Part shown: positions 1 through 64,000 of the stretch, in pieces
Layout: each line of letters begins with the position of its first letter
How positions within the stretch are numbered: position 1 is the first letter of the stretch
From: a bacterium
GTDB lineage: Bacteria; Bdellovibrionota_C; UBA2361; RFPC01
DNA: 64,000 bases
Direction: 5' to 3'
NCBI GenBank assembly: GCA_030428205.1
Contig: JAUIBK010000003.1
Span: 62,001 to 126,000, forward strand
Notes under the pieces: generated by a model
What the model was told of the DNA's origin: nothing
Seen by the model: only the letters and a program-made list of their open reading frames with translations
The model's database searches: none
Program-made: the position numbers and the translations under genes

Positions 1-928
1 GAGAACCTGCATAAGATGCGCCAACAGCAGCACAGCACGCTGCAATCTCATCCTCGGCTTGCAGAGTAATAGCCCCAAAATTCTTATGTCTTGAAACTTC
101 GTGTAGGATATCACTTGCTGGCGTAATCGGATAACCAGAATAGAAAACTCTCGTACCAGAGAGCTCTCCAGCAGCAATAAGTCCAAAAGCTATACCTTGA
201 TTCCCTGTAATATTTCGGTACGTTCCCTTTGGGAGTCTCGCTTTCGGGACATCAAATGTTTCAGCGATTACTTCTGAAGCTTCAGCAAATGCCTGACCAG
301 CACGAAGAGCCTTCATGTTCGCTTCAATGACAAGGGGCGCTTTCACAAACTTAGCTTCAATCCACCGTTTCGTATCTTCAATATTTCGAGAATACATATG
401 GCAGATAACCCCAAGTGCAAAAAAATTCTTGCACTTCTCAAGCGAGCTCTTTGGGAGATCCACCTCTTCGAGAGCCTCAAAAGTAAGATCGGTGATGGCA
501 ACCGAAACAAGGTTGTATTTGGTTGAAAGCTCCTCGTCTTCCAACGGATTACTCTCGTAATCTACTTTCTGAAGGTTTCTTTCAGTAAACGCATCAGAGT
601 TACAAATAAGAGTACCATTTTGTTTAAGATCAGAGAGATTCGCGCGTAGCGCAGCAGGATTCATGGCCACAAGAACGTCAAGCTCATCTCCAGCAGTGTA
701 AATCTCATCAGATCCAAAATGAATTTGAAACGCGCTCACCCCTCCAATCGTACCAGCCGGTGCTCGAATCTCAGCAGGAAAATCCGGCTTTGTCGCGAGA
801 TCGTTTCCGGCTCTTGCTGTTTCGTGGGTAAAACGCGCACCAGTTAGTTGCATTCCGTCACCTGAATCACCAGCAAAGCGAATAGCAACAGAGCGCAGAG
901 GAGAAGTCGTTGTAGTTTGAGAAGACAT
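1..928 (-). CDS. korA: 2-oxoacid:ferredoxin oxidoreductase, alpha subunit with fused gamma domain (partial)
   Basis: The gene runs off the left edge, so only the first 309 codons are visible. Such enzymes oxidatively decarboxylate a 2-oxoacid (commonly 2-oxoglutarate) to acyl-CoA and reduce ferredoxin. The N-terminal part carries the gamma-domain signature RFAGDSGDGMQLTG (about residues 18-31). Later come YPITPASDILHE and LQAEDEIAACCAAVGASYAG, typical of the pyrimidine-binding alpha domain. This gamma-alpha fusion is the usual form of KorA-type subunits. The ATG at 928 gives the N-terminus MSSQTTTTSPLRSVAIRFAG. The beta subunit would be expected beyond the left edge. Substrate specificity cannot be fixed from this fragment. 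Confidence 0.88.
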   Translation of the reverse strand, partial: MSSQTTTTSPLRSVAIRFAGDSGDGMQLTGARFTHETARAGNDLATKPDFPAEIRAPAGTIGGVSAFQIHFGSDEIYTAGDELDVLVAMNPAALRANLSDLKQNGTLICNSDAFTERNLQKVDYESNPLEDEELSTKYNLVSVAITDLTFEALEEVDLPKSSLEKCKNFFALGVICHMYSRNIEDTKRWIEAKFVKAPLVIEANMKALRAGQAFAEASEVIAETFDVPKARLPKGTYRNITGNQGIAFGLIAAGELSGTRVFYSGYPITPASDILHEVSRHKNFGAITLQAEDEIAACCAAVGASYAGS

Positions 929-980
929 AAAAATGTTTACACCAGAGGCCGTTCCAAAAGGCCCACAATTGAACAATGCA

Positions 981-999
981 CAAAAAAGTGCGAAGCACT
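981..999 (-). terminator. Possible intrinsic terminator after the response-regulator gene
   Basis: Read on the minus strand, a short hairpin AGTGC-TTC-GCACT (987-999) is followed by a run of five or six T (981-986). It lies between the stop of the receiver gene at 1092 and the korA start at 928, so it could separate the two transcripts. The stem is only 5 bp, so this is weak. I see nothing else convincing in 929-1091. Confidence 0.4.
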
Positions 1000-1091
1000 G
1001 TGGAACGCACAATATAACGTATATTCTGATGAGAACGCTACGTCAGGAGCAAGAAAAAAGTCAAACGAGCTAAGCCGCGACGGAGAAAAGA

Positions 1092-1520
1092 CTAGCCTTC
1101 CTTGGAAGCGGACTGGAGTTGAATATCTGTAATGAGTCCAAGCTCATGAAGTTTACCGAGGAGCTCTTCTCGGTCGATAGGCTTAGTCAGGTATGCCTCG
1201 CACCCCTCTCGAAAAGCGCTTAGGATGCTCTCTTTATCGTCTCGACCAGTAGTCATAATAACCTTTACACCTTCAAGACCACCAATGCCAACGGCCTCCT
1301 CCTTCTCTCTGACCTTCTTGAGGACCTCATGGCCGTCCATTTCTGGCATGACGACATCGAGGCAGATTAAAGTATACGGGGCCTCATTGGAATGCGCTTC
1401 GTCAAAAGCAGCGAGCGCCTCTTGGCCATTTACAGCTACGTCACACTCAAAAAAGTTACCGAGAATCTTTTGCACAATTTTTCTACTTGCAAAATCATCT
1501 TCTACAACAAGCGCCCTCAT
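1092..1520 (-). CDS. Single-domain response regulator (CheY-like)
   Basis: A 142-residue protein that is a receiver domain only. The acidic pair is E7-D8-D9 (VVEDD), the phospho-acceptor is D55 (ICLDVVMPEMDG), the switch Thr is in VIMTTGRDD and the Lys in LTKPID. The ATG at 1520 is chosen over an upstream in-frame ATG at 1559 because it starts right at the receiver fold and has a GGGAGA ribosome-binding site. It follows the UbiB-like gene with an 11-bp gap, so they are probably co-transcribed. With no output domain it should act by protein contact, as CheY does, possibly under one of the CheA kinases in this window. The partner is unknown. Confidence 0.88.
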   Translation of the reverse strand: MRALVVEDDFASRKIVQKILGNFFECDVAVNGQEALAAFDEAHSNEAPYTLICLDVVMPEMDGHEVLKKVREKEEAVGIGGLEGVKVIMTTGRDDKESILSAFREGCEAYLTKPIDREELLGKLHELGLITDIQLQSASKEG

Positions 1521-1531
1521 TCTTTTTCTCC

Positions 1532-3073
1532 CTATACGTCTTGTGAATCTGTCAACCAAATTCGAATCTCTCGGCCCCCTTCCTCAGATTGGAAAAGATC
1601 ACCTGGAGGATAATTCTTTGCCACAGCCTCGTCTACAATCTCTTGTACAGATATACCCCTCTCAACCAAGCGGCTTTTTACCTCTGGAGGCATCACTTCA
1701 TCAAGGTGACGCATCGAGCGTCCAGGAAACGTAAGCTGTACTTTTGCTTTCCCCGCTTCGGTTACTCGAATACGGAGAAAGCGATCAAACCGCTCCAGCT
1801 CCTGCTCAGAAGGAAGCTCAAACGAAGACTCTCCTAGAGTATCAAAGACTCGAGAGAGCTCCAACTTCCAATTGAGATCCACATCAAGAACACGAAGATA
1901 CTGGATTAAGCCAGAAAGCGCACGGATGAAAAGAATCAAAGTAGGAGGACCTGCGAACCGAAAATTCCAGCGATTCTCCCCTAAAGCTTGTTCAATACGA
2001 GAAGCAAGCTCCCACTGAGCAAGCGGAAATGGCCCGTTATTATACCAAAAAGGAGCAAGGAGTGCTGCCGTTACCTCTCGCAAACCTTTTATCAAGGGAA
2101 AGAGAAGCGCTGAATCAAAGCCTAAGAGGATATAGGCCCGAAAGAGCTCTTCATCGGTTGCTTCATTTCCATTTTTTAGGAGAAACAGTAGACCCGTTCT
2201 CTCTCTCGGAGACAACTCTTTCACACAACCAAAGTCAAAAACACCTAGCTTGATCTGCCCGCCATCTCTGACCAATCGGTAGTTTCCACTATGAGGGTCT
2301 CCGTGCACCTCTCCCCAAAGAAGCCAAGAACGGAGAAAGAATCTTAGAAAGTAAGTAGCAATAAGATCCTTATCCCCTTGCCCCCAGCTAGAGTACTCCG
2401 AAAACCGTTCTCCTTCTATCCAGTCCATTACCAACACTTTCTCTCGGCACCATTTGCTATATGGAAAGGGGATAACAAACTCAGGATAAGGTTGAGCAAG
2501 TCGATGAAAACGCTCTAAGGTATTTGCTTCACGTAGATAGTCGAGTTCATGAATGAGACTTTGGCGAAGCTCATTTCGATAACCATTAAGGTCAAATCCT
2601 TCGTGGCGCTTCGTAAGGGGACTTGCGAGCAAACCTAACGCTTTCAAATCAGCCTCAAGAGACTCTTTCATATTTGGATACTGTACTTTTACCGCAACCG
2701 TCTCTCCGCTCTGTAACTGTGCTTTATGAACTTGTCCAAGTGATGCCGCCATTCCTTCTTCAGACAGAGAAGAAAAGACTCTCTGTGTTGGGGAGCCGTA
2801 GGCTAATTCAAGCCACTCTTTGATCGTATCAAAAGATTCTGCGTTCCTTTGAGACTCAGTAAGCTCCATAAATCGCTCATTGTCACTTGCAAGCTCACCA
2901 AGGCTGAGAATTTGTCCAACTTTTTGTGGTAACCCTCTGAGAGAAGCCATATTCATAACGATGTTTTGAAGCGCTTGCTCTTGGGCCCCTCCTTCAAGTC
3001 GGCGAGCTCGGCCAAGGGAAACTCCTAGTTTGCCGAGCTTTGCTGCTCTAATGAAGTGTTGGTAAAGCGACAT
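1532..3073 (-). CDS. UbiB/ABC1/AarF family atypical kinase-like protein
   Basis: About 513 residues. The family signatures are present: the KxGQ motif (LPQKVGQILS, about residue 59), the Ala-rich loop (MAASLGQVHKA), the lysine strand (VAVKVQYP), the catalytic loop HGDPHSGNYRL and the metal-binding DFG (VFDFGCVKEL). Known members (UbiB, COQ8) support biosynthesis or distribution of isoprenoid lipids such as ubiquinone and act as ATPases rather than ordinary protein kinases. There is no strong C-terminal membrane hairpin, unlike E. coli UbiB. The ATG at 3073 (MSLYQHFIRAAK) is preferred over an ATG nine codons upstream because it begins the conserved region. It precedes the receiver gene in the same direction. 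Substrate is not deducible. Confidence 0.87.
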   Translation of the reverse strand: MSLYQHFIRAAKLGKLGVSLGRARRLEGGAQEQALQNIVMNMASLRGLPQKVGQILSLGELASDNERFMELTESQRNAESFDTIKEWLELAYGSPTQRVFSSLSEEGMAASLGQVHKAQLQSGETVAVKVQYPNMKESLEADLKALGLLASPLTKRHEGFDLNGYRNELRQSLIHELDYLREANTLERFHRLAQPYPEFVIPFPYSKWCREKVLVMDWIEGERFSEYSSWGQGDKDLIATYFLRFFLRSWLLWGEVHGDPHSGNYRLVRDGGQIKLGVFDFGCVKELSPRERTGLLFLLKNGNEATDEELFRAYILLGFDSALLFPLIKGLREVTAALLAPFWYNNGPFPLAQWELASRIEQALGENRWNFRFAGPPTLILFIRALSGLIQYLRVLDVDLNWKLELSRVFDTLGESSFELPSEQELERFDRFLRIRVTEAGKAKVQLTFPGRSMRHLDEVMPPEVKSRLVERGISVQEIVDEAVAKNYPPGDLFQSEEGGREIRIWLTDSQDV

Positions 3074-3265
3074 AAATAGCCCTTTTGAGATCTTGCCCAC
3101 TTAGGATGCGAAAAACTACGTGGAATTTCCATGAAGGTACCTGAATCTTTCCACCTCTTGTCACCTTCTCATTGATGTAGGAAGTAATTTGGCCTAAATA
3201 TAAATTCAGGGTACTATCAGTTCTTCCTTGAGCCCATATTGACTGCAACTACTAGGTGTTTTTCC

Positions 3266-3652
3266 ATGAGCGAGATTCCTGAAGAAGTTAAAATATTCCT
3301 CGTTGAAGCTTACGAAAACCTTGATCAGGTAGAGCAAGATCTCGTTGATCTCGAAAAGGCCCCCTCTGACAGTGAGCTCATTAATAGTGTTTTTCGAGCC
3401 ATACATACAATCAAAGGAAATAGTGGCTTTCTCGCTTTTAATAAGCTCGAGGAACTCTGCCATAAAGGCGAAACACTCCTTGATCAACTTCGTAATGGGA
3501 CGAAACAATTCTCACCACAGATCACCAACGTACTTCTCGCTATGATAGATGCCATTCGGACAATTTTAGAGAGTGTTGAGGGCACTGGCCAAGAGGGCGA
3601 CTCAGATACTTCCGAGGTAGTCACCAACCTCTCTGCACTCATAGACTCATAA
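3266..3652 (+). CDS. Stand-alone HPt (CheA P1-type) phosphotransfer protein
   Basis: A 128-residue protein consisting of one histidine phosphotransfer domain with the motif IHTIKGNSGF. The phospho-acceptor is H47, the same position as H47 of the CheA at 3953, and the first 50 residues of the two align without gaps, so they are paralogous. No dimerisation, ATPase or CheW domain follows. It sits 300 bp upstream of cheA in the same direction. A plausible role, by inference, is as a phosphoryl relay or sink for CheA and the receivers of the cluster. The start at 3266 (MSEIPEEV) has a short AGGTG upstream and removes a poor N-terminal extension. Confidence 0.85.
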   Translation: MSEIPEEVKIFLVEAYENLDQVEQDLVDLEKAPSDSELINSVFRAIHTIKGNSGFLAFNKLEELCHKGETLLDQLRNGTKQFSPQITNVLLAMIDAIRTILESVEGTGQEGDSDTSEVVTNLSALIDS

Positions 3653-3952
3653 CTCCCTGTCCCAGCACTAGGCAATTTTTGCCCTCTTCCGCTCTCTCTC
3701 GGTTTTTCGACACCCACTCAAGTATTTACCGATCTTGTAGTAATATCCCTTAAGTCATTCTTTCATTTTTTCGATAGACCCACATAGGAGGATCGGAACT
3801 GAAGGGAAGACTTATCACATATCCAGTATCGGGAAGTTTTCATTCTTTCGTCCGCACCCTAGCTTCGCAGTACAACAAGCAGATGATCGCTTAAAAGAAT
3901 TTTTGAGCTGTTCATCATAAACAATAATCGTAACAAGTGAGCACAGTGCCTC
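3653..3952. other. 300-bp gap before cheA
   Basis: This stretch between the HPt gene and cheA has no credible reading frame. An AGGAGGATCGG purine tract near 3788 resembles a ribosome-binding site but no start codon with a sustained frame follows. I find no clear sigma70, sigma54 or sigma28 promoter. It probably holds the cheA promoter and leader. Confidence 0.5.
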
Positions 3953-6900
3953 ATGTCATTTGATAACGAACTCATATCTGAGTTTATTATTGAAAGTTTA
4001 GAAGGGCTCGATCGACTCGACGAAGAGCTCCTCAAACTTGAGAACAACCCGACAGATACGGGTACGATTAATAGTATCTTCCGTATTGTTCATACGATTA
4101 AAGGCACCTGCGGATTTCTCGATTTTAAAATCCTCGAATCAATCAGTCACAAAGGTGAAAACCTTCTCGATAGCCTCCGTGCAGGAAGAGTTGGATTCTC
4201 AACTGAAATTGCCACTTCCCTACTCAATCTTGGAGATGCACTACGAAGCATCCTAGGAACAATTGAAGAAACCGGCTCAGAAGGCGACGAGCTCTACGAA
4301 GAGTTAGTAAACACTCTTATCGCATTAAACGATCCGAATGCTACGCCAAAGGAAAGTGCGCAAGAGGAACAACCTGCTCCTCAGGCAGAAGAGCCTCCTC
4401 AAGAGGAAGAAACCGTTCAAGCTGCCACACAAGAAAGTTCTCCCTCCGAGGAACACGCCACAGAGGAGGAACCGTCACCTGGGGTTGAAGAGCAAAGCGA
4501 AGAGGTCAATCAACTCCTTGCAGACATCAATAAAGGACTTGATAAGCACCGGAGCGGGGATGCTGCAGTATCTCCAACAGAAGATAGCGCAGATGGAGAG
4601 TCTTCAGAGGACCTTTTAGCGAACCTCTTCGACGGGGATGCTTCAGCAGAAGAGGACACAGACGAAAGCTCAAGTGAATCACAAGCTGACTCAACGGATA
4701 TAGAACAGCTCCTTGCACAAGGACAAGCAGAACAAGCGACTCAAGAAGGTGACTCTGAAAACGAATCAACAGAAACCGAAGAGACTCCTCTTGAAGCAGC
4801 CTCAGAAGAAGCAGACATCACAAATCACGATCTCATCGCTGAGGTACTTGGTGATAGCTCCATTCCTTGGGCTGGAGGAGAGCCCGAAACGGCGGAAGAA
4901 GCCTCAACGCCTCAAGAAGCTCAACAAAAAGAGGTTCAGGAAGCAAAAGCAGAGCAAGAGCAAGAGCAAGAGCAAGAGCAAGAGCAAGAGCAAGAGCAAG
5001 AGCAAGAGCAAGAATCTCTATCAAGTGATGAACCAGGACAACAAGAAAGCAAGCCACCAAGCGAGGAAGAAACAGTTACTGTTGAAGCGAAGAGAGAAGA
5101 GCCATCACAGAAAGAAGTTGTCGAACCACAGGCATCTGCTCAACCAGAAACACCTGCAGCTCAGCCCACCCCGACACCAGAACCAAAGAGTACCGCACCA
5201 GAACCAAAGAGTACCGCTATGTCTCAATCAGCACCTGTCGATCAAGCCGCTCAGAAGCTCGTTAAAAGCGAAAATGCTCCACTTTCAAAGAGCAGTATCG
5301 CCGACTCCTCCCTACGTGTTGACGTTGAGCTCCTGGACTCGCTGATGAACCTCGTCGGAGAGCTCGTGCTTGCGCGCAACCAAATCTTACAGTTTACAAA
5401 GATGAACAGTGAAACAAATGCAAATTTCACAAATACATGCCAAAGACTCAACCTCATTACTTCAGAACTTCAAGAAGGAGTGATGAAGACACGCATGCAA
5501 CCAATTGCAAACGTCTGGAATAAGTTCCCGAGAATTATTCGAGACATTGCACGGGCATGCGGAAAAGAAATTAAGCTTGAAATGGAAGGTAAAGATACAG
5601 ACCTTGATAAGACCATTCTTGAGGCAATAAAAGATCCATTGACCCACATTGTACGAAATGCAGCAGACCACGGCATTGAAACACCTGATGTTCGTGAAGA
5701 GAATGGAAAACCACGTGAGGGCACTCTTCTCCTCAGCGCTTTTCACGAAGGTGGACATGTCATCATTGAAATCGTTGATAACGGCGCAGGGCTCAACACT
5801 GAGCGTATCAAAGAGAAAGCAATTGAAAAGGGCGTTGTATCATCAGAAAAAGCAGCACGAATGTCTGAGCAAGATCTTCAGCGACTCATTTTTGCACCAG
5901 GATTTTCTACTGCCGAACAAGTCACAAACATATCGGGACGTGGCGTAGGAATGGATGTTGTACGCTCCAATATCGAGAAAATAGGCGGAAGCGTTGACAT
6001 TCAAAGTCAACTCGGAGTTGGCACAACACTCAAAATCAAGATTCCACTAACGCTAGCTATTGTTCCAGCCCTCATGGTGTCTACCGCGGATCAACGCTTT
6101 GCTATCCCTCAAGTTAGCTTACTTGAGTTACTCCGTATTGAAGGGGATAAAATAGACACACAGATCGAAGAAATCCATGGTTCTCTCTTTTATCGTCTTC
6201 GGGGAGATCTCCTTCCCCTCGTGTACCTCTCCCATGAACTACAGATGGAGCACTATACGCGGGAAGACGAACAAGAAAAAAAGAAAGATAGAGCTATCAA
6301 CGTAGTCGTTGTTAAAGCTGACGAGAAAGAATTTGGACTCGTGGTTGATGTCGTCCACGATACTGAAGAGATCGTGGTCAAACCACTTGGACGACAGCTC
6401 AAGAACATAGAGGTTTTCGCCGGTGCAACCATTTTGGGAGACGGAAAGGTTGCCCTCATTCTCGACATTCTCGGAATTGGAAAGAAGGCACATGTGATCA
6501 ATGATGTGAACGACTCAAGTGATCACACAGATGAGCTCACCGACGAGGAGCACGGAAACGACGATCGAGAATCGCTCCTTCTTGTACGTATAGGAGAAAG
6601 TCAAAGACTTGCGATTCCACTTGTAAAGGTCGATCGACTGGAGGAATTTACCGGCTCTGCTATTGAACAGGCCAGCGGGCGTATGGTGGTTCAATATCGA
6701 GGTGGAATCCTTCCTCTCATCAACCTCTCAAGTTTCTTCAACAGAGAGGAAAAACAGCAACACATTTACGCAGACGACGATCTTGTTAACGTTATTGTCT
6801 TTCGGTGTGGCGAACGTGCTGTCGGTTTTATCGTAGGACAGATTCTCGACATTGTTTACGAATCACTCAACATCCAGTACAGCCAAGGAAAAGAGGGAGT

Positions 6901-7021
6901 CCTTGGCTCAGCCGTCGTGCAAGAGAAAATCACCGATGTACTCGATTCGAACGCAGTTCTTCAGATGCTTGAACCACAATTACTTGAAGACACTCAATCT
7001 CAACACCAAGGAGCACAGTGA
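3953..7021 (+). CDS. cheA: Chemotaxis histidine kinase CheA with long acidic linker and two CheW-like domains
   Basis: A 1022-residue kinase. Domain order: HPt/P1 (residues 1-110, phospho-His H47 in IVHTIKG); a very long Glu/Gln/Pro/Ser-rich linker (about 125-445) with a ten-fold Glu-Gln repeat; P3 dimerisation (about 450-530, VELLDSLMNLVGELVLARNQ); HATPase (about 535-700, N box VRNAADHG near 569, VDNGAGLN near 608, SGRGVGMD near 660); then two CheW-like domains (about 715-850 and 870-1005). The linker is far longer than in E. coli CheA, and the second CheW-like domain is an extra scaffold. No separate CheY-binding P2 domain is evident. The ATG at 3953 lacks a strong ribosome-binding site. 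It heads the cluster and overlaps cheW by one base. Confidence 0.95.
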   Translation: MSFDNELISEFIIESLEGLDRLDEELLKLENNPTDTGTINSIFRIVHTIKGTCGFLDFKILESISHKGENLLDSLRAGRVGFSTEIATSLLNLGDALRSILGTIEETGSEGDELYEELVNTLIALNDPNATPKESAQEEQPAPQAEEPPQEEETVQAATQESSPSEEHATEEEPSPGVEEQSEEVNQLLADINKGLDKHRSGDAAVSPTEDSADGESSEDLLANLFDGDASAEEDTDESSSESQADSTDIEQLLAQGQAEQATQEGDSENESTETEETPLEAASEEADITNHDLIAEVLGDSSIPWAGGEPETAEEASTPQEAQQKEVQEAKAEQEQEQEQEQEQEQEQEQEQESLSSDEPGQQESKPPSEEETVTVEAKREEPSQKEVVEPQASAQPETPAAQPTPTPEPKSTAPEPKSTAMSQSAPVDQAAQKLVKSENAPLSKSSIADSSLRVDVELLDSLMNLVGELVLARNQILQFTKMNSETNANFTNTCQRLNLITSELQEGVMKTRMQPIANVWNKFPRIIRDIARACGKEIKLEMEGKDTDLDKTILEAIKDPLTHIVRNAADHGIETPDVREENGKPREGTLLLSAFHEGGHVIIEIVDNGAGLNTERIKEKAIEKGVVSSEKAARMSEQDLQRLIFAPGFSTAEQVTNISGRGVGMDVVRSNIEKIGGSVDIQSQLGVGTTLKIKIPLTLAIVPALMVSTADQRFAIPQVSLLELLRIEGDKIDTQIEEIHGSLFYRLRGDLLPLVYLSHELQMEHYTREDEQEKKKDRAINVVVVKADEKEFGLVVDVVHDTEEIVVKPLGRQLKNIEVFAGATILGDGKVALILDILGIGKKAHVINDVNDSSDHTDELTDEEHGNDDRESLLLVRIGESQRLAIPLVKVDRLEEFTGSAIEQASGRMVVQYRGGILPLINLSSFFNREEKQQHIYADDDLVNVIVFRCGERAVGFIVGQILDIVYESLNIQYSQGKEGVLGSAVVQEKITDVLDSNAVLQMLEPQLLEDTQSQHQGAQ
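4951..5013 (+). repeat. Hexanucleotide tandem repeat coding for Glu-Gln repeats in cheA
   Basis: Ten perfect copies of AGAGCA (4951-5010) encode alternating Glu and Gln in the CheA linker. The unit is six bases, so slippage would change linker length without breaking the frame. A second short duplication (PEPKSTA twice, about 5179-5218) lies further down the same linker. Confidence 0.9.
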
Positions 7022-7515
7022 TGCAAAGCGAAGAAACAGTAATGACATCGACAGAAGACAGTGGGCGTGATAGCTCGACACACCTTCAAGCTCAATTTGC
7101 CACCTTTCTTGTTGGCGATCTGCTCTTTGGTGTCGACGTAATGCAAGTACAAGAAATAATTCGATATCAAGAAATGACTCCCGTTCCACAATCATCCCCG
7201 ATGATTGAAGGACTTATTAATTTACGTGGTCAAATCATCACAGCGATAGATATGCGCCGACGACTCGGCCTTGAAGAACGTGACGCGGATCATCTTCCAA
7301 TGAATGTCGTCGTACGACACGAAGATGAGGTTATCAGTTTACTTGTCGACGAAATTGGAGATGTGCTCGAAGTCAGCGCATCCCAATTTGAACAAACACC
7401 AGACACCATCGAGGCGCGCTCACGAGAACTCGTCGAAGGTGTCTATAAGCTCGACGGTAAACTACTACTCGTGCTCGATTGCGCACGGGCAACAGATGTT
7501 GAGGTCGTAGAGTAA
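7021..7515 (+). CDS. cheW: Chemotaxis coupling protein CheW
   Basis: A 164-residue protein with a single CheW/SH3-like fold from about residue 25 (FATFLVGDLLFGVDVMQVQEI) to the end, including LINLRGQIITAIDMRRRLG, the family hallmark. It links the receptor at 7558 to CheA. The ATG at 7021 overlaps the cheA stop by one base (TGATG) and is preceded by AAGGAG at a good distance; a GTG one codon earlier is also possible. Translation is probably coupled to cheA. Confidence 0.95.
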   Translation: MQSEETVMTSTEDSGRDSSTHLQAQFATFLVGDLLFGVDVMQVQEIIRYQEMTPVPQSSPMIEGLINLRGQIITAIDMRRRLGLEERDADHLPMNVVVRHEDEVISLLVDEIGDVLEVSASQFEQTPDTIEARSRELVEGVYKLDGKLLLVLDCARATDVEVVE

Positions 7516-7557
7516 TACATTTTTCAACTTTCTTCGGGAACCTAAAGGAGATTCACC

Positions 7558-9684
7558 ATGGCAAACGGACAGTCAGTAAACGGCACAACACAAGACATGA
7601 GCACAACATCGCACAGCGACGATGCTGCTTGGGTTATGCTTGATAACACTCCAGTCAATATTATGGCGGCGGATAAGGATCTTGTTATTACGTATATCAA
7701 TCCTGCTTCACGCAAAACACTCGAGTATCTTGCGCAATACCTACCCGTGCCAGTAGACAAAGTGGTTGGTTCAAGTGTTGATATCTTTCATAAGGATCCA
7801 TCAGTTCAAAGGAAAATCTTGAACGATCCGAGCAACCTTCCGTATGAGGTGAATATTCAACTTGGACCTGAGACAGCACGCCTACTTGCTTCTCCTCGTT
7901 TTGACCAAAGCGGCGAATACGTTGGTCCTATGGTTACATGGGAAGTAATCACTGAGAAGCTTAAGCTTGAGCAAAAGCAAACAGAACTTCAAGCACTTGT
8001 TGAGAACGCTCCAGTGAACATCATGATGGCGGACAAAGATTTGAACATCACTTATGTAAACCCTGCTTCTATCAAGACGCTTGAAACCCTTGCTCAATAT
8101 CTTCCTGTTACAGTCGACAAAGTGCTTGGCTCAAATGTTGATATCTTTCACAAAGATCCTTCAGTTCAACGTAAGATTTTAACAGATCCCGCTAACCTAC
8201 CGTATCGCTCCAACATTCAAATTGGGCCTGAAACAGCCGATCTTCTTGCTTCGCCAATTTATGACGCAGCAGGTGAATATATTGGACCAATGGTAACGTG
8301 GGAAGTCATTACCGAAAAAATCAAGCTCGAAGAACAACAAACACGTCTCCAAGCACTCGTTGAAAATGCTCCAGTAAACATCATGATGGCAGATAGAGAT
8401 CTGAACATTAACTATCTCAACCCTGCATCAACGAAAACACTTCGCACTCTCGCACAATATCTGCCAATACCGGTAGAGAAGGTGCTAGGTTCAAATGTTG
8501 ATATCTTCCACAAGAATCCTGCTCACCAACGCCAGATCTTAAACGATCCTGCAAATCTCCCATACCAAGCAAATATACAGCTTGGGCCCGAGACAGCTTC
8601 TCTCCTTGCAAGCCCCATTTTCGATAATGACGGAAATTACATTGGGCCTATGGTAACTTGGGAGGTGATTACTGAAAAACTCAGACTCGAACAGGAAAGC
8701 TCAGAACGCCAAAAACGTGAGCAAGAAGCTGCAGCTGAACTTCGCGAAAAAGTTGATAACATTCTTGGCGTAGTCAATGCTGCGGCCGAAGGAGATCTCA
8801 CACAAGAGATTTCGGTCACTGGAGAAGACTCAATTGGTCAGATGGGAGAAGGATTAAACCGATTCTTCGACGATCTTCGTCAAAGCATGGGTCAAATCAG
8901 AGACAATGCCCAAAACCTCGCAGCGTCCTCTGAAGAGCTAACAGCTGTCAGTGAGACTATGGCAACAAATGCTGATGAGACCTCTCAACAGTCGAACGTT
9001 GTATCAGCGGCTGCTGAAGAAGTGAGTAAAAACGTTCAAACAGTTGCTACCGGAACGGAAGAGATGACGGCGAGCATTCGCGAGATCGCAACAAATGCAA
9101 ACGAAGCTGCGAAAGTGGCAACAAACGCTGTTGAGCTTACTCAGAGCACAAACGAAGTTGTTGGTCAGCTTGGAGCAAGCAGCACCGAGATCGGAAACGT
9201 TATCAAAGTGATTACTTCTATTGCGGAACAAACAAACCTTCTTGCTTTGAACGCCACTATTGAGGCTGCTCGAGCTGGCGAAGCTGGAAAAGGATTTGCT
9301 GTTGTTGCTAACGAAGTAAAAGAGCTCGCAAAAGAAACAGCAAAAGCAACTGAAGACATCAGTCAGAAGATTGCTGCGATTCAAACTGATGCCTCAAGCG
9401 CGGTTGAAGCGATTGCTGAAATCAGCGACACCATCAATAACATCAACGACATTTCGAACACCATCGCAAGTGCCGTTGAAGAACAAACAGCAACAACGAA
9501 TGAGATGAGCCGAAACGTTACGGAAGCCGCACGCGGAAGTAACGAAATCACGGAAAACATCGCAAGCGTTGCTCAAGCTGCTTCAAGTACAAACGAAGGA
9601 GCAAGCAATACAAAAGAAGCTTCTGGCGAACTTTCGCGCATGGCCTCTGAACTTCAATCGCTTGTTTCACGCTTTAAGCTTTAG
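7558..9684 (+). CDS. Soluble methyl-accepting chemotaxis protein with three near-identical PAS domains
   Basis: A 708-residue receptor with no signal peptide or membrane segment, so it should be cytoplasmic. Three PAS domains follow with an exact 120-residue period (the PVNIM motif begins near residues 31, 151 and 271), each ending [12 protein letters not shown] and joined by short Leu/Glu/Gln coiled coils. A HAMP-like stretch (about 390-445, [13 protein letters not shown]) leads to the MCP signalling domain, whose hairpin tip [20 protein letters not shown] (about 560-580) is the CheA/CheW contact site. There is no C-terminal NWETF-like tether for CheR or CheB. The ribosome-binding site AAAGGAGATTCACC precedes the ATG. 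The PAS ligand (redox, heme, flavin or small molecule) cannot be told from sequence. Confidence 0.94.
7645..8698 (+). repeat. Triplicated PAS-coding unit, 360-bp period
   Basis: Three consecutive units start near 7645, 8005 and 8365. They share short blocks such as GTTGATATCTTTCA and GGACCAATGGTAACNTGGGA-type ends. The 360-bp spacing is constant while third codon positions have diverged, so the array arose by duplication but is not recent. Confidence 0.9.
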
Positions 9685-9697
9685 AATGAGAAAGAGA

Positions 9698-9729
9698 CGA
9701 GCAGGGAGAGCTTCTCCCTGCTCGCTTTT
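9698..9729 (+). terminator. Intrinsic terminator between the receptor gene and cheY
   Basis: A perfect 12-bp stem (CGAGCAGGGAGA with TCTCCCTGCTCG, 3-base loop) is followed by CTTTT. It begins 14 bases after the receptor stop. It could end the cheA-cheW-receptor transcript or attenuate reading into cheY and the genes behind it. Confidence 0.72.
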
Positions 9730-9756
9730 GAATGACTCCCGAAAGAGGATTGAATT

Positions 9757-10131
9757 ATGAAAGCGATGATTGTAGATGACTCAGGAGCTACAAGGTTTAT
9801 CCTGTCAAAAATGATGTCAGAGCTCGGCTATGACGTAGTTCAAGCAAAGGACGGACAAGACGCATTCGATAAACTGGGTGATAACAAAGACTGCACTATT
9901 GCGCTCGTTGATTGGAACATGCCCGTTATGAATGGATATGATCTTGTCTGTAAAGTGAGAGCAGAGAACGAATATAACGACATCAAAATTATGATGGTCA
10001 CTACTGAGACAGAGATGACTCAAGTGGTAAAAGCAATTGAAGCTGGCGCGAATGAGTACATCATGAAGCCTTTTACGAAAGAGATGATTCTCGACAAAAT
10101 GAAGCTTCTTGGTGTTCCCTTCGAAGAATAA
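9757..10131 (+). CDS. cheY: Chemotaxis response regulator CheY
   Basis: A 124-residue single receiver domain of the usual CheY length. D7-D8 form the acidic pocket, D52 (LVDWNMPVMNG) is phosphorylated, the switch Thr is in MMVTTET and the conserved Lys in IMKPFT. It is the most CheY-like of the receivers here and lies between the receptor and cheB, so it is the likely output of the adjacent CheA. No flagellar or pilus genes are in the window, so what it controls cannot be stated. The ATG at 9757 has AGAGGA nearby. Confidence 0.93.
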   Translation: MKAMIVDDSGATRFILSKMMSELGYDVVQAKDGQDAFDKLGDNKDCTIALVDWNMPVMNGYDLVCKVRAENEYNDIKIMMVTTETEMTQVVKAIEAGANEYIMKPFTKEMILDKMKLLGVPFEE

Positions 10132-10163
10132 TTCTTCTAATTGTTATTATTTTGAGATGTGTA

Positions 10164-11303
10164 ATGGTCGCTCCTAGCAGTCCAAAAATAAGAGTACTTG
10201 TTGTTGATGATGCTGTAGTTATACGAAAAATTGTAACGGACGCACTCAACAAAGATCCCAATATCGAAGTTGTGGGTGTTGCTGCCAATGGTAAAATTGC
10301 GCTTCAAAAAATCCCTCAATGTAACCCTGATATCATAACACTTGATGTAGAAATGCCAGAGATGAATGGCATAGAAACGGTTGGTGCCATTCGCGAGAAC
10401 TATACCAAGCTGCCTATTGTCATGTTTAGCACCCTTACTGAGCGTGGAGCATCAGCCACTCTTGATGCCTTAAGTGCGGGAGCGAATGACTACTGCACAA
10501 AGCCTGCAAATGTGGGCTCGGTAGGTGAAGCCAGAACTCGTGTAGAAGCCGAGCTGATCACAAAAATTAAATCACTTTGTGGTCACGCAAAACCCCTTCC
10601 TCCCAGACAGAGTGACCTTAAACCTGCTCCTCCCCTTCAAACCTCGATGCCCCGGCAGAGCAAAGTAGCAAAACCTTCGGTTTTTCGTAGTTCGTCATCG
10701 ATACAGGATATTCAAATTCTCTGCATAGGAGTTTCTACTGGTGGGCCAAACGCTCTCGCGGATCTTATCCCTCGACTTCCAGGAGATCTTCCAGTACCCA
10801 TCGTATGCGTACAACACATGCCACCACTCTTTACTGGAATGTTGGCACAGAGACTTAATGAGCAATCAAACATAGAAGTTGTTGAAGCCCAAGAGGGAAT
10901 GGCTCTTAAACCTGCATGTATGTATATCGCACCTGGTGACTATCACTTAACAATCAAACGCTCTGGTACCGAGTATGTTACCGTACTCGATCAAAATCCT
11001 CCCGAAAACTCATGCCGACCAGCGGCAGATCCCTTATTTCGATCTGTTGTTGAGCACTTTGGTGGACACACTCTCGCTCTCGTTCTCACTGGGATGGGCC
11101 AAGATGGTTTTCGCGGATGTGAATACGTGCGTCAGGCAGGCGGTCAAATTGTTGTCCAAGACGAAGAGACGAGTGTCGTTTGGGGAATGCCTGGTTTTGT
11201 AGCTGAAGCAGGCCTTCACGACGCCATCGTACCACTTGAACAAATTGCTCCAGAACTCGTACGAAGAATCCAACAAAAAAAATCTCTCTCTACAGGAAGA
11301 TAA
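10164..11303 (+). CDS. cheB: Receptor glutamate methylesterase/deamidase CheB
   Basis: A 379-residue protein. The N-terminal receiver (about 1-125, phospho-Asp D61 in TLDVEMPEMNG) is joined by a Pro/Ser-rich linker to the methylesterase domain (about 183-375). The catalytic triad is visible: S191 (GVSTGGPNAL), H218 (VQHMPP) and D314 (GMGQDGF). It removes methyl groups from receptor glutamates and is activated by CheA. The ATG at 10164 is preferred over a TTG four codons earlier. cheR follows 12 bp downstream. Confidence 0.95.
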   Translation: MVAPSSPKIRVLVVDDAVVIRKIVTDALNKDPNIEVVGVAANGKIALQKIPQCNPDIITLDVEMPEMNGIETVGAIRENYTKLPIVMFSTLTERGASATLDALSAGANDYCTKPANVGSVGEARTRVEAELITKIKSLCGHAKPLPPRQSDLKPAPPLQTSMPRQSKVAKPSVFRSSSSIQDIQILCIGVSTGGPNALADLIPRLPGDLPVPIVCVQHMPPLFTGMLAQRLNEQSNIEVVEAQEGMALKPACMYIAPGDYHLTIKRSGTEYVTVLDQNPPENSCRPAADPLFRSVVEHFGGHTLALVLTGMGQDGFRGCEYVRQAGGQIVVQDEETSVVWGMPGFVAEAGLHDAIVPLEQIAPELVRRIQQKKSLSTGR

Positions 11304-11315
11304 AGGAACAAGCTT

Positions 11316-12140
11316 ATGAACATTCAACCAAAAGATTTTGAATTCATCAGTGAGCTTATTCGGAAAGAGTCCGCTATCGTGCTCGAATCAGGCAAGGAGT
11401 ACCTTGTGGAGTCTCGCCTTTCGCCTATTGCCTCCGAAGAAGGATTTGATTCTCTCGAGCAACTTGTCACTGCGCTACGTGGAAACAAGAAGTTTGGGCT
11501 TAAAGGAAAAGTGGTCGAAGCGCTCACAACAAATGAGACGTCATTCTATCGAGACATTGAGCCATTTGAAATGATGAGAACCCAGCTCATTCCTGAACTC
11601 CTAGAAATGAGAAAAGCAGAAAAAGCTCTTACTGTTTGGTGCGGTGCTGCTTCAACTGGCCAAGAGCTCTATTCACTTGCCATGATGATTCGAGAGCACT
11701 TTCCTGAGCTTCTCAGCTGGAAACTCACTATTCTCGGTACCGATCTATCAAAGGAAGTACTCGATAAAGCAAAGGAAGGGAAATACTCACAGGTAGAGAT
11801 CAACAGAGGCCTTCCTGCTCAACTTCTCATTAAATATTTCGAAAAGCAGGGCACCGAATGGCAACTCAAAAAAGATGTTCGAGATATGATCGAATATCGA
11901 GAGTTGAATCTCATTAAACCCTGGATCGGGGTTCCGCAGTCAGATATTGTGCTTTTACGTAACGTCTTGATCTACTTCGATGCTGAGGTCAAAAAAGAGA
12001 TTCTGGGTAAAGTAAGGAGAGTCCTGCGCCCTGATGGGTTTCTCTTTCTCGGAGCCGCCGAGACAACTCTCAACCTCGATGAAAACTACGCTCGCCGAAC
12101 AAGTGGACGTGGTAGCTGTTATACGATAAAAAAAGACTAA
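11316..12140 (+). CDS. cheR: Chemotaxis receptor methyltransferase CheR
   Basis: A 274-residue SAM-dependent methyltransferase that adds methyl groups to receptor glutamates. The N-terminal helical domain (about 1-75) is followed by the catalytic domain with TNETSFYRD, the SAM-binding WCGAASTGQELYSLAM (Gln where many homologues have Glu), ILGTDLSKEVLDKAKEG and LLRNVLIYFD. No TPR or tether domain is attached. AAGGAACAAGCTT precedes the ATG. It balances the adjacent CheB. Confidence 0.95.
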   Translation: MNIQPKDFEFISELIRKESAIVLESGKEYLVESRLSPIASEEGFDSLEQLVTALRGNKKFGLKGKVVEALTTNETSFYRDIEPFEMMRTQLIPELLEMRKAEKALTVWCGAASTGQELYSLAMMIREHFPELLSWKLTILGTDLSKEVLDKAKEGKYSQVEINRGLPAQLLIKYFEKQGTEWQLKKDVRDMIEYRELNLIKPWIGVPQSDIVLLRNVLIYFDAEVKKEILGKVRRVLRPDGFLFLGAAETTLNLDENYARRTSGRGSCYTIKKD

Positions 12141-12198
12141 CATGATGTCTTTTGTCACCCAAACAAGAGACAATGTCCTTTGATGGTGTTTGCTCTCT

Positions 12199-12651
12199 AT
12201 GGAACACACGGTTGTAACCGAAGAAATTAAACGAATTATTCCTCAAATTTGGAGTTTCTCCCTCGGAAGCGAACTGGTTGAAAAAGAAGAGCAATCAGAA
12301 TCTTACGAAAATGGACTTCTTGGTCGAATTACGATCTCCGGTGCCTGGGAAGGAGAGGTCCTTGTAGCATCCTCCGCCTCTATGGTCGAAGACATCGCTC
12401 GCCGAATGTACCACCTCAAAGATGAAGAAGAGATGAACCAAGAGCAGCTCAAAGACGTGCTCCGCGAGGTTACCAACATGACAGCAGGTAATCTCAAAAC
12501 CGTTCTTCCAGAACCTTGCACACTGGGCATCCCAGAAGTAACTCAACTCTCTCACGAGTGTCCTTTTTCTAACATAACACTCCATAAAGTCACCGCTCTC
12601 CACTTTGGAAATTCATGTGGATGTTTTACTGTTTATGTTGGGAAATCATAA
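12199..12651 (+). CDS. CheX-like chemotaxis phosphatase domain protein
   Basis: A 150-residue protein with the CheX/CheC-type motif EVTNMTAGNLKTVLP (about residues 90-105), where the Glu and Asn insert into the CheY active site in known CheX proteins and speed dephosphorylation. The rest (ITISGAWEGEVLVASS, FGNSCGCFTVYVG) fits the family beta-sheet. It lies directly behind cheR, so CheY is the likely substrate. The ATG at 12199 is used; no strong ribosome-binding site is visible. Confidence 0.8.
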   Translation: MEHTVVTEEIKRIIPQIWSFSLGSELVEKEEQSESYENGLLGRITISGAWEGEVLVASSASMVEDIARRMYHLKDEEEMNQEQLKDVLREVTNMTAGNLKTVLPEPCTLGIPEVTQLSHECPFSNITLHKVTALHFGNSCGCFTVYVGKS

Positions 12652-12663
12652 GGTTTTGACTTG

Positions 12664-13614
12664 ATGGAAGCAGAGTTTCTCTACAATCCTGATGACACTG
12701 GCATCCATGCTCACTGCGCTACGTTGCACGAAACGCACGACGGCAGCCTTTTTGCCGTTTGGTATGCTCACCCCGACAAGGAAGACTACAAAAATGCTCA
12801 ACTCTGTATTACTAAACGCCGAACTGATGGCTCCTGGGAGAAAGCTCGACCACTTCTTGGAAAATTCAACTCTTCAGTAGGAAACCCCCTTCTCTATCAA
12901 GTTCCCGGCTCAGACCGGCTATGGCTCCTTTTTGTTTTCTTACAAGGAACGTACTGGAATGATGCTGTCTTACACTCATCATTCTCTGATGACGGTGGTT
13001 ATACCTGGAGCCCTCCAGCTATAGCGTGGCCAGATAAAGGACTTATGGTACGCCATCCTCCAGTGGTACTCGCTGACAATACACTTCTTCTTCCTGCATA
13101 CGACGAGATTAACTTTCACTCCCTCCTACTAGAGTTCCAAGGCGAGGAATGGGGTATACGAGACGCATTTCCTGATACACCACTCATTCAACCCTCACTC
13201 TTTAGAGAACAAAATGGTCAGCTGACCATGTTTTTTCGCCCAAGCGATGATCCAAGGTTAATTTGGCGCGCCCACTCAAAAGATGAAGCGAAGAGCTGGT
13301 CCCCTCTCATCCGGACATCACTCCCTTGCCCACTTAGTGGAGTAAGCGGCTTTGCCTTAGAGAATCTGTCCGCTGTGGTATATAACCACTCCGAAGAAAA
13401 GCGAACACCATTAAGTATATCTGTAACACTTGATTCCGGGATAACTTGGTCAGACCCTTGGCATCTTGACGAGGTACCCTACGAGATTTCCTATCCTCAC
13501 TTCATGTGTACTGCAGACAAAATGATTCACGGCGTCTATACTTACAACCGACGAATGATTAAACATGTAACCTTCTCCCTCGATGAACTCAGAAACAACA
13601 CTCACACACATTAA
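12664..13614 (+). CDS. Sialidase-like (BNR/Asp-box beta-propeller) protein
   Basis: A 316-residue protein with two Asp-box motifs (SFSDDGGYTWSPP near 120 and VTLDSGITWSDP near 262) and the mid-domain HPPVVLADNTLLLPAYDE, as in predicted exo-alpha-sialidases and related six-bladed propellers. There is no signal peptide, so it appears cytoplasmic, unusual for a secreted-type hydrolase fold. It starts just after the CheX-like gene and its 3' end overlaps the DUF115-like gene by 32 bp, so it belongs to the same operon. A role in handling a surface sugar is inference; the substrate is unknown. Confidence 0.75.
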   Translation: MEAEFLYNPDDTGIHAHCATLHETHDGSLFAVWYAHPDKEDYKNAQLCITKRRTDGSWEKARPLLGKFNSSVGNPLLYQVPGSDRLWLLFVFLQGTYWNDAVLHSSFSDDGGYTWSPPAIAWPDKGLMVRHPPVVLADNTLLLPAYDEINFHSLLLEFQGEEWGIRDAFPDTPLIQPSLFREQNGQLTMFFRPSDDPRLIWRAHSKDEAKSWSPLIRTSLPCPLSGVSGFALENLSAVVYNHSEEKRTPLSISVTLDSGITWSDPWHLDEVPYEISYPHFMCTADKMIHGVYTYNRRMIKHVTFSLDELRNNTHTH

Positions 13615-14203
13615 AGATTTTAAAGGTCTACACACCGGCAAAAGACTCTTTATTCTCGCCTCTGGACCATCATTGGGTGATTACGACCTCTCTCCTCTTT
13701 CACGGCGGATGGTCATGGGGCTTAACCGTTCTTTTTTAACCTATCCAGACACGCACTATCACTGCTGCATGGACCATCGGCTTTTCGATCTCTATCCTGA
13801 CCTCATGAAGCAAACGCGCTTCCTCTTTACACTTCAAGATAGACCTTGGGGAATCCCTATCAACCTTCTCGGGTCAGAAGGGTGGAGTTGGGATTTAGAA
13901 GAAGGCGTGTACTCGGGATACACCATTTCCTACTTATCACTGCAAATTGCAGTCTATATGGGTTTTTCCGAGATTATCTATCTCGGCCTCGATCTTAAAC
14001 ACCGTGAGGGACACACTCATTTTTTCGGCCAAGACTTCCACTCTCGCAACCATCCCGATACAGAGTTTCCAAAGATGAAAAAAATGCTTGAGTATGGCGC
14101 GTCTCTCCTCAAAGATAAGGAGATTGAGGTGTATAATTGCAGCTCTCTTACCGATCTCACATGTTTTAAGAAGATTACTTTTGAGTATGCGCTTTCTCTC
14201 TGA
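13583..14203 (+). CDS. DUF115/MAF-like putative glycan-modification protein
   Basis: A 206-residue protein with a nucleotide-sugar-type N-terminus GKRLFILASGPSLGDYDLSPL, then MGLNRSFL, MDHRLFDLYPD and IIYLGLDLKHREGHTHFFGQ. The pattern matches the DUF115 (MAF/MptE-like) superfamily, some of whose members act in flagellin glycosylation or resemble GT42 sialyltransferases. The ATG at 13583 lies inside the end of the sialidase-like gene (32-bp overlap), which implies coupled translation. A sugar-transfer or sugar-processing role is likely but the substrate is not known. Confidence 0.62.
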   Translation: MNSETTLTHIKDFKGLHTGKRLFILASGPSLGDYDLSPLSRRMVMGLNRSFLTYPDTHYHCCMDHRLFDLYPDLMKQTRFLFTLQDRPWGIPINLLGSEGWSWDLEEGVYSGYTISYLSLQIAVYMGFSEIIYLGLDLKHREGHTHFFGQDFHSRNHPDTEFPKMKKMLEYGASLLKDKEIEVYNCSSLTDLTCFKKITFEYALSL

Positions 14204-14209
14204 GGCTCT

Positions 14210-14773
14210 ATGACGGCCTCCCACTCAAAACCGAGCCCAATTAAAAAAGGAATACTCCAGATTCCTCCGCCAGAGGAGGAAGCCGGGGGAGAGGAGATTT
14301 CTTCATACGAAGAAATCTCAAGTGAACACGACGAAGCCGCTACGCACAATGCTGGCTTTCTCCTGACGAATGAACCTGATGAAGAACCTCCTCCTGTGCA
14401 AGAGGATATTCCACTCGATGAACCATCGCTTCTCAGTGAACCTCAAAAGCGAGAGACTCCGCTTCTCATGATCGAAGAGACCGACTTCGAACTCCAAGTA
14501 AAGGTTTCTGATATAGACATCAAGCAGGATAAAGAAGCACTGCTCGAAGAACTCGAAGCTCTCTTTCAAGCAAGCGAAGATAAAAACAAATCGTGGCTCG
14601 TCGATCTCTCTCTCCTCTCGCGACTCCCCCTGCCCCTTATCGGAGCTCTTCACTCCTACAAAGAGAGGCTCGATGCACGAGGAGAAATACTACTGCTCAT
14701 TCTTGGTGATGAGAGTCGGATTCCTGAGGCGATGCTCTCAAGATTGCAGAGGAGCTTTAGCTGTACAAGTTAG
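14210..14773 (+). CDS. Acidic protein with a STAS-like C-terminal region
   Basis: A 187-residue protein not securely recognised. The first 100 residues are rich in Glu, Pro and Ser and look disordered. The last 80 (SWLVDLSLLSRLPLPLIGALHSYKE, then RGEILLLIL) resemble the beta-strand and helix pattern of STAS domains, found in anti-sigma antagonists and in some chemoreceptor-cluster accessories. It begins 6 bp after the DUF115-like gene and closes the plus-strand cluster. A partner-binding role is inference. Confidence 0.5.
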   Translation: MTASHSKPSPIKKGILQIPPPEEEAGGEEISSYEEISSEHDEAATHNAGFLLTNEPDEEPPPVQEDIPLDEPSLLSEPQKRETPLLMIEETDFELQVKVSDIDIKQDKEALLEELEALFQASEDKNKSWLVDLSLLSRLPLPLIGALHSYKERLDARGEILLLILGDESRIPEAMLSRLQRSFSCTS

Positions 14774-14808
14774 TTTCGGGGTTGAAACGGGGGTAAGTGT
14801 TGAGCAAC

Positions 14809-14893
14809 CATTTTCTGGAACTTTTTTCTCCGTGGCAAAGCCCTTTCATGTTCAATACATCTTTTGCCACGGAGAAAAAAGTTCCAGAAAATG
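14809..14893. repeat. 31-bp perfect inverted repeat between convergent genes
   Basis: Arms 14809-14839 and 14863-14893 are exact reverse complements, separated by 23 bases. Each arm carries a run of six T or A. It lies between the convergent STAS-like gene (ends 14773) and the higA-like gene (ends 14945), so it could act as a bidirectional terminator. The stem is much longer than an ordinary terminator. Confidence 0.9.
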
Positions 14894-14944
14894 ACAACGG
14901 CATTCGAGTGTTTCTCACGGGTCCTCGACCTAAGACGGGTTGAG

Positions 14945-15265
14945 CTACTCTCCTTCTTCTTCTCCCTCAAGAGGCGCACCGAGCTGGCGGATATCTTCGT
15001 ACTCGCGAGTATCAACACGAGCGAGATCGTGGTGCATCTGAAGTTCGAGCCATTTTCGAGGAGGCGTACCTAATGCGCGCCCAAGTTTACACGCTAACGT
15101 CGGAGAGACATTAAGGCTTCCAGCGCACACACTAACGAGATCGTCCTTGTTGTAGCTAATAAAATGGGCAAAGGCGCGCTGTGAGATCCCTATCTCTTCA
15201 AGCTCCGTGAGGAGCACTTCGCCAGGATGGGGATAATCGTCAGGGTTGTATTTTCGCTCAGTCAT
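14945..15265 (-). CDS. HigA-family antidote-like helix-turn-helix protein, no toxin beside it
   Basis: A 106-residue XRE-type protein with the HigA/VapI signature HPGEVLLTELEEIGISQRAFA (residues about 13-33) and ALGTPPRKWLELQMHHDLARV near the end. In complete modules a HigB mRNA interferase gene lies directly upstream; here 15266-15415 holds no such frame, and the next gene runs the other way. The ATG at 15265 (MTERKYNPDDYP) is chosen over a TTG 12 codons earlier. It may be a solitary regulator or the remnant of a toxin-antitoxin pair. Confidence 0.8.
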   Translation of the reverse strand: MTERKYNPDDYPHPGEVLLTELEEIGISQRAFAHFISYNKDDLVSVCAGSLNVSPTLACKLGRALGTPPRKWLELQMHHDLARVDTREYEDIRQLGAPLEGEEEGE

Positions 15266-15415
15266 AAAAACCAGAATATGGTACTCGGGCAAACTCTCCA
15301 AGAGACAATATTAACGCCACAACCCCCTGATATTTCACGATATCTACTGGTTTGCTGGAGCATTTCTGGAATTTCGACAGATATGTGGTAGAGCAAGAGG
15401 AGCGAGAGAGAAGAA

Positions 15416-15871
15416 ATGCTACCGAACACATTTACACGTTCACTACCCGTAAAGGACCTCCGAAAAGGAGCGCCAGCTCTCTTTGTGACTCACTCACCAC
15501 AAGAGTCAGAGTACGTATCACAGTTTCTTGGTAAGATCTCAAATCAATCAGGCTCAATCACTATTCAACCAACTGTTGACGACGCTCCTTTTTCAAAGCC
15601 ATGGATGCTACGCACAGAAGATCGCATTCGCCGCTCAGATCTCGTTCTCTGCTTCTTTGGTGAAGATACTTGGCTGCGAAATACGACAACTTGGGAACTT
15701 ACTCTAGCTATAAAATTAAAGAAGAAAGTCATTGCCGTCAGAGCGCATCACCATATGCTTCATATCCCTCCGTTTGTTGTGCTCGATTATAGTATTCCTG
15801 TGATTGATGCTGATGTGGAGTTGGTTGGGAGCCTGCTGAAGAGAAAAGAAGAAGTTTTGGTTGAACACTAA
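15416..15871 (+). CDS. TIR-like (MTH538/ThsB-type) domain protein
   Basis: A 151-residue protein that looks like one TIR-like domain. The first strand and helix are APALFVTHSPQESEYVSQFL (about 19-38); later come RIRRSDLVLCFFGEDTW (about 70-86) and TTTWELTLAIKLKKKVIAVR (about 89-108), matching the IxxSDxxivliG...WEI.A...k.iigV pattern of this family. The Glu in TWEL aligns with the position of the TIR catalytic Glu. Relatives include ThsB of Thoeris anti-phage systems, which makes a nucleotide signal. No ThsA-like effector is adjacent, so a defence role is only possible. GAGGAG lies 16 bases before the ATG. Confidence 0.7.
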   Translation: MLPNTFTRSLPVKDLRKGAPALFVTHSPQESEYVSQFLGKISNQSGSITIQPTVDDAPFSKPWMLRTEDRIRRSDLVLCFFGEDTWLRNTTTWELTLAIKLKKKVIAVRAHHHMLHIPPFVVLDYSIPVIDADVELVGSLLKRKEEVLVEH

Positions 15872-15879
15872 CCCCAACG

Positions 15880-16027
15880 CTCTCTTGACTCTGACCTTAA
15901 TCTTGACCTTGACCTACAACGAAAACTCCTTGAGAACTCAAAGATTCGTCTGCAGTAAGATGAGAACATGCTCGTCGCTCTAAATGTGATGAGAGCAAGG
16001 TCAAGATTAAGGTCAGAGTCAAGAGAG
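15880..16027. repeat. Inverted repeat of TTGACC-like hexamers, copy 1 (84-base loop)
   Basis: Arms 15880-15911 and 15996-16027 are exact 32-bp reverse complements. Each is a degenerate tandem of hexamers (TTGACT, CTGACC, TTAATC, TTGACC). The arm sequence is closely related to the inverted repeat at 29036-29106. It begins 9 bases after the stop of the TIR-like gene. Confidence 0.9.
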
Positions 16028-16095
16028 TTCTAGGCTTACTATTAAATGCATTTATCTCCTTGCAAGTTGAGAGATACGAGAATAATCTAGTGGGT

Positions 16096-16473
16096 ATGAC
16101 GATATATATGTACATCGCCACCGTCACCTGGCTCTGTCTTATCCTCGGCTACACCCAACGTCATACCCCCGCTCGCCATGTTCCCCTTGTTGTTACAGGA
16201 ATTATTGGTGATTTTCTGCTTGTGGGCTATCTACAATTTACAAGAGATGCTGTTCAAACGGCTGCTTCTTTTACTCTTGGCCCACTAGAAATGATCCACA
16301 TCGGGTTTTCCACACTCGCTCTTGTCTTCTATATTCCAACCGCAATTCACGGTTCTAAGATCTACCGTGGCAAAGAAGAGGCAACAACTCGAGAGAAACA
16401 CAAAAAATTTGCCATGCTCGCCCTTGCATGCCGAACACTCGGGTTCATTTTCATGTTCTCTATGCTCAAGTAG
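16096..16473 (+). CDS. Small four-helix membrane protein (DUF420-like layout)
   Basis: About 125 residues from the ATG at 16096, with four predicted membrane segments (near residues 4-18, 27-45, 61-85 and 107-123). A conserved-looking His sits in MIHIGFST and another in REKHKKFAM before the last helix. The arrangement resembles DUF420-type membrane proteins, but I do not recognise the family with certainty. No operon partner: an inverted repeat precedes it and hairpin elements follow. Function unknown. A TTG at 16060 is an alternative start. Confidence 0.55.
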   Translation: MTIYMYIATVTWLCLILGYTQRHTPARHVPLVVTGIIGDFLLVGYLQFTRDAVQTAASFTLGPLEMIHIGFSTLALVFYIPTAIHGSKIYRGKEEATTREKHKKFAMLALACRTLGFIFMFSMLK

Positions 16474-16557
16474 CACTTCCCTACAAACCACCTGCTCTTA
16501 GCCGAGATCCACGGGTAAGGGCAATCTCATAGACTATGCAGATACCACGGTAAAACT

Positions 16558-16623
16558 TTATAACGCGAAGTACGCGATGTACGCGAAGGGGGAGGGGGAG
16601 CGCTTCGCGGCCTTCTCGTTATA
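16558..16623. repeat. CGCGAAG-unit hairpin, copy 1 (imperfect)
   Basis: TATAACGCGAAGTACGCGATG followed by another ACGCGAAG on the left and CTTCGCGGCCTTCTCGTTATA on the right form an imperfect inverted repeat around a G-rich loop (GGGGGAGGGGGAG). It is the most degraded of four related copies. Together with the foldback element at 16662 it fills the gap between the membrane-protein gene and the second cheA. Confidence 0.7.
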
Positions 16624-16661
16624 TGTAACGTATTGGTGCAGCAAGAAACTTCATAAAGCAT

Positions 16662-16849
16662 CCCTAGCCCGGATATTTCACCAGACTTCGTCGTGAGGGG
16701 AGTGAGGGGGCTGTTTTTTCGGGTTCTCGAGATTTGATCCGGACGACGGTGTGTTGAAACACAACAAGGTCGGATCGAAGCTTGAAGGCACGAAAAAACA
16801 GTGCTATCGCTGCCAGTAGCAGATTTCTGGTGAAATGTCCGGGCTAGGG
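16662..16849. mobile_element. 188-bp foldback (MITE-like) element
   Basis: Terminal inverted repeats of 24 bp (16662-16685 and 16826-16849, CCCTAGCCCGGATATTTCACC at the left end) differ at one position. Inside, further complementary pairs are nested: CTGTTTTTTCG with CGAAAAAACAG, GATCCG with CGGATC, and GTGTGTT with AACACAC-type sequence at the centre, so the whole unit can fold into one long hairpin. No transposase frame is inside and I see no clear target duplication. The right end overlaps the cheA gene on the minus strand and provides its TAG stop. Confidence 0.7.
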
Positions 16850-19441
16850 CTGTACAAGCCTCTCAGCAAGAAAGTTATCTACTTGTAATATGTCTGTCAC
16901 CTTATCTTGAATCACCGAAGTCCCTCGAATGGCAGGATTTCGGCCGATATCATCGAGAAAGAACTCCTCATCAACGATATCAACAATCTTTTCAACGACA
17001 AGCCCAACTGGCTGGTCTCCACTTTTACAGATAACAACATCAAGCTCACGATCGTTATCCTCTGATTGAGAGCCATTGACCGCAAAAACGATAGGAAGAA
17101 TCGAATCTCTATACTGCATTGCTGGTGTGCCACTTGCTATCTCAACAAGTCCGGGATGGACTTTCTCCAAACGATTCACAAGGCTCAACGGGATACCAAC
17201 TCTGTTGCCACCATCAATATGCGCAAGAAGAAGAGTCTCTCTTACTCTTTCGCCATGGAACGATTCAGAGAGTTCTTCAATATGAGTCTCTGTGCCCTCG
17301 ACTCGTGCACGTTCGGCGAGTCTTACAAGATCATAGCCAACACAAAATGGATCTACTTCGAGAACAAGTGCGATTTTCCCATCACCGATCAGAGCAGCTC
17401 CAGAGTAGTAATCACCTTTTGAAACAACGCCAGTGAGTTTCTTTACTACCACCTGTTGAACTCCAAGTACAGAATCAACAAGCAGCGCGTACGTTCTTCG
17501 ATTCGCATTAATCGAGAGAACAATCATCTCTTCTTGATCTTCTAGACTCCTTGCCCCAGAAGATCGTAAAAGATCACACGCAGGAACGATGGGTAAGGCT
17601 ACATCTTGACGATACAGGTAGCGATCTTCTCCAGTAGCAGAGAAAATTTCATCTTCTGTACATGAGAACGCTTCATTGACTTGCTCAAGCGGAATAGCAA
17701 AAAACTGATCGCCCACTTCAAATACAAGTGCTTCAACGATATGTGTTGTTACTGTTTTGGGAATCTCAACAGAGAACCTTGAGCCTTTGCCAGCAGTGCT
17801 TTCAACTTCGATTTTGCCTCCAGCTTGCTCGATATTGCGTTTCACAACATCCATCCCAACACCACGTCCAGAGACATCAGTAACCTCTTTGGCTGTGGAA
17901 ACCCCAGCAGCAAAGAGGAAATCCACCACTTGGCGTTCTGTGAGTTTCTCACCAGCACGTACTAATCCAAGAGACTCAGCTTTTGATTGGATAGCATCAT
18001 AATTTAAGCCGCCTCCATCATCTTTCACCTCTACAAGAATGAACTTCTCAGACTCAGACACAGAGACAGAGATCGTACCTGTCCTCTCTTTTCCACGTTC
18101 CTCACGAATCTCAGGCTTTTCAACGCCATGGTCTGCAGCGTTTCGGACCATGTGAGTCAGTGGCGCATCGAGCATTTCAATCAGACTTTTATCAACCTCA
18201 ATTTCATCGCCTACTGTCTCGACACGAATATCTTTTCCGTGATTCTTAGCAATATCACGGACAAGGCGTGGAACTTTTTGTAGGGCTGTCTTGACTTTAA
18301 CCTTACGAATTGACATCAAGCTCTTTTGGAGATCGCTTGAAAGATGCGAAAATGATTCTGTCAGGCGAGCAAATTCACTTGTCACCTCGTTTGTCCCAGG
18401 AATCCCTGCTAATCTTCTTTCAAGATAAACAAGCATCTCTCCAAGAATAAGCAATTCACCAACATAGGAGAGAAACGTATCGATATGCTCCTCTGCAACA
18501 CGCATCGTTTTCCCAGAGTCCGCCTTAGGTGCGGACTTCTTTTCTTCTGGTGATGGAGAAGGCGAAGCCTGTTGTGCTTCAGGTTGAGGATCTGCTTGTT
18601 CCGTTTCTGAGGATGGGGCTTCTTCTTGTCCTCCCTCGTGCCCTTCTGCCTGAAAGAGCGCAAGAGCCTCTTCAACCATTTCTCGCATCAAGTCATCAAA
18701 ACCAATCGACATGACGTAAGCCTCAAATCCATCGAGGACCTTATGGAGAGCTTCTTTTGTTTCCTCAGACGTTGCCTGTCCGTGCACCTCTTGAAGTACC
18801 GTAAACAACTCATCTGTTGAAGACTGCTCAATAAGCTCTTTTGCTTTCTTGAGAATCGGAGGGAGGCTTTCCTCAGTGACACCATCTCCTATCCCCTCGA
18901 CTCCAGTAGAAAGTACCCGAAGGCTTTCAAGGATACTTTCAAGATCTTCTCCTTCAGGTTTTCCAGCAAATGCTTCTTGCAAGTGGCTTACTCTTTGGAA
19001 TACATCACTCCAGACCTGCACCGGATCAGTTCCTGCATTTTGCTCATCAATAACACGATCAATAAGAACTTGTAGTGCGTCAGCATCTGTAACTTCTGGT
19101 CCGCCTTCTTGCACACGACTGAGCATTGCTCGAAGTTCATCAACACCATCAAGCAAAACGGAGACTAAACTTGGTGTGATAGCATGTGTACCGTCTCGAA
19201 CGAGAGAGAGCAGAGATTCTAGCTCGTGTGCTAGATTGCGCGCACTCGTAAATCCGAAGAAGGGAGCATTTCCTTTAATAGAATGAACAGGTCGAAAAAT
19301 CGCATTAACGGTCTCAATCGGATCTTCCGCATGCTCAATAGAAGCGATAAAAGAATCAACCTCCGAGAGGAGATCGAGAGATTCATCTAAGAAACCTTTG
19401 AGGAGATCGTCATCTACGGATAAGTCCATCGCATTACTCAT
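16844..19441 (-). CDS. Second CheA-type histidine kinase with two CheW-like domains
   Basis: An 865-residue kinase. HPt domain at 1-110 (phospho-His H53 in PVHSIKGNAPFFG), a helical stretch (about 130-270), a Glu/Ser/Pro linker (about 270-310), P3 dimerisation (VAEEHIDTFLSYVGELLILGEML), HATPase (VRNAADHGVEKPEIREERGK, KDDGGGLNYD, SGRGVGMDVVKRN) and two CheW-like domains. It is only distantly like the CheA at 3953. The ATG at 19441 has GGAGGGG upstream and overlaps the preceding receiver gene by 8 bp. Its stop codon lies within the terminal repeat of a foldback element. Likely partners are the receiver proteins encoded upstream in the same operon; no receptor gene is adjacent. Confidence 0.92.
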   Translation of the reverse strand: MSNAMDLSVDDDLLKGFLDESLDLLSEVDSFIASIEHAEDPIETVNAIFRPVHSIKGNAPFFGFTSARNLAHELESLLSLVRDGTHAITPSLVSVLLDGVDELRAMLSRVQEGGPEVTDADALQVLIDRVIDEQNAGTDPVQVWSDVFQRVSHLQEAFAGKPEGEDLESILESLRVLSTGVEGIGDGVTEESLPPILKKAKELIEQSSTDELFTVLQEVHGQATSEETKEALHKVLDGFEAYVMSIGFDDLMREMVEEALALFQAEGHEGGQEEAPSSETEQADPQPEAQQASPSPSPEEKKSAPKADSGKTMRVAEEHIDTFLSYVGELLILGEMLVYLERRLAGIPGTNEVTSEFARLTESFSHLSSDLQKSLMSIRKVKVKTALQKVPRLVRDIAKNHGKDIRVETVGDEIEVDKSLIEMLDAPLTHMVRNAADHGVEKPEIREERGKERTGTISVSVSESEKFILVEVKDDGGGLNYDAIQSKAESLGLVRAGEKLTERQVVDFLFAAGVSTAKEVTDVSGRGVGMDVVKRNIEQAGGKIEVESTAGKGSRFSVEIPKTVTTHIVEALVFEVGDQFFAIPLEQVNEAFSCTEDEIFSATGEDRYLYRQDVALPIVPACDLLRSSGARSLEDQEEMIVLSINANRRTYALLVDSVLGVQQVVVKKLTGVVSKGDYYSGAALIGDGKIALVLEVDPFCVGYDLVRLAERARVEGTETHIEELSESFHGERVRETLLLAHIDGGNRVGIPLSLVNRLEKVHPGLVEIASGTPAMQYRDSILPIVFAVNGSQSEDNDRELDVVICKSGDQPVGLVVEKIVDIVDEEFFLDDIGRNPAIRGTSVIQDKVTDILQVDNFLAERLVQP

Positions 19442-19877
19442 GTGCTTCCCCTCCTACAGCCTTAGCTCCCTTTTGACCCGCGAGCTCTTTTAAAACATCA
19501 AGCCAATAGCTTACCGTTTCCACGCTTTTGTTCACCGCATCCTCAAGCTCTGTAAGATCCTCAATCGGTTTAAAAATGCAACGGTCAGCGCCACGACGCA
19601 TACAAGCCAAGGCATTTTCAAGAGTGACATATCCTGTGATCATAATGACCCGAGTCATAGGATAATCACTCCGTATCCGTTTACAGAGCTCGGCTCCATC
19701 CATCACCGGCATACGAATGTCAGAGATAACGATATCAGTTTTTCGCTGAGACATTTTATCGAGCGCATCTTGACCATTTTCTGCTGTCTCAACATCGAAA
19801 CCAAGAAATCGAAAATGTCTTGAGAGCATATCGCGTATCTGCTCTTCGTCATCAACTACAAGTAAGTGTACAGACAT
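19434..19877 (-). CDS. Response regulator, single receiver domain with helical tail
   Basis: A 147-residue receiver protein: D9-D10-E11 pocket, phospho-Asp D53 (VISDIRMPVMDG), switch Thr in VIMITGYVT, Lys in CIFKPIED. The last 30 residues (VETVSYWLDVLKELAGQKG) form a helix rather than a known output domain. The ATG at 19877 (MSVHLLVVDDE) has GGGGAGAAAGAC upstream. It lies between the receiver-kinase gene (22-bp gap) and cheA (8-bp overlap), so it is probably phosphorylated by one of them. Confidence 0.9.
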   Translation of the reverse strand: MSVHLLVVDDEEQIRDMLSRHFRFLGFDVETAENGQDALDKMSQRKTDIVISDIRMPVMDGAELCKRIRSDYPMTRVIMITGYVTLENALACMRRGADRCIFKPIEDLTELEDAVNKSVETVSYWLDVLKELAGQKGAKAVGGEAHE

Positions 19878-19899
19878 GTGTCTTTCTCCCCACGGTGTC

Positions 19900-21138
19900 T
19901 TAGAGTGTTGAAAGAGGAAGCTTAATGGTGAACATTGCTCCTCCCTCCGGTTTATTCTCGACTTGGATATCTCCATCGTGTGCCGTAATAATATCGCGAC
20001 AGATGTGAAGCCCTAAGCCGGTTCCTTTATCAACTTCTTTTGTTGTAAAAAACGGTGTCCAAATACGGTTTAACAAATCTTCTGGAATCCCTGGACCACC
20101 ATCTTCAATGGTAAGGATGACTGTTTCATCCTGCTTTTGAGCTGCAACCTTGAGCGGGGCATCTTGTTGCCCTTCCATAGCATCAGCAGCATTCACAATC
20201 AGATTGACAAGAACCTGCTCGATTTCAACAGGATTCATCTTTACGAGCGGTAACGATTGTTCAAGATCTGTTTCAACGACAACTCGACCCTTGAGTTTTC
20301 CTTCCGTCATGTGCAAGGTGTGCTCAATGAGGTCGACAACGTTTGTCGGCTCCTTATCGCCCGCACCGTGCCCTTGTCGGCTATACCTTTTAAGCCCCTT
20401 CACAATAGCTGAAATTCGTGAAACACCGGTCTTCATCCCCTCAAGGAGTTTGGGAACCTCCTCTTTGATAAAGGTGAGCTTGGGCTCCTCTCCATTCCCT
20501 TGAGCCAAACTATAGTCAATCGTACTTAAGAGCTCTGGCCAAAATTTTTCTAGCGTTTGAACATTTCCGGAAATAAAACTTGTTGGATTATTAATCTCAT
20601 GAGCAATACCAGCAGACATCGTACCGAGCGTTACTAAGCGGTCGGCATGCACAAGCTGCTTTGCGCGTTGCTGAGCAAGCTCTTCCATCTGCGAAGCGTG
20701 CATTTCGTGATAACGACGCTCAACTTGAAGCTCTAACTCATACTCCATGAGTCGACTCGCAACCCGCATACGGCTTTGCAAGAAACGTTTATCGAGTGGC
20801 TTTGTGATAAGATCATCAGCACCGGCATCAAAGGCAGTAATAGCCTCTTCCATCTCAGTCTTTCCGGTAACCATGATGATGTAACAAAAACGAGCATCTT
20901 CTCCCTTCTTCATCATTTTACAGAGTTCAAGGCCATCGATTTCTGGCATAGACCAATCAAGGAGTGCTAAGCGAGGTTGAGCTTCACCCTCAAAAGCTTC
21001 CTTAGCTTCCTTTCCATCAGCACAAGCGATCACGTGAAATCCCCAATTCGTGAGGAACTTTTCTAGTAGCCGACGAGAGATGACATCGTCATCAGCAACG
21101 ATCACTGACTCTTCCGAAGTTAGGTTAATGTGACTCAT
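19900..21138 (-). CDS. Receiver-histidine kinase hybrid
   Basis: A 412-residue soluble protein: receiver domain first (1-130, D61 in LLDWSMPEIDG), a coiled coil (about 130-170), HisKA dimerisation with phospho-His in MSAGIAHEINNPTSF, then HATPase with N box VNLIVNAADAM, IEDGGPGIP and GTGLGLHICRDII. Kinases of this layout are inputs to relays in which the N-terminal receiver tunes kinase activity. There is no sensor domain and no membrane segment. It is first in the operon that continues into the receiver and cheA. The ATG at 21138 is at the start of the fold; the upstream site is weak. Confidence 0.9.
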   Translation of the reverse strand: MSHINLTSEESVIVADDDVISRRLLEKFLTNWGFHVIACADGKEAKEAFEGEAQPRLALLDWSMPEIDGLELCKMMKKGEDARFCYIIMVTGKTEMEEAITAFDAGADDLITKPLDKRFLQSRMRVASRLMEYELELQVERRYHEMHASQMEELAQQRAKQLVHADRLVTLGTMSAGIAHEINNPTSFISGNVQTLEKFWPELLSTIDYSLAQGNGEEPKLTFIKEEVPKLLEGMKTGVSRISAIVKGLKRYSRQGHGAGDKEPTNVVDLIEHTLHMTEGKLKGRVVVETDLEQSLPLVKMNPVEIEQVLVNLIVNAADAMEGQQDAPLKVAAQKQDETVILTIEDGGPGIPEDLLNRIWTPFFTTKEVDKGTGLGLHICRDIITAHDGDIQVENKPEGGAMFTIKLPLSTL

Positions 21139-21283
21139 AGTTACCCGCTTCTGTAGGCATACCAACGGCTCCAAACGCCATAAGTTCTCTGTCTAGTAAG
21201 TCGGAATTTCTCGTAGGAATATTGAGCGCTTATTGAGACGACTCGGACAGGAATAAAAGCAGGTAAAATCAGTAGATTAGGGG

Positions 21284-22642
21284 CTATTTCGCAAGGATTC
21301 GCCTCAAACTTGAGCGATCCAAGCCTATCTCTTTAGCAGCTCGAGCCTGATTGCCCGCATTGCGTTCTAGCGCCTCTTGCACAAGGCGCTCTTTAAAGGA
21401 TTGAAGCTGTTCATGATAGCTCAGTGTTGTTGGTGCCCCCAAAGAGGCTGGATGCCTTCGAAGTTGAATGTGCTCAAGTGAGATAGACACGCTCTTTGAA
21501 AAGTTGGCGCGAAAAGCAGCACCTTCTATACACGCTTCAAGTTCTCTTACATTTCCAGGCCAGTCATACTTTTGGAGTTCAACGAAGGCCTCTGGCGAAA
21601 ATGAAGAGAGACACATTCCTTCTTGTTCACATACCTTTCGGAGAAAATGATCAGCAAGAAGTGGAATGTCTTCTTTCCTCTGGCGCAACGGCGGAAGAAC
21701 AATTTCACAGTGTGCTAGGCGATGGAAGAGGTCTTCTCGTAATTTTCCTGAAGAGAGCGCTTCGGAGACATCGCAGTTTGTTGCAGCTACAAGTCGAAAG
21801 GAGCACGGCTGTTCTTCTTCTGCCCCAAGTGGGCGAAACACTTTTTCTTGCAATACACCAAGCAGTGATACTTGCACAACTGAAGGGAGCTCATCAATTT
21901 CATCAAGAAAAAGCGTTCCTCCTTCTGCCAGAGAAAAAAGGCCTTTGCGGTCTTCGTCCGCACCAGTAAATGCACCACGTCGGTGGCCAAATAATTCGCT
22001 TCCGACAAGATCGTCATTGCCCAATCCTGGTTGATACCGCACAAACCTGCTCTCTCGCCTACTGCTCAGCGAGTGGATAAGCTTTGCACATACTCCTTTT
22101 CCTGTTCCAGTCTCTCCTGTGATAAGGACAGGCTGCGAAGTAGACGCAGCGTACTCAAGAGCCTCTCGAACTGGGCGTATTGCACTACTCTCACCGATAA
22201 ACGTAGAGGCAAAGGGACTACTGCCCTCTGCTTGGAGTTTACGAAACGACCTGCGCAGTCGCGACTGCTCAAAACCATCAAGAATAAGCGCTGCAAGATG
22301 CGGCATATCAGCTGGCTTTTCAAGAAAACTAGCTGCACCTTCTCGCAGAGCACGTATTCCATTTTCTGTTGAACCGTGTCCAGTAAGTACGATCACACGA
22401 CACGATGGGTCTTTCTGGATAAACGCTCGCAATACACGAAATCCACTTTCGACCCCTTCGCGATTATTCAAACTCAGATCGAGGACAATCACATTTGGCA
22501 AATGCGAGTCGAGAAGCTCAAGAGCTTTTTGTTCAGAGACGGCCACAAAGATATCTGATGAAACACCGTAAGCAGGAAGAGCCTTGGCAAGACTCTGTGC
22601 CGCATCACTATCATCATCAACGAGAAGAAGGGAATCTTTCAT
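21284..22642 (-). CDS. NtrC-type sigma54-dependent response regulator
   Basis: A 452-residue activator. Receiver domain (1-125, D55 in VIVLDLSLNN), AAA+ domain (about 140-380) with Walker A GETGTGKG, the sigma54-contact loop GAFTGA, Walker B GTLFLDEID and the arginine-finger region LREDLFHRLAH, then a Fis-type helix-turn-helix (NQARAAKEIGLDRSSLRRIL). It should drive transcription from sigma54 promoters when phosphorylated. The kinase-like gene lies 9 bp upstream, so the two form a pair. The ATG at 22642 follows a GTG that could also serve. Confidence 0.93.
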   Translation of the reverse strand: MKDSLLLVDDDSDAAQSLAKALPAYGVSSDIFVAVSEQKALELLDSHLPNVIVLDLSLNNREGVESGFRVLRAFIQKDPSCRVIVLTGHGSTENGIRALREGAASFLEKPADMPHLAALILDGFEQSRLRRSFRKLQAEGSSPFASTFIGESSAIRPVREALEYAASTSQPVLITGETGTGKGVCAKLIHSLSSRRESRFVRYQPGLGNDDLVGSELFGHRRGAFTGADEDRKGLFSLAEGGTLFLDEIDELPSVVQVSLLGVLQEKVFRPLGAEEEQPCSFRLVAATNCDVSEALSSGKLREDLFHRLAHCEIVLPPLRQRKEDIPLLADHFLRKVCEQEGMCLSSFSPEAFVELQKYDWPGNVRELEACIEGAAFRANFSKSVSISLEHIQLRRHPASLGAPTTLSYHEQLQSFKERLVQEALERNAGNQARAAKEIGLDRSSLRRILAK

Positions 22643-22651
22643 CACGAGGTC

Positions 22652-23269
22652 TTAAGAAAAACGAAGAACAATTACTCCCTGCTCTCCTTCACGTTTACAC
22701 TCAAACGCAAGCTTTAGGGTTGAACATACCGCATCAGCAATAGGAGGAGAGGTAAAGTGAGAATTTGTTATCGACTCCACAAGCTCTGTTAAGGAAGTGG
22801 CTGAAACAAAGGTATCCGATAGCGCGTGAGCGGGAAACGAAAAAACGAGTGCTCCATCATCTTGCCAGTGAACAACGGCATTTGCTTTCGAGCTCGCCTC
22901 CAAGCCAAGAACACGATCGATCTCTTTAAGAACGTATCCAAGTCGTTGCTGCTCACTCTCGACGGTAACATCAGGGCTTATGCTAGAGAGTGCCCAACAC
23001 TCACTTAAGCTCTCGTGTAACAGGGCTAAGAGCGGAAACCCTGTGCGCTCCATATCTGGGTCCACCAAAATAGCCGACAACGCTGAGAGGTGCTCTGATA
23101 TCTCCTTACACCTACGGAGGCTTCGATCACACTCACCTTTGGGTAGCTGTGTTGCAAAATACTGGAGATCATTAGAAATGACAGAGAGAGGCGTGCGAAT
23201 ATCATGTGCCAATCCACGTAGGAGGTGGTCTAAGAGGTTGGCTATATTAGTCGATTTGGAGGCGCCCAT
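22652..23269 (-). CDS. Histidine-kinase-like protein with degenerate ATPase domain
   Basis: A 205-residue protein with a clear H box (LRGLAHDIRTPLSVISND, H22) and a two-helix dimerisation region to about residue 75. The remainder should be the HATPase domain, but no N box, DxGxG or GxGxG motif is visible, and the protein ends at FECKREGEQGVIVLRFS, like the last strand of that domain. It may be a phosphotransfer protein or a regulator of the NtrC-type partner rather than an active kinase. It starts the two-gene operon; no sensor or membrane region is present. Confidence 0.72.
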   Translation of the reverse strand: MGASKSTNIANLLDHLLRGLAHDIRTPLSVISNDLQYFATQLPKGECDRSLRRCKEISEHLSALSAILVDPDMERTGFPLLALLHESLSECWALSSISPDVTVESEQQRLGYVLKEIDRVLGLEASSKANAVVHWQDDGALVFSFPAHALSDTFVSATSLTELVESITNSHFTSPPIADAVCSTLKLAFECKREGEQGVIVLRFS

Positions 23270-23380
23270 AGAACGACGTTATATCACCGCTACGGTTCTT
23301 AGTCGAACTTCCTTCAAGACGAGAGGCGTGGAGACATTGGTAGCTTACTGAGATCATAGCAATTTTCAGTATTTGATTCT

Positions 23381-23454
23381 AACGCGAAGAGCGCGAAGGA
23401 CGCGAAGAATAAGATGGATATTTTTTTCTTCGCGTACTTCGCGTACTTCGCGTT
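23381..23454. repeat. CGCGAAG-unit hairpin, copy 2
   Basis: Left arm 23381-23409 has three CGCGAAG units (AACGCGAAGAGCGCGAAGG begins it). Right arm 23426-23454 is its reverse complement with three differences. The loop is 16 bases and A/T rich. It lies in the divergent gap between the kinase-like gene and gatC. Confidence 0.88.
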
Positions 23455-23563
23455 CCTATCTATTTCATAGGAGCCTCTGCCCCTTGCACCTGGCGTTTTT
23501 AGGGGAATTTGAATAATCTCAACCATCACAAACATTCGCCTAATATTGCAGGAAAATCACTCC

Positions 23564-23887
23564 ATGGCTTCTGACAAGGAGAACGTCACCACGTTTACCA
23601 CTGAAGAGATCGCTCAGCTCGGATCACTTGCTCGCATTAATATAACGGAGCAAGAGGGACAGTCCCTTACGTCGGATCTCAATGCCATCGTGCACTACGT
23701 AGCCCAACTTCAAGAGGTACACACAGAGAACATTGAACCACTTGGAAATGTTCACGGCGCTAAAAACGTTTTTCGAAAAGATACCGCAAGTTACTACGCC
23801 AACGTCGATGCTATTCTCGAGCAAACACCTGCTCGCTCTGGGCGCCTTATTCAAGTGCCTCTCGTTGTAGATCACGACGAAAACTAA
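23564..23887 (+). CDS. gatC: Asp/Glu-tRNA amidotransferase subunit C
   Basis: A 107-residue GatC. The conserved core TEEIAQLGSLARINITEQE and the C-terminal Arg/Asp region match the family. It wraps around GatA and GatB to stabilise GatCAB, which converts misacylated Glu-tRNA(Gln) and/or Asp-tRNA(Asn). The ATG at 23564 with AGGA upstream is preferred over a TTG six codons earlier. gatA follows after 19 bp, so gatCAB is one operon. Confidence 0.93.
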   Translation: MASDKENVTTFTTEEIAQLGSLARINITEQEGQSLTSDLNAIVHYVAQLQEVHTENIEPLGNVHGAKNVFRKDTASYYANVDAILEQTPARSGRLIQVPLVVDHDEN

Positions 23888-23906
23888 AAATTGAACAAAG
23901 TACTCC

Positions 23907-25379
23907 ATGACCGATCTCCTTTTTGCCCCCCTTACTGACGTTCAGCGAGCTCTAGAGAGCAAAACTGTCTCTTCGGAAGAGCTCACGAAAGACTTTCTCA
24001 AGCAAATACACGCTTTCGATCGTCTCAACGCCTACATCTCGACCTTTGAAGAAGAAGCGCTCCAGCAAGCTCGCACTGCTGACAAAAAACGTGCAAGTGG
24101 TGACACCTCTCCACTCCTTGGTGTTCCACTGGCTCTCAAAGACAACATTGTCATGACAGAAGGGGAAACAACATGTGCGAGCAACTTCCTTAAAGATTAT
24201 CAATCTCCCTTTGATGCAACGTGTGTTGAGAAACTTAGAAACGCTGGAGCTGTACTTCTAGGAAAAACAAATCTCGATGAGTTTTCGATGGGTTCCTCGA
24301 CCGAAAACTCTTTCTTTGGCGCCACATCAAACCCCTGGGATGAAACCCGTGTGCCTGGAGGCACAAGCGGAGGATCCGCTGCTGCAGTTGCGGCAGGACT
24401 TGCTACGGCAGCACTCGGCACTGACACGGGAGGGTCGATCCGACAACCTGGAGCATTTTGTAGTGTCACAGGACTAAAACCAACCTACGGACGGATAAGT
24501 CGCTATGGGATAGTTGCTTTTGCTTCCTCGCTCGACCAGGTGGGCACGATGACACACACGGCAGAAGATGCCGCTCTTTTGTGTTCGCTTCTTTTTGGAA
24601 AAGACCCACTCGATGCAACCTCTATGGACAAAGAGGTTCCTGATTTTGATTTGAGCACCACCAAAGACTTAAAAGGAAAAACGATTGGAATTCCTCAAGA
24701 GTACTTTACAGATGCTCTCAGCGGTGAGATTGCTCAAGTAGTCACTGCCGCCACAAAAGAGTTTGAAAAGCTTGGGGCAACACTGAGAGAGATCTCCTTA
24801 CCTAATACTGAGCTAGCCGTTCCAACCTACTACATCATTGCGCCAGCAGAAGCATCGTCAAACCTTGCACGCTTTGATGGCCTCCGTTACGGAACCCGCG
24901 CAAAAGACGTGTATGGCTTAAAAGAGCTTTATGCTCAGAGTCGGACAGAAGGATTTGGCAAGGAGGTAAAACGAAGGATATTGACTGGAGCCTACGTGCT
25001 TTCGTCTGGATACTACGACGCCTACTACCTGCAAGCACTCAAAACCCGCAGGCTTATTCAACAAGATTTTCATACAGCTTTTGAGCATGAGTGTGATTTT
25101 ATTCTCTCACCGACGACACCGACCACCGCTTTTCAAAAGGGAGAAAACGTAGATGATCCAATCGCTATGTATCTCAACGATATCTACACCGTAACAGCAA
25201 ACCTTGCCGGACTCCCCGCTCTGAACCTCCCGTGTGGATTCGACTCTCAAGGTTTACCAATCGGCCTACAACTTACGGGAAAGGCCTGGGACGAAGAGCT
25301 CCTCTTAAAAGCTGGCATGCTCTATCAACGTCAAACAGACTGGCACACCCGTCGCCCATCTCTTACGGAGGGCAGCTAA
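23907..25379 (+). CDS. gatA: Asp/Glu-tRNA amidotransferase subunit A
   Basis: A 490-residue amidase-signature enzyme that releases ammonia from glutamine for GatB. The Ser-Ser-Lys triad is visible: Lys in PLALKDNIV, Ser in GGTSGGSAAA and the nucleophile Ser in TDTGGSIRQPGAF. Length is typical. It follows gatC by 19 bp and its TAA overlaps the gatB ATG by one base. Confidence 0.97.
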   Translation: MTDLLFAPLTDVQRALESKTVSSEELTKDFLKQIHAFDRLNAYISTFEEEALQQARTADKKRASGDTSPLLGVPLALKDNIVMTEGETTCASNFLKDYQSPFDATCVEKLRNAGAVLLGKTNLDEFSMGSSTENSFFGATSNPWDETRVPGGTSGGSAAAVAAGLATAALGTDTGGSIRQPGAFCSVTGLKPTYGRISRYGIVAFASSLDQVGTMTHTAEDAALLCSLLFGKDPLDATSMDKEVPDFDLSTTKDLKGKTIGIPQEYFTDALSGEIAQVVTAATKEFEKLGATLREISLPNTELAVPTYYIIAPAEASSNLARFDGLRYGTRAKDVYGLKELYAQSRTEGFGKEVKRRILTGAYVLSSGYYDAYYLQALKTRRLIQQDFHTAFEHECDFILSPTTPTTAFQKGENVDDPIAMYLNDIYTVTANLAGLPALNLPCGFDSQGLPIGLQLTGKAWDEELLLKAGMLYQRQTDWHTRRPSLTEGS

Positions 25380-26827
25380 TGGACTATGAAAGTGTTATTG
25401 GTCTAGAGGTTCACCTCCAACTTTCAACTGAGAGTAAGATCTTCTGTTCATCTTCAACAACTTTTGGGGCCGATCCAAATACCCACATTGATCCTGTCAC
25501 GTTTGGTCTCCCCGGAGCACTCCCTGTTCCAAACGTAAAGGTGATTGAATTTGCCATTATGATGGGGCTCGCTCTCAACTGTGATATACGAAAGCTTAAC
25601 CGCTTTGCTCGCAAACACTACTTTTATCCAGACCTCCCCAAGGGGTATCAGATCTCTCAATTTGATGAACCTATCTGTGAACACGGTAGTATTCGCATAC
25701 AAACAGGAGACTCTACACGCACTGTTGGTATTACTCGAATTCATATGGAAGAAGATGCTGGAAAGAGCATCCATGACCCAAAGACGGCATCCTCGCTCGT
25801 CGATCTCAACCGTGCTGGAGTTCCCCTGCTTGAGATTGTCTCTGAACCAGATATTCGCTCTGCTTCTGAAGCAAGTGCGTACCTCAAAGCCTTGCGACAA
25901 ATTGCGCGTTATCTCGGTATTAGTGACGGGAACATGGAAGAAGGAAGCTTGCGGTGCGACGCAAACGTCTCTCTTCGCCCCAAAGGTGAACTGAAGTTTG
26001 GAACCCGAACGGAGCTCAAAAACATTAACTCCTTTAAGTTTGTTGAGCGCGCCATCGAATACGAAGTCGCTCGCCAACTTTCACTCCTGAAAAACGGCGA
26101 AGAAGTTGTTCAAGAGACGCGGCTCTTTGACAGCACTACTGGCGCAACAAAATCCATGCGCTCAAAAGAAGAGTCCGCAGAATACCGCTACTTTCCAGAT
26201 CCCGATCTCCCCCCCCTCGTCATTGAAGAGAGTTGGATTCATGCGCTCCGCGCAAAGATGCCAAAGCTTCCCGAGGAGCATTTTAATGAGCTTGTTGATA
26301 CTTTTGAACTCAGCGAATACGACGCCGGCGTGCTTACCGCTGAAAAAAGTTTTATCGACTTTTTCATGGCTGTTGTTGAAGTGTGTAGAAACCCCAAGGG
26401 AGCCGCAAACTGGATTACTTCTGAACTCTTTGCCCTCCTTCACAAAGAGGGCCTCGAGATCGAACGCATTCAAGTCACTCCCGAACAACTTGGAAGACTC
26501 ATCTCACTCATTGATGAAGACATTTTAAGTGGCCGTATGGCTAAAGAGGTCTTCGAAGTTATGTTCACCAGCGGACGCGATCCCGAAGAGATTATCGAAG
26601 AACGGGGGCTCAAGCAGCTCACTGACGACACCACTATCTTAGAGCTTATCCGCACCGCCTTTGACGAAAACCCTGAGCAGCTCAAGCAGTACCTAGCAGG
26701 CGAACAGAAACTTCACGGGTTTTTTGTCGGCCAAGTTATGAAAGCAAGCGGTGGGGCTGCCAATCCAAAGAAGGTCAATGAGATCTTACGTGCTGAAGCC
26801 ACCCGCAGAGAGAACGAGTCTTCATAA
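25379..26827 (+). CDS. gatB: Asp/Glu-tRNA amidotransferase subunit B
   Basis: A 482-residue subunit that phosphorylates and amidates the misacylated tRNA. It begins MDYESVIGLEVHLQL, the standard GatB N-terminus, with KIFCSSSTTFGADPN and a YqeY-like tail domain (FFVGQVMKASGGAANPKKVNEIL). The ATG at 25379 overlaps the gatA stop (TAATG). Longer in-frame extension upstream lies inside gatA and is not used. Confidence 0.97.
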   Translation: MDYESVIGLEVHLQLSTESKIFCSSSTTFGADPNTHIDPVTFGLPGALPVPNVKVIEFAIMMGLALNCDIRKLNRFARKHYFYPDLPKGYQISQFDEPICEHGSIRIQTGDSTRTVGITRIHMEEDAGKSIHDPKTASSLVDLNRAGVPLLEIVSEPDIRSASEASAYLKALRQIARYLGISDGNMEEGSLRCDANVSLRPKGELKFGTRTELKNINSFKFVERAIEYEVARQLSLLKNGEEVVQETRLFDSTTGATKSMRSKEESAEYRYFPDPDLPPLVIEESWIHALRAKMPKLPEEHFNELVDTFELSEYDAGVLTAEKSFIDFFMAVVEVCRNPKGAANWITSELFALLHKEGLEIERIQVTPEQLGRLISLIDEDILSGRMAKEVFEVMFTSGRDPEEIIEERGLKQLTDDTTILELIRTAFDENPEQLKQYLAGEQKLHGFFVGQVMKASGGAANPKKVNEILRAEATRRENESS

Positions 26828-26829
26828 CC

Positions 26830-27114
26830 ATGGAAATATCAAGTAGTTATCTCACGGGAACCAACTCAGCGCTGATAGCGCTCGAGGTGCCTCGCGCCCA
26901 TGTCGTAACGCTACAAACGTATATAGACTCTTATGAAGGGGTTGGGGTGGTACGTACTTTAGACCGAGAACAAAGCATTATTGGCATTCTCACCACACCT
27001 GATATGATGCCTGTCGTTTTTGAGATCCTTCACCATTTGGCTCCCACTGTACCGTGGAGGCCGTTGGAGCGATTTCCAGAAGAAGTCGCGAAAGATTTCC
27101 TAGCCCAACTCTAA
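26830..27114 (+). CDS. DUF4911 family protein
   Basis: A 94-residue protein with LEVPRAHVVTLQTYIDSYEG and VVRTLDREQSIIGIL, the pattern of DUF4911, known mainly from deltaproteobacterial genomes and without a known function. It starts 3 bases after gatB and ends 9 bases before the PpiD-like gene, so it is co-transcribed with them. Some members sit near translation genes, which fits, but no activity can be assigned. Confidence 0.75.
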   Translation: MEISSSYLTGTNSALIALEVPRAHVVTLQTYIDSYEGVGVVRTLDREQSIIGILTTPDMMPVVFEILHHLAPTVPWRPLERFPEEVAKDFLAQL

Positions 27115-27123
27115 AGGAGTCCT

Positions 27124-29019
27124 ATGCTACAGACTATCCACCGATACTACCGTTCTGTTCTTGGTGCAGCGATGATTGGAGCCATTTCGCTTTCGATGCT
27201 CTTTTTCGGCATGGACTTTGGAGGTTCGAGCTCAAACGAGACATACGCCATTAAAGTTGACGAGCACACCGTCTCCTTTTCAGACTTCAACGGAAGAAAA
27301 CGTGAAGTACAAGATCAACTCCGCCGCTCACTAGGGCCGAACTACTTTCAAATTGCAGGCCAACTCCTCCAAAATCTCGATCGACAACTTGTTGATAGTA
27401 TCATCGATGAGCAACTCATCAGCAAACACGCTGACCAGCTCGAGCTTCACGCTGGGACAGAAGAGGTGCGTGCTCAAATCCGCGCAATGTTTCCTAACGG
27501 TTTTTCGATGTCACAGTACCGTACCCTTCTGAGCAACCTTGGAACCTCTGCGGCTGCCTTCGAGCACCGTATGGGACAAGACATTGTACGAAGTCAATAC
27601 GCCGCTATTTTACAAGACGTCTCTCTGAGCTCAAAGCGCGAAGCAAAAGAACTGCTCACCGAAGAAGAGACAGCATACGACATCGAATATATTGCTCTCT
27701 CTGCTGACAACTTCCTCTCTTCGCTTGAAGAACCCGCAGAAGAAGATCTCGTGGCGTATTATGAAGAAAACGCAACAGACTACGAAACAGTACCTCAAGT
27801 CGCTTACCGGTTTGTCTCGTTTGAGCCTAAAAACTACAGCCACCTCGTTGAAATTTCCGATGATGACATAGAGTTTTACTACTCAGACAACGAGCGTAAA
27901 TTCTCTACGCCTGAGCGTGTTCGTGTACGTCAGATTAAACTTGCGCTTGCTGCTGGTGCTACTCCTGACAAAGAACTAGGAGTAAGCGCCTTAGCAGATG
28001 AGATTCACGAAAAACTCCTTGAAGGAGAATCATTCGACGAGCTTGTAAAAACTTACTCTGATGATGCCAAATCTAAGAAAGCTGGTGGAGATATCGGATG
28101 GGTCAAAAGGGGAGACCTTGAGCCGAAGTTTGAAAAAGAGCTCTTTGAGAACAAAGATGGGGGTTTTACTTCTGTGCTTCGGAACAACAAAGGATTTTTC
28201 ATCTATTCCGTAGAGGACTACGAAGCCCCGAGCCCAAAACGACTTGCCGAAGTGCGAGAAGAGATCGAAAAGCTTATTAAAACACAAGAAGCACCAGCCT
28301 TTCTCTCTGCTCATGTTGAAGAGCTTTACGACACGTGGACTGCTACAGGAGACTCTCTTGAAGCTTTCGCCAAGAGCAACGAGCTCAAAAGCGATGTTCT
28401 TGCCGAACTCTCTGAGAAGACAACAGATCCAACAGGTCTTCCGGGTCTTACCGCAAAGGTGATTGCCAATGCCACACTAGAAAAGCAGGTCATTGAACTT
28501 CGCGAAAAAACACTGCTTGTTGAAATCATCGATTTCTCAGACACGCACATCCCACCCTTTGAGGACGTAAAGGAGCGCGTTACAGCAGACCTCAAACAAG
28601 AACTCGCCTTTGCCAAAGCCAAAGAAGAAGCCCGCGCACTGTTTGCCTCTGCCACTGGAAATAATGGCTCATTTGATACTCTCAAACTCCCTGAAGGGGT
28701 GACCAAAGAGAGCAAGACGGGCCTCAAACGCAAGACTCCCGGGGAAGGCCCTCTTGCAGACTCACGGACACGCGATGCTGTATTCGCCATGCGCTCTGCT
28801 GGTCTTGTTGGAAACGAGCCTGTTACCGTTAACGGCAAACACTACGTTGTACGCGTAAGCAAAGTTACCCCACCAGAACAAGAAGGGCTCAAAGAGAAGC
28901 TAGAAGAGTATCAAGAAACAGCCTCAACACAGCTGGCCCAAAACCTCTCTCTTTCGCTTTCGAATCAGATGAGACGAGATGCGGTGATTGATATAAATAG
29001 CGCGGTTTATAACCAGTAG
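27124..29019 (+). CDS. PpiD-like membrane-anchored peptidyl-prolyl isomerase/chaperone
   Basis: A 631-residue protein. One N-terminal membrane segment (about 12-32, VLGAAMIGAISLSMLFF) leaves the rest in the periplasm. A SurA-N-like chaperone region (about 40-200, LVDSIIDEQLISKHADQL) is followed by a parvulin PpiC domain (about 250-360: VRVRQIKLA, GESFDELVKTYSDDAKSKKAGGDIGWVKRG). The layout is that of PpiD, which helps nascent outer-membrane and periplasmic proteins leave the Sec translocon. AAGGAGTCCT precedes the ATG. It ends the gatCAB operon; a long hairpin follows. Confidence 0.88.
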   Translation: MLQTIHRYYRSVLGAAMIGAISLSMLFFGMDFGGSSSNETYAIKVDEHTVSFSDFNGRKREVQDQLRRSLGPNYFQIAGQLLQNLDRQLVDSIIDEQLISKHADQLELHAGTEEVRAQIRAMFPNGFSMSQYRTLLSNLGTSAAAFEHRMGQDIVRSQYAAILQDVSLSSKREAKELLTEEETAYDIEYIALSADNFLSSLEEPAEEDLVAYYEENATDYETVPQVAYRFVSFEPKNYSHLVEISDDDIEFYYSDNERKFSTPERVRVRQIKLALAAGATPDKELGVSALADEIHEKLLEGESFDELVKTYSDDAKSKKAGGDIGWVKRGDLEPKFEKELFENKDGGFTSVLRNNKGFFIYSVEDYEAPSPKRLAEVREEIEKLIKTQEAPAFLSAHVEELYDTWTATGDSLEAFAKSNELKSDVLAELSEKTTDPTGLPGLTAKVIANATLEKQVIELREKTLLVEIIDFSDTHIPPFEDVKERVTADLKQELAFAKAKEEARALFASATGNNGSFDTLKLPEGVTKESKTGLKRKTPGEGPLADSRTRDAVFAMRSAGLVGNEPVTVNGKHYVVRVSKVTPPEQEGLKEKLEEYQETASTQLAQNLSLSLSNQMRRDAVIDINSAVYNQ

Positions 29020-29035
29020 CCCTTTTACAAATCAC

Positions 29036-29106
29036 TCTTGACCCTGACCTTAGACTTGACCTTGATCTTTACTAGGTCAAGGTCAAGTCTAAGGTCAGGG
29101 TCAAGA
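29036..29106. repeat. Inverted repeat of TTGACC-like hexamers, copy 2 (11-base loop)
   Basis: Arms 29036-29065 and 29077-29106 are exact 30-bp reverse complements built from TTGACC, CTGACC, TTAGAC and TTGACC units. It matches copy 1 at 15880-16027 almost base for base in the arms. It starts 16 bases after the PpiD-like stop and lies between convergent genes, so it could end transcripts from both sides, though no T-run follows. Confidence 0.9.
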
Positions 29107-29140
29107 AACTCTCATTTCTGCCCTCTGACAGTCAAACTTT

Positions 29141-31696
29141 CTACGAGTATCTCAACACACTCCGCCTGCGCCCCCAAACCTCTCGCACCAAAACATGTAA
29201 ACAGAGCAACAACGCCAAAAGAAAGAGAAGGTGTGGCTTCAAATCGGTCTCCGTTGTCACCATCCGCGACTCAGCTGAAAGATCAGAAGCGCTCGGATTA
29301 AGATTTCCACCTGTCATGCTCGCAAGCTGGGCGAGGAAGGGCACATTAAAGCCTTGATCTTTCTTTTCGCCAAACAACTCGCCGTCCAAAAGAAAAGAAA
29401 CAGGTGTAAGTTTTTTCTGATCAACAAAAATTGAGAGATCGTATTTTCCAGCTGTGGCACGCTCTACTCGACCCTCAAAACGCCCTGGTGCAATACGGGT
29501 AAATGAAGCAGCTTTTGTTTCGCCAGACGGGAGCGCTAAGGAGCCTTCAACAGCGAGAGGCTCTTTTTCTGCAAAGAGCGTAAGATCAAGATCGAGTCCG
29601 CCACGTGAAACGGAGTAACGGAGATCAAAAGGAATCTTCTCTCGTTTTGCACTATCTTTTGGCTGAACCGATTCAATCAACTCTCTCCAAAAGGAGATAA
29701 ACTGTGGCCAACGGATCCATGCTTCAGACCATCTGCCGTTGGTATCAGAAGTAAAGGCGATACTCTTTCCCTTTCCTACCTGCCAAGAAGCAAGCAAAGG
29801 CTCAGCTTTTCCAGCAGCAAAGGCGACAAGTTCAAGATCGGCTTTTGGTTTAATTTTGGTTTGCACATACCCTTTGACCTGCGGAAAACGGTCAAGCGAT
29901 ATACTTTTGAGCCCAGCAGGCCCCTTTCGTACAACATAGTTTCTCCGCTCTCGCATCGTTTGTTCACCAGCGGTTACTTTAAGATCGGAGAGAAAGATTC
30001 TCGGCAATGCTCGAACATCTGTTGTTTGATAGAACGCCCCACCACCGTACTCAGCCATATCACGCAGAAGTCTTACATCAGCTTCACGCCCCATCATTAC
30101 CGTAGAAACAGTAATTCCAAGGAGGCGCATCTGCTCAACAAGCGTGATGTAGTGTGGGCCAGCATCTGGAATCTTGCCATCGGTAAGAACAATCATATGC
30201 TTTCTTCCAGCCGCTGCATTCTTAAGCCCCCGTCTTGCCTCATCCATTGCAGGAAAGAGATTTGTTTTTCCGCTTGGAAAGAGAGTCCCGATGCGATTCA
30301 TTGCCATCGAGCGGTTGTCTCTCATCTGTCGCATCGGCATAGCAACAAAGGGAGTCGTATCAAAGCCGATGACTCCCAGAAAATCTTCATCTTTAAGGTT
30401 TCTGACAACTTCTTTTGCCGCTTCTTTGGCGTAATCGATTTTTTGGCCGTTTTTCATGCTCTTTGATTTATCGAGCACGAGTGAGACAGCAACATTAATT
30501 CGCTTTCGTTCTTTGCGTGGAAGGAGCGGCTCAACTGGAAGAAGCTTTGCGATATCGCTTTGCGCATACCCACCGAGGCCAAAACTCTTATCTCCACCGA
30601 TCATAAAGAGACCACCACCTTGCTTGAGGTAAGGGGCAAGTTTTTGAGCCGCATTGGCGGGCAAGATGCGGCGAGGCACATTATTGAGAAGGACCGCAAA
30701 GTAGCTATCGAGCTTCTCAAAAGTTTTTTCTGGGACTTTTCCGATAAAGGTATCAAGCTCATAGGCTTGGCTTTGTAGCACCTTACTTAAAAATCTGTCA
30801 TCTGCTGTTGTGCCACTCAAGAGCAAGACACGCTCTCGTTCTTCGGTTGATAAATAAGCGCTTCGAGTATGCGTTGGAAAGCGGGTGTCATCCGGTGTGA
30901 GAACAGCTCTCACTTCATTTACTCCACCAAGCTCCGCATCACTTTGAGCTCTGATAAGTCGAGATTCACCTGGTTGGAGTCGAAGTGTTGTTCGAGAAAT
31001 AGAAGTTTCTCCGTGGAAAATTTCAAAGGTGGCACTTTGCTCACGCTCAGTGGCATTTTGCACCGTAGAGCGGATCTCAACGCTGGTTTCTGTTGGAGCA
31101 ACAAATGGAACGTAGAGCTGCTCAATCGAAAAGAGGTCGCCGCGTTCTTTGGGATCTCTGGGAACAAGTGGATAGAGTGAAACTCCTCGCTGGCCTGCCA
31201 TTTGAGCAACGCGCAAAACGTCTCCTTGAGTTTCAAAACCATCTGTGAGCAAAAAGATAGATTTCTGCCCCTGTTGTAGCTGGCTATCAACGGCCCTTTC
31301 GATATTGGTTTGCCCCCGATCGAGCTTTTGCCACGACGATTGAACTGTCTCAAAGGGTGAAAGACGAGTCATCGGCTCAGAAAAGAGCGCTGGTGCACCA
31401 GAGAAAGGAGTAACATCAATAACGGTGCTACCTCCAAACGTCTCTTTGAGTTGTCCAAGAACCTGAGAGGCATCATCTTCTGCCATACTATCAGAGATAT
31501 CGAGTAGGAGCGGATAGCGGCTCGACTCTTCTTGTTCTTTGAAGACTGGATCTGCGTATACGAGAAGAAGCCCTGCAAGCAGCAGGCCTTGTGTGATAAA
31601 GCTGAGCGATTGTCGAAAGATAAGAGTTCCCAAAAGAAAGAGGAGAAATACTACACTTGCCGACCACGCGAGAAGAGGAGCGCCGAACTCTATCAT
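29141..31696 (-). CDS. Membrane protein with two VWA-type domains and a glutamine-amidotransferase-like domain
   Basis: An 851-residue protein. Two N-terminal membrane segments (about 10-48), a first VWA-like domain (about 60-175) with MIDAS-type LLLDISDSM, a beta-rich region, a GATase/DJ-1-like Rossmann region (about 300-380, LAPYLKQGGGLFMIGGDKS), a second VWA domain (about 400-570) with LVLDKSKSMKNG and IVLTDGKIPD, and a C-terminal membrane segment (about 820-840). Both MIDAS motifs are DxSxS. Proteins of this layout occur in Bat-type operons with MoxR. Its ATG overlaps the stop of the upstream BatA-like gene by 4 bp (ATGA). The role is probably envelope assembly or stress tolerance; the ligand is unknown. 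Confidence 0.82.
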   Translation of the reverse strand: MIEFGAPLLAWSASVVFLLFLLGTLIFRQSLSFITQGLLLAGLLLVYADPVFKEQEESSRYPLLLDISDSMAEDDASQVLGQLKETFGGSTVIDVTPFSGAPALFSEPMTRLSPFETVQSSWQKLDRGQTNIERAVDSQLQQGQKSIFLLTDGFETQGDVLRVAQMAGQRGVSLYPLVPRDPKERGDLFSIEQLYVPFVAPTETSVEIRSTVQNATEREQSATFEIFHGETSISRTTLRLQPGESRLIRAQSDAELGGVNEVRAVLTPDDTRFPTHTRSAYLSTEERERVLLLSGTTADDRFLSKVLQSQAYELDTFIGKVPEKTFEKLDSYFAVLLNNVPRRILPANAAQKLAPYLKQGGGLFMIGGDKSFGLGGYAQSDIAKLLPVEPLLPRKERKRINVAVSLVLDKSKSMKNGQKIDYAKEAAKEVVRNLKDEDFLGVIGFDTTPFVAMPMRQMRDNRSMAMNRIGTLFPSGKTNLFPAMDEARRGLKNAAAGRKHMIVLTDGKIPDAGPHYITLVEQMRLLGITVSTVMMGREADVRLLRDMAEYGGGAFYQTTDVRALPRIFLSDLKVTAGEQTMRERRNYVVRKGPAGLKSISLDRFPQVKGYVQTKIKPKADLELVAFAAGKAEPLLASWQVGKGKSIAFTSDTNGRWSEAWIRWPQFISFWRELIESVQPKDSAKREKIPFDLRYSVSRGGLDLDLTLFAEKEPLAVEGSLALPSGETKAASFTRIAPGRFEGRVERATAGKYDLSIFVDQKKLTPVSFLLDGELFGEKKDQGFNVPFLAQLASMTGGNLNPSASDLSAESRMVTTETDLKPHLLFLLALLLCLHVLVREVWGRRRSVLRYS

Positions 31697-33585
31697 GCCA
31701 CTCCTCCTATTTCTCCAGACCTAAGCTCACGCCGCTGTTTTGAGCGAAAGAGGGGAAGCAAAACAAAGAAGAAAAAATCCAGGAGAAGAAGTACTAAGGC
31801 TACGTGAGCAAGCCTCTCTGAGAGAAGTTGCGGTGAGCTCGGTTCAAAGGAAACGGTTCTTGGAGGAATAAGCACCGAACCACTCTCTAAGAGATTCGAT
31901 TCACTACCATCAAAAAAATTAACAGCAACGAAGTCTGGAGACTTTCCGGGTTCTTTCACCAAATAGAGGTCGGGAACAAGTAGGCGAGAGCTCTCCGTAG
32001 GTTCCCCCTCAGCACGGTCAAGACCAGTAACAGTGCTTGTTGAGTCAAGAGAAGAAAGGGTTGTGCCTGCTTGCACGTAAAGTGAGTGGTGAGACGTTGG
32101 AGCAAGCCATCCAAAGGCGTTTAATGCGAGTACACTTAAGGCCGGAGCGCGTTTTCCAGTAAAGGGAAAGAGATCAAAACCAAACCCTAAATACCGATAA
32201 CCGCCCTGCTCACCTGCAAGCACTATCGGCCCTTCTTCTACGGAAAGTTCTTCTTCCATCCAAGTTGGGCCCTCGAGTACATAGGCACCATTCATCGAGA
32301 GAGCAGAAAAATTAACGTACGAAAGAAGTGGATGAGTGGTGTTCCAGGCAGAAAGCTCTGCGTCTGGTACAAACACTTTACTCACAAGAGGACCGCTACT
32401 TCCTTCGGGAAGTAAAAAGAGCGCATTTGTTTTCGGAAGCTCTGCTGGAATGTATCGGTCAAAGATAGCGGCCGAGGATCCCTCCTCAGTAAGCCCCTGC
32501 TCTTCGTACTGCTGCTGCGAGAGGTGTTGCCACTGAACATGAGAGAGTTTCAAGAGACCAAGCTCTGCGGGAGAGCGTTTACCAACAACCGTAATGGACT
32601 CTTCAGCTTTACGGTGAGAGATCCACGCGACGTTATCACGAGCAAGCGGATCGCTCCACGCACCTCCCGAACGGGCAAGAGAGGTGAGTTCAAGTCGGTA
32701 TGGCGACTCTAAAGAGAGCTCCTTGAAAGTCATCTCTTTGGTTTCTCCAGGCTCAAGAGAAAAAGAGGCAGAACGTGCCAGTGATGTCTGCCAGGAGGAC
32801 CCCGTGTTTACGTAGCGCTTCACCTCAAGAGTACCTTGCTTTGCCTCGTTTCCGTAGAGCGTGAGTGATGCAGTAAGATTGCCCTCTTTGTTATCGCCTG
32901 AAGAGATTCGCACCTGGCTTAAGGCGATGTTGTCTTGTGTCGCACTTGTGTCATCGAGTGTTCGAAAGGAAAACGAAGAGCTCGAGGCGTCTTCGTCGGG
33001 CCATACAGGCTTTTTATCACTTACGACATAGATACGAGAATACTGCGGTTGATAAGCAAACCTTGAGAGAGCACCTGCAAGATTATCAGCAAGATAACCA
33101 ACAGAGAGCTCATCAAGGCGTTCTTTCGCCTCGCCCAGCGACATCTCACTTTCTCCTACCTGCTCTAGCTCGGGAGAAACAACGAAAAGGGACAGTTGGG
33201 TCGTGGAAGCAAGCGAGTCTATGAGTGTACGCGCTTGCACCTTGGCACGATCAAATCGAGAACGCACCATCCCCTCACGAAAATACTCTGCGCTCATACT
33301 CAGTGAATTATCGAGCACAAGAGCTACATGCTCGCCCGAATCGTTTCTGTAAAGCCCCGCTGCCCCGGCTATAAGCGCAAAGAGAAGAAGGAGCTCAAGG
33401 AAAAAGCGGAGTGGTGGACGAAACTTTTTTCGAAACGAAGCCTTCTCTCTCAGAGCTTCAAAGAGGAAAGTGGACGAGACTACCGTACGCTTACCCTGCC
33501 CATGCTTTCGGTACGCCCACACAAGCGCAGCTACCCCTAAGGGCACAAGCAACAGCGATAATGGGTAAAGTAATCCAAACGGCAT
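31693..33585 (-). CDS. BatA-like membrane protein with VWA domain
   Basis: A 630-residue protein. The N-terminal BatA region (LLYPLSLLLVPLGVAALVWAYRKH, about 4-27) and a second membrane segment (about 60-77) precede a VWA domain with MIDAS motif LVLDNSLSMS (about 88-97). A long periplasmic region follows, and a final membrane helix lies near 595-620 (LAHVALVLLLLDFFFFVLLPLF). It begins 3 bp after the DUF58 stop. Bat proteins were linked to aerotolerance in Bacteroides, but a general function is not proven. Confidence 0.84.
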   Translation of the reverse strand: MPFGLLYPLSLLLVPLGVAALVWAYRKHGQGKRTVVSSTFLFEALREKASFRKKFRPPLRFFLELLLLFALIAGAAGLYRNDSGEHVALVLDNSLSMSAEYFREGMVRSRFDRAKVQARTLIDSLASTTQLSLFVVSPELEQVGESEMSLGEAKERLDELSVGYLADNLAGALSRFAYQPQYSRIYVVSDKKPVWPDEDASSSSFSFRTLDDTSATQDNIALSQVRISSGDNKEGNLTASLTLYGNEAKQGTLEVKRYVNTGSSWQTSLARSASFSLEPGETKEMTFKELSLESPYRLELTSLARSGGAWSDPLARDNVAWISHRKAEESITVVGKRSPAELGLLKLSHVQWQHLSQQQYEEQGLTEEGSSAAIFDRYIPAELPKTNALFLLPEGSSGPLVSKVFVPDAELSAWNTTHPLLSYVNFSALSMNGAYVLEGPTWMEEELSVEEGPIVLAGEQGGYRYLGFGFDLFPFTGKRAPALSVLALNAFGWLAPTSHHSLYVQAGTTLSSLDSTSTVTGLDRAEGEPTESSRLLVPDLYLVKEPGKSPDFVAVNFFDGSESNLLESGSVLIPPRTVSFEPSSPQLLSERLAHVALVLLLLDFFFFVLLPLFRSKQRRELRSGEIGGVA

Positions 33586-33588
33586 AAC

Positions 33589-34470
33589 CTACTGCAGCAG
33601 TCCTTTCTTCATTAAATTTTCTAACATGAACGTAGCCAGATCCTCATCAGCAACAACCTGGGCATACGTAATTCCAGCCTGAGTAAGAAACGTACGTAAG
33701 GTGTCGTTATGTTCGTGCAAGAGATGCTCGTACTCATCTCGAATTGAGGCATCAAAGCGGAGCTCAACTTCCGCATCTGTTTCACTATCAACCACAATAG
33801 CGTCTTGGGTATCACGGAGCGGCTCAACGTCACTCCGACCTAAAACTTGCAACGCGGTAATATCAAGATTTTTTGCGCGGAGCATATTCATCATCGTTTC
33901 AACATTTTCAAGGGGCATAAGAAAATCAGAGAGAAAAATGGCAACTCCGGGAAAACGAAAAGCACTTAGGCCCTGGCGAATACCAAGTAAAAAATCCTTA
34001 TCATCAGCAGGCGAGAGTTCTTCGAGGTCGCGTGAGAGCTGATGTATTGCTCGTCCACCGTAATAGCTCGGACTCATAAACGAACCAGGTACACAGAGGC
34101 GCACCGTGTCGTGTTGCATGAGCGCTACATACGCAAGCGACAAACAGAGATCTCTTGCCATACTCCACTTTTGTCCCTGCTCAGGAGCATGCATTGAGAG
34201 TGTGTTATCAAGCACAATCAAGACTGGAAGATCTTGCTCTTCTTGAAACCGCTTTACGTAGAGCCGTTCACTTCTACCATAAACGCCCCAGTCAATATGG
34301 CGCGGGTTATCACCGAGTTCGTATTTTCGGTAGTCACTAAACTCAATACCGTGACCTCTCTTAAGCGAAAGGTGTCCACCCTGGCGCGTCCCGAGGAACG
34401 TACGTTGCGTTCGAAGCTTAAGAAGCTCGAGCTGCCTGAGGTATCGAGGAGTGAAGGTTTGAGGAAGCAC
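33589..34470 (-). CDS. DUF58 family protein
   Basis: About 293 residues. The hallmark region GHLSLKRGHGIEFSDYRKYELGDNPRHIDWGVYGRSERLYVKRF (in part) and a VWA-like core LPVLIVLDNTLSMHA identify DUF58, the usual partner of MoxR ATPases. A TTG (34473) and a GTG (34470) are both possible starts; GGAGG lies just upstream and fits the GTG better. It is probably soluble and acts as an adaptor or substrate of MoxR. Confidence 0.88.
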   Translation of the reverse strand: MLPQTFTPRYLRQLELLKLRTQRTFLGTRQGGHLSLKRGHGIEFSDYRKYELGDNPRHIDWGVYGRSERLYVKRFQEEQDLPVLIVLDNTLSMHAPEQGQKWSMARDLCLSLAYVALMQHDTVRLCVPGSFMSPSYYGGRAIHQLSRDLEELSPADDKDFLLGIRQGLSAFRFPGVAIFLSDFLMPLENVETMMNMLRAKNLDITALQVLGRSDVEPLRDTQDAIVVDSETDAEVELRFDASIRDEYEHLLHEHNDTLRTFLTQAGITYAQVVADEDLATFMLENLMKKGLLQ

Positions 34471-34481
34471 CAATTGCCCTC

Positions 34482-35477
34482 CTACTTAGACGCTATCTCA
34501 CGTATGAGCTCATCAGCAGAAACACCGTCAGCCTCCGCCTGAAAGGTAAGGATAAGACGGTGGCGAAGCGCTTGTACGATTGAGTCACGAATATCTTCGT
34601 AAGCCACATTTATGCGCATTTCTCTAAGAGCACGGACCTTCGCCATAAGCAGAACCGCTTGCGCACCCCGCGGCCCAGGGCCAAAACGCACGTAGGTATT
34701 CACCCGCTCAGAAGCCCGTTCGCTTCCTGGAGTAAGTGAGCTCATGAGATCAACAAGAATATCAAGCACTGGGTCTGCAACCACCACCTTACGCACGAGC
34801 TGCTTCATAGCTTCCACACGCTCAACAACCTCGTGTGGTTGAAACACACTCTCAACCGTTGCACGCTCTGTACCAGTTGTTCGTACTAGAACCTCTTTGA
34901 GCTGTCTTGAGCTTGGAGCAGGCACCATAAGCTTAATGAGAAAGCGGTCGAGCTGGGCTTCTGGGAGCGGATAGGTTCCTTCAAGCTCAATCGGGTTTTG
35001 CGTGGCTAACACAAAGAAGGGAGATTTAAGTGCATACGTTTGATCGAGCACTGTAATCTGTCGTTCTTCCATAGCCTCAAGAAGAGAAGCCTGGGTCTTG
35101 GGAGTAGCACGGTTAATTTCGTCCGCTAAGATAATGTTGGCAAAGAGTGGTCCTGGCTTAAACACAAAACGCCTCCTACCGGCTTCATCTTCAGTCAACA
35201 CTTGTGTTCCGGTAACATCGCTTGGCATGAGATCTGGAGTAAACTGGATCCGCTTAAATGCTAGACCAAACGCTTCGTTGATGGATTTTACAAGAAGCGT
35301 TTTTCCAAGCCCAGGCACCCCTTCCATGAGCACGTGTCCACCAGCAAAGATGGCGCTCAGGGCTCCAGAGACAACCTCCTCCATACCAACAATAACCTTG
35401 CCGACCTCACTCTGGATGGCACGAAAAACCTCGTTAAACTCTTGAACTTCTTTTTCTAAACGTGTTCCCTCAACCAT
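34482..35477 (-). CDS. MoxR-family AAA+ ATPase
   Basis: A 331-residue ATPase with Walker A GVPGLGKTLLVKS, Walker B ILADEINRATPKTQASLLEAMEE, sensor 1 FFVLATQNPIELEGTYPLPEAQLDRF, and a C-terminal lid. MoxR proteins act as chaperone-like ATPases that insert metals or remodel VWA-domain partners, and three such partners follow directly. AAGGAG lies upstream of the ATG. Confidence 0.93.
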   Translation of the reverse strand: MVEGTRLEKEVQEFNEVFRAIQSEVGKVIVGMEEVVSGALSAIFAGGHVLMEGVPGLGKTLLVKSINEAFGLAFKRIQFTPDLMPSDVTGTQVLTEDEAGRRRFVFKPGPLFANIILADEINRATPKTQASLLEAMEERQITVLDQTYALKSPFFVLATQNPIELEGTYPLPEAQLDRFLIKLMVPAPSSRQLKEVLVRTTGTERATVESVFQPHEVVERVEAMKQLVRKVVVADPVLDILVDLMSSLTPGSERASERVNTYVRFGPGPRGAQAVLLMAKVRALREMRINVAYEDIRDSIVQALRHRLILTFQAEADGVSADELIREIASK

Positions 35478-35491
35478 TATCGTTTGTCTCC

Positions 35492-37246
35492 TTACTCAAT
35501 GAGATCTTTGTACTCAAGTGGTATGCCCTGCTCAAAGTCGTTCGTTGAAGACTCAGGACGAACGAGCTCAACCTGTGCAAGGCCGGTCTTGGCTTTGATG
35601 TCACCAGTGTTTTTGACAAGTTCTCTCTCCTTGCCAGTATACTGAGTGTCGAACTTTTCATCCTTTCCTTCAATAAACTTCTCTTGAAATCCTTTGTCGT
35701 CTCCTAGGCCATCTCCCTGCCCTCCCTTCTTTTGGTCAGGATTGCGCTCACCGGGCTTTACTGGAGAGCTTTGCGTTGGCTGCTCTTGGTCTGAGCCCTG
35801 TTGGGGGTTCTGCTCTTCCTCTGGTTTCTTATCTCCGCCCGCTTGCTTCCCTTTGCTTTGCGAATCAGGGGACTTGTTCTCTCCACTTTTGTTCGGATCC
35901 TCGCCTGGTTTCGTTGGGTCTTTTCCCTCTTGAGGCTGCTCTCCCTTTTCGCCTTGCCCCTTTTCGCCCTTTTCTCCTTGTGCAAGATCTTGCTTCATCT
36001 CCGAGAGCGCTTGCTGAGCTTTGTCGAGTGCGTCTTGTTCTTTCTTCTGCTCTCCAGCTTGTTGCTCACCTGACTGTTGATCGTTGGGTTTTCCGTCTCC
36101 AGACTGCTGCTGTTCTTGATTTTCAGACTGCTCAGAAGATTTTCCAGATTGCTGCTGCTCACCTGAAGACTCTCCTTGCTTTTGCTCGGAGTTATCTTTT
36201 TCTCCCTGTTCCTTTCCTTTTCCACCTTTATCTTGAGCTTCTTTTCCTTTTCCGCTGCCCTCTTTGCCTTGTTGCTTGTCGTCTTTTCCCTTTCCAGTGC
36301 CGTCGTCAGACTTTCCTTTTCCTTTCCCTTCGCCTTTTTCTCCTTCGCTCTTTCCGCCCTCTTTCTGTTTTGCGTCTTGAGATTCTTTCTTCTTTCCCGA
36401 CTCTCCTTTCTGGTCTTCCTTCTTCTCAGACTCCTTCTTTTCTTGCTCCTCTTTTGTTTCGCTCGCATGGGGAGTGGACGGAGTTGGGGGAATAACCTCT
36501 ACTTCCTTCTCTCGTACTTGCTCGCTTTGTTCTTGAGCCCCTTGCTGCTCACTGATGCGACTTTGAGCCTCCGCCACAGCTTCTTGAGCAGCATCGAGAG
36601 CTTCTTCGATCTCTTCTTCTGTCACGTTTTCATCTTGCAACGTGTCTACAAGGTCTCGAAGCTCCTCTTGCACATCGGTTGGAAGATACAACTCTTCATC
36701 CAGCAGTGCTTCGACCGCTTCTACAGCTTGAGAGAGATCGCCGGTATATGGCGTGCCACGTGTATTGGTGTAAACAAGGTACGCACTCAGCAGCCACAAG
36801 AGTGGCACAAGAATAAGAGATCTTCGAAGAAGGTTTGGAAGTGGTGCTGTTGGAAGCTCCAAAGAAGAGGCTGCTTGAAGCGAATCTTCGAGCTGCTTTT
36901 TGATGTATGTATGCTGCTCAAGTGAGAGAGGCTCTTGTTTTCTCTTCTCCTTTATCTCCCAAAGGCTAATTCCTCGCTCTTTTACATCGAGGTGTGCATC
37001 GAGGAGTAAATAGAGATCTCTGTCCGATGGTGCAGCAAACACATTCTTGCGGTATGCAAGAGAGAGAGCTCCAACGGCGAAGAGGACACACAGCAACGCG
37101 GCAAAAAGTACGGGTAAAAAGGTAAGCAAGCATGCAAAGAGAAAGAAAAGCACCGTGAGCATGAGGAGCGCCCAAACAAAAAGCCTTTTCTTGGTTTCAC
37201 GCTCTTGGTGATTGCGTAGTGATGTCAGTGCCTCATCGAGAGTCAC
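35492..37246 (-). CDS. Large membrane-anchored Lys/Gln/Glu/Gly-rich protein of the MoxR operon
   Basis: A 584-residue protein not recognised as a named family. Two adjacent membrane segments (about 22-65) and a third (about 145-165, SLILVPLLWLLSAYLVY) precede an acidic coiled-coil region (about 180-235). Then comes a 280-residue low-complexity stretch rich in Lys, Gly, Gln, Glu and Ser. The C-terminal 60 residues regain sequence complexity (DTQYTGKERELV, IPLEYKDLIE). The layout resembles DUF4175-type proteins found in similar operons. Start is GTG with AGGAG upstream. A periplasmic tether or scaffold for the VWA proteins is a guess. Confidence 0.75.
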   Translation of the reverse strand: MTLDEALTSLRNHQERETKKRLFVWALLMLTVLFFLFACLLTFLPVLFAALLCVLFAVGALSLAYRKNVFAAPSDRDLYLLLDAHLDVKERGISLWEIKEKRKQEPLSLEQHTYIKKQLEDSLQAASSLELPTAPLPNLLRRSLILVPLLWLLSAYLVYTNTRGTPYTGDLSQAVEAVEALLDEELYLPTDVQEELRDLVDTLQDENVTEEEIEEALDAAQEAVAEAQSRISEQQGAQEQSEQVREKEVEVIPPTPSTPHASETKEEQEKKESEKKEDQKGESGKKKESQDAKQKEGGKSEGEKGEGKGKGKSDDGTGKGKDDKQQGKEGSGKGKEAQDKGGKGKEQGEKDNSEQKQGESSGEQQQSGKSSEQSENQEQQQSGDGKPNDQQSGEQQAGEQKKEQDALDKAQQALSEMKQDLAQGEKGEKGQGEKGEQPQEGKDPTKPGEDPNKSGENKSPDSQSKGKQAGGDKKPEEEQNPQQGSDQEQPTQSSPVKPGERNPDQKKGGQGDGLGDDKGFQEKFIEGKDEKFDTQYTGKERELVKNTGDIKAKTGLAQVELVRPESSTNDFEQGIPLEYKDLIE

Positions 37247-37251
37247 AGTGA

Positions 37252-38274
37252 TTATGCTCCTGGTGGAGTCAGAATCTTAGCAAGTTTTGCTTTGTGCTCA
37301 GCTAGCGTTGCTGAAAATTCAAGATCTCCAAATGGGTTTCTCAGGTAGAACAGGTACGAAGTTTCCTCTGGGAAAAGTGCCGCTCGTATTGCTTCTGTTC
37401 CTGGATTACAAATTGGCCCCGGTGGGAGCCCGTAATTTGTAAACGTGTTGTATTGTGATGGAGACTTTTTATCTTCCTCGGTAATAACTCCATTATAGTC
37501 TCGAAGCCCATAAATAAGCGCTTCTTCAGACTCAAGCTTCATGCCGTGATTCAGGCGGTTGTGTAGCACAGAAGAAACCAAGACTCGTTCATCTTGACGC
37601 TCTGTCGTTTGTTGAATAATAGAAGCTAGCGTGAGCACCTCGTGGCGTGATAATCGCAGCTCATCCGCTCGTCCAGAAAACTCTGGTGGCCAGTTTCGCT
37701 CACCTTGCTCAAGAAACGTCCAGATCACCTTCTTTGGCTCAACAGGACGGCTAAAGCGATAAGTTCCTGGGGCAAAGTATCCTTCAAAGCTTCCGGCTGC
37801 TATTCCTGCTCGCGCAAGGAGATCTGGAGCACCAAGCACGGCATCAAACGCATCAGCTTTGAGTAGATTTTCATTTTCAAGAAGAGCGCCAACTTTCCAA
37901 ACAGAAACACCTTCGTTGAGAACTATTTCTCTTTGATACACCTTGCCAGAGAGAAGCCTTGCTAAAAGCTCTTTCGGAGTCATTGAAGGTGAGAGAACGT
38001 ATTCGCCCGGCTTGATTGCCTTCACATCCCCCTTGAGCTTGGCATAGAGATTAAGGCTTCGCGCTTGAGCAATGATTCCTTTCTTCTCGAGTTCTTTACA
38101 AACACCGAGAAAGTCGAGACCAGGAGATATTTCAACAAACACTTTCTTGTTTCTTGCGCTAGGGTCTTTTGCCTCAAAGAATATTCCATTGAGGTATTGG
38201 TACATACTAAAGGCAACAACACAGGGGAGAAAAAGATAAAGAAAATAACGAAAAAAAACTTTGATGTTCCCCAT
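37252..38274 (-). CDS. mltG: MltG (YceG-like) homologue with altered catalytic motif
   Basis: A 340-residue protein with one N-terminal membrane segment (about 8-26) and the YceG fold: a LysM-like part (FVEISPGLDFLGVCKELEKKGI) and the lytic region with SFEGYFAPGTYRF, VLHNRLNHGMKL and YGLPPGPICNPGTEAI. MltG cleaves nascent peptidoglycan strands next to the membrane. The usual LASIVEKET motif is LASIIQQTT here, so the catalytic Glu (E218 in E. coli) is Gln and the second Glu is Thr. It may be inactive or use another residue. It is followed by the MoxR operon with a 5-bp gap. Confidence 0.88.
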   Translation of the reverse strand: MGNIKVFFRYFLYLFLPCVVAFSMYQYLNGIFFEAKDPSARNKKVFVEISPGLDFLGVCKELEKKGIIAQARSLNLYAKLKGDVKAIKPGEYVLSPSMTPKELLARLLSGKVYQREIVLNEGVSVWKVGALLENENLLKADAFDAVLGAPDLLARAGIAAGSFEGYFAPGTYRFSRPVEPKKVIWTFLEQGERNWPPEFSGRADELRLSRHEVLTLASIIQQTTERQDERVLVSSVLHNRLNHGMKLESEEALIYGLRDYNGVITEEDKKSPSQYNTFTNYGLPPGPICNPGTEAIRAALFPEETSYLFYLRNPFGDLEFSATLAEHKAKLAKILTPPGA

Positions 38275-38297
38275 AGAGATACTCTTGTAAAGAAAAA

Positions 38298-38744
38298 TTA
38301 TGTGTTGTTTTCAGGAAGCGTTACTACCTTGGCAATCCCATCAAGAAATTCCTGAAGTATTATAGATGCAGCCTGGGCATCGATAACACCTTTTTTCCGG
38401 ATTTCTTGAGTTGGACTTCCCTGGATATCTAACCTCTTCTTTGCACGCTCAGAAGAAAGATACTCATCAACAAAGATAAGCGGTAGATCCGTTCTTCGCG
38501 ATAGTCGCCGAGCAAACCGAGCAACGTCCTCACACTGCTCGGTATATTGCCCCCCCTCACCAAGGGGCAATCCAATCACAATCTTTCCAACTTTTTGCTC
38601 TTCGAGCAGCTCTAGGATCAGGCTTTCCGCACGACCCTGTGCTCGTGGAAATGTCTCGTAGGCGCGCGCGAGGCGACCATCTCGATCTGAGAGAGCCACT
38701 CCTACACGTGCTTGGCCGATATCAAGTGAGAGGTGCATTGCCAT
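38298..38744 (-). CDS. ruvX: Holliday junction resolvase-like RuvX (YqgF)
   Basis: A 148-residue RNase H-fold nuclease with LSLDIGQARVGVALSD, VIGLPLG, VDEYLSSERAKK and IDAQAASIILQEFL, containing the expected acidic residues. The family acts in processing of pre-16S rRNA 5' ends and possibly DNA. The ATG at 38744 is followed two codons later by another. It is first in the operon with mltG, 23 bp downstream. Confidence 0.93.
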   Translation of the reverse strand: MAMHLSLDIGQARVGVALSDRDGRLARAYETFPRAQGRAESLILELLEEQKVGKIVIGLPLGEGGQYTEQCEDVARFARRLSRRTDLPLIFVDEYLSSERAKKRLDIQGSPTQEIRKKGVIDAQAASIILQEFLDGIAKVVTLPENNT

Positions 38745-39056
38745 AGATAAAACAGCGTTTTTAGCCGGTGTTAATATTTTCGCCTATCTCGAGAGTATCA
38801 ACAAGGGGCCGGGGCCTCACCTCGTTGAAAATCGTTTAGAGGCAATTCCCTAGGAGAATTATTACGCGAAGTACGCGAAGATCCATACCCCTTCGCGTAC
38901 TTCGCGTTATAGAATTTCAATCCTGAGTTCTCTCAGAATAAAGTCTCAACTTCAGCAGAAGAGGCACCTCTAAATGCAGGAATGAATAAGAATATCAGGT
39001 AACAAGAAAACCTGAGCCCTTGTCGCTCTGTGTTTATAAAGGTAAAACGTAGGATT
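38745..39056. other. Divergent gap between ruvX and the M23 peptidase gene
   Basis: About 312 bp without a gene. It contains a CGCGAAG hairpin (38861-38910), a small CTGAG-TTCT-CTCAG hairpin near 38924 and TCAGGT/ACCTGA complementary pieces near 38996-39016. Promoters for both neighbours should be here, but I could not pick a convincing pair of boxes. Confidence 0.5.
38861..38910. repeat. CGCGAAG-unit hairpin, copy 3
   Basis: Arms 38861-38880 and 38891-38910 (ATTACGCGAAGTACGCGAAG and its reverse complement with one difference) surround a 10-base loop. Two units per arm. It lies in a divergent intergenic region. Confidence 0.9.
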
Positions 39057-40559
39057 ATGAGCGCGCTTGAAGGAATTCGACAATACCGAGTCTATTCTCT
39101 TATTTTTGGAACAGTGATTCTGCAGGTGATCCTGTTTTCAATTGCCACTTTCTCAGGTCCCCAGTCCTTCTCTTCCAACTCTATTTCACTGTCACTTCCC
39201 ACAACAACTCATAGTGCGGACCCAGTTCAAGCAAACGATCAACAACACACGTTTCAAGAGGCACCAGCAATTATTCAAGACACTTCGCTTCCCGCCGAGG
39301 TTCCAACCAACGAGATAGAAGCTGGGGAAGTAGTTGGTCAAAGCGAAGTTGAAGAAACGGCTGCAATGGAACAACTCGCACTTCAACTGCAAGAAGAGAC
39401 CAGCCCCGAACAGGCCTTGCTCGAGGAGCAACCAAACACAGCTGAGACATTTTACACCGTTCGTTCTGGCGATACTCTCACGTCTATCTGGACAAACAAC
39501 GGCGGCACATACATCAAGGCCCTTGAAGCAGCGAAAAGCTTTGAGCACGCCAGTGTTAAGCTTTCTACCATCCGTGCCGGTGAAAGACTTAAGATCATTA
39601 CTGATGGTTCTGAAATTACATTCTTTGAGAAAAACCTTCCTCAAGGAAAACGCATTACACTTCGCCTAACTCCAGAAGGAACGTATACACACGAAATTTT
39701 CACTCCAACTATTAGCACATTGAAGAAAACAGCTACTGGTGCAATTTCCAACTCGCTTGCAGAGAGCGCTGCCATACATGAAATCCCCTACGCTGTGGTT
39801 GACGAGTTCGTTGACCTTTTTAGCGGAAGAGTTGAATTCAACCGAGATCTTCAACGTGGCGATAGCTTTCAAGTAGTTTACGAAGAGCGCATAAACGATG
39901 AAGGCACACTCCTTGATCCCGGGCCAATCCAAGTAGCTTCTCTTATGAATGAGGGAGAATTGCTTGTGGCTGTGCGTCACGTTGGAAGTGACGGAGAAGC
40001 CCGCTATTACGATGAGTCCGGAGAATCAATTGGAAACTACTTCCTTCGATATCCTGTACGCTTTAGTCGCATCTCCTCGGTTTTCTCGAAAAGTAGGTTT
40101 CACCCAATTTTAAAACGCCGCAAAGCTCACAACGGGGTTGATTTTGCAGCCCCAACTGGAACCCCTGTTCGAACTGTTGCTGATGGAGTGATTATTACTG
40201 CGGGCTACAACCGTGCTTCTGGAAATATGGTGAAGATCCGACACACAAAAAAGTACTCTACGGCGTATCTGCACCTTTCTCGGATTTCAAAAGGGCTACG
40301 AAAAGGAGCTCGTGTAAAACGTGGCGAAGTTATCGGTGCCGTTGGGTCAACAGGCTATTCAACCGGGCCTCACCTTCACTACAGCCTCTACGAAAATGGC
40401 CGCTACGTGGATCCGATGAAAACAAAACTTCCCAAAATGCCCGACCACATCACTCCTATACCAAAGGATGTACTACAAGCCACGCTTGCTCAAGTACGAG
40501 GAAGTCACGAACAAGCACAGATGGCTTACGAGGCGAATCTTGCCAAGCATAAGGCATAG
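39057..40559 (+). CDS. LysM/OapA-like and M23 metallopeptidase (MepM-type)
   Basis: A 500-residue protein. One N-terminal membrane segment (about 13-32) anchors it. A LysM-like domain (FYTVRSGDTLTSIW, about 135-185), a middle OapA-like domain and a C-terminal peptidase M23 domain (about 340-455) follow. The zinc ligands are visible: HNGVD (H and D), and HLH in GPHLHYSL. Such enzymes cut peptidoglycan cross-links for growth or division. The ATG at 39057 with GTAGGA upstream is used over a GTG nine codons earlier. It stands 24 bp before the Nudix gene. Confidence 0.9.
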   Translation: MSALEGIRQYRVYSLIFGTVILQVILFSIATFSGPQSFSSNSISLSLPTTTHSADPVQANDQQHTFQEAPAIIQDTSLPAEVPTNEIEAGEVVGQSEVEETAAMEQLALQLQEETSPEQALLEEQPNTAETFYTVRSGDTLTSIWTNNGGTYIKALEAAKSFEHASVKLSTIRAGERLKIITDGSEITFFEKNLPQGKRITLRLTPEGTYTHEIFTPTISTLKKTATGAISNSLAESAAIHEIPYAVVDEFVDLFSGRVEFNRDLQRGDSFQVVYEERINDEGTLLDPGPIQVASLMNEGELLVAVRHVGSDGEARYYDESGESIGNYFLRYPVRFSRISSVFSKSRFHPILKRRKAHNGVDFAAPTGTPVRTVADGVIITAGYNRASGNMVKIRHTKKYSTAYLHLSRISKGLRKGARVKRGEVIGAVGSTGYSTGPHLHYSLYENGRYVDPMKTKLPKMPDHITPIPKDVLQATLAQVRGSHEQAQMAYEANLAKHKA

Positions 40560-40582
40560 CCCCAAAAACCTATTATCTTGCC

Positions 40583-41158
40583 ATGTCAGAAAAACGAAAA
40601 CCTTGGATCACCGAATCAAGCAAGCACATCCTTCAAGACGAATGGATCTCGCTTCGTGCTGATACGTGTCGCTCAGAAAGAAACGAAGAAATCTCTCCCT
40701 ACTATATCTTTGAATACTCCCCCTGGGTCTGCATCTTTCCACTTACAGCAGATGGAAAGCTCCTCATTACCGAGCAATATCGCCACGGCATAGAGCAGGT
40801 CCACTTCGAATTTCCTGGAGGCGGGCTTGACCCTTCAGATGCTTCTCCCCTTGAAGCCGCTAGAAGAGAACTACTCGAGGAAACAGGCCATACGGCTCAG
40901 GAATTCATAGAGCTGGGAAGTCTCTCAACCGATCCCGCCAAAAACACCAATCGCCTACATTATTTTCTCGCTAAAAACATCGCTCAAGTCGGCGATCAGC
41001 AACTAGACCGTACCGAAGATATCTCTCTGAAGTTTCTGAGCCTAAATGATGTTTTTTCTCTTCTCGATCAAGAACAGTTCCTTTGCGCTCGTCAAACAGG
41101 GGGCCTCTTGCTACTCTTACGGTATCTTAACCATCCTATCCCATCACGAGCTACATGA
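40583..41158 (+). CDS. Nudix hydrolase (ADP-ribose pyrophosphatase-like)
   Basis: A 191-residue protein with a Nudix box (GGGLDPSDASPLEAARRELLEETGH in part). The REUxEExG core is intact, but the first Glu position of the Gx5Ex7 pattern is Ala. WVCIFPLTADGKLLITEQYRHGIEQ upstream is typical of ADP-ribose pyrophosphatases. It overlaps cinA by 4 bp (ATGA), so both are translated together, consistent with a shared role in NAD-derived metabolite turnover. Substrate is inferred from the relatives. Confidence 0.87.
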   Translation: MSEKRKPWITESSKHILQDEWISLRADTCRSERNEEISPYYIFEYSPWVCIFPLTADGKLLITEQYRHGIEQVHFEFPGGGLDPSDASPLEAARRELLEETGHTAQEFIELGSLSTDPAKNTNRLHYFLAKNIAQVGDQQLDRTEDISLKFLSLNDVFSLLDQEQFLCARQTGGLLLLLRYLNHPIPSRAT

Positions 41159-42405
41159 GTTCCTCTGTCTCAATACTTACCATCGGCAACGAAATTACAG
41201 ATGGACGAATCATAAACACAAATGCTTCCTACCTTTCTCAAGAACTCAAAAAAAGTGGATACCTTCCAGTAACACATCTCAGTTGCCGTGATGAGATCGA
41301 AACTATCCTCGAGGCTCTCTCTTTTCTCGCAAAAAACTCTACCGCTATTATTCTGAGCGGAGGACTCGGTCCCACCTCAGATGACCAAACACGACATGCA
41401 CTTGCAAAGCACATGAACGAGACACTCGAGCTAAGAGAAGAACAACTTCAACACCTCAAAGCGTGGTACCGAAAAAAACAACGAACGTTTGAAGAGGCTA
41501 ATCGTATCCAAGCCTTATTTCCACCATCCGCAAAAACTATTGAAAATCCAACAGGAACGGCTGCAGGGCTTTTCCTTAAAGACGAAAGCGAAACGCTTCT
41601 CTTCGCCCTTCCGGGTGTGCCATCAGAGCTCAAGAGAATGTTCACGCATGGAGTGCTTCCCCTACTTGAAAATGAACTTCCACCCCCACCGAAAGAAACG
41701 GTGCGTAGCGTGCGGCTCTTTGGTCTCCCCGAATCCACCGTCGGTCGTTGGATCACTCAATTGAACATTGATAAGGATATTCACGTTGGATATCGCGCTC
41801 ATTTCCCGGAGCTTGAGGTTCGGCTCTCAACCTCTGCGAAGGAGACCCAGATAGAAAACGAATATAAACGAGTCCGAGACGCTCTTGGTGAAGAATTCAT
41901 CGTGACACAAAACAACGATCTTTTTCTCCCCGAAGTTGTCACCAGGCTCTTAAGCAAGCAACAAAAAACTGTCTCGGTTGCAGAATCTTGTACTGGTGGA
42001 CTCCTTGGAAAACTCCTCACGGATCTTGGTGGCTCCTCCTCTTATTTTCTTGGGGGAGCACTGACGTATAGTAACGAGGCAAAGGAGGCGATACTGAACG
42101 TATCTCATGAAACTCTCGACAACTTTGGAGCTGTGAGTGAAGAAACAGCAAAAGAGATGGCACAAGGAACACGCCAACTCCTTCGTGCAGATATTGGACT
42201 ATCACTTACAGGCATTGCTGGGCCTGGAGGTGGAAGTGATGAAAAACCAGTCGGCACATTTTACGTGGGCATCGCGACAGAGTCGTTGTGTCATGCTTCA
42301 AGATGCTTCTTTCCTGGACCAAGAACTGCCGTGAGGAAATTTGCTGCGTATACCGCACTTGATACGGTACGAAGATATCTCTGTGGGCTGAGGTTCATTC
42401 GTTAA
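41155..42405 (+). CDS. cinA: CinA family protein (MoCF-like domain plus NMN deamidase domain)
   Basis: A 416-residue two-domain protein. The N-terminal COG1058 domain (SILTIGNEITDGRIINTNASYLS, ILSGGLGPTSDD) is ADP-ribose pyrophosphatase-like in characterised members. The C-terminal PncC domain (about 255-410: VSVAESCTGGLLGKLLTD, SLTGIAGPGGGSDEKPVGTFYVG) deamidates nicotinamide mononucleotide. Length and motifs are complete. The start overlaps the Nudix stop. Confidence 0.95.
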   Translation: MSSSVSILTIGNEITDGRIINTNASYLSQELKKSGYLPVTHLSCRDEIETILEALSFLAKNSTAIILSGGLGPTSDDQTRHALAKHMNETLELREEQLQHLKAWYRKKQRTFEEANRIQALFPPSAKTIENPTGTAAGLFLKDESETLLFALPGVPSELKRMFTHGVLPLLENELPPPPKETVRSVRLFGLPESTVGRWITQLNIDKDIHVGYRAHFPELEVRLSTSAKETQIENEYKRVRDALGEEFIVTQNNDLFLPEVVTRLLSKQQKTVSVAESCTGGLLGKLLTDLGGSSSYFLGGALTYSNEAKEAILNVSHETLDNFGAVSEETAKEMAQGTRQLLRADIGLSLTGIAGPGGGSDEKPVGTFYVGIATESLCHASRCFFPGPRTAVRKFAAYTALDTVRRYLCGLRFIR

Positions 42406-42616
42406 AGGATATCTCCCCTGCATTTCATGGCCATGCCCCTGACCAATCAAGCATTACTCCTCTCACACGCAGGCCAAAGCCTCAATCTAACTTACTGGAA
42501 TCACAGTTTTATTATTTTTCTCAATTCCCCCTTTCAAACAGTGGATTTATTTGAAATAAGAAGGCACAGAAAACGTCTAACGATTGTTCTTTTCTAACTC
42601 TTTTTTTGTGAACTCG

Positions 42617-43075
42617 ATGGATTCGTTGCATTGCCCAGAGCAAAACACTCCTCTTCGCCCGCATACTCCAGGAACAGTGCTCGTCGTTGATGCCGAGCCC
42701 CTCCTTCTTGGTATTCTAGAAAGTTCACTGACAAAAGCAGGGCTTCCGACAAAAACATTTACGAACCCACTTGCTGCACTCGAGTGGTACAGGAGTAATC
42801 ATCACGGTGTAGGCCTCGTTGTTTTCGACGATAACTTACCAGCACTTGCTGCACACGAATTTCTCTCAAACTGCCTCAGCATTTCGCCGACGAAAAAAAT
42901 AGCCGCTCTCTCATCATCAAACGATCCTTCTATCATTGCTGAGCTACTTGAACAGGGGGCAGTCTCATATTTTGCTAAACCCCTCGACTATGAATCGGTT
43001 ACTCTTTGGGCTCTTCAAGAATGCGAGCCGCAAGACCTTGAGCCAGGCGAGTATCGAGACTATCCGAAAACGTAA
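42617..43075 (+). CDS. Receiver-domain protein with altered acidic pocket
   Basis: A 152-residue response-regulator-like protein. The phospho-acceptor position is D71 (VVFDDNLPA) and the Lys is in YFAKPLDYE, but the paired acids of strand 1 read VVDAEP, with one Asp replaced by Ala. No output domain. The ATG at 42617 (MDSLHCPEQ) begins the conserved region better than an in-frame ATG at 42584. Its last 77 bases overlap the convergent EEP gene. The 211 bp before it hold no gene. Partner unknown. Confidence 0.8.
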   Translation: MDSLHCPEQNTPLRPHTPGTVLVVDAEPLLLGILESSLTKAGLPTKTFTNPLAALEWYRSNHHGVGLVVFDDNLPALAAHEFLSNCLSISPTKKIAALSSSNDPSIIAELLEQGAVSYFAKPLDYESVTLWALQECEPQDLEPGEYRDYPKT

Positions 43076-44033
43076 TTTCGGATAAGACGCCAAAGTGATC
43101 TGAAACGACTTCGCTCTCATCGAAAATACGATCAAAGTGAAAAGACACTTCTTGCTGCGTACTCCTTGTAACAGAAATAACGAAATCAAGAGTCAGTGGG
43201 GTTTCCCCTAAAGCATACACATTACGTTCTGGATCGTAAGTGGTACCGACACTACTCACCTCAATATGCCCCATATTTTGTAAGGCCAAGAGAAGTTGGT
43301 CAAACGCTTCACTTCCAGGAGCACAGTTAAAGTCTCCAAGGATAAGAAGTGGCGAACCATCATCTTGTTCTTCTATCCACTCACAGAGCTCTCTTATTTG
43401 CTCCTCTCGGATTGTGGTAGAGGAATCTCCACTTTGTAGGTGCACATTCCAGACATGCATATGCTCATCAGCCGATAACTGGAGTGCCGTATAAAGAGCG
43501 CCCTTTTCAGCCAACGCTTGGACGCCTGACTCTGCCGTGAAACGGTACGAAAGAGACTCAAGAATTGGAAACCGTGAAATGGTAGCTAATCCATTTTTTA
43601 AAAAAAGTGAGTTTCGAAAAGGTGACTCCGCAACGTCAACCCCTTCAAGAGATAAAAAGATCTTCCGAGCCTCTTCAAACCAAACCTCTTGAAGCGCAAC
43701 AACATCTATCTCTTCTCGTTTAAGAAAGTGAGCTACATCTTCAAACCGCTCTGAGGAAAGCCCCGTAATAAACTTAGGTTTCCCCCAAGTGTTGAGTGAC
43801 ACGACTTTGAGACACGGTTGAGAAAAGTGCGCGTCTTCTGCAACAGACAAAGCTCCACGGAGCACATCAGCTCGGGCCTGCTCTGGGGCCCGTGGTACTA
43901 CATTACAAGAAAGTGCTCCTAGGGCAGGGAGCGCAAGAGCTGAGAGACCTGCTACAACCTTGCTTCTCGCAGCGGGCTTTTTTTCTTCAACTGGATTAAT
44001 CGAGACTCTTTCACTAGGTGTCATAGAGAACAT
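42999..44033 (-). CDS. Exported endonuclease/exonuclease/phosphatase (EEP) family protein
   Basis: A 344-residue protein. The N-terminal hydrophobic stretch ALALPALGALSC (about 32-43) looks like a lipoprotein or export signal, although preceded by a long polar leader. The EEP fold shows VVSLNTWGKP, VVALQEVW, WNVHLQSG, LLILGDFNC, LTLDFVISV and VVSDHFGVLSE, so the metal and catalytic residues are in place. Relatives include neutral sphingomyelinases and exported nucleases or lipid phosphatases. The ATG at 44033 or the one three codons later may be used. The 3' end overlaps the receiver gene by 77 bp. Confidence 0.82.
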   Translation of the reverse strand: MFSMTPSERVSINPVEEKKPAARSKVVAGLSALALPALGALSCNVVPRAPEQARADVLRGALSVAEDAHFSQPCLKVVSLNTWGKPKFITGLSSERFEDVAHFLKREEIDVVALQEVWFEEARKIFLSLEGVDVAESPFRNSLFLKNGLATISRFPILESLSYRFTAESGVQALAEKGALYTALQLSADEHMHVWNVHLQSGDSSTTIREEQIRELCEWIEEQDDGSPLLILGDFNCAPGSEAFDQLLLALQNMGHIEVSSVGTTYDPERNVYALGETPLTLDFVISVTRSTQQEVSFHFDRIFDESEVVSDHFGVLSEITFSDSLDTRLAQGLAARILEEPKE

Positions 44034-44357
44034 TGTTACATAAAGGAAGATAGGAACCTCATGAAAAATTCATAAGAATTTAGGGTGATTACGTAGAATA
44101 CAGGCCTACCAAGAAAAGTCACGAGTATTTTTTAAGATCGCCGTTATAGTTCTCCAACCTAATAATAATTATAGGTTTTTTAAGACTCTAGTCCGCATCT
44201 TAACAACAAGAACAAAAGCGACTTGCTCAACTTTGGGGTAAAATAGGAGAAGGGAGAGACAAAGAATGAACCTCTTCATAAATGCCCAATTTTGTAGCAG
44301 TTTAGCGAAAAAGGTATACTCTATGCCTTTGGCAGTAACGCTACTGGGCGCAAGTGA
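44034..44357. other. Gap between the EEP gene and alaS
   Basis: About 324 bp without a gene. It holds a weak hairpin AACCTA/TAGGTT with a following T-run (44156-44182) and a likely alaS promoter near 44292-44320. I found no tRNA or T-box-like structure. Confidence 0.5.
44292..44320 (+). promoter_or_regulatory. Likely sigma70-type promoter of alaS
   Basis: TTGTAG (44292-44297) and TATACT (44315-44320) are separated by 17 bases. The -10 box matches the consensus at five of six positions, the -35 at three. Transcription would start near 44327, giving a leader of about 30 bases before the alaS ATG. Confidence 0.5.
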
Positions 44358-47006
44358 ATGAATAGTAAAGATATCAGAGAAAAATTCCTCTCCTTTTTCG
44401 AGGCGAAAGGTCACACACGAGTTGATAGCTCCTCCCTTCAACTTAATGATGACCCCACACTCCTCTTTCCAAACGCAGGTATGTGTCAGTTTAAGGAGTG
44501 CTTTCTCGGCCACAACGACCGGGGCTATGTGCGAGCCACTTCAAGTCAGAAGTGTATGCGTATCTCAGGAAAACACAATGATTTCGAGAACGTTGGTATG
44601 ACCCCACGTCACCACACTTTCTTTGAAATGCTCGGCAACTTCTCATTTGGTGACTACTTTAAGAAAGAAGCTATTGAGTACGCTTGGGAATTCGTCATTG
44701 ATGTTTTGCAGATCCCCCAAGAACGGTTGTGGATAACTATCTTTGAAGATGATGACGAAGCCGAAGAGCTTTGGAAGAAACATTCAGATGTTCCTGCTGA
44801 GAAAATTGTTCGCCTCGGTGAATCTGAAAACTTCTGGTCGATGGGAGACACTGGCCCGTGTGGCCCATGTTCTGAAATCCACTACTACACAGGCGATGAC
44901 CCATCTAAAGCTACACGAAAAGGACTAGAAGAAGACGACGGAACCTTCCTTGAAATCTGGAACCTAGTATTTATGCAGTTTAACCGCGACGAAAGCGGCA
45001 AACTCCATCCTCTTCCCAAACCGTCGGTTGATACAGGCATGGGATTTGAGCGGGTAGCTTCTGTTTGCCAAGGTGTAGGCTCTACGTACGACACCGATCT
45101 CCTACGGGGAGTGATCTCAATCTGCGAAAAGCTCAGTGGCTACACCTACGACGGATCTTCGTTTGAGGTTCGAGATCTCAAAACTGACAAAGAGTATGCC
45201 CGAGACGTTGCCATGCGTGTCATTGCGGATCACTCACGCTCAATTGCCTTTCTTATTGCTGACGGGATTCATCCAGCAAGCGATGGGCGTGGTTATGTTC
45301 TCCGACGAATTCTACGAAGAGCCGTTCGTCACGGGAGATCGCTTAACTTCCCCGAACCTTTTCTTGCGCAAACAACTGGATACGTTGTTGATCTGATGGG
45401 TGACATTTACCCAGAGCTACGTGAGCGGCGTGACATCATCACCAAAGTTGCTGACGCAGAAGAGCGTAAATTCTATGAGACACTCGATGCAGGGCTTGCG
45501 GTACTTCAAAAAGAGGTTGCAAGACTCAACAAAGACGAGCTCTTCCCTGGAAAGACAGCTTTTCTGCTGCACGACACGTTTGGTTTTCCACTCGATCTGA
45601 CTGAGGACGCTCTTAAGCCAGACAACATCAAAGTTGATACAACGGCCTTCCACAAAGAGATGGACGCTCAAAAGAAACGTTCTCGTGAAGATCGTAAAGA
45701 GCAGGGAATCTCTTTTGATTCTGTTTCTCTTTCTGGCAAGCCAACAACATTCCTTGGCTACCAAGAGCTTAAAGCCGAGAGTAAGCTCACTCAACTTCTT
45801 GGCGGAGAGAAACCATCTTACGGCGAAGGTGAGACTGTGACACTCGTCTTTGAAGAGACTCCTTTTTACGGAGAGTCTGGTGGTCAAGTTGGTGATACAG
45901 GTGAAATCATCTTTGCTGACGCAAAGCTCTCGCTCGTTGACACTCAAAAGAGTCCATCGGGACACTTCCTACACCACGTAAAAGTAGTGCAAGGCTCTCT
46001 CTCTCCATCGCTGATTGGAGAAAAGGCAACTCTCTGCGTCGACCAAGCACGAAGAGCGGCTATTATCCGTAACCACTCTGCAACACACCTAGTACATTCT
46101 GGGCTACGCACCGTGCTCGGCGAGCACGTCCAGCAGGCTGGTTCGCGGGTTGACGATCGCTCACTTCGCTTTGACTACTCTCACTTTGAACAGGTTACGC
46201 CTGAGCAACTCAAAGAGATCCAAGAATTCGTCAATGACCAGATACGCGCCAACCACGAAGTCGTTACTCAAGAGATGCCGATTGAACAAGCACGCGAGAA
46301 GGGCGCTACGGCTCTCTTTGGAGAAAAATACGGCGATGTTGTTCGGGTGGTTGAGATTGGCCCTCAGTCTCTTGAGCTTTGCGGAGGAACGCATGCGAAC
46401 AGAAGCGGAGACATCGGCTTTCTTATGATCTCGTCTGAAGGTGGTATCTCCTCTGGAGTTCGTCGTATTGAGTGTCTCACCGGTATCGGCGCAGAACAGC
46501 AGATATCATATGAACACGACGAACGGTATGAAATTGCCCATCTTCTCAAAAGCGATGCAAAAGAACTCCCTTCGAAAGTTGAAAAGATTCTTCACCGCCA
46601 GAAAGAGCTTGAGCGAGAGATTGAAAAACTGAAATCACAGCTGGCAAGTAACGCCAGTGGCGACCTCTTTGATAAAGCTCGCACATCCCCAGAAGGTGTT
46701 CGTGTGATTGCAGAGCATGTTGGAGACACCGATCCGAAATCTCTTCGTAACATGGTTGACAACCTACGGGTAAAACTCGGCTCCGGAGTCGTCGTTCTTG
46801 GCTCACAGCAAGGAGACAAAGGGCTCATTATCGCTGGCGTAACATCGGATCTCACGGAAAAGATTCACGCTGGCACACTGGTGAGAGAAGCAGCAAAAGC
46901 AACTGGGGGCAAAGGCGGGGGACGTCCTGATTTTGCTCAAGCAGGGGGACTGGACCCAGCACTGCTCCCAAAAGCACTCGATCTCGTTTTTGGTTTGGTA
47001 GGTTAA
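44358..47006 (+). CDS. alaS: Alanyl-tRNA synthetase
   Basis: An 882-residue enzyme of normal length. The class II catalytic core begins SKDIREKFLSFFEAKGH and includes LFPNAGMCQFKECFLG and TSSQKCMRISGKHNDFENVG. The editing domain has the zinc-ligand motifs NHSATHLVH and CGGTH, and the C-Ala domain ends KGGGRPDFAQAGG. It charges tRNA(Ala) and clears mischarged Ser and Gly. It is first in a plus-strand run with phoH 22 bp downstream. Confidence 0.97.
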   Translation: MNSKDIREKFLSFFEAKGHTRVDSSSLQLNDDPTLLFPNAGMCQFKECFLGHNDRGYVRATSSQKCMRISGKHNDFENVGMTPRHHTFFEMLGNFSFGDYFKKEAIEYAWEFVIDVLQIPQERLWITIFEDDDEAEELWKKHSDVPAEKIVRLGESENFWSMGDTGPCGPCSEIHYYTGDDPSKATRKGLEEDDGTFLEIWNLVFMQFNRDESGKLHPLPKPSVDTGMGFERVASVCQGVGSTYDTDLLRGVISICEKLSGYTYDGSSFEVRDLKTDKEYARDVAMRVIADHSRSIAFLIADGIHPASDGRGYVLRRILRRAVRHGRSLNFPEPFLAQTTGYVVDLMGDIYPELRERRDIITKVADAEERKFYETLDAGLAVLQKEVARLNKDELFPGKTAFLLHDTFGFPLDLTEDALKPDNIKVDTTAFHKEMDAQKKRSREDRKEQGISFDSVSLSGKPTTFLGYQELKAESKLTQLLGGEKPSYGEGETVTLVFEETPFYGESGGQVGDTGEIIFADAKLSLVDTQKSPSGHFLHHVKVVQGSLSPSLIGEKATLCVDQARRAAIIRNHSATHLVHSGLRTVLGEHVQQAGSRVDDRSLRFDYSHFEQVTPEQLKEIQEFVNDQIRANHEVVTQEMPIEQAREKGATALFGEKYGDVVRVVEIGPQSLELCGGTHANRSGDIGFLMISSEGGISSGVRRIECLTGIGAEQQISYEHDERYEIAHLLKSDAKELPSKVEKILHRQKELEREIEKLKSQLASNASGDLFDKARTSPEGVRVIAEHVGDTDPKSLRNMVDNLRVKLGSGVVVLGSQQGDKGLIIAGVTSDLTEKIHAGTLVREAAKATGGKGGGRPDFAQAGGLDPALLPKALDLVFGLVG

Positions 47007-47028
47007 TACATAAGGATTAAATGCATCT

Positions 47029-48045
47029 ATGTCAGTAGCAAGCAAACCTCTCTCAAAGAAGCGTAATGGCGCCCCACAGTCTGCCGAGAAAACGGAAACG
47101 CTCGAGATCTCCGATCCCGAACTTCTCCTTGAACTGTGCGGCGAGCAAAACAGAAACCTCAAAACAATCGAGAAAGAGCTCGACGTGCGTATTGCACAAA
47201 GCGCTGATGGCCTCACTATCATTGGCATCGACGCTGACGTGGAGCTCGTAGCCGATCTGCTTCGCCAACTAACAAGCCTGCTCGCCAACGGCGAGCGGTT
47301 CTTCCCTGGCGATATTCAACGCGCCATAAAAATGCTCTCTGGAAACCGCAGACTACAGCTCGCTGAGCTTTTTCGAGACCAAGTAAAAATCGCTGGACGA
47401 AAGCACAGTATCATCCCAAAAACATTTCGCCAAAAGGAATACATCGAAGCAATCAAATCTCACGACGTTGTCTTTGGTGTTGGTCCTGCGGGAACAGGAA
47501 AAACATACCTTGCTATGGCCATGGCTGTTTCGTCTCTTATGAACCGCGAAGTAAAGCGGGTCGTACTCTGCCGCCCGGCGGTAGAAGCCGGTGAAAAGCT
47601 TGGTTTCTTACCTGGCGACATGGCAGAAAAAGTAAACCCCTACTTGCGCCCGCTCTATGATGCACTCCACGATATGGTCGACTACGACAAAGCACACGAG
47701 ATGGTCGAAAAAGGGTTGATTGAAGTTGCCCCACTTGCTTTCATGCGTGGCCGCACCCTTTCGAAAGCGTTTGTCGTGCTTGATGAGGCTCAAAATACTA
47801 CTCCCATACAAATGAAAATGTTTCTTACCCGACTCGGTCGGCGTTCAAAATGTGTTATCACTGGAGACATCAGCCAGATAGATCTTCCTCGAGGGGTAAC
47901 CTCCGGACTCTCTGACGCCGTACGAATCCTTAAAGACATTGAGGGGATCTCAATTACCAACTTCACCGGTGAAGACGTTATTCGCCATCCGCTTGTTTCA
48001 CGAATAGTTGATGCTTACGACGAGAGCACCACGGTAGGCGATTAA
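47029..48045 (+). CDS. phoH: PhoH-like ATPase
   Basis: A 338-residue PhoH/YbeZ protein. The N-terminal KH-like region is followed by a P-loop ATPase with Walker A GVGPAGTGKTYLAMAMAV, VLCRPAVEAGEKLGFLPGD and Walker B FVVLDEAQNTT. In many bacteria it sits beside ybeY and works with it in rRNA or mRNA turnover; here ybeY is two genes away with pgpH between, a common order. Confidence 0.95.
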   Translation: MSVASKPLSKKRNGAPQSAEKTETLEISDPELLLELCGEQNRNLKTIEKELDVRIAQSADGLTIIGIDADVELVADLLRQLTSLLANGERFFPGDIQRAIKMLSGNRRLQLAELFRDQVKIAGRKHSIIPKTFRQKEYIEAIKSHDVVFGVGPAGTGKTYLAMAMAVSSLMNREVKRVVLCRPAVEAGEKLGFLPGDMAEKVNPYLRPLYDALHDMVDYDKAHEMVEKGLIEVAPLAFMRGRTLSKAFVVLDEAQNTTPIQMKMFLTRLGRRSKCVITGDISQIDLPRGVTSGLSDAVRILKDIEGISITNFTGEDVIRHPLVSRIVDAYDESTTVGD

Positions 48046-48078
48046 CCGCTCCTACAGATTTACTAACGAGGCACTGGT

Positions 48079-49797
48079 ATGGAAACGAATATGCAACCGG
48101 CCCCACAGGCACCGCAACCCGCGCCAGCAGTTCCGCGGCTTAAATCTGCCTACGGAGTCGTACTTGCTCTCTTATGTGCTGCAGCGGCTGAGGCTATCTT
48201 AGGGCCACTTCTCAGCGACTCGGTAGCTCCCTTTACTCCTTTTGGTCGTGTTGCAATTGTTTTTCTCACACTCTACTCCATCCACCGTTTTGCACTTGGA
48301 AGCCTACGAACGTATCGCCCTGTCTTTAAAGATCTACTCACACTCGGTTTTATCCTGATCGGCGGACTTGCGATCGTGTGGGGAGGACGAATCCTCTCAA
48401 TCGGGCTTGGGCACTATTCTCAAACAAGCGCGGCTAGTCCCGTGCTCTCTCCTGAGGCATTACAATTTGCTATTCCCTACGCTGCTGCAGCTCTACTTAT
48501 TCAAGCCGTACTCGGGCTCCACTACGCACTTGTTTTAACTATCAGCTTTGCTGTTATCGTTGGAGCCTACTCACCAGATCAAATAATCTTTGTCCCCTAT
48601 GTCCTTGCAACATCCCTGATGGGAAGCTTGAGCCTTGCTCGATGTCGCTCTCGTTCGGCGTATATTAAAGCAGGCCTAAACGTCTCACTTCTTTCTATTC
48701 CCTTTGCACTTGCTTGGGTCGTTATGACTGGAGCAGCTGACTTTACTTCCGTTGCCACTCCTATCGTAAGCGCTATTATCGGTGGAATTCTCTGTGCTTT
48801 TGTCGCTTCAGGCACAACGCCTATTATCGAAGCCGTTGGTGGGTATGTCACAGATATGCGTCTTCTTGAAATGGCAACCCTCGATCACCCTCTTCTCAAA
48901 GAGCTCAGCATCAATGCTCCAGGGACGTGGAACCATTCGATGGTAATGGGAATGATGGTAGAAGCCGCGGCAGACGCCATCGGCGCCAATGCCGTACTTG
49001 CTCGAACGGGGGCGTATTTTCATGATATTGGAAAAATGAAAAAGCCTCTCTATTTTGTTGAAAACCAAAGCGGAGGCGAAAATAGACACGACAAGCTCAG
49101 TAGTTCTATGTCTGCGCTAATTATCCGCTCCCACGTTAAAGACGGTATTGAGCTCGCCAAACAACACAAACTTCCGCAAGCTATCGTTGATATGGTCCCA
49201 CAACACCACGGAACATCACTCATTAAATATTTCTACGACAAAGCACGCAAAGAAGCCAAAGAGCTCGACGAAGACGCACCACCAGTTGATAAAAGCCTCT
49301 ATTCCTACCCCGGACCAAAACCTCAAACAAAAGAAGCTGGTATTTTAATGCTGGCTGATGGTATTGAGGCTGCTACAAGAACAATTTCGGATCCAACACC
49401 TGATAGAATCCAAGGTTTGGTACAGAAAATGATCAACACCGTTTTTTCTAGCGGACAGCTTAGCGAGTGTGATCTGACGCTGCGCGATCTCCACCTCATT
49501 GCAAAAAACTTTACTCGCATCCTGAGTAGCATTTATCACCAAAGAGTTGCTTATGCTGAGCCAGCCGAAAAGGGTGCTGAAAAACCCGCCCAACCTAAAA
49601 AGGCTGAAAAAGCAGAAGAGGAAAAGCAAGAGCCTACTCCGACTACTCAACCGAAGAAAGAGACTCAACCAGAGGTCAGGACCGATGACAAACAAAACAT
49701 GGACAGTGGAGATACTGAACAACAGTCAGAACAAGAAGATAAATCAGACGGAGATTCTTCAGACAGTAAAGAAGATCTTAAACGACTTGGAATCTGA
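48079..49797 (+). CDS. pgpH: PgpH-type membrane HD-domain phosphodiesterase lacking the extracellular domain
   Basis: A 572-residue protein. Seven or eight membrane segments (about 27-255) lead to a cytoplasmic HD domain (about 275-460) with NHSMVMGMM, YFHDIGKMKKP, RSHVKDG, QHHGT and LADGIEAATR, as in c-di-AMP phosphodiesterases of the 7TMR-HD family. The large extracellular 7TMR-HDED domain is missing; membrane helices start by residue 27. The last 100 residues are Glu/Lys/Gln-rich and disordered. The last 113 bases overlap ybeY in another frame. GAGG precedes the ATG. Confidence 0.9.
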   Translation: METNMQPAPQAPQPAPAVPRLKSAYGVVLALLCAAAAEAILGPLLSDSVAPFTPFGRVAIVFLTLYSIHRFALGSLRTYRPVFKDLLTLGFILIGGLAIVWGGRILSIGLGHYSQTSAASPVLSPEALQFAIPYAAAALLIQAVLGLHYALVLTISFAVIVGAYSPDQIIFVPYVLATSLMGSLSLARCRSRSAYIKAGLNVSLLSIPFALAWVVMTGAADFTSVATPIVSAIIGGILCAFVASGTTPIIEAVGGYVTDMRLLEMATLDHPLLKELSINAPGTWNHSMVMGMMVEAAADAIGANAVLARTGAYFHDIGKMKKPLYFVENQSGGENRHDKLSSSMSALIIRSHVKDGIELAKQHKLPQAIVDMVPQHHGTSLIKYFYDKARKEAKELDEDAPPVDKSLYSYPGPKPQTKEAGILMLADGIEAATRTISDPTPDRIQGLVQKMINTVFSSGQLSECDLTLRDLHLIAKNFTRILSSIYHQRVAYAEPAEKGAEKPAQPKKAEKAEEEKQEPTPTTQPKKETQPEVRTDDKQNMDSGDTEQQSEQEDKSDGDSSDSKEDLKRLGI

Positions 49798-50182
49798 AGT
49801 GCCCGAGGAAGAGATTTGCGAGCTAAGCATTCTCTTTACGGATGATGCCGAAATTCAAAAGCTGAACTCTGCCTACCGCTACAAGAATGTACCTACTGAT
49901 GTTCTCTCTTTTTCGCTCCTTGAAGGAGACGACACCGGAGTACCGACAACTTCGCTTGGAGATATCGCAGTTTCCCTTGAGACTACTGAAAGACAAGCGT
50001 CTGAGTATGGGAATTCCTTTCCAGAAGAGATCCTACGGCTTCTTATTCACGGGCTCCTTCACCTTCTTGGGTATGATCATGAGGATGTGCCTGAGGAAGA
50101 AGTGAAAAGGATGCAGGAGAAGGAGGATGTACTGTTTGAAAAATATAGCAAAGAAGTGGCAACATTTCTTGATTCACTGTAG
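49685..50182 (+). CDS. ybeY: Endoribonuclease YbeY
   Basis: A 165-residue metalloprotein needed for 16S rRNA 3'-end maturation and ribosome quality control. The zinc motif HGLLHLLGYDH gives H122, H126 and H132, and RYKNVPTDVLSFSL is conserved. The start at 49685 (MTNKTWTVEILNN) matches family N-termini and has AGGACC before it, so the gene overlaps the pgpH end by 113 bp. An ATG further upstream would add a basic, low-complexity extension made by the overlap. Confidence 0.94.
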   Translation: MTNKTWTVEILNNSQNKKINQTEILQTVKKILNDLESEVPEEEICELSILFTDDAEIQKLNSAYRYKNVPTDVLSFSLLEGDDTGVPTTSLGDIAVSLETTERQASEYGNSFPEEILRLLIHGLLHLLGYDHEDVPEEEVKRMQEKEDVLFEKYSKEVATFLDSL

Positions 50183-50195
50183 GCTCAGATGACCT

Positions 50196-50256
50196 GCCAT
50201 TTGAATTGAATTTTTGGTCCTGTTTTTGAAACAGGACCAAAAATTCAATTCAAATG
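50196..50256. repeat. 29-bp perfect palindrome with 3-base loop
   Basis: Arms 50196-50224 and 50228-50256 are exact reverse complements around TTG. It begins 13 bases after the ybeY stop and precedes prfB. It could stop or slow RNA polymerase or form a cruciform. No T-run follows. Its sequence is unrelated to the other inverted repeats. Confidence 0.92.
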
Positions 50257-50305
50257 GAAAATCTCTTAAGTCTAAGCTATAACATCACAGCATTAGACAG
50301 ACTTG

Positions 50306-51428
50306 ATGACACAGCCCATGACCGAAACTCATATCGATCCCACCACCCTCCGCTCTGAGCTCAACTCCCTCACAGAACGCCTTGATGCGTTGAGGGGGTA
50401 TCTTTGACGTCCCTACAAAACAAGAGCGGCTTCGCGAGCTAGAAGCTGAAACACAATCTCCAGACTTTTGGAACGATCAAGAACGCGCGCAATCGGTGCT
50501 TCGTGAGCGCTCGCTCTGCCAAGAGGCTATTGATGGAGTTGAGGAACTCGATACTCTCGTTGGAGATGCCGAAACAGCGATTGAGCTTGCCTCAGAAGGA
50601 GAACAAGAGTTTATCGAAGAGGCACAAAATACTCTCAAAACGTTAACAGAGAAAATTGCAGCTCGTGAGTTCCTCTGCAAGATGGACGGTGAGTTTGACT
50701 CTCAAAATGCAATCCTTGAAATAAACTCCGGAGCTGGTGGAACCGAAGCTCAAGACTGGGGGGAAATGCTTCTCCGTATGTATCTCCGCTGGGCAGAAAA
50801 GAAAGGCTTTAGCGTCGAGCACCTTGAATGCACCGCAGGTGAAGAAGCTGGAATAAAGAGCTCCACTATTTTTATCAAAGGTGACTACGCTTACGGGCAC
50901 TTACGCTCTGAGCAAGGAGTACACCGGTTGGTGCGCATTTCTCCTTTTGACTCTAATGCGCGCCGTCATACTTCTTTTGCTTCTGTAGCCATTACTCCTG
51001 ACATAGAAGAAGACATTGAAGTTGATATTGACGAAAAAGATCTACGCGTTGACACCTATCGTGCTTCGGGAGCAGGTGGACAGCACGTGAACAAAACAGA
51101 CTCTGCCGTTCGACTCACGCACATTCCAACTGGCTTAGTGGTGGCCTGTCAAAACGAACGCTCCCAACATAAAAATAAGTCTCGCGCTATGAAACTGCTC
51201 AAAGCGAAAATTTTTGAGCTCCGCCAACGAGAGCAACAAGAAAAAATGGCTGAGGTAAAAGGAGAGCGGAAGAAGATCGAATGGGGCAGCCAAATTCGCT
51301 CCTACGTAATGCAACCGTACCAGATGGTCAAAGATCTCAGAACGAATTTTGAAACTTCAAATGTCGATGGAGTGCTCAACGGTGATATCGATGGGCTTAT
51401 CGAAAGTTATTTGCTCATGGATGAATAA
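50306..51428 (+). CDS. prfB: Peptide chain release factor 2, made by programmed +1 frameshift
   Basis: A 373-residue RF2 that reads UAA and UGA. The zero-frame part from ATG 50306 (an in-frame ATG at 50318 is the alternative) ends LRGYL-stop at 50405-50407; shifting +1 after CTT gives LDVPTKQERLRELEAE and the full protein. The stop-codon recognition tripeptide SPF (VRISPFDSNARRH) and the catalytic GGQ (GAGGQHVNKTDSAVR) are present. Low RF2 lets the ribosome shift and make more RF2. Confidence 0.96.
50393..50408 (+). promoter_or_regulatory. prfB frameshift signal
   Basis: An internal Shine-Dalgarno-like AGGGGG (50393-50398) lies three bases before CTT TGA C (50402-50408). This is the standard RF2 autoregulatory +1 frameshift site. 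Confidence 0.97.
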
Positions 51429-51586
51429 GCAAAACTTTCGAACCTACCTGCACAACCATCCCACATTTTAGAGAATGTTGAAATTCAACTTCAAAATTGT
51501 CCAAGCATTACCGGCAGTATTCTGCCCCGTAGCATCAGGCTTATTGTCCTCACTGGACATATTCACCGGGTCCGAGCCTTTTTGAG

Positions 51587-51606
51587 AAGTGCCTATGAGG
51601 CATTTT
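51587..51606 (+). terminator. Weak hairpin before the toxin-antitoxin pair
   Basis: AAGTGCCT-ATG-AGGCATTTT can form an 8-bp stem with one G-U pair and ends in T's. It lies 160 bases after prfB and might end that transcript. The rest of 51429-51640 has no gene. Confidence 0.35.
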
Positions 51607-51640
51607 CATTTGCGGAGGACCTACTCCCCGCCTAAAATCG

Positions 51641-51669
51641 TAGATACAGCTTTCTCCCTGTGCTATAAT
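51641..51669 (+). promoter_or_regulatory. Likely promoter of the DUF433/DUF5615 pair, leaderless start
   Basis: TAGATA (51641-51646) and a perfect TATAAT (51664-51669) are 17 bases apart. The ATG at 51676 is seven bases past the -10 box, about where transcription would begin, so the message is probably leaderless. No ribosome-binding site is present. Confidence 0.62.
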
Positions 51670-51675
51670 GAGTTT

Positions 51676-51900
51676 ATGGATTTTAGAAATATCATTACCA
51701 TAGATACGAATAAGATGGGTGGTAAGCCATGTGTTCGAGGTCTAAGAATTACAGTCTATGACGTTCTTGATTATCTCGCTTCTGGCATGAAAGAAGATGA
51801 GATTCTTACCGATTTTCCCCAGCTCAATTCCGATGATATCCGTGCATGTCTGTCGTTTGCTGCAGACCGCGAGCGAAAACTTGCTAAGCATTCCGCATGA
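51676..51900 (+). CDS. DUF433 family antitoxin-like protein
   Basis: A 74-residue protein with the DUF433 pattern: ITIDTNKMGGKPCVRGLRITVYDVLDYLASGM, then DEILTDFPQLNSDDIRACLSFAADRE, a winged or homeodomain-like helix-turn-helix. DUF433 proteins are usually the antitoxins of PIN-like DUF5615 toxins, and such a gene follows with a 4-bp ATGA overlap. It should bind and neutralise the toxin and repress the promoter in front of it. Confidence 0.9.
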   Translation: MDFRNIITIDTNKMGGKPCVRGLRITVYDVLDYLASGMKEDEILTDFPQLNSDDIRACLSFAADRERKLAKHSA

Positions 51901-52229
51901 AGCTCCTACTCGATGCAAATCTCTCATTTCGTTTAATAGATTTACTAAGGGAACTCTATCCGGATGTTATTCATGTTAAAGACATAGGATTAGATTCTGC
52001 TGGCGATGAGGTCATCTGGAGCTATGCGTTAAATAATGGCTATACAGTGGTATCTAAAGATTCTGATTTTCGACACTTAAGTTTTGTTCACGGCGCACCA
52101 CCCAAGGTTATCTCAATCAAGAGAGGCCAACTATCGACTCAGGACTGTTTTGGCTTACTACAAAGGTCACACGAACGGATTGTCTCTTTTCTTAACGATG
52201 AAAAAGAATGCTTTCTTGTCCTAGACTAA
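51897..52229 (+). CDS. DUF5615 PIN-like toxin candidate
   Basis: A 110-residue protein beginning MKLLLDANLSFRLIDLLRE, with GLDSAGDEVIWSYALNNGYTVVSKDSDFRHL. The Asp residues in LLDAN, GDEVIW and SKDSDF form the acidic site of PIN-like (Mut7-C-related) nucleases. With the overlapping DUF433 gene it forms a type II toxin-antitoxin module. The target RNA is unknown. Confidence 0.88.
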   Translation: MKLLLDANLSFRLIDLLRELYPDVIHVKDIGLDSAGDEVIWSYALNNGYTVVSKDSDFRHLSFVHGAPPKVISIKRGQLSTQDCFGLLQRSHERIVSFLNDEKECFLVLD

Positions 52230-52277
52230 AGGAGCCCTGTAGTCCCTCGTTCAGTAGATTATAATTCAGGAAAACAT

Positions 52278-54017
52278 ATGCGCCAGTCTCGCCACCTTGG
52301 CAAAACAATCAAAGAAGCTCCTCGTGATGCGCATACCGCATCTCACCAACTTATGATTCGTGGAGGATACCTCAAGCAAGTTTCTGCTGGTGTTTACTCT
52401 TACCTCCCTCTGCTCTATCGCACATTACTGAAGATCTCTCAGATCGTCCGCGAAGAAATGAATGCCGCAGGCGGAGAAGAGCTTCTCATGCCAGCTCTTC
52501 AGCCCAAAGAGCTCTGGGAAGAATCTGGAAGATGGGAGAGGTACACTGATCTTGATGGTATCATGTTTGCATTTCAAGATAGGAGAGAGAGCACAGTAAG
52601 TCTCGGCCCTACACACGAAGAGGTTATTACTGACATCATTCGTCGCGAGGTTCACTCCTACAAAGACTTGCCACTGCTTCCCTATCAGATCCAGACAAAG
52701 TTTCGTGATGAAATTCGCCCACGTTTTGGTCTTATGCGTGCTCGTGAGTTCATCATGAAAGACGCCTACAGCTTCGATCTCGATGAATCTGGACTAGACC
52801 GCTCGTATGAGCAGATGGACACTGCCTATCACAAGATCTGCCAACGAATAGGGCTTACGTACCGCTCAGTTGAAGCCGACTCTGGAGCTATTGGGGGCTC
52901 AGGAAGCTGTGAATTTATGGCTCTCGCCGAGACCGGCGAAGACACTCTTATGCTGTGCGACAGCTGTCAGTATGCTGCAAACCTAGAACGTGCTGAGTCT
53001 AAACTCGAAGAATTCGAACAGGATAGTGAGCAAGCTCCCATGGAAGAGGTATTTGGTGAGAATCTGATCGGCGTTGAACCTCTAGCTAAATTTCTCAACA
53101 TCCCTGTGTGGAAAACGACCAAAACTTTACTCTTTGATGCCGACGACCAAGTTGTTGCCGTGATGGTACGAGGAGATAGCGATGTCAACGAACTCAAAGT
53201 TGCAAACCACCTCGGTTGTAAAACACTCAAACTCTGCTCCCCTGCAACAATCAAGGAGCTTACAGGTGCTGATGTTGGATACGCTGGACCTATTGGTCTC
53301 CCTAAGAACGTGCGCATTATCGCTGACAACTACTGCGCCAATCGTGTTAATTTTGAGTGCGGAGCAAATCAAACTCATTACCACAATATAAATGTGAACT
53401 ATGGGCGAGATTTCGATGCACCAGAATTCGGTGATTTTAAAAGCGCAAAAGCAGGAGATGGATGCCCACGCTGCAGCTCAGGAAAGCTTCAAGAAGCCAA
53501 AGGAATTGAAATTGGTCACATCTTTAAACTCGGAACAAAATATTCTGAAGCGATGAATGCCAACTACCTTGATGCTGATGGCGTGTCACACCCAATCGTT
53601 ATGGGATGCTACGGCATTGGCGTTTCAAGGATCGCAGCAGCTGCGATTGAGCAGTGTCACGATGAATATGGTATCATTTGGCCTAAGAATATAGCTCCTT
53701 ACCAAGCTCATCTGCTCGGATTAAACCTCGAAGACGATGAGATTCGAAAACAAGCAGACGCACTGTACGACTCCTTTCAAGCTAGCGGGATAGAAGTGTT
53801 CTATGACGATAGAGAGCTCCGCGCAGGCGAAAAGTTCTCTGATGCGGATCTGATTGGCATCCCACTACGTTTAACCCTCAGCAAACGCTCGCTCAAGAAC
53901 GGAGGCGTTGAAGCCAAAAAACGCGCTGAGAAAGAGAGTGAGATCGTCTCAATTGATGCACTCACTGAGTATGTAGAGAGCTTCTATCGAAAGGAAGAGA
54001 GTGGACTACTGAGTTAA
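52278..54017 (+). CDS. proS: Prolyl-tRNA synthetase, bacterial type
   Basis: A 579-residue class II enzyme. Motifs 1-3 are visible (VREEMNAAGGEELLMPALQP; RPRFGLMRAREFIMKDAYSF; GCYGIGVSRIAAAAIEQ). The editing insertion (about 225-385) includes VGYAGPIGLP, and the anticodon-binding domain follows at about 470-560. AGGAAAACAT precedes the ATG. The 3' end overlaps the convergent hemW gene by 12 bp. Confidence 0.96.
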   Translation: MRQSRHLGKTIKEAPRDAHTASHQLMIRGGYLKQVSAGVYSYLPLLYRTLLKISQIVREEMNAAGGEELLMPALQPKELWEESGRWERYTDLDGIMFAFQDRRESTVSLGPTHEEVITDIIRREVHSYKDLPLLPYQIQTKFRDEIRPRFGLMRAREFIMKDAYSFDLDESGLDRSYEQMDTAYHKICQRIGLTYRSVEADSGAIGGSGSCEFMALAETGEDTLMLCDSCQYAANLERAESKLEEFEQDSEQAPMEEVFGENLIGVEPLAKFLNIPVWKTTKTLLFDADDQVVAVMVRGDSDVNELKVANHLGCKTLKLCSPATIKELTGADVGYAGPIGLPKNVRIIADNYCANRVNFECGANQTHYHNINVNYGRDFDAPEFGDFKSAKAGDGCPRCSSGKLQEAKGIEIGHIFKLGTKYSEAMNANYLDADGVSHPIVMGCYGIGVSRIAAAAIEQCHDEYGIIWPKNIAPYQAHLLGLNLEDDEIRKQADALYDSFQASGIEVFYDDRELRAGEKFSDADLIGIPLRLTLSKRSLKNGGVEAKKRAEKESEIVSIDALTEYVESFYRKEESGLLS

Positions 54018-55220
54018 GCGACTTGTCGGATGAACTGGTTTCAACGGCTCAAAGTCTACCTCTGAAAAATTGCCGATAACAGAATCAGCTAATAAAAACC
54101 CCTTCTCCGTCAGGTGAATCCGCGCCTGTGTTTTTTTAATAAGATCTTGATCAACAAGCACTTCAAGAACATTACCGTAGACTTCTTCAACCCCTATTCC
54201 AAATTCATCACGAAAGCTTGCGAGAGTAACACCTTGCATCTTGCGAAGTCCTAAAAAGAAAAACTCAAACATGAGATCTTTTTGTGAAAGCTCATCATGC
54301 CATGACGCGGCGTTTCCACACGCATTAGCTTCTTCAATGTAGCGGTTAGGAAGAGCGTAGTTTGAATAGCGTTTAGCGCTTTTACCGAAGTCAGTTACGT
54401 AGTAACTGTGAGAACCAGCGCCAAGTCCGAGATAATCATTTCGGTTCCAGTACGCGAGATTATGCCTTGCTTGGCGACCAGCTTGAGCATAGTTACTAAT
54501 CTCGTACCAAGCGTAACCTTGCTGGGGGAGATACTCTTGGAGGCACTCCATCATCTCTAGGACGAGTCCTTCTGAGGGAAGCTTCATCTTTCCAGACTTT
54601 ACCGCTTGGTAAAAAGGAGTTCCTTTTTCAATCGTTAATCCATAGGCCGAGACGTGCTCAGGAGCAAGCGTGCGAATCATGTTGAGATCTTCTCGCAAAT
54701 CTTCAAGTGTCTGCTTTGGCACTCCGTACATCAGGTCAAGGCTAACATTCGTAAAGCCAGCAGCTCGTAGCATCTCATAAGCCATCACAGCCTGATCAGC
54801 AGAGTGAATACGACCAAGTGTTTCAAGAACATGCGACTGGAACGACTGTGCACCAAGACTAATACGATTTACCCCGGCATCACTTAAGAGCTCAGCGACC
54901 TCATTATCAATACTTCCCGGGTTTGCCTCGAGCGAGACTTCAGCAAGCGGATCAAGCGGAAAAGCGCGGCTAATAGCACCAATAATTCTCGCAATAGAGG
55001 TAGGGTGAAATAGAGAGGGCGTACCTCCTCCAAAGTAAATCGTTTGTACGGAGCGTCCTTGCCACTGTGGCTCGCGAGAAACTCCGTCGAGCTCAGAGAG
55101 CAAAGCTGTTACATACTCTTGCTCAGGAATCTGAGAGAGTGCGTACGTATTAAAGTCACAGTAGGGACATTTATGAAGGCAATACGGAACGTGAAGATAG
55201 AGAGAAAAGGGAGCAGCCAC
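54006..55220 (-). CDS. hemW: HemW, radical SAM heme chaperone
   Basis: A 404-residue radical SAM protein. C14, C18 and C21 (YCLHKCPYCDF) bind the 4Fe-4S cluster, and YFGGGTPSL, LEANPGS and ISLGAQSF follow. The cluster motif lacks the extra Cys of HemN, so this is HemW rather than the oxygen-independent coproporphyrinogen oxidase. HemW binds and passes on heme. The GTG start overlaps the secA TAG by one base, so the pair is translationally coupled. Confidence 0.92.
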   Translation of the reverse strand: MAAPFSLYLHVPYCLHKCPYCDFNTYALSQIPEQEYVTALLSELDGVSREPQWQGRSVQTIYFGGGTPSLFHPTSIARIIGAISRAFPLDPLAEVSLEANPGSIDNEVAELLSDAGVNRISLGAQSFQSHVLETLGRIHSADQAVMAYEMLRAAGFTNVSLDLMYGVPKQTLEDLREDLNMIRTLAPEHVSAYGLTIEKGTPFYQAVKSGKMKLPSEGLVLEMMECLQEYLPQQGYAWYEISNYAQAGRQARHNLAYWNRNDYLGLGAGSHSYYVTDFGKSAKRYSNYALPNRYIEEANACGNAASWHDELSQKDLMFEFFFLGLRKMQGVTLASFRDEFGIGVEEVYGNVLEVLVDQDLIKKTQARIHLTEKGFLLADSVIGNFSEVDFEPLKPVHPTSRLTQ

Positions 55221-57913
55221 TACTTCTTTTTCCTTCGTTTGCGCCGTTGAGCCTTCATCTTCGCTCGCTGCTCCGTGGGGTCTTTGTGTTCTTCTTCATC
55301 CTCTTCCCCTGCAGATTCATGCACCATTTGCATCTGTTTTTCCATCTCTGCGCGGCGCTTTGCCTCAGCCTCGATATGAGCCATAAGTTCTTCTGGCTCA
55401 GGAATCTCATAGTAAAAGAGCTTTCGAATGACTGTCTCTTTTAATGTATCGAGCATCTGTTGAAAGAGAACAAATCCTTCTCTCTGATACTCATGCTTAG
55501 GATTTTTTTGGCCATAGCCACGAAGCCCAATCCCCTCACGAAGATGGTCCATCTCCAAAAGGTGCTGGTTCCAATGGTGGTCAAGCGCTTCAAGAAAAGT
55601 ATCTTGCTCAATAGTAGTAAACGCAAAAGGCTTATTTTCATCTTGGGAGATACGAACATCAACGGGAAGGTCTTCAAGCCCTTTCAGTTTGGCGTCACGC
55701 GTTTGCACTCGATCCTCATACAACTTCCATGAAGCCTCCCGAACGAGATCGAAAATCCGCTGTTGAGAAAGCTCAAGATCAGAAGGCAATTCAAGAGGAG
55801 CATTATAAAGGAACTCAAAACGAGCTTTCATCTGCTCAAGGTCCCAGTCCATCGGCTTTTGATTCTCGTCGCAGACAGCCACGACAGAAGCTTCGAGAAG
55901 ATCGTCATTTGCGTCGCGCACTTCTTGGCGAATATCCTCGTTGTGGAGGATACGACCGCGCATGTTGTAGATCACTTGGCGCTGCTTATTCATCACATCA
56001 TCGTATTCAGTAACGTGCTTACGAGCTTCAAAATGGTGCCCCTCAACTTTACGCTGGGCATTTTCAATCGAGCGACTAATCAGTTTGCCATCAATTGCAA
56101 CACCTTCCTCCCAGCCCATCCGAGACATGATGGCCTGCATACGCTCACCACCAAAACGGGCCATCAAATCATCTTCTAATGAGATATAAAAACGCGTGAC
56201 ACCGGGGTCTCCCTGACGACCCGCACGGCCACGGAGCTGGTTATCAATACGACGAGACTCGTGGCGCTCTGTACCCATAATAAAGAGCCCACCAGCTTCA
56301 AGGACTTGCTTCTTCTCTTCTTCGCACTGTTTTTTATAGAGTGAAAAAGCTTCTTGGAAATTCGCATCCTCTGGGTCTTTCGTGCCGACTTCTTTTAAGG
56401 CAAGCGCTTCAGGATTTCCTCCCAGCATAATATCGGTACCACGACCAGCCATATTCGTTGCAATCGTAACAGCACCAAGTCGGCCAGCCTGGGAGACGAT
56501 ATCAGCTTCGCTTTCGTGGTGTTTCGCGTTCAGCACGTTATGCTCAACTCCTTGTCGCTCAAGGTGGCGTGAGAGAGACTCACTCTGTTCAATGCTAATC
56601 GTACCAACAAGAACCGGCTGCCCCTCCTTATGGAGTTCGACGATATCTTCAACTACGGCATTGTATTTTTCTTTGCGTGTACGAAAGACAACGTCCGTTT
56701 GATCATCACGGAGAAGTGGGCGATTCGTTGGAATAACAACAACTCCCAATTTGTATATCTCAAGAAATTCCCCCGCTTCAGTATCAGCTGTTCCGGTCAT
56801 ACCAGAGAGTTTCTCGTACATACGGAAATAGTTCTGAAACGTAATAGAAGCAAGCGTTTGGTTCTCACGAGCAATCGGGAGGCCTTCTTTTGCCTCAATA
56901 GCCTGGTGTTGCCCATTAGACCACCGCCGACCTGGCATTAATCTCCCGGTAAACTCATCAACAATAATAACTTCACCTTGGCGCACAACATAGTCGACAT
57001 CACGCTCAAAGACGGTGTGTGCACGTAAGGCTTGGTTCACGTGGTGAAGCATCTCGGTGTTATCAGGATCGTAGAGGTTATCGATACCGAGAAGTTTTTC
57101 AGCGTGAGCAACCCCTTCCTCTGTTAACGTTGGCTGCTTCGATTTAAGATCGACTTCGTAGTGCTCTTCAGCTTTAAGTTGTGGAACAACTTGGTTTGCT
57201 GTGTAGTATTTATCAGTTGCATCCTCAGCTGGACCAGAAATAATAAGTGGCGTACGCGCTTCATCAATAAGAATAGAATCCACCTCATCAACTATGGCGT
57301 AGTGATGCTTGCGTTGCATCATCTCAGAAGCAGAGAACTTCATATTGTCGCGCAGGTAATCAAAACCAAACTCGTTATTCTGACCGTAGGTAATATCGCT
57401 GCGATACGCATCTCGCTTATCGCCTTCGGCCATTCCGCTGTAGACAACCCCCACAGAAAGGCCGAGAAAACGATACACGCGCCCCATCCACTCAGCATCA
57501 CGTTTGGCGAGATAATCATTAACCGTGACGATATGAACACCTTCGGCAGGAAGAGCATTAAGATAGGCTGGCAAGGTAGCAACAAGTGTTTTCCCCTCCC
57601 CAGTTTTCATCTCGGCAATCTTCCCTTCGTGAAGAACATTACCTCCAATGATCTGCACATCAAAGTGGCGCATCTCCAACGTTCGCCAAGCAGCTTCACG
57701 GACAACGGCAAAGGCTTCAGGCTTTATGTTTTCAAGGTCTTCACCATTCTCTAAGCGCCCACGGAACACTTCTGTTTGACGACGGAGTTCTTCATCGCTC
57801 ATCGTTTTGTATTTTGACTCAAGCTCGTTTACACGAGCGACAAATGGGCGCTGCGATTTTAAGTATCGGTCGTTACTGGTGCCAAAGATTTTTCGAGCAA
57901 AATATTGCAGCAT
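55220..57913 (-). CDS. secA: Preprotein translocase ATPase SecA
   Basis: An 897-residue SecA that drives export through SecYEG. It shows [22 protein letters not shown] (Walker A), [37 protein letters not shown] and [10 protein letters not shown]. It ends in a charged tail (EEDEEEHKD, then RRKRRKKK) without the Cys-rich SEC-C zinc motif of E. coli SecA. A good promoter lies upstream at 57945-57973. Confidence 0.97.
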
Positions 57914-57944
57914 AACAGGTTCTCAGAATGCATAATCAGCGGTA

Positions 57945-57973
57945 AGTATCCAATATCGCGGAAAAACTTTCAA
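57945..57973 (-). promoter_or_regulatory. Likely secA promoter
   Basis: On the minus strand TTGAAA (57973-57968) and GATACT (57950-57945) are 17 bases apart, matching the sigma70 consensus at five and four positions. The start would be near 57938, about 25 bases before the secA ATG. It sits in the divergent gap with the glycosyltransferase gene. Confidence 0.5.
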
Positions 57974-58096
57974 CTCCCGAACACAAGAAGTAGCCCACCC
58001 CTTCTCCCTCTCGATACAGCATATAGCTCTTTTGAGTAGGGATTGAGAGGGAAGTATACTCGAAGAGGTTGTTGGGACATTTGAGCATCGTTTTTC

Positions 58097-59647
58097 ATGA
58101 CCTTCACCACTCCAGTCCTTCAGATCGATCCACCTGAACTCCGAGGCGCTGAACCACTTCCTGCAGAGTCCTTTGACGCTCTCTCTCAAGCACGGAGAGA
58201 AGCGATTCTCTCTCCTTACATGCATAAAGTCGCAGATCCAATAGATGGGGAGAACAACTGGATTACGTTTGACCAGATAGACCAATCTACGCACTATGCC
58301 ATTCAAACAACAACAACCGGTCTCCCCACACTCCTCCCTAAGTTTTATGCAGATTCTGTTTCAATTAAACAGCTCCAAAGCACCTCTTGTGACAACCGAC
58401 CATCTCCCCGTGAGCTTATTAAGACGTACCTTGAGGCCTCTCAGAAACACTTCGGTGCCTTGCTCCCCGAGGCGGCGAAGGCAATAGGTCCGCTTCCAAA
58501 GAGCTGCCAAATAAGCATACTTATCCCAGCTGCTGCTCGTGAGGAAGCTCCCTTTATTGGACGAACATTGCGTGCCTTTGCGAGTCAATCAGTTGATTTC
58601 GATACGTTTGAAATTGTGGTCTTTCTCAATTGCCTTGATTCAAGCGGACAGGTTGATGAGCGTAGTAGAAAGACGATTTCAGCCATGGAAGAAGTCAAAC
58701 GTATGAACCCGCAGCTCAATATACGCCCATTTTTTGCAGCACTTCCAGAACAAGAGGTTTGGACAATTGGAAGAATTCGAAAGCTTCTCATGGACTCTAC
58801 TCTACTACGCTCTTACGAGCGCTCACGAAAAAGACCAGAACATATACTCTTTACCACCGATGCTGATTGCACAGGAGTTCATCCTCAGCTCATTGAGCAC
58901 ACCTTGTCACAAATGCATAAGCACCCTGAAATCGACTCTCTTAGAGGAAGCATCGACTGGGACTGGAAGGCCCTAGCCTCTGATCCTTTATTACTCTTTA
59001 GTGTGCGCCTTATGTCTACTCTCGATGCTCACCGTCGTTTAACAGACCCAACGTATGGAGTAGGCACACCTAGCTTTGCTATTCGTGCCGAACGATATGC
59101 GGATGCTGGCGGGTATAACGCTCTTGATAGAGTTGGCGAAGATATGGACCTCATGGCACGATTAAAGGCGAACCGCGCCGGAAGTAGTGTCTACACTCCT
59201 ATTGCTCGTGGGGGTCCAAAGACAAGAATATGGACCTCCCTTCGTCGTGCTGAACGAGCAATGGAGATCGATAACACACCACCTCAAAATATGTGGTTTG
59301 TTGATGGTGCGCGATTTCAACTATCGGACCCCGAGGTTCGACAGGAAAAAAGACCTCGAGAACAATCGTTTCACGACTTACTCGAAGCTCCTGATTTTAA
59401 TGGGAGAATAGAAGAACTAGCAGCAAAAACATTTCATACTTATGCTCAACCTCATAGTACTCATAATCCAGTAACAGCACGCGATCTAGCTGAGATCATA
59501 CATCGCTACTCAGGTGTTCAATTTACCTTTTCAGAAGACGATACCCAGGTACGAGTGAAGAACCTCGAGAGGCTCAAGGAGTACCTCATCCATTTCCACG
59601 AAAACGCTGAACGATACTGGAAAACTCGGTTTCAGCTTGAATGGTAG
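58097..59647 (+). CDS. GT-A (family 2-like) glycosyltransferase
   Basis: A 516-residue soluble protein. An N-terminal 135-residue region of unknown role is followed by a GT-A domain (about 137-400): ISILIPAAAREEAPFIGRTL, the metal-binding LFTTDADCTGV (about 255), and VGEDMDLMARLKANR, the ED acceptor motif. A helical tail ends the protein. There are no membrane segments. It is transcribed away from secA and has no operon partner. The donor sugar and acceptor are not deducible. Confidence 0.85.
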   Translation: MTFTTPVLQIDPPELRGAEPLPAESFDALSQARREAILSPYMHKVADPIDGENNWITFDQIDQSTHYAIQTTTTGLPTLLPKFYADSVSIKQLQSTSCDNRPSPRELIKTYLEASQKHFGALLPEAAKAIGPLPKSCQISILIPAAAREEAPFIGRTLRAFASQSVDFDTFEIVVFLNCLDSSGQVDERSRKTISAMEEVKRMNPQLNIRPFFAALPEQEVWTIGRIRKLLMDSTLLRSYERSRKRPEHILFTTDADCTGVHPQLIEHTLSQMHKHPEIDSLRGSIDWDWKALASDPLLLFSVRLMSTLDAHRRLTDPTYGVGTPSFAIRAERYADAGGYNALDRVGEDMDLMARLKANRAGSSVYTPIARGGPKTRIWTSLRRAERAMEIDNTPPQNMWFVDGARFQLSDPEVRQEKRPREQSFHDLLEAPDFNGRIEELAAKTFHTYAQPHSTHNPVTARDLAEIIHRYSGVQFTFSEDDTQVRVKNLERLKEYLIHFHENAERYWKTRFQLEW

Positions 59648-59773
59648 GGCCATGAAGCATGAGCTCACACGGATAGATCTCAACAAATCTATACTGAGCG
59701 GCTATCAGAATACTCCCTAGGCTCAGAACAAACCTTTCTGTTCAGACACATTTTGATTGGCGACTGGTATAAG

Positions 59774-60250
59774 CTACCGAGTCAATCCAACTCCTGTACT
59801 CAGCTGACAGTCTGTAAAAGTACCTTGGCAATCACCGTTATGGCAGCCGGTCCCTTGAGTATTAGCACAGGAATCTTGATCGGTAACTTCCGTCAAATCC
59901 CACCAATACTCACTATCATCTCCAGAAGGATCTAGACAAAAACGAGGTGGATCAGGCTTAGGTTCGAGAGCATCAAAATCAAGTAAACTCGAGGAGCTTT
60001 GAGAAAACAGTGAATCAACGACAAGCTCGATAGACTGGTCAACGGAATTTGGACCATTTGCTTCTTGCCCCCCTCCAAGATCACCTGGCCTTCGGGCGAG
60101 TTCTGTATATAAACATCGACAACGGCAGTAGGTTGCGGAATGAGTCGCAGCATATGAAGAGAGAGGGAGCGCGGTGAGCAAAAGAAGTGCAGCGATAACA
60201 ATTAAGTTTCGCTTAAAGTGCGGCCTGTACAGGAATGTATCGAGCTTCAT
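59774..60250 (-). CDS. Small exported Cys-rich protein
   Basis: A 158-residue protein not recognised. A signal peptide is clear (NLIVIAALLLLTALPLSSYA, cleavage near residue 34). The mature part has eight Cys, three of them in YCRCRC and four near the end (SCANTQGTGCHNGDC, TDC), plus WW and many Asp/Ser. Disulphide bonds or metal binding are possible. GGAAGGAAATT precedes the ATG. No close partner; the next minus-strand gene ends 60251-60438 upstream of it with nothing recognisable between. Confidence 0.6.
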   Translation of the reverse strand: MKLDTFLYRPHFKRNLIVIAALLLLTALPLSSYAATHSATYCRCRCLYTELARRPGDLGGGQEANGPNSVDQSIELVVDSLFSQSSSSLLDFDALEPKPDPPRFCLDPSGDDSEYWWDLTEVTDQDSCANTQGTGCHNGDCQGTFTDCQLSTGVGLTR

Positions 60251-60438
60251 AATTTCCTTCCAATGAAGAGATTCTATTCAGCCCCAGCTAATAGTTACTC
60301 CACACTTCGATTCACTTTGCTTCTCGACAAGGTAAAATTGGAAATATCTACTAGAACTCGAGACTATTCGTCTTTGAGGCAAAGAAGCACTGTGTTGTGT
60401 TAAGGCTTAAATTTCAGCAAGTTAAATAGGCATCTCGA

Positions 60439-61620
60439 TCAAAAAAGTGCTCTATACTGCTGTGCTGTCGACTCCCATGTGAGCGCTTTCATTCTCTCTT
60501 TTCCGGCCTCGGTGTACCGCCTGGCAAGTTCTTTATCGAGGAGGAGCTCATCAAAGGCTTTCGCATAGCCCTGGGGAGTTTGCTCGGACACAAGCACTCC
60601 CTGCACACCGTTATTGACTAGTTCACTGTGCCCAGCAATATCAGAAACAACAACAGGAGTCCCTGCCACAAGCGCTTCAGCGAGAGAGTTCGAACGCCCC
60701 TCCCAAGATGATGCAGTAGCATATAGCGTTGCTACGCTGTGATAGAGTGCTATCTCTTTCGCATCAACGGCCCCTTCGAAACGAACACGTTCTTTACAAC
60801 CAAGCGATTCAGCCAGTTTTTCGAGTCGCTTCCCATAATCTGGCTGCACTCGCCCAACAAGGAGAAGCTCGACATCTGAGTTCTTTTGTAACGCGAGAGC
60901 CTCAATGAGCAGCTCCATTCGTTTGAGTGGGATGACCCGACTCACAAAGAGGATATATCTTCTGTCTCGAACCAAGCCTCGCTCTTGAAGAAAAGCCTCT
61001 CGTTCTTCGTTCGTAAATGATTCAAGCGAAGCCCCATTAGGGATGCAGCTTACTTTGGCCATATCGACAACATGTAAGCGCTCAAGCTCTGAGAGAAAAG
61101 CAAGATTTACCGAAACGACGTGCGAAGCTTTTTTGAGAAAGAATCCTAAGATACGGCCAAGCAGCGGCACACGCAACAGCTTCATATCCACACCTCGGAG
61201 CGTTACAACAAAAGAACGCCCCGTACAAAGCGAAAGCATGAAGGCAGGAATAGCACATACTATCCAGTTGGCATGTACAACCTCCCATTCCCTTCTCGTT
61301 TTCCAGGCCTGAAAGAAGAGTTGAAAAAGAAAAAGTGGGACTTGTAACAAGCATAAGGGGCGATGCTTTATGTTCGTTAAAATTCCCTGCCCATAGGCAA
61401 GAGAGCCTTTTGTAAGAAAACCATACTGAAACCGATGTACCGTAAAGTCTCCCCAAGGCTCATGACGTAATTCATTATCATCACGGGGGCAAATGACGAC
61501 CCCACGTAATCCACTTTCGGAAAACGCTTCAACGAGCCTCCCAACAAAGAGCGAAGCCTCATCACCTTTATGGCGTGGAAAGGAAGATGTTAAGACACAG
61601 ACAGATTTAGTTGAGCTCAT
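60439..61620 (-). CDS. GT-B (family 4-like) glycosyltransferase
   Basis: A 393-residue enzyme starting MSSTKSVCVLTSSFPRHKGD. The C-terminal GT4 domain has ILFVSRVIPLKRMELLIEAL, LLLVGRVQPDYGKRLE, ATASSWEGRSNSLAEALVAGTPVVVSD (the acidic/EX7E region). It probably transfers sugars to a lipid or polysaccharide at the inner membrane. The ATG at 61620 has AGGACC upstream and overlaps the GT-C gene by 14 bp, so they form an operon. Confidence 0.9.
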   Translation of the reverse strand: MSSTKSVCVLTSSFPRHKGDEASLFVGRLVEAFSESGLRGVVICPRDDNELRHEPWGDFTVHRFQYGFLTKGSLAYGQGILTNIKHRPLCLLQVPLFLFQLFFQAWKTRREWEVVHANWIVCAIPAFMLSLCTGRSFVVTLRGVDMKLLRVPLLGRILGFFLKKASHVVSVNLAFLSELERLHVVDMAKVSCIPNGASLESFTNEEREAFLQERGLVRDRRYILFVSRVIPLKRMELLIEALALQKNSDVELLLVGRVQPDYGKRLEKLAESLGCKERVRFEGAVDAKEIALYHSVATLYATASSWEGRSNSLAEALVAGTPVVVSDIAGHSELVNNGVQGVLVSEQTPQGYAKAFDELLLDKELARRYTEAGKERMKALTWESTAQQYRALF

Positions 61621-63442
61621 GGTCCTGGCCCTCGATGGACGGCTCATGCTTTTGGAGCGAAAAGATGGCATAGGGCCCAAGCGCTCCTACAGGCTCCAAG
61701 TATTCCGTAGCAAAAGCATTCCATATTTTGAGATCCTCTTTCTCAAGGATGCTTCGAAATGAGCTCTGCATCCGCTCTTGATGGGCTACAATATATGTGA
61801 TGTTTCGCATACGTAATTCACCAACAAATTGCTCAACACTTGATGCGTTTCGCATCCAACGGATGAGAAGAGAAGCTGATTGATGCCCTCCCGATAAAAC
61901 GGGGGTATCATAGTAGTAAAAACGATTTCCGGTAGCTAAGAGATACGAGACCTCCTGGTCGCTTGAAAGGGTCGCCAGTTCGCGCGCGAGGTTATAGTCG
62001 AGGACCTGCTCTGATAGATACGCTTGTCTACTTTGATGCTCAAAGAGATATGGCAAAAGCCCACGCTCTCCCATAAGGCCAATCAGGTAATAGGAGGAAA
62101 ATGCAAGTTGCACAAGAAAGAAGGTGCCAAATACTTCAGCTTTCTCTTTTCTTGCAAACCTCTCTGCAAGAATCCAAACGCCGTACAAAGTAAAAATAAT
62201 TCCAATACCAAAGAGTGGCGCAAGATAGCGAATACGTGGCCCACTGAAGAAAAGCGCTGTATACGTATATCCAAAGAGCAACAAGGCTCCAAAAAATATC
62301 CAAGGACGAAAAGGTCGCTTGAAGAATGCAAAAATCGAGAAAAAGAGCAGAGGAGAAAGAACTCCATCAAAATATTGAGGAGAGTTATCTTGCCCAAGAA
62401 AAAACATCTTGAGTGGTGTCAGAAGATACTCCCACCACTGCTCACCGTAACGCAGGAATCGAAATTCAAGTGGCTGAAAGCCGCGTATACCGGCTACGCC
62501 CTCTGATGTCCCAAAGAGTCCACCAAAGAGTGGATACACCGGATTTTGCTTCCACCACATATTTTTGAGTAACCACGGGGAACTCACGACGAGAGCAACA
62601 CAGCCAACCACAAAGACAAAGCGAAACGTTTGACCCAAAGAACGCCCCGCGTGTTTGCCAAGGATAAAAAGAAGCAGACAAAAGAGCGCCACAAAGAGAA
62701 AGCCGTTGTATTTGACTCCCATCGCAAGTCCAAGTGCTACTCCACAAGCGACCCCCGCAAAGCGAACACGTTGCCTGGTGCCCCACTGATAAGCAATGAC
62801 AAAAGCGATAGTGCAATAAACGGCTAGTCCGATATCGACCAGTGGAGTTGTTGCCAATCGCAAACAGACAGGTAGCAGGATGGTAAAGAGGAATGACACG
62901 GTAGCAAGCTCTGCGTCATTTGATTCTTTATAGAGAAATCCTGCTACTACTCCAGCGAGGATCACAAGGTAACTGAGATGGTAAAGCGATGCCCCAGCTT
63001 CAAATCCAAGCGAGAGAAAGCCCGTAAAAGCCATCTGGAGGAGCATTGGGTAATACGACCACGAATGCCAGGGAATCTCTTTAATGCTATCAGCTTTGAC
63101 CCACCAAAGAGGGACAGCGAGGTGATGTATCAGCGCGTCGCGAGCAGTTACCGGAAGGAAACAGAACAGCACACACACAACGAGGAGAAGTGCCAAAAGA
63201 AGGTAAGGAACAAAGACTCGCCATTTTGTCTGTTTGGCTATACGAAAAAAAAGCAAGAGGCTAAACACGACTGCTGACGCACACAGTGCAACATGAGCAA
63301 AGAACGTGTCCTGAAAAACAGGGCCGTGAATCGGAAACAGCATGCCGAGAGGGAAAAGGGCAAGGAGAAGTAGGCCTGCTACAAGCGTCAGGTTGACAAC
63401 GAGGCCATAGAGGAGTGCTGGGGATTGAGATTCTTTTTTCAT
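61607..63442 (-). CDS. GT-C type membrane glycosyltransferase (family 39-like)
   Basis: A protein of about 611 residues with roughly 11-12 membrane helices and a periplasmic C-terminal domain. LPVTARDALIHHLAVPLWWVK in the first loop carries the acidic/His motif of GT-C enzymes, and GVKYNGFLFVALF resembles the family as well. Such enzymes use lipid-linked sugars. The ATG at 63442 is chosen over a TTG seven codons earlier. It leads the operon with the GT4 gene. Confidence 0.8.
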   Translation of the reverse strand: MKKESQSPALLYGLVVNLTLVAGLLLLALFPLGMLFPIHGPVFQDTFFAHVALCASAVVFSLLLFFRIAKQTKWRVFVPYLLLALLLVVCVLFCFLPVTARDALIHHLAVPLWWVKADSIKEIPWHSWSYYPMLLQMAFTGFLSLGFEAGASLYHLSYLVILAGVVAGFLYKESNDAELATVSFLFTILLPVCLRLATTPLVDIGLAVYCTIAFVIAYQWGTRQRVRFAGVACGVALGLAMGVKYNGFLFVALFCLLLFILGKHAGRSLGQTFRFVFVVGCVALVVSSPWLLKNMWWKQNPVYPLFGGLFGTSEGVAGIRGFQPLEFRFLRYGEQWWEYLLTPLKMFFLGQDNSPQYFDGVLSPLLFFSIFAFFKRPFRPWIFFGALLLFGYTYTALFFSGPRIRYLAPLFGIGIIFTLYGVWILAERFARKEKAEVFGTFFLVQLAFSSYYLIGLMGERGLLPYLFEHQSRQAYLSEQVLDYNLARELATLSSDQEVSYLLATGNRFYYYDTPVLSGGHQSASLLIRWMRNASSVEQFVGELRMRNITYIVAHQERMQSSFRSILEKEDLKIWNAFATEYLEPVGALGPYAIFSLQKHEPSIEGQDHELN

Positions 63443-63511
63443 TTGCTTTATAAGTATAGACAAGACCGTAGAATAGGCCCAGAGTACATAAATAGTATCG
63501 TTACAGGAAAA

Positions 63512-63573
63512 TTTTAACGCGAAGGACGCTAAGAGCGCGAAGCTCTACATTCTTCGCGTCCTTCGCGTTAAAA
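63512..63573. repeat. CGCGAAG-unit hairpin, copy 4, in the thioesterase leader
   Basis: Arms 63512-63534 and 63551-63573 (TTTTAACGCGAAGGACGC begins the left arm) differ at one position; a further CGCGAAG unit lies in the loop. It ends 10 bases before the thioesterase ATG, touching the AAGG ribosome-binding site. Confidence 0.9.
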
Positions 63574-63583
63574 AGGTAGAAAA

Positions 63584-63964
63584 ATGAATTCTCAACCTCC
63601 AAGAATCCCAGCAATACGAATGGTGATGATGCCTCGTGATACGAATCCACTCGGGAGCATCTTTGGTGGCCATATTTTGAGCCTGATCGACCAAGCGGCG
63701 GGGCAGCATGCTCGCACCACTGCACCTCTACAATTTGTAACGAAAGTCATGCGTGAAGTAGAGTTTATTGCACCAGTAAAAGTTGGTGATACGGTCAGTT
63801 TCTATACTGAAACTACTCGTATTGGTCGAACCTCAATTACGATTCAAGTTGACGTTGAAGCGTGCCGCGGGGTCAAAGACCGCGTCAAAATCCCTGTAAC
63901 CTCAGCAGAGGTCGTCATGGTAGCTATCGATGAGCAGGGGAAGCCTGTTCCGATCCAGGAATAG
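63584..63964 (+). CDS. Acyl-CoA thioesterase, YciA-like hot-dog fold
   Basis: A 126-residue hot-dog protein. RDTNPLGSIFGGHILSLIDQAAGQHA contains the family motif with the catalytic Asp in LIDQA, and VGDTVSFYTETTRIGRTSI completes the fold. Such enzymes hydrolyse acyl-CoAs of varied chain length. AAAAGGTAGAAAA precedes the ATG, directly behind a hairpin element. The last 36 bases of the window after it show nothing. Confidence 0.88.
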   Translation: MNSQPPRIPAIRMVMMPRDTNPLGSIFGGHILSLIDQAAGQHARTTAPLQFVTKVMREVEFIAPVKVGDTVSFYTETTRIGRTSITIQVDVEACRGVKDRVKIPVTSAEVVMVAIDEQGKPVPIQE

Positions 63965-64000
63965 GCATATATACTCAGTGACCACAGGTTTAGGGATCGG

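Follow-up and report, generated by a model that had tools for sequence, protein, structure and literature searches.

Insertion sequences of the IS1380 family are recognized by a 4-bp target-site duplication and 5'-CC..GG-3' termini, and the piggyBac elements are their distant eukaryotic relatives (PMC10045372). Bacterial MITEs are short, non-coding and multi-copy, with inverted ends, a target duplication and a strong hairpin; a review of these elements does not mention IS1380 (PMC10969869). The window analysed here, a 64,000-nucleotide stretch of a Bdellovibrionota_C genome, carries beside its second cheA copy an element that has all of these MITE traits, but that is palindromic along its whole length and tied to IS1380. 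With IS1380 insertion sequences it shares CC...GG termini, the 4-bp duplication and a terminal repeat near-identical to CCCGGATATTTCAC of an autonomous element (L179, see below), whereas the window copy has no transposase and spans 176 bp compared with about 1.57 kb. Its CC...GG ends and 4-bp palindromic, TTAA-type target also recall piggyBac, although its group is bacterial, its target is YTAR with CTAG preferred, and the window copy lacks a transposase of its own.

We consider it very probable that this is a non-autonomous IS1380-type MITE, inserted in trans at a CTAG that already ended cheA, and that the gene keeps its own stop and C-terminus. This mechanism is based on the copies, their ends, the 4-bp duplication, autonomous relatives, the empty sites of a sister insertion (L069) and the reconstructed cheA site.

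Extent and fold of the element

The features of the locus are as follows.

16844..19441, minus strand: cheA, second copy, with Hpt, H-kinase_dim, HATPase_c and CheW domains; stop TAG at 16844-16846
16668..16843, no strand assigned: IS1380-type MITE, 176 bp, non-coding, ends CCCGGAYATTTCACC (from genome copies, duplication borders and the fold as one long hairpin)
16664..16667, no strand assigned: distal 4-bp target-site duplication CTAG (from flank comparison and empty-site reconstruction)
16844..16847, no strand assigned: cheA-side 4-bp target-site duplication CTAG, whose complement holds the cheA stop TAG
16668..16691, plus strand: left terminal inverted repeat and subterminal part, CCCGGATATTTCACCAGACTTCGT (from repeat search and copy alignment)
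16826..16843, minus strand: right terminal inverted repeat, reading inward CCCGGACATTTCACCAGA (from repeat search and copy alignment)
16698..16814, no strand assigned: inner imperfect palindrome that extends the hairpin, arms 16698-16741 and 16771-16814 (from repeat search and folding)

A near-perfect inverted repeat (16659-16685 and 16826-16852, 93% complementary) encloses a further, imperfect inner pair, and the terminal repeat did not occur in shuffles of the window. The sequence-only reading had described a non-coding unit that folds on itself along its length, and the folding of the unit strand bears this out (z = -10 against dinucleotide shuffles). That reading set the unit at 188 bp; the inverted repeat stands, but the size does not, as 188 bp takes in both CTAG tetramers and two chance-symmetric bases on each side. 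Specifically, when copies are aligned with their flanks, only CCCGGAYATTTCACC...GGTGAAATGTCCGGG is constant, giving termini of CCCGG...CCGGG and hence CC...GG ends. The outer CC and GG beyond the CTAG differ from copy to copy and, at this locus, reflect the chance symmetry of a single target, CC-CTAG-GG. In an autonomous relative (L180), the flanks are TTAG/TTAG, an asymmetric direct repeat, which places the tetramer outside the inverted repeat. Since the tetramer behaves as a direct repeat in the aligned copies, in L069 and in L180, the element borders fall at 16668-16843; judged from these alignments, the mobile unit is 176 bp and the flanking CTAG is its target duplication.

Copies in the host genome and assignment to IS1380

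Searching with the terminal repeat, as had been suggested from the sequence, recovered six full-length and about six partial copies in the host genome, at unrelated loci and 92-97% identical to the window copy. Some copies look partial because the contigs that carry them (C21 and C55) terminate within the element. Pairwise identity among the six full copies is 92-100%, and two of them (L004 and L005) agree at all 176 bp but lie in different flanking DNA, which suggests fairly recent movement. The flanks are CTAG/CTAG in four of the six, and one side is mutated in the other two (CTAC, CTAA). No match to the window element, or to the IS ends of the gammaproteobacterial genome G059 described below, was found among the plasmid sequences searched.

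Several single loci add detail. Compared with the other copies, one host copy (L006, G000:C38:52548-52730) carries a cluster of four substitutions at element positions 135-142, through all of which its right arm becomes a perfect complement of the left, the signature of quasipalindrome-templated correction. In another genus of the same family (G001), a MITE-like unit at L042 1380-1640 has different ends (CCCGCATTATTCACG) and a CTAA flank; it shares with the window element a 37-nt central hairpin, CCGGACGACGG..CACARCAAGGT, at 84% identity, that is, a conserved core beneath exchanged ends. The 3' end of host truA (VKYSG*; L030 1500-1518, G000:C67) resembles the terminal repeat, with a single mismatch. 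We rejected this solo repeat as a probable chance match, given its inward orientation and the plausibly native C-terminus, VKYSG, that it encodes. We also set aside a viral contig match (L040), which adjoins an antisense ORF opposite a long plus-strand ORF.

Autonomous elements with the same ends, the second object of the suggested search, were found in genomes related to a Thiobacillus MAG, where PF13701 transposases lie between such ends. The L179 element (1324-2892, 1569 bp) has ends CCCGGATATTTCAC and CCCGGATATTTCAT, CTAG/CTAG flanks and a PF13701 transposase (E = 3.5e-162), and the relative L180, flanked by TTAG/TTAG, encodes another (E = 2.5e-158). An IS1380 element in a genome of the same family as the host (L138) is likewise flanked by CTAG/CTAG. 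The L179 element (L179 1-4263) lies between convergent ORFs, one PIG-L-like (a weak match) and the other glycosyltransferase-like (by eye), and both of their TAG stops are inside the duplicated CTAG. Contig breaks about 130 bp within such an end are frequent in the gammaproteobacterial MAG G059, and a frame with an IS1380-like N-terminus begins there, in fragments too short to score, so that their identification as IS1380 ends is suggestive. Eight contigs of this MAG (C16, C95, C103, C104, C127, C161, C168 and C170) begin some 120-220 bp into IS-like ends, for the most part TAGCCCGAATATTTCACC and TAGCCCGGATTTCTCACC, several of them with an IS1380-like transposase start next to the end; these are probably multi-copy elements collapsed by the assembly.

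A profile search of the host genome yielded neither a PF13701 (IS1380) nor a PF13358 (IS630) transposase; the assembly is 92% complete and has contig breaks inside element copies. The missing transposases would mean that the partner has been lost, is unassembled or resides elsewhere.

IS630 elements favour CTAG targets, and the CTAG flanks had initially led us to an IS630/Tc1-type element that duplicates only the 2-bp TA within CTAG. TA is indeed present at all sites. Nonetheless, the R that follows it co-varies on both sides as part of a 4-bp direct repeat (TTAA/TTAA, TTAG/TTAG), autonomous elements with these ends contain PF13701 transposases rather than the DDE_3 partner of an IS630/Tc1-mariner MITE, and the host genome has no PF13358, all of which leave the IS630/Tc1 reading with next to no credibility. 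Autonomous elements with the same ends, an IS1380 transposase and a 4-bp YTAR duplication instead identify an IS1380-type MITE, and the window element has what is expected of an IS1380-derived MITE, namely ends like those of autonomous IS1380, a 4-bp duplication, small size, no coding capacity and multiple copies.

The cheA stop codon and a sister insertion

The minus-strand cheA encodes 865 aa and ends in LAERLVQP*, its TAG being the complement of 16844-16846. The sequence-only reading correctly recognized a miniature transposable element at the very end of cheA, as its copies, inverted ends, target duplication and autonomous relatives attest, but proposed that the TAG lies inside the terminal repeat, that the element thereby supplies the stop codon and that it reset the C-terminus to AERLVQP. 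In fact, the TAG sits within the right-hand CTAG duplication (16844-16847), outside the element. When the element and one CTAG are deleted, the reconstructed empty site reads CTT GCT GAG AGG CTT GTA CAG CCC TAG GGA TGC, with the stop and the LAERLVQP* end unchanged. Because the TAG belongs to duplicated host sequence, neither the stop nor the final residues of cheA depend on the element, and on this reconstruction the TAG at 16844-16846 is the native stop of cheA.

The same conclusion was reached at a sister insertion, where the orthologue comparison proposed as a check on the stop-supply idea refuted it. A related MITE in the Thiobacillus MAG (L069) is flanked by TTAA/TTAA and lies between convergent ORFs, one that encodes 147 aa and has no Pfam match, the other lipB (PF21948, E = 1e-36). 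Four relatives without the element (G061, G067, G065 and G063) align straight across the junction, and their empty junctions (...ATGATCGGGCTTTAA, CTTTAG or CTCTAG) hold a single TTAA, TTAG or CTAG. The left-hand ORF ends at the junction position in all four, while for lipB the end was inspected by eye, in G058 and G061 only. As read from these alignments, the L069 insertion sits on a stop shared by two convergent genes, and the empty sites, with one tetramer and an unchanged gene end, confirm at this locus the rule of a stop-preserving duplication.

A stop brought in by the element, with CheA shortened or altered as a result, might still be argued from the TAG adjoining the repeat and from CTAGCCCGG being the reading of most ends. 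The tetramer, however, varies as a direct repeat independently of the ends (TTAA/TTAA, TTAG/TTAG), is present in the empty sites of the sister insertion, and is accompanied here by a CheA of normal length. The proteins most similar to this CheA (49% identity, from the same family) end within about 3-20 residues of the same conserved segment, with tails that differ in sequence and are too divergent for residue-by-residue comparison; ending near the same conserved position gives no sign of truncation. We therefore regard an element-derived stop as very improbable.

In the preferred model, insertion into a pre-existing stop, an IS1380-family transposase would act on the MITE in trans and, as its family suggests, make a 4-bp staggered cut at YTAR. 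The target would be the CTAG that already formed the cheA end (CC-C TAG), and repair would duplicate the tetramer, leaving a complete CTAG on each side and re-creating all the stops contained in it. The element, which lies between cheA and the convergent ORF 16060-16473, would add only a hairpin-forming 3' untranslated region, and we infer no effect on cheA beyond this 3' UTR. It is possible that the hairpin influences the 3' UTR. It could further have been retained because it serves cheA and the convergent ORF as a bidirectional 3' end or terminator, or stabilises their RNA, given that a very stable hairpin immediately follows the stop, between convergent ORFs, and that several other copies likewise follow stops. 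We find such retention unlikely, considering that a terminator scan of the element found no stem followed by a T-run, that an Rfam search of it returned no match, and that most host copies lie away from stops. Target choice and harmlessness account for the same position, and the insertion model needs no cheA-specific function.

Stop codons as landing sites

Every YTAR holds TAA or TAG, and CTAG and TTAA hold one on both strands, so that insertions at gene ends are harmless. When 101 genomes were searched with the 15-bp end and an unspecified flank, YTAR adjoined 20 of 30 matches, compared with an expected 1.6%. ORFs of at least 100 aa end at 3/20 insertion sides in the host (2.4% of control YTAR sites; P = 0.011), at 4/11 in the related genome G010 (0.8%; P = 1e-6) and at 6/14 in the Thiobacillus MAG (17%; P = 0.02), the controls being YTAR sites in the same DNA. 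Stop codons are thus struck more often than random YTAR sites, but these statistics need to be interpreted as indicative only, since related insertions were pooled, ORFs were uncurated and sides were hand-picked from a listing. Clear gene-end insertions are those at PriA (C-terminal domain complete to residue 497/500), GatB (complete to 481/483, flank GTAG), MotB and, in L038, a GBBH-like protein, together with the L179 element and the ORFs on its two sides. The excess may reflect the cut choice of the transposase or the survival of insertions. CTAG occurs 77 times in the whole window, compared with 247 expected from base composition and about 100 from trinucleotides, and its avoidance inside genes would also push insertions toward gene ends.

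As a kind of element it is unremarkable; what is of interest is its stop-preserving target. In the literature searched (subscription papers, for the most part, and ISfinder were beyond reach), we found no description of CTAG/YTAR targets for IS1380 or of a stop-preserving target. Our results correct a tempting misreading, in which a gene is 'given' its stop codon by an element, and supply a simple, checkable rule in its place: a duplicated target that contains a stop codon makes for a seamless insertion. They also add MITEs of the IS1380 type that target YTAR, from the small phylum of the window (46 genomes in our set), the Thiobacillus MAG and the gammaproteobacterial MAG, and they provide a bacterial counterpart of the TTAA specificity known from piggyBac. 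We tentatively suggest, while thinking the contrary somewhat likelier, that, for this group of IS1380 elements, targeting YTAR is a built-in safe-harbour rule. If true, the elements could insert at gene 3' ends, stops shared by convergent genes included, while re-creating every stop codon, and could build up at gene ends without damage.
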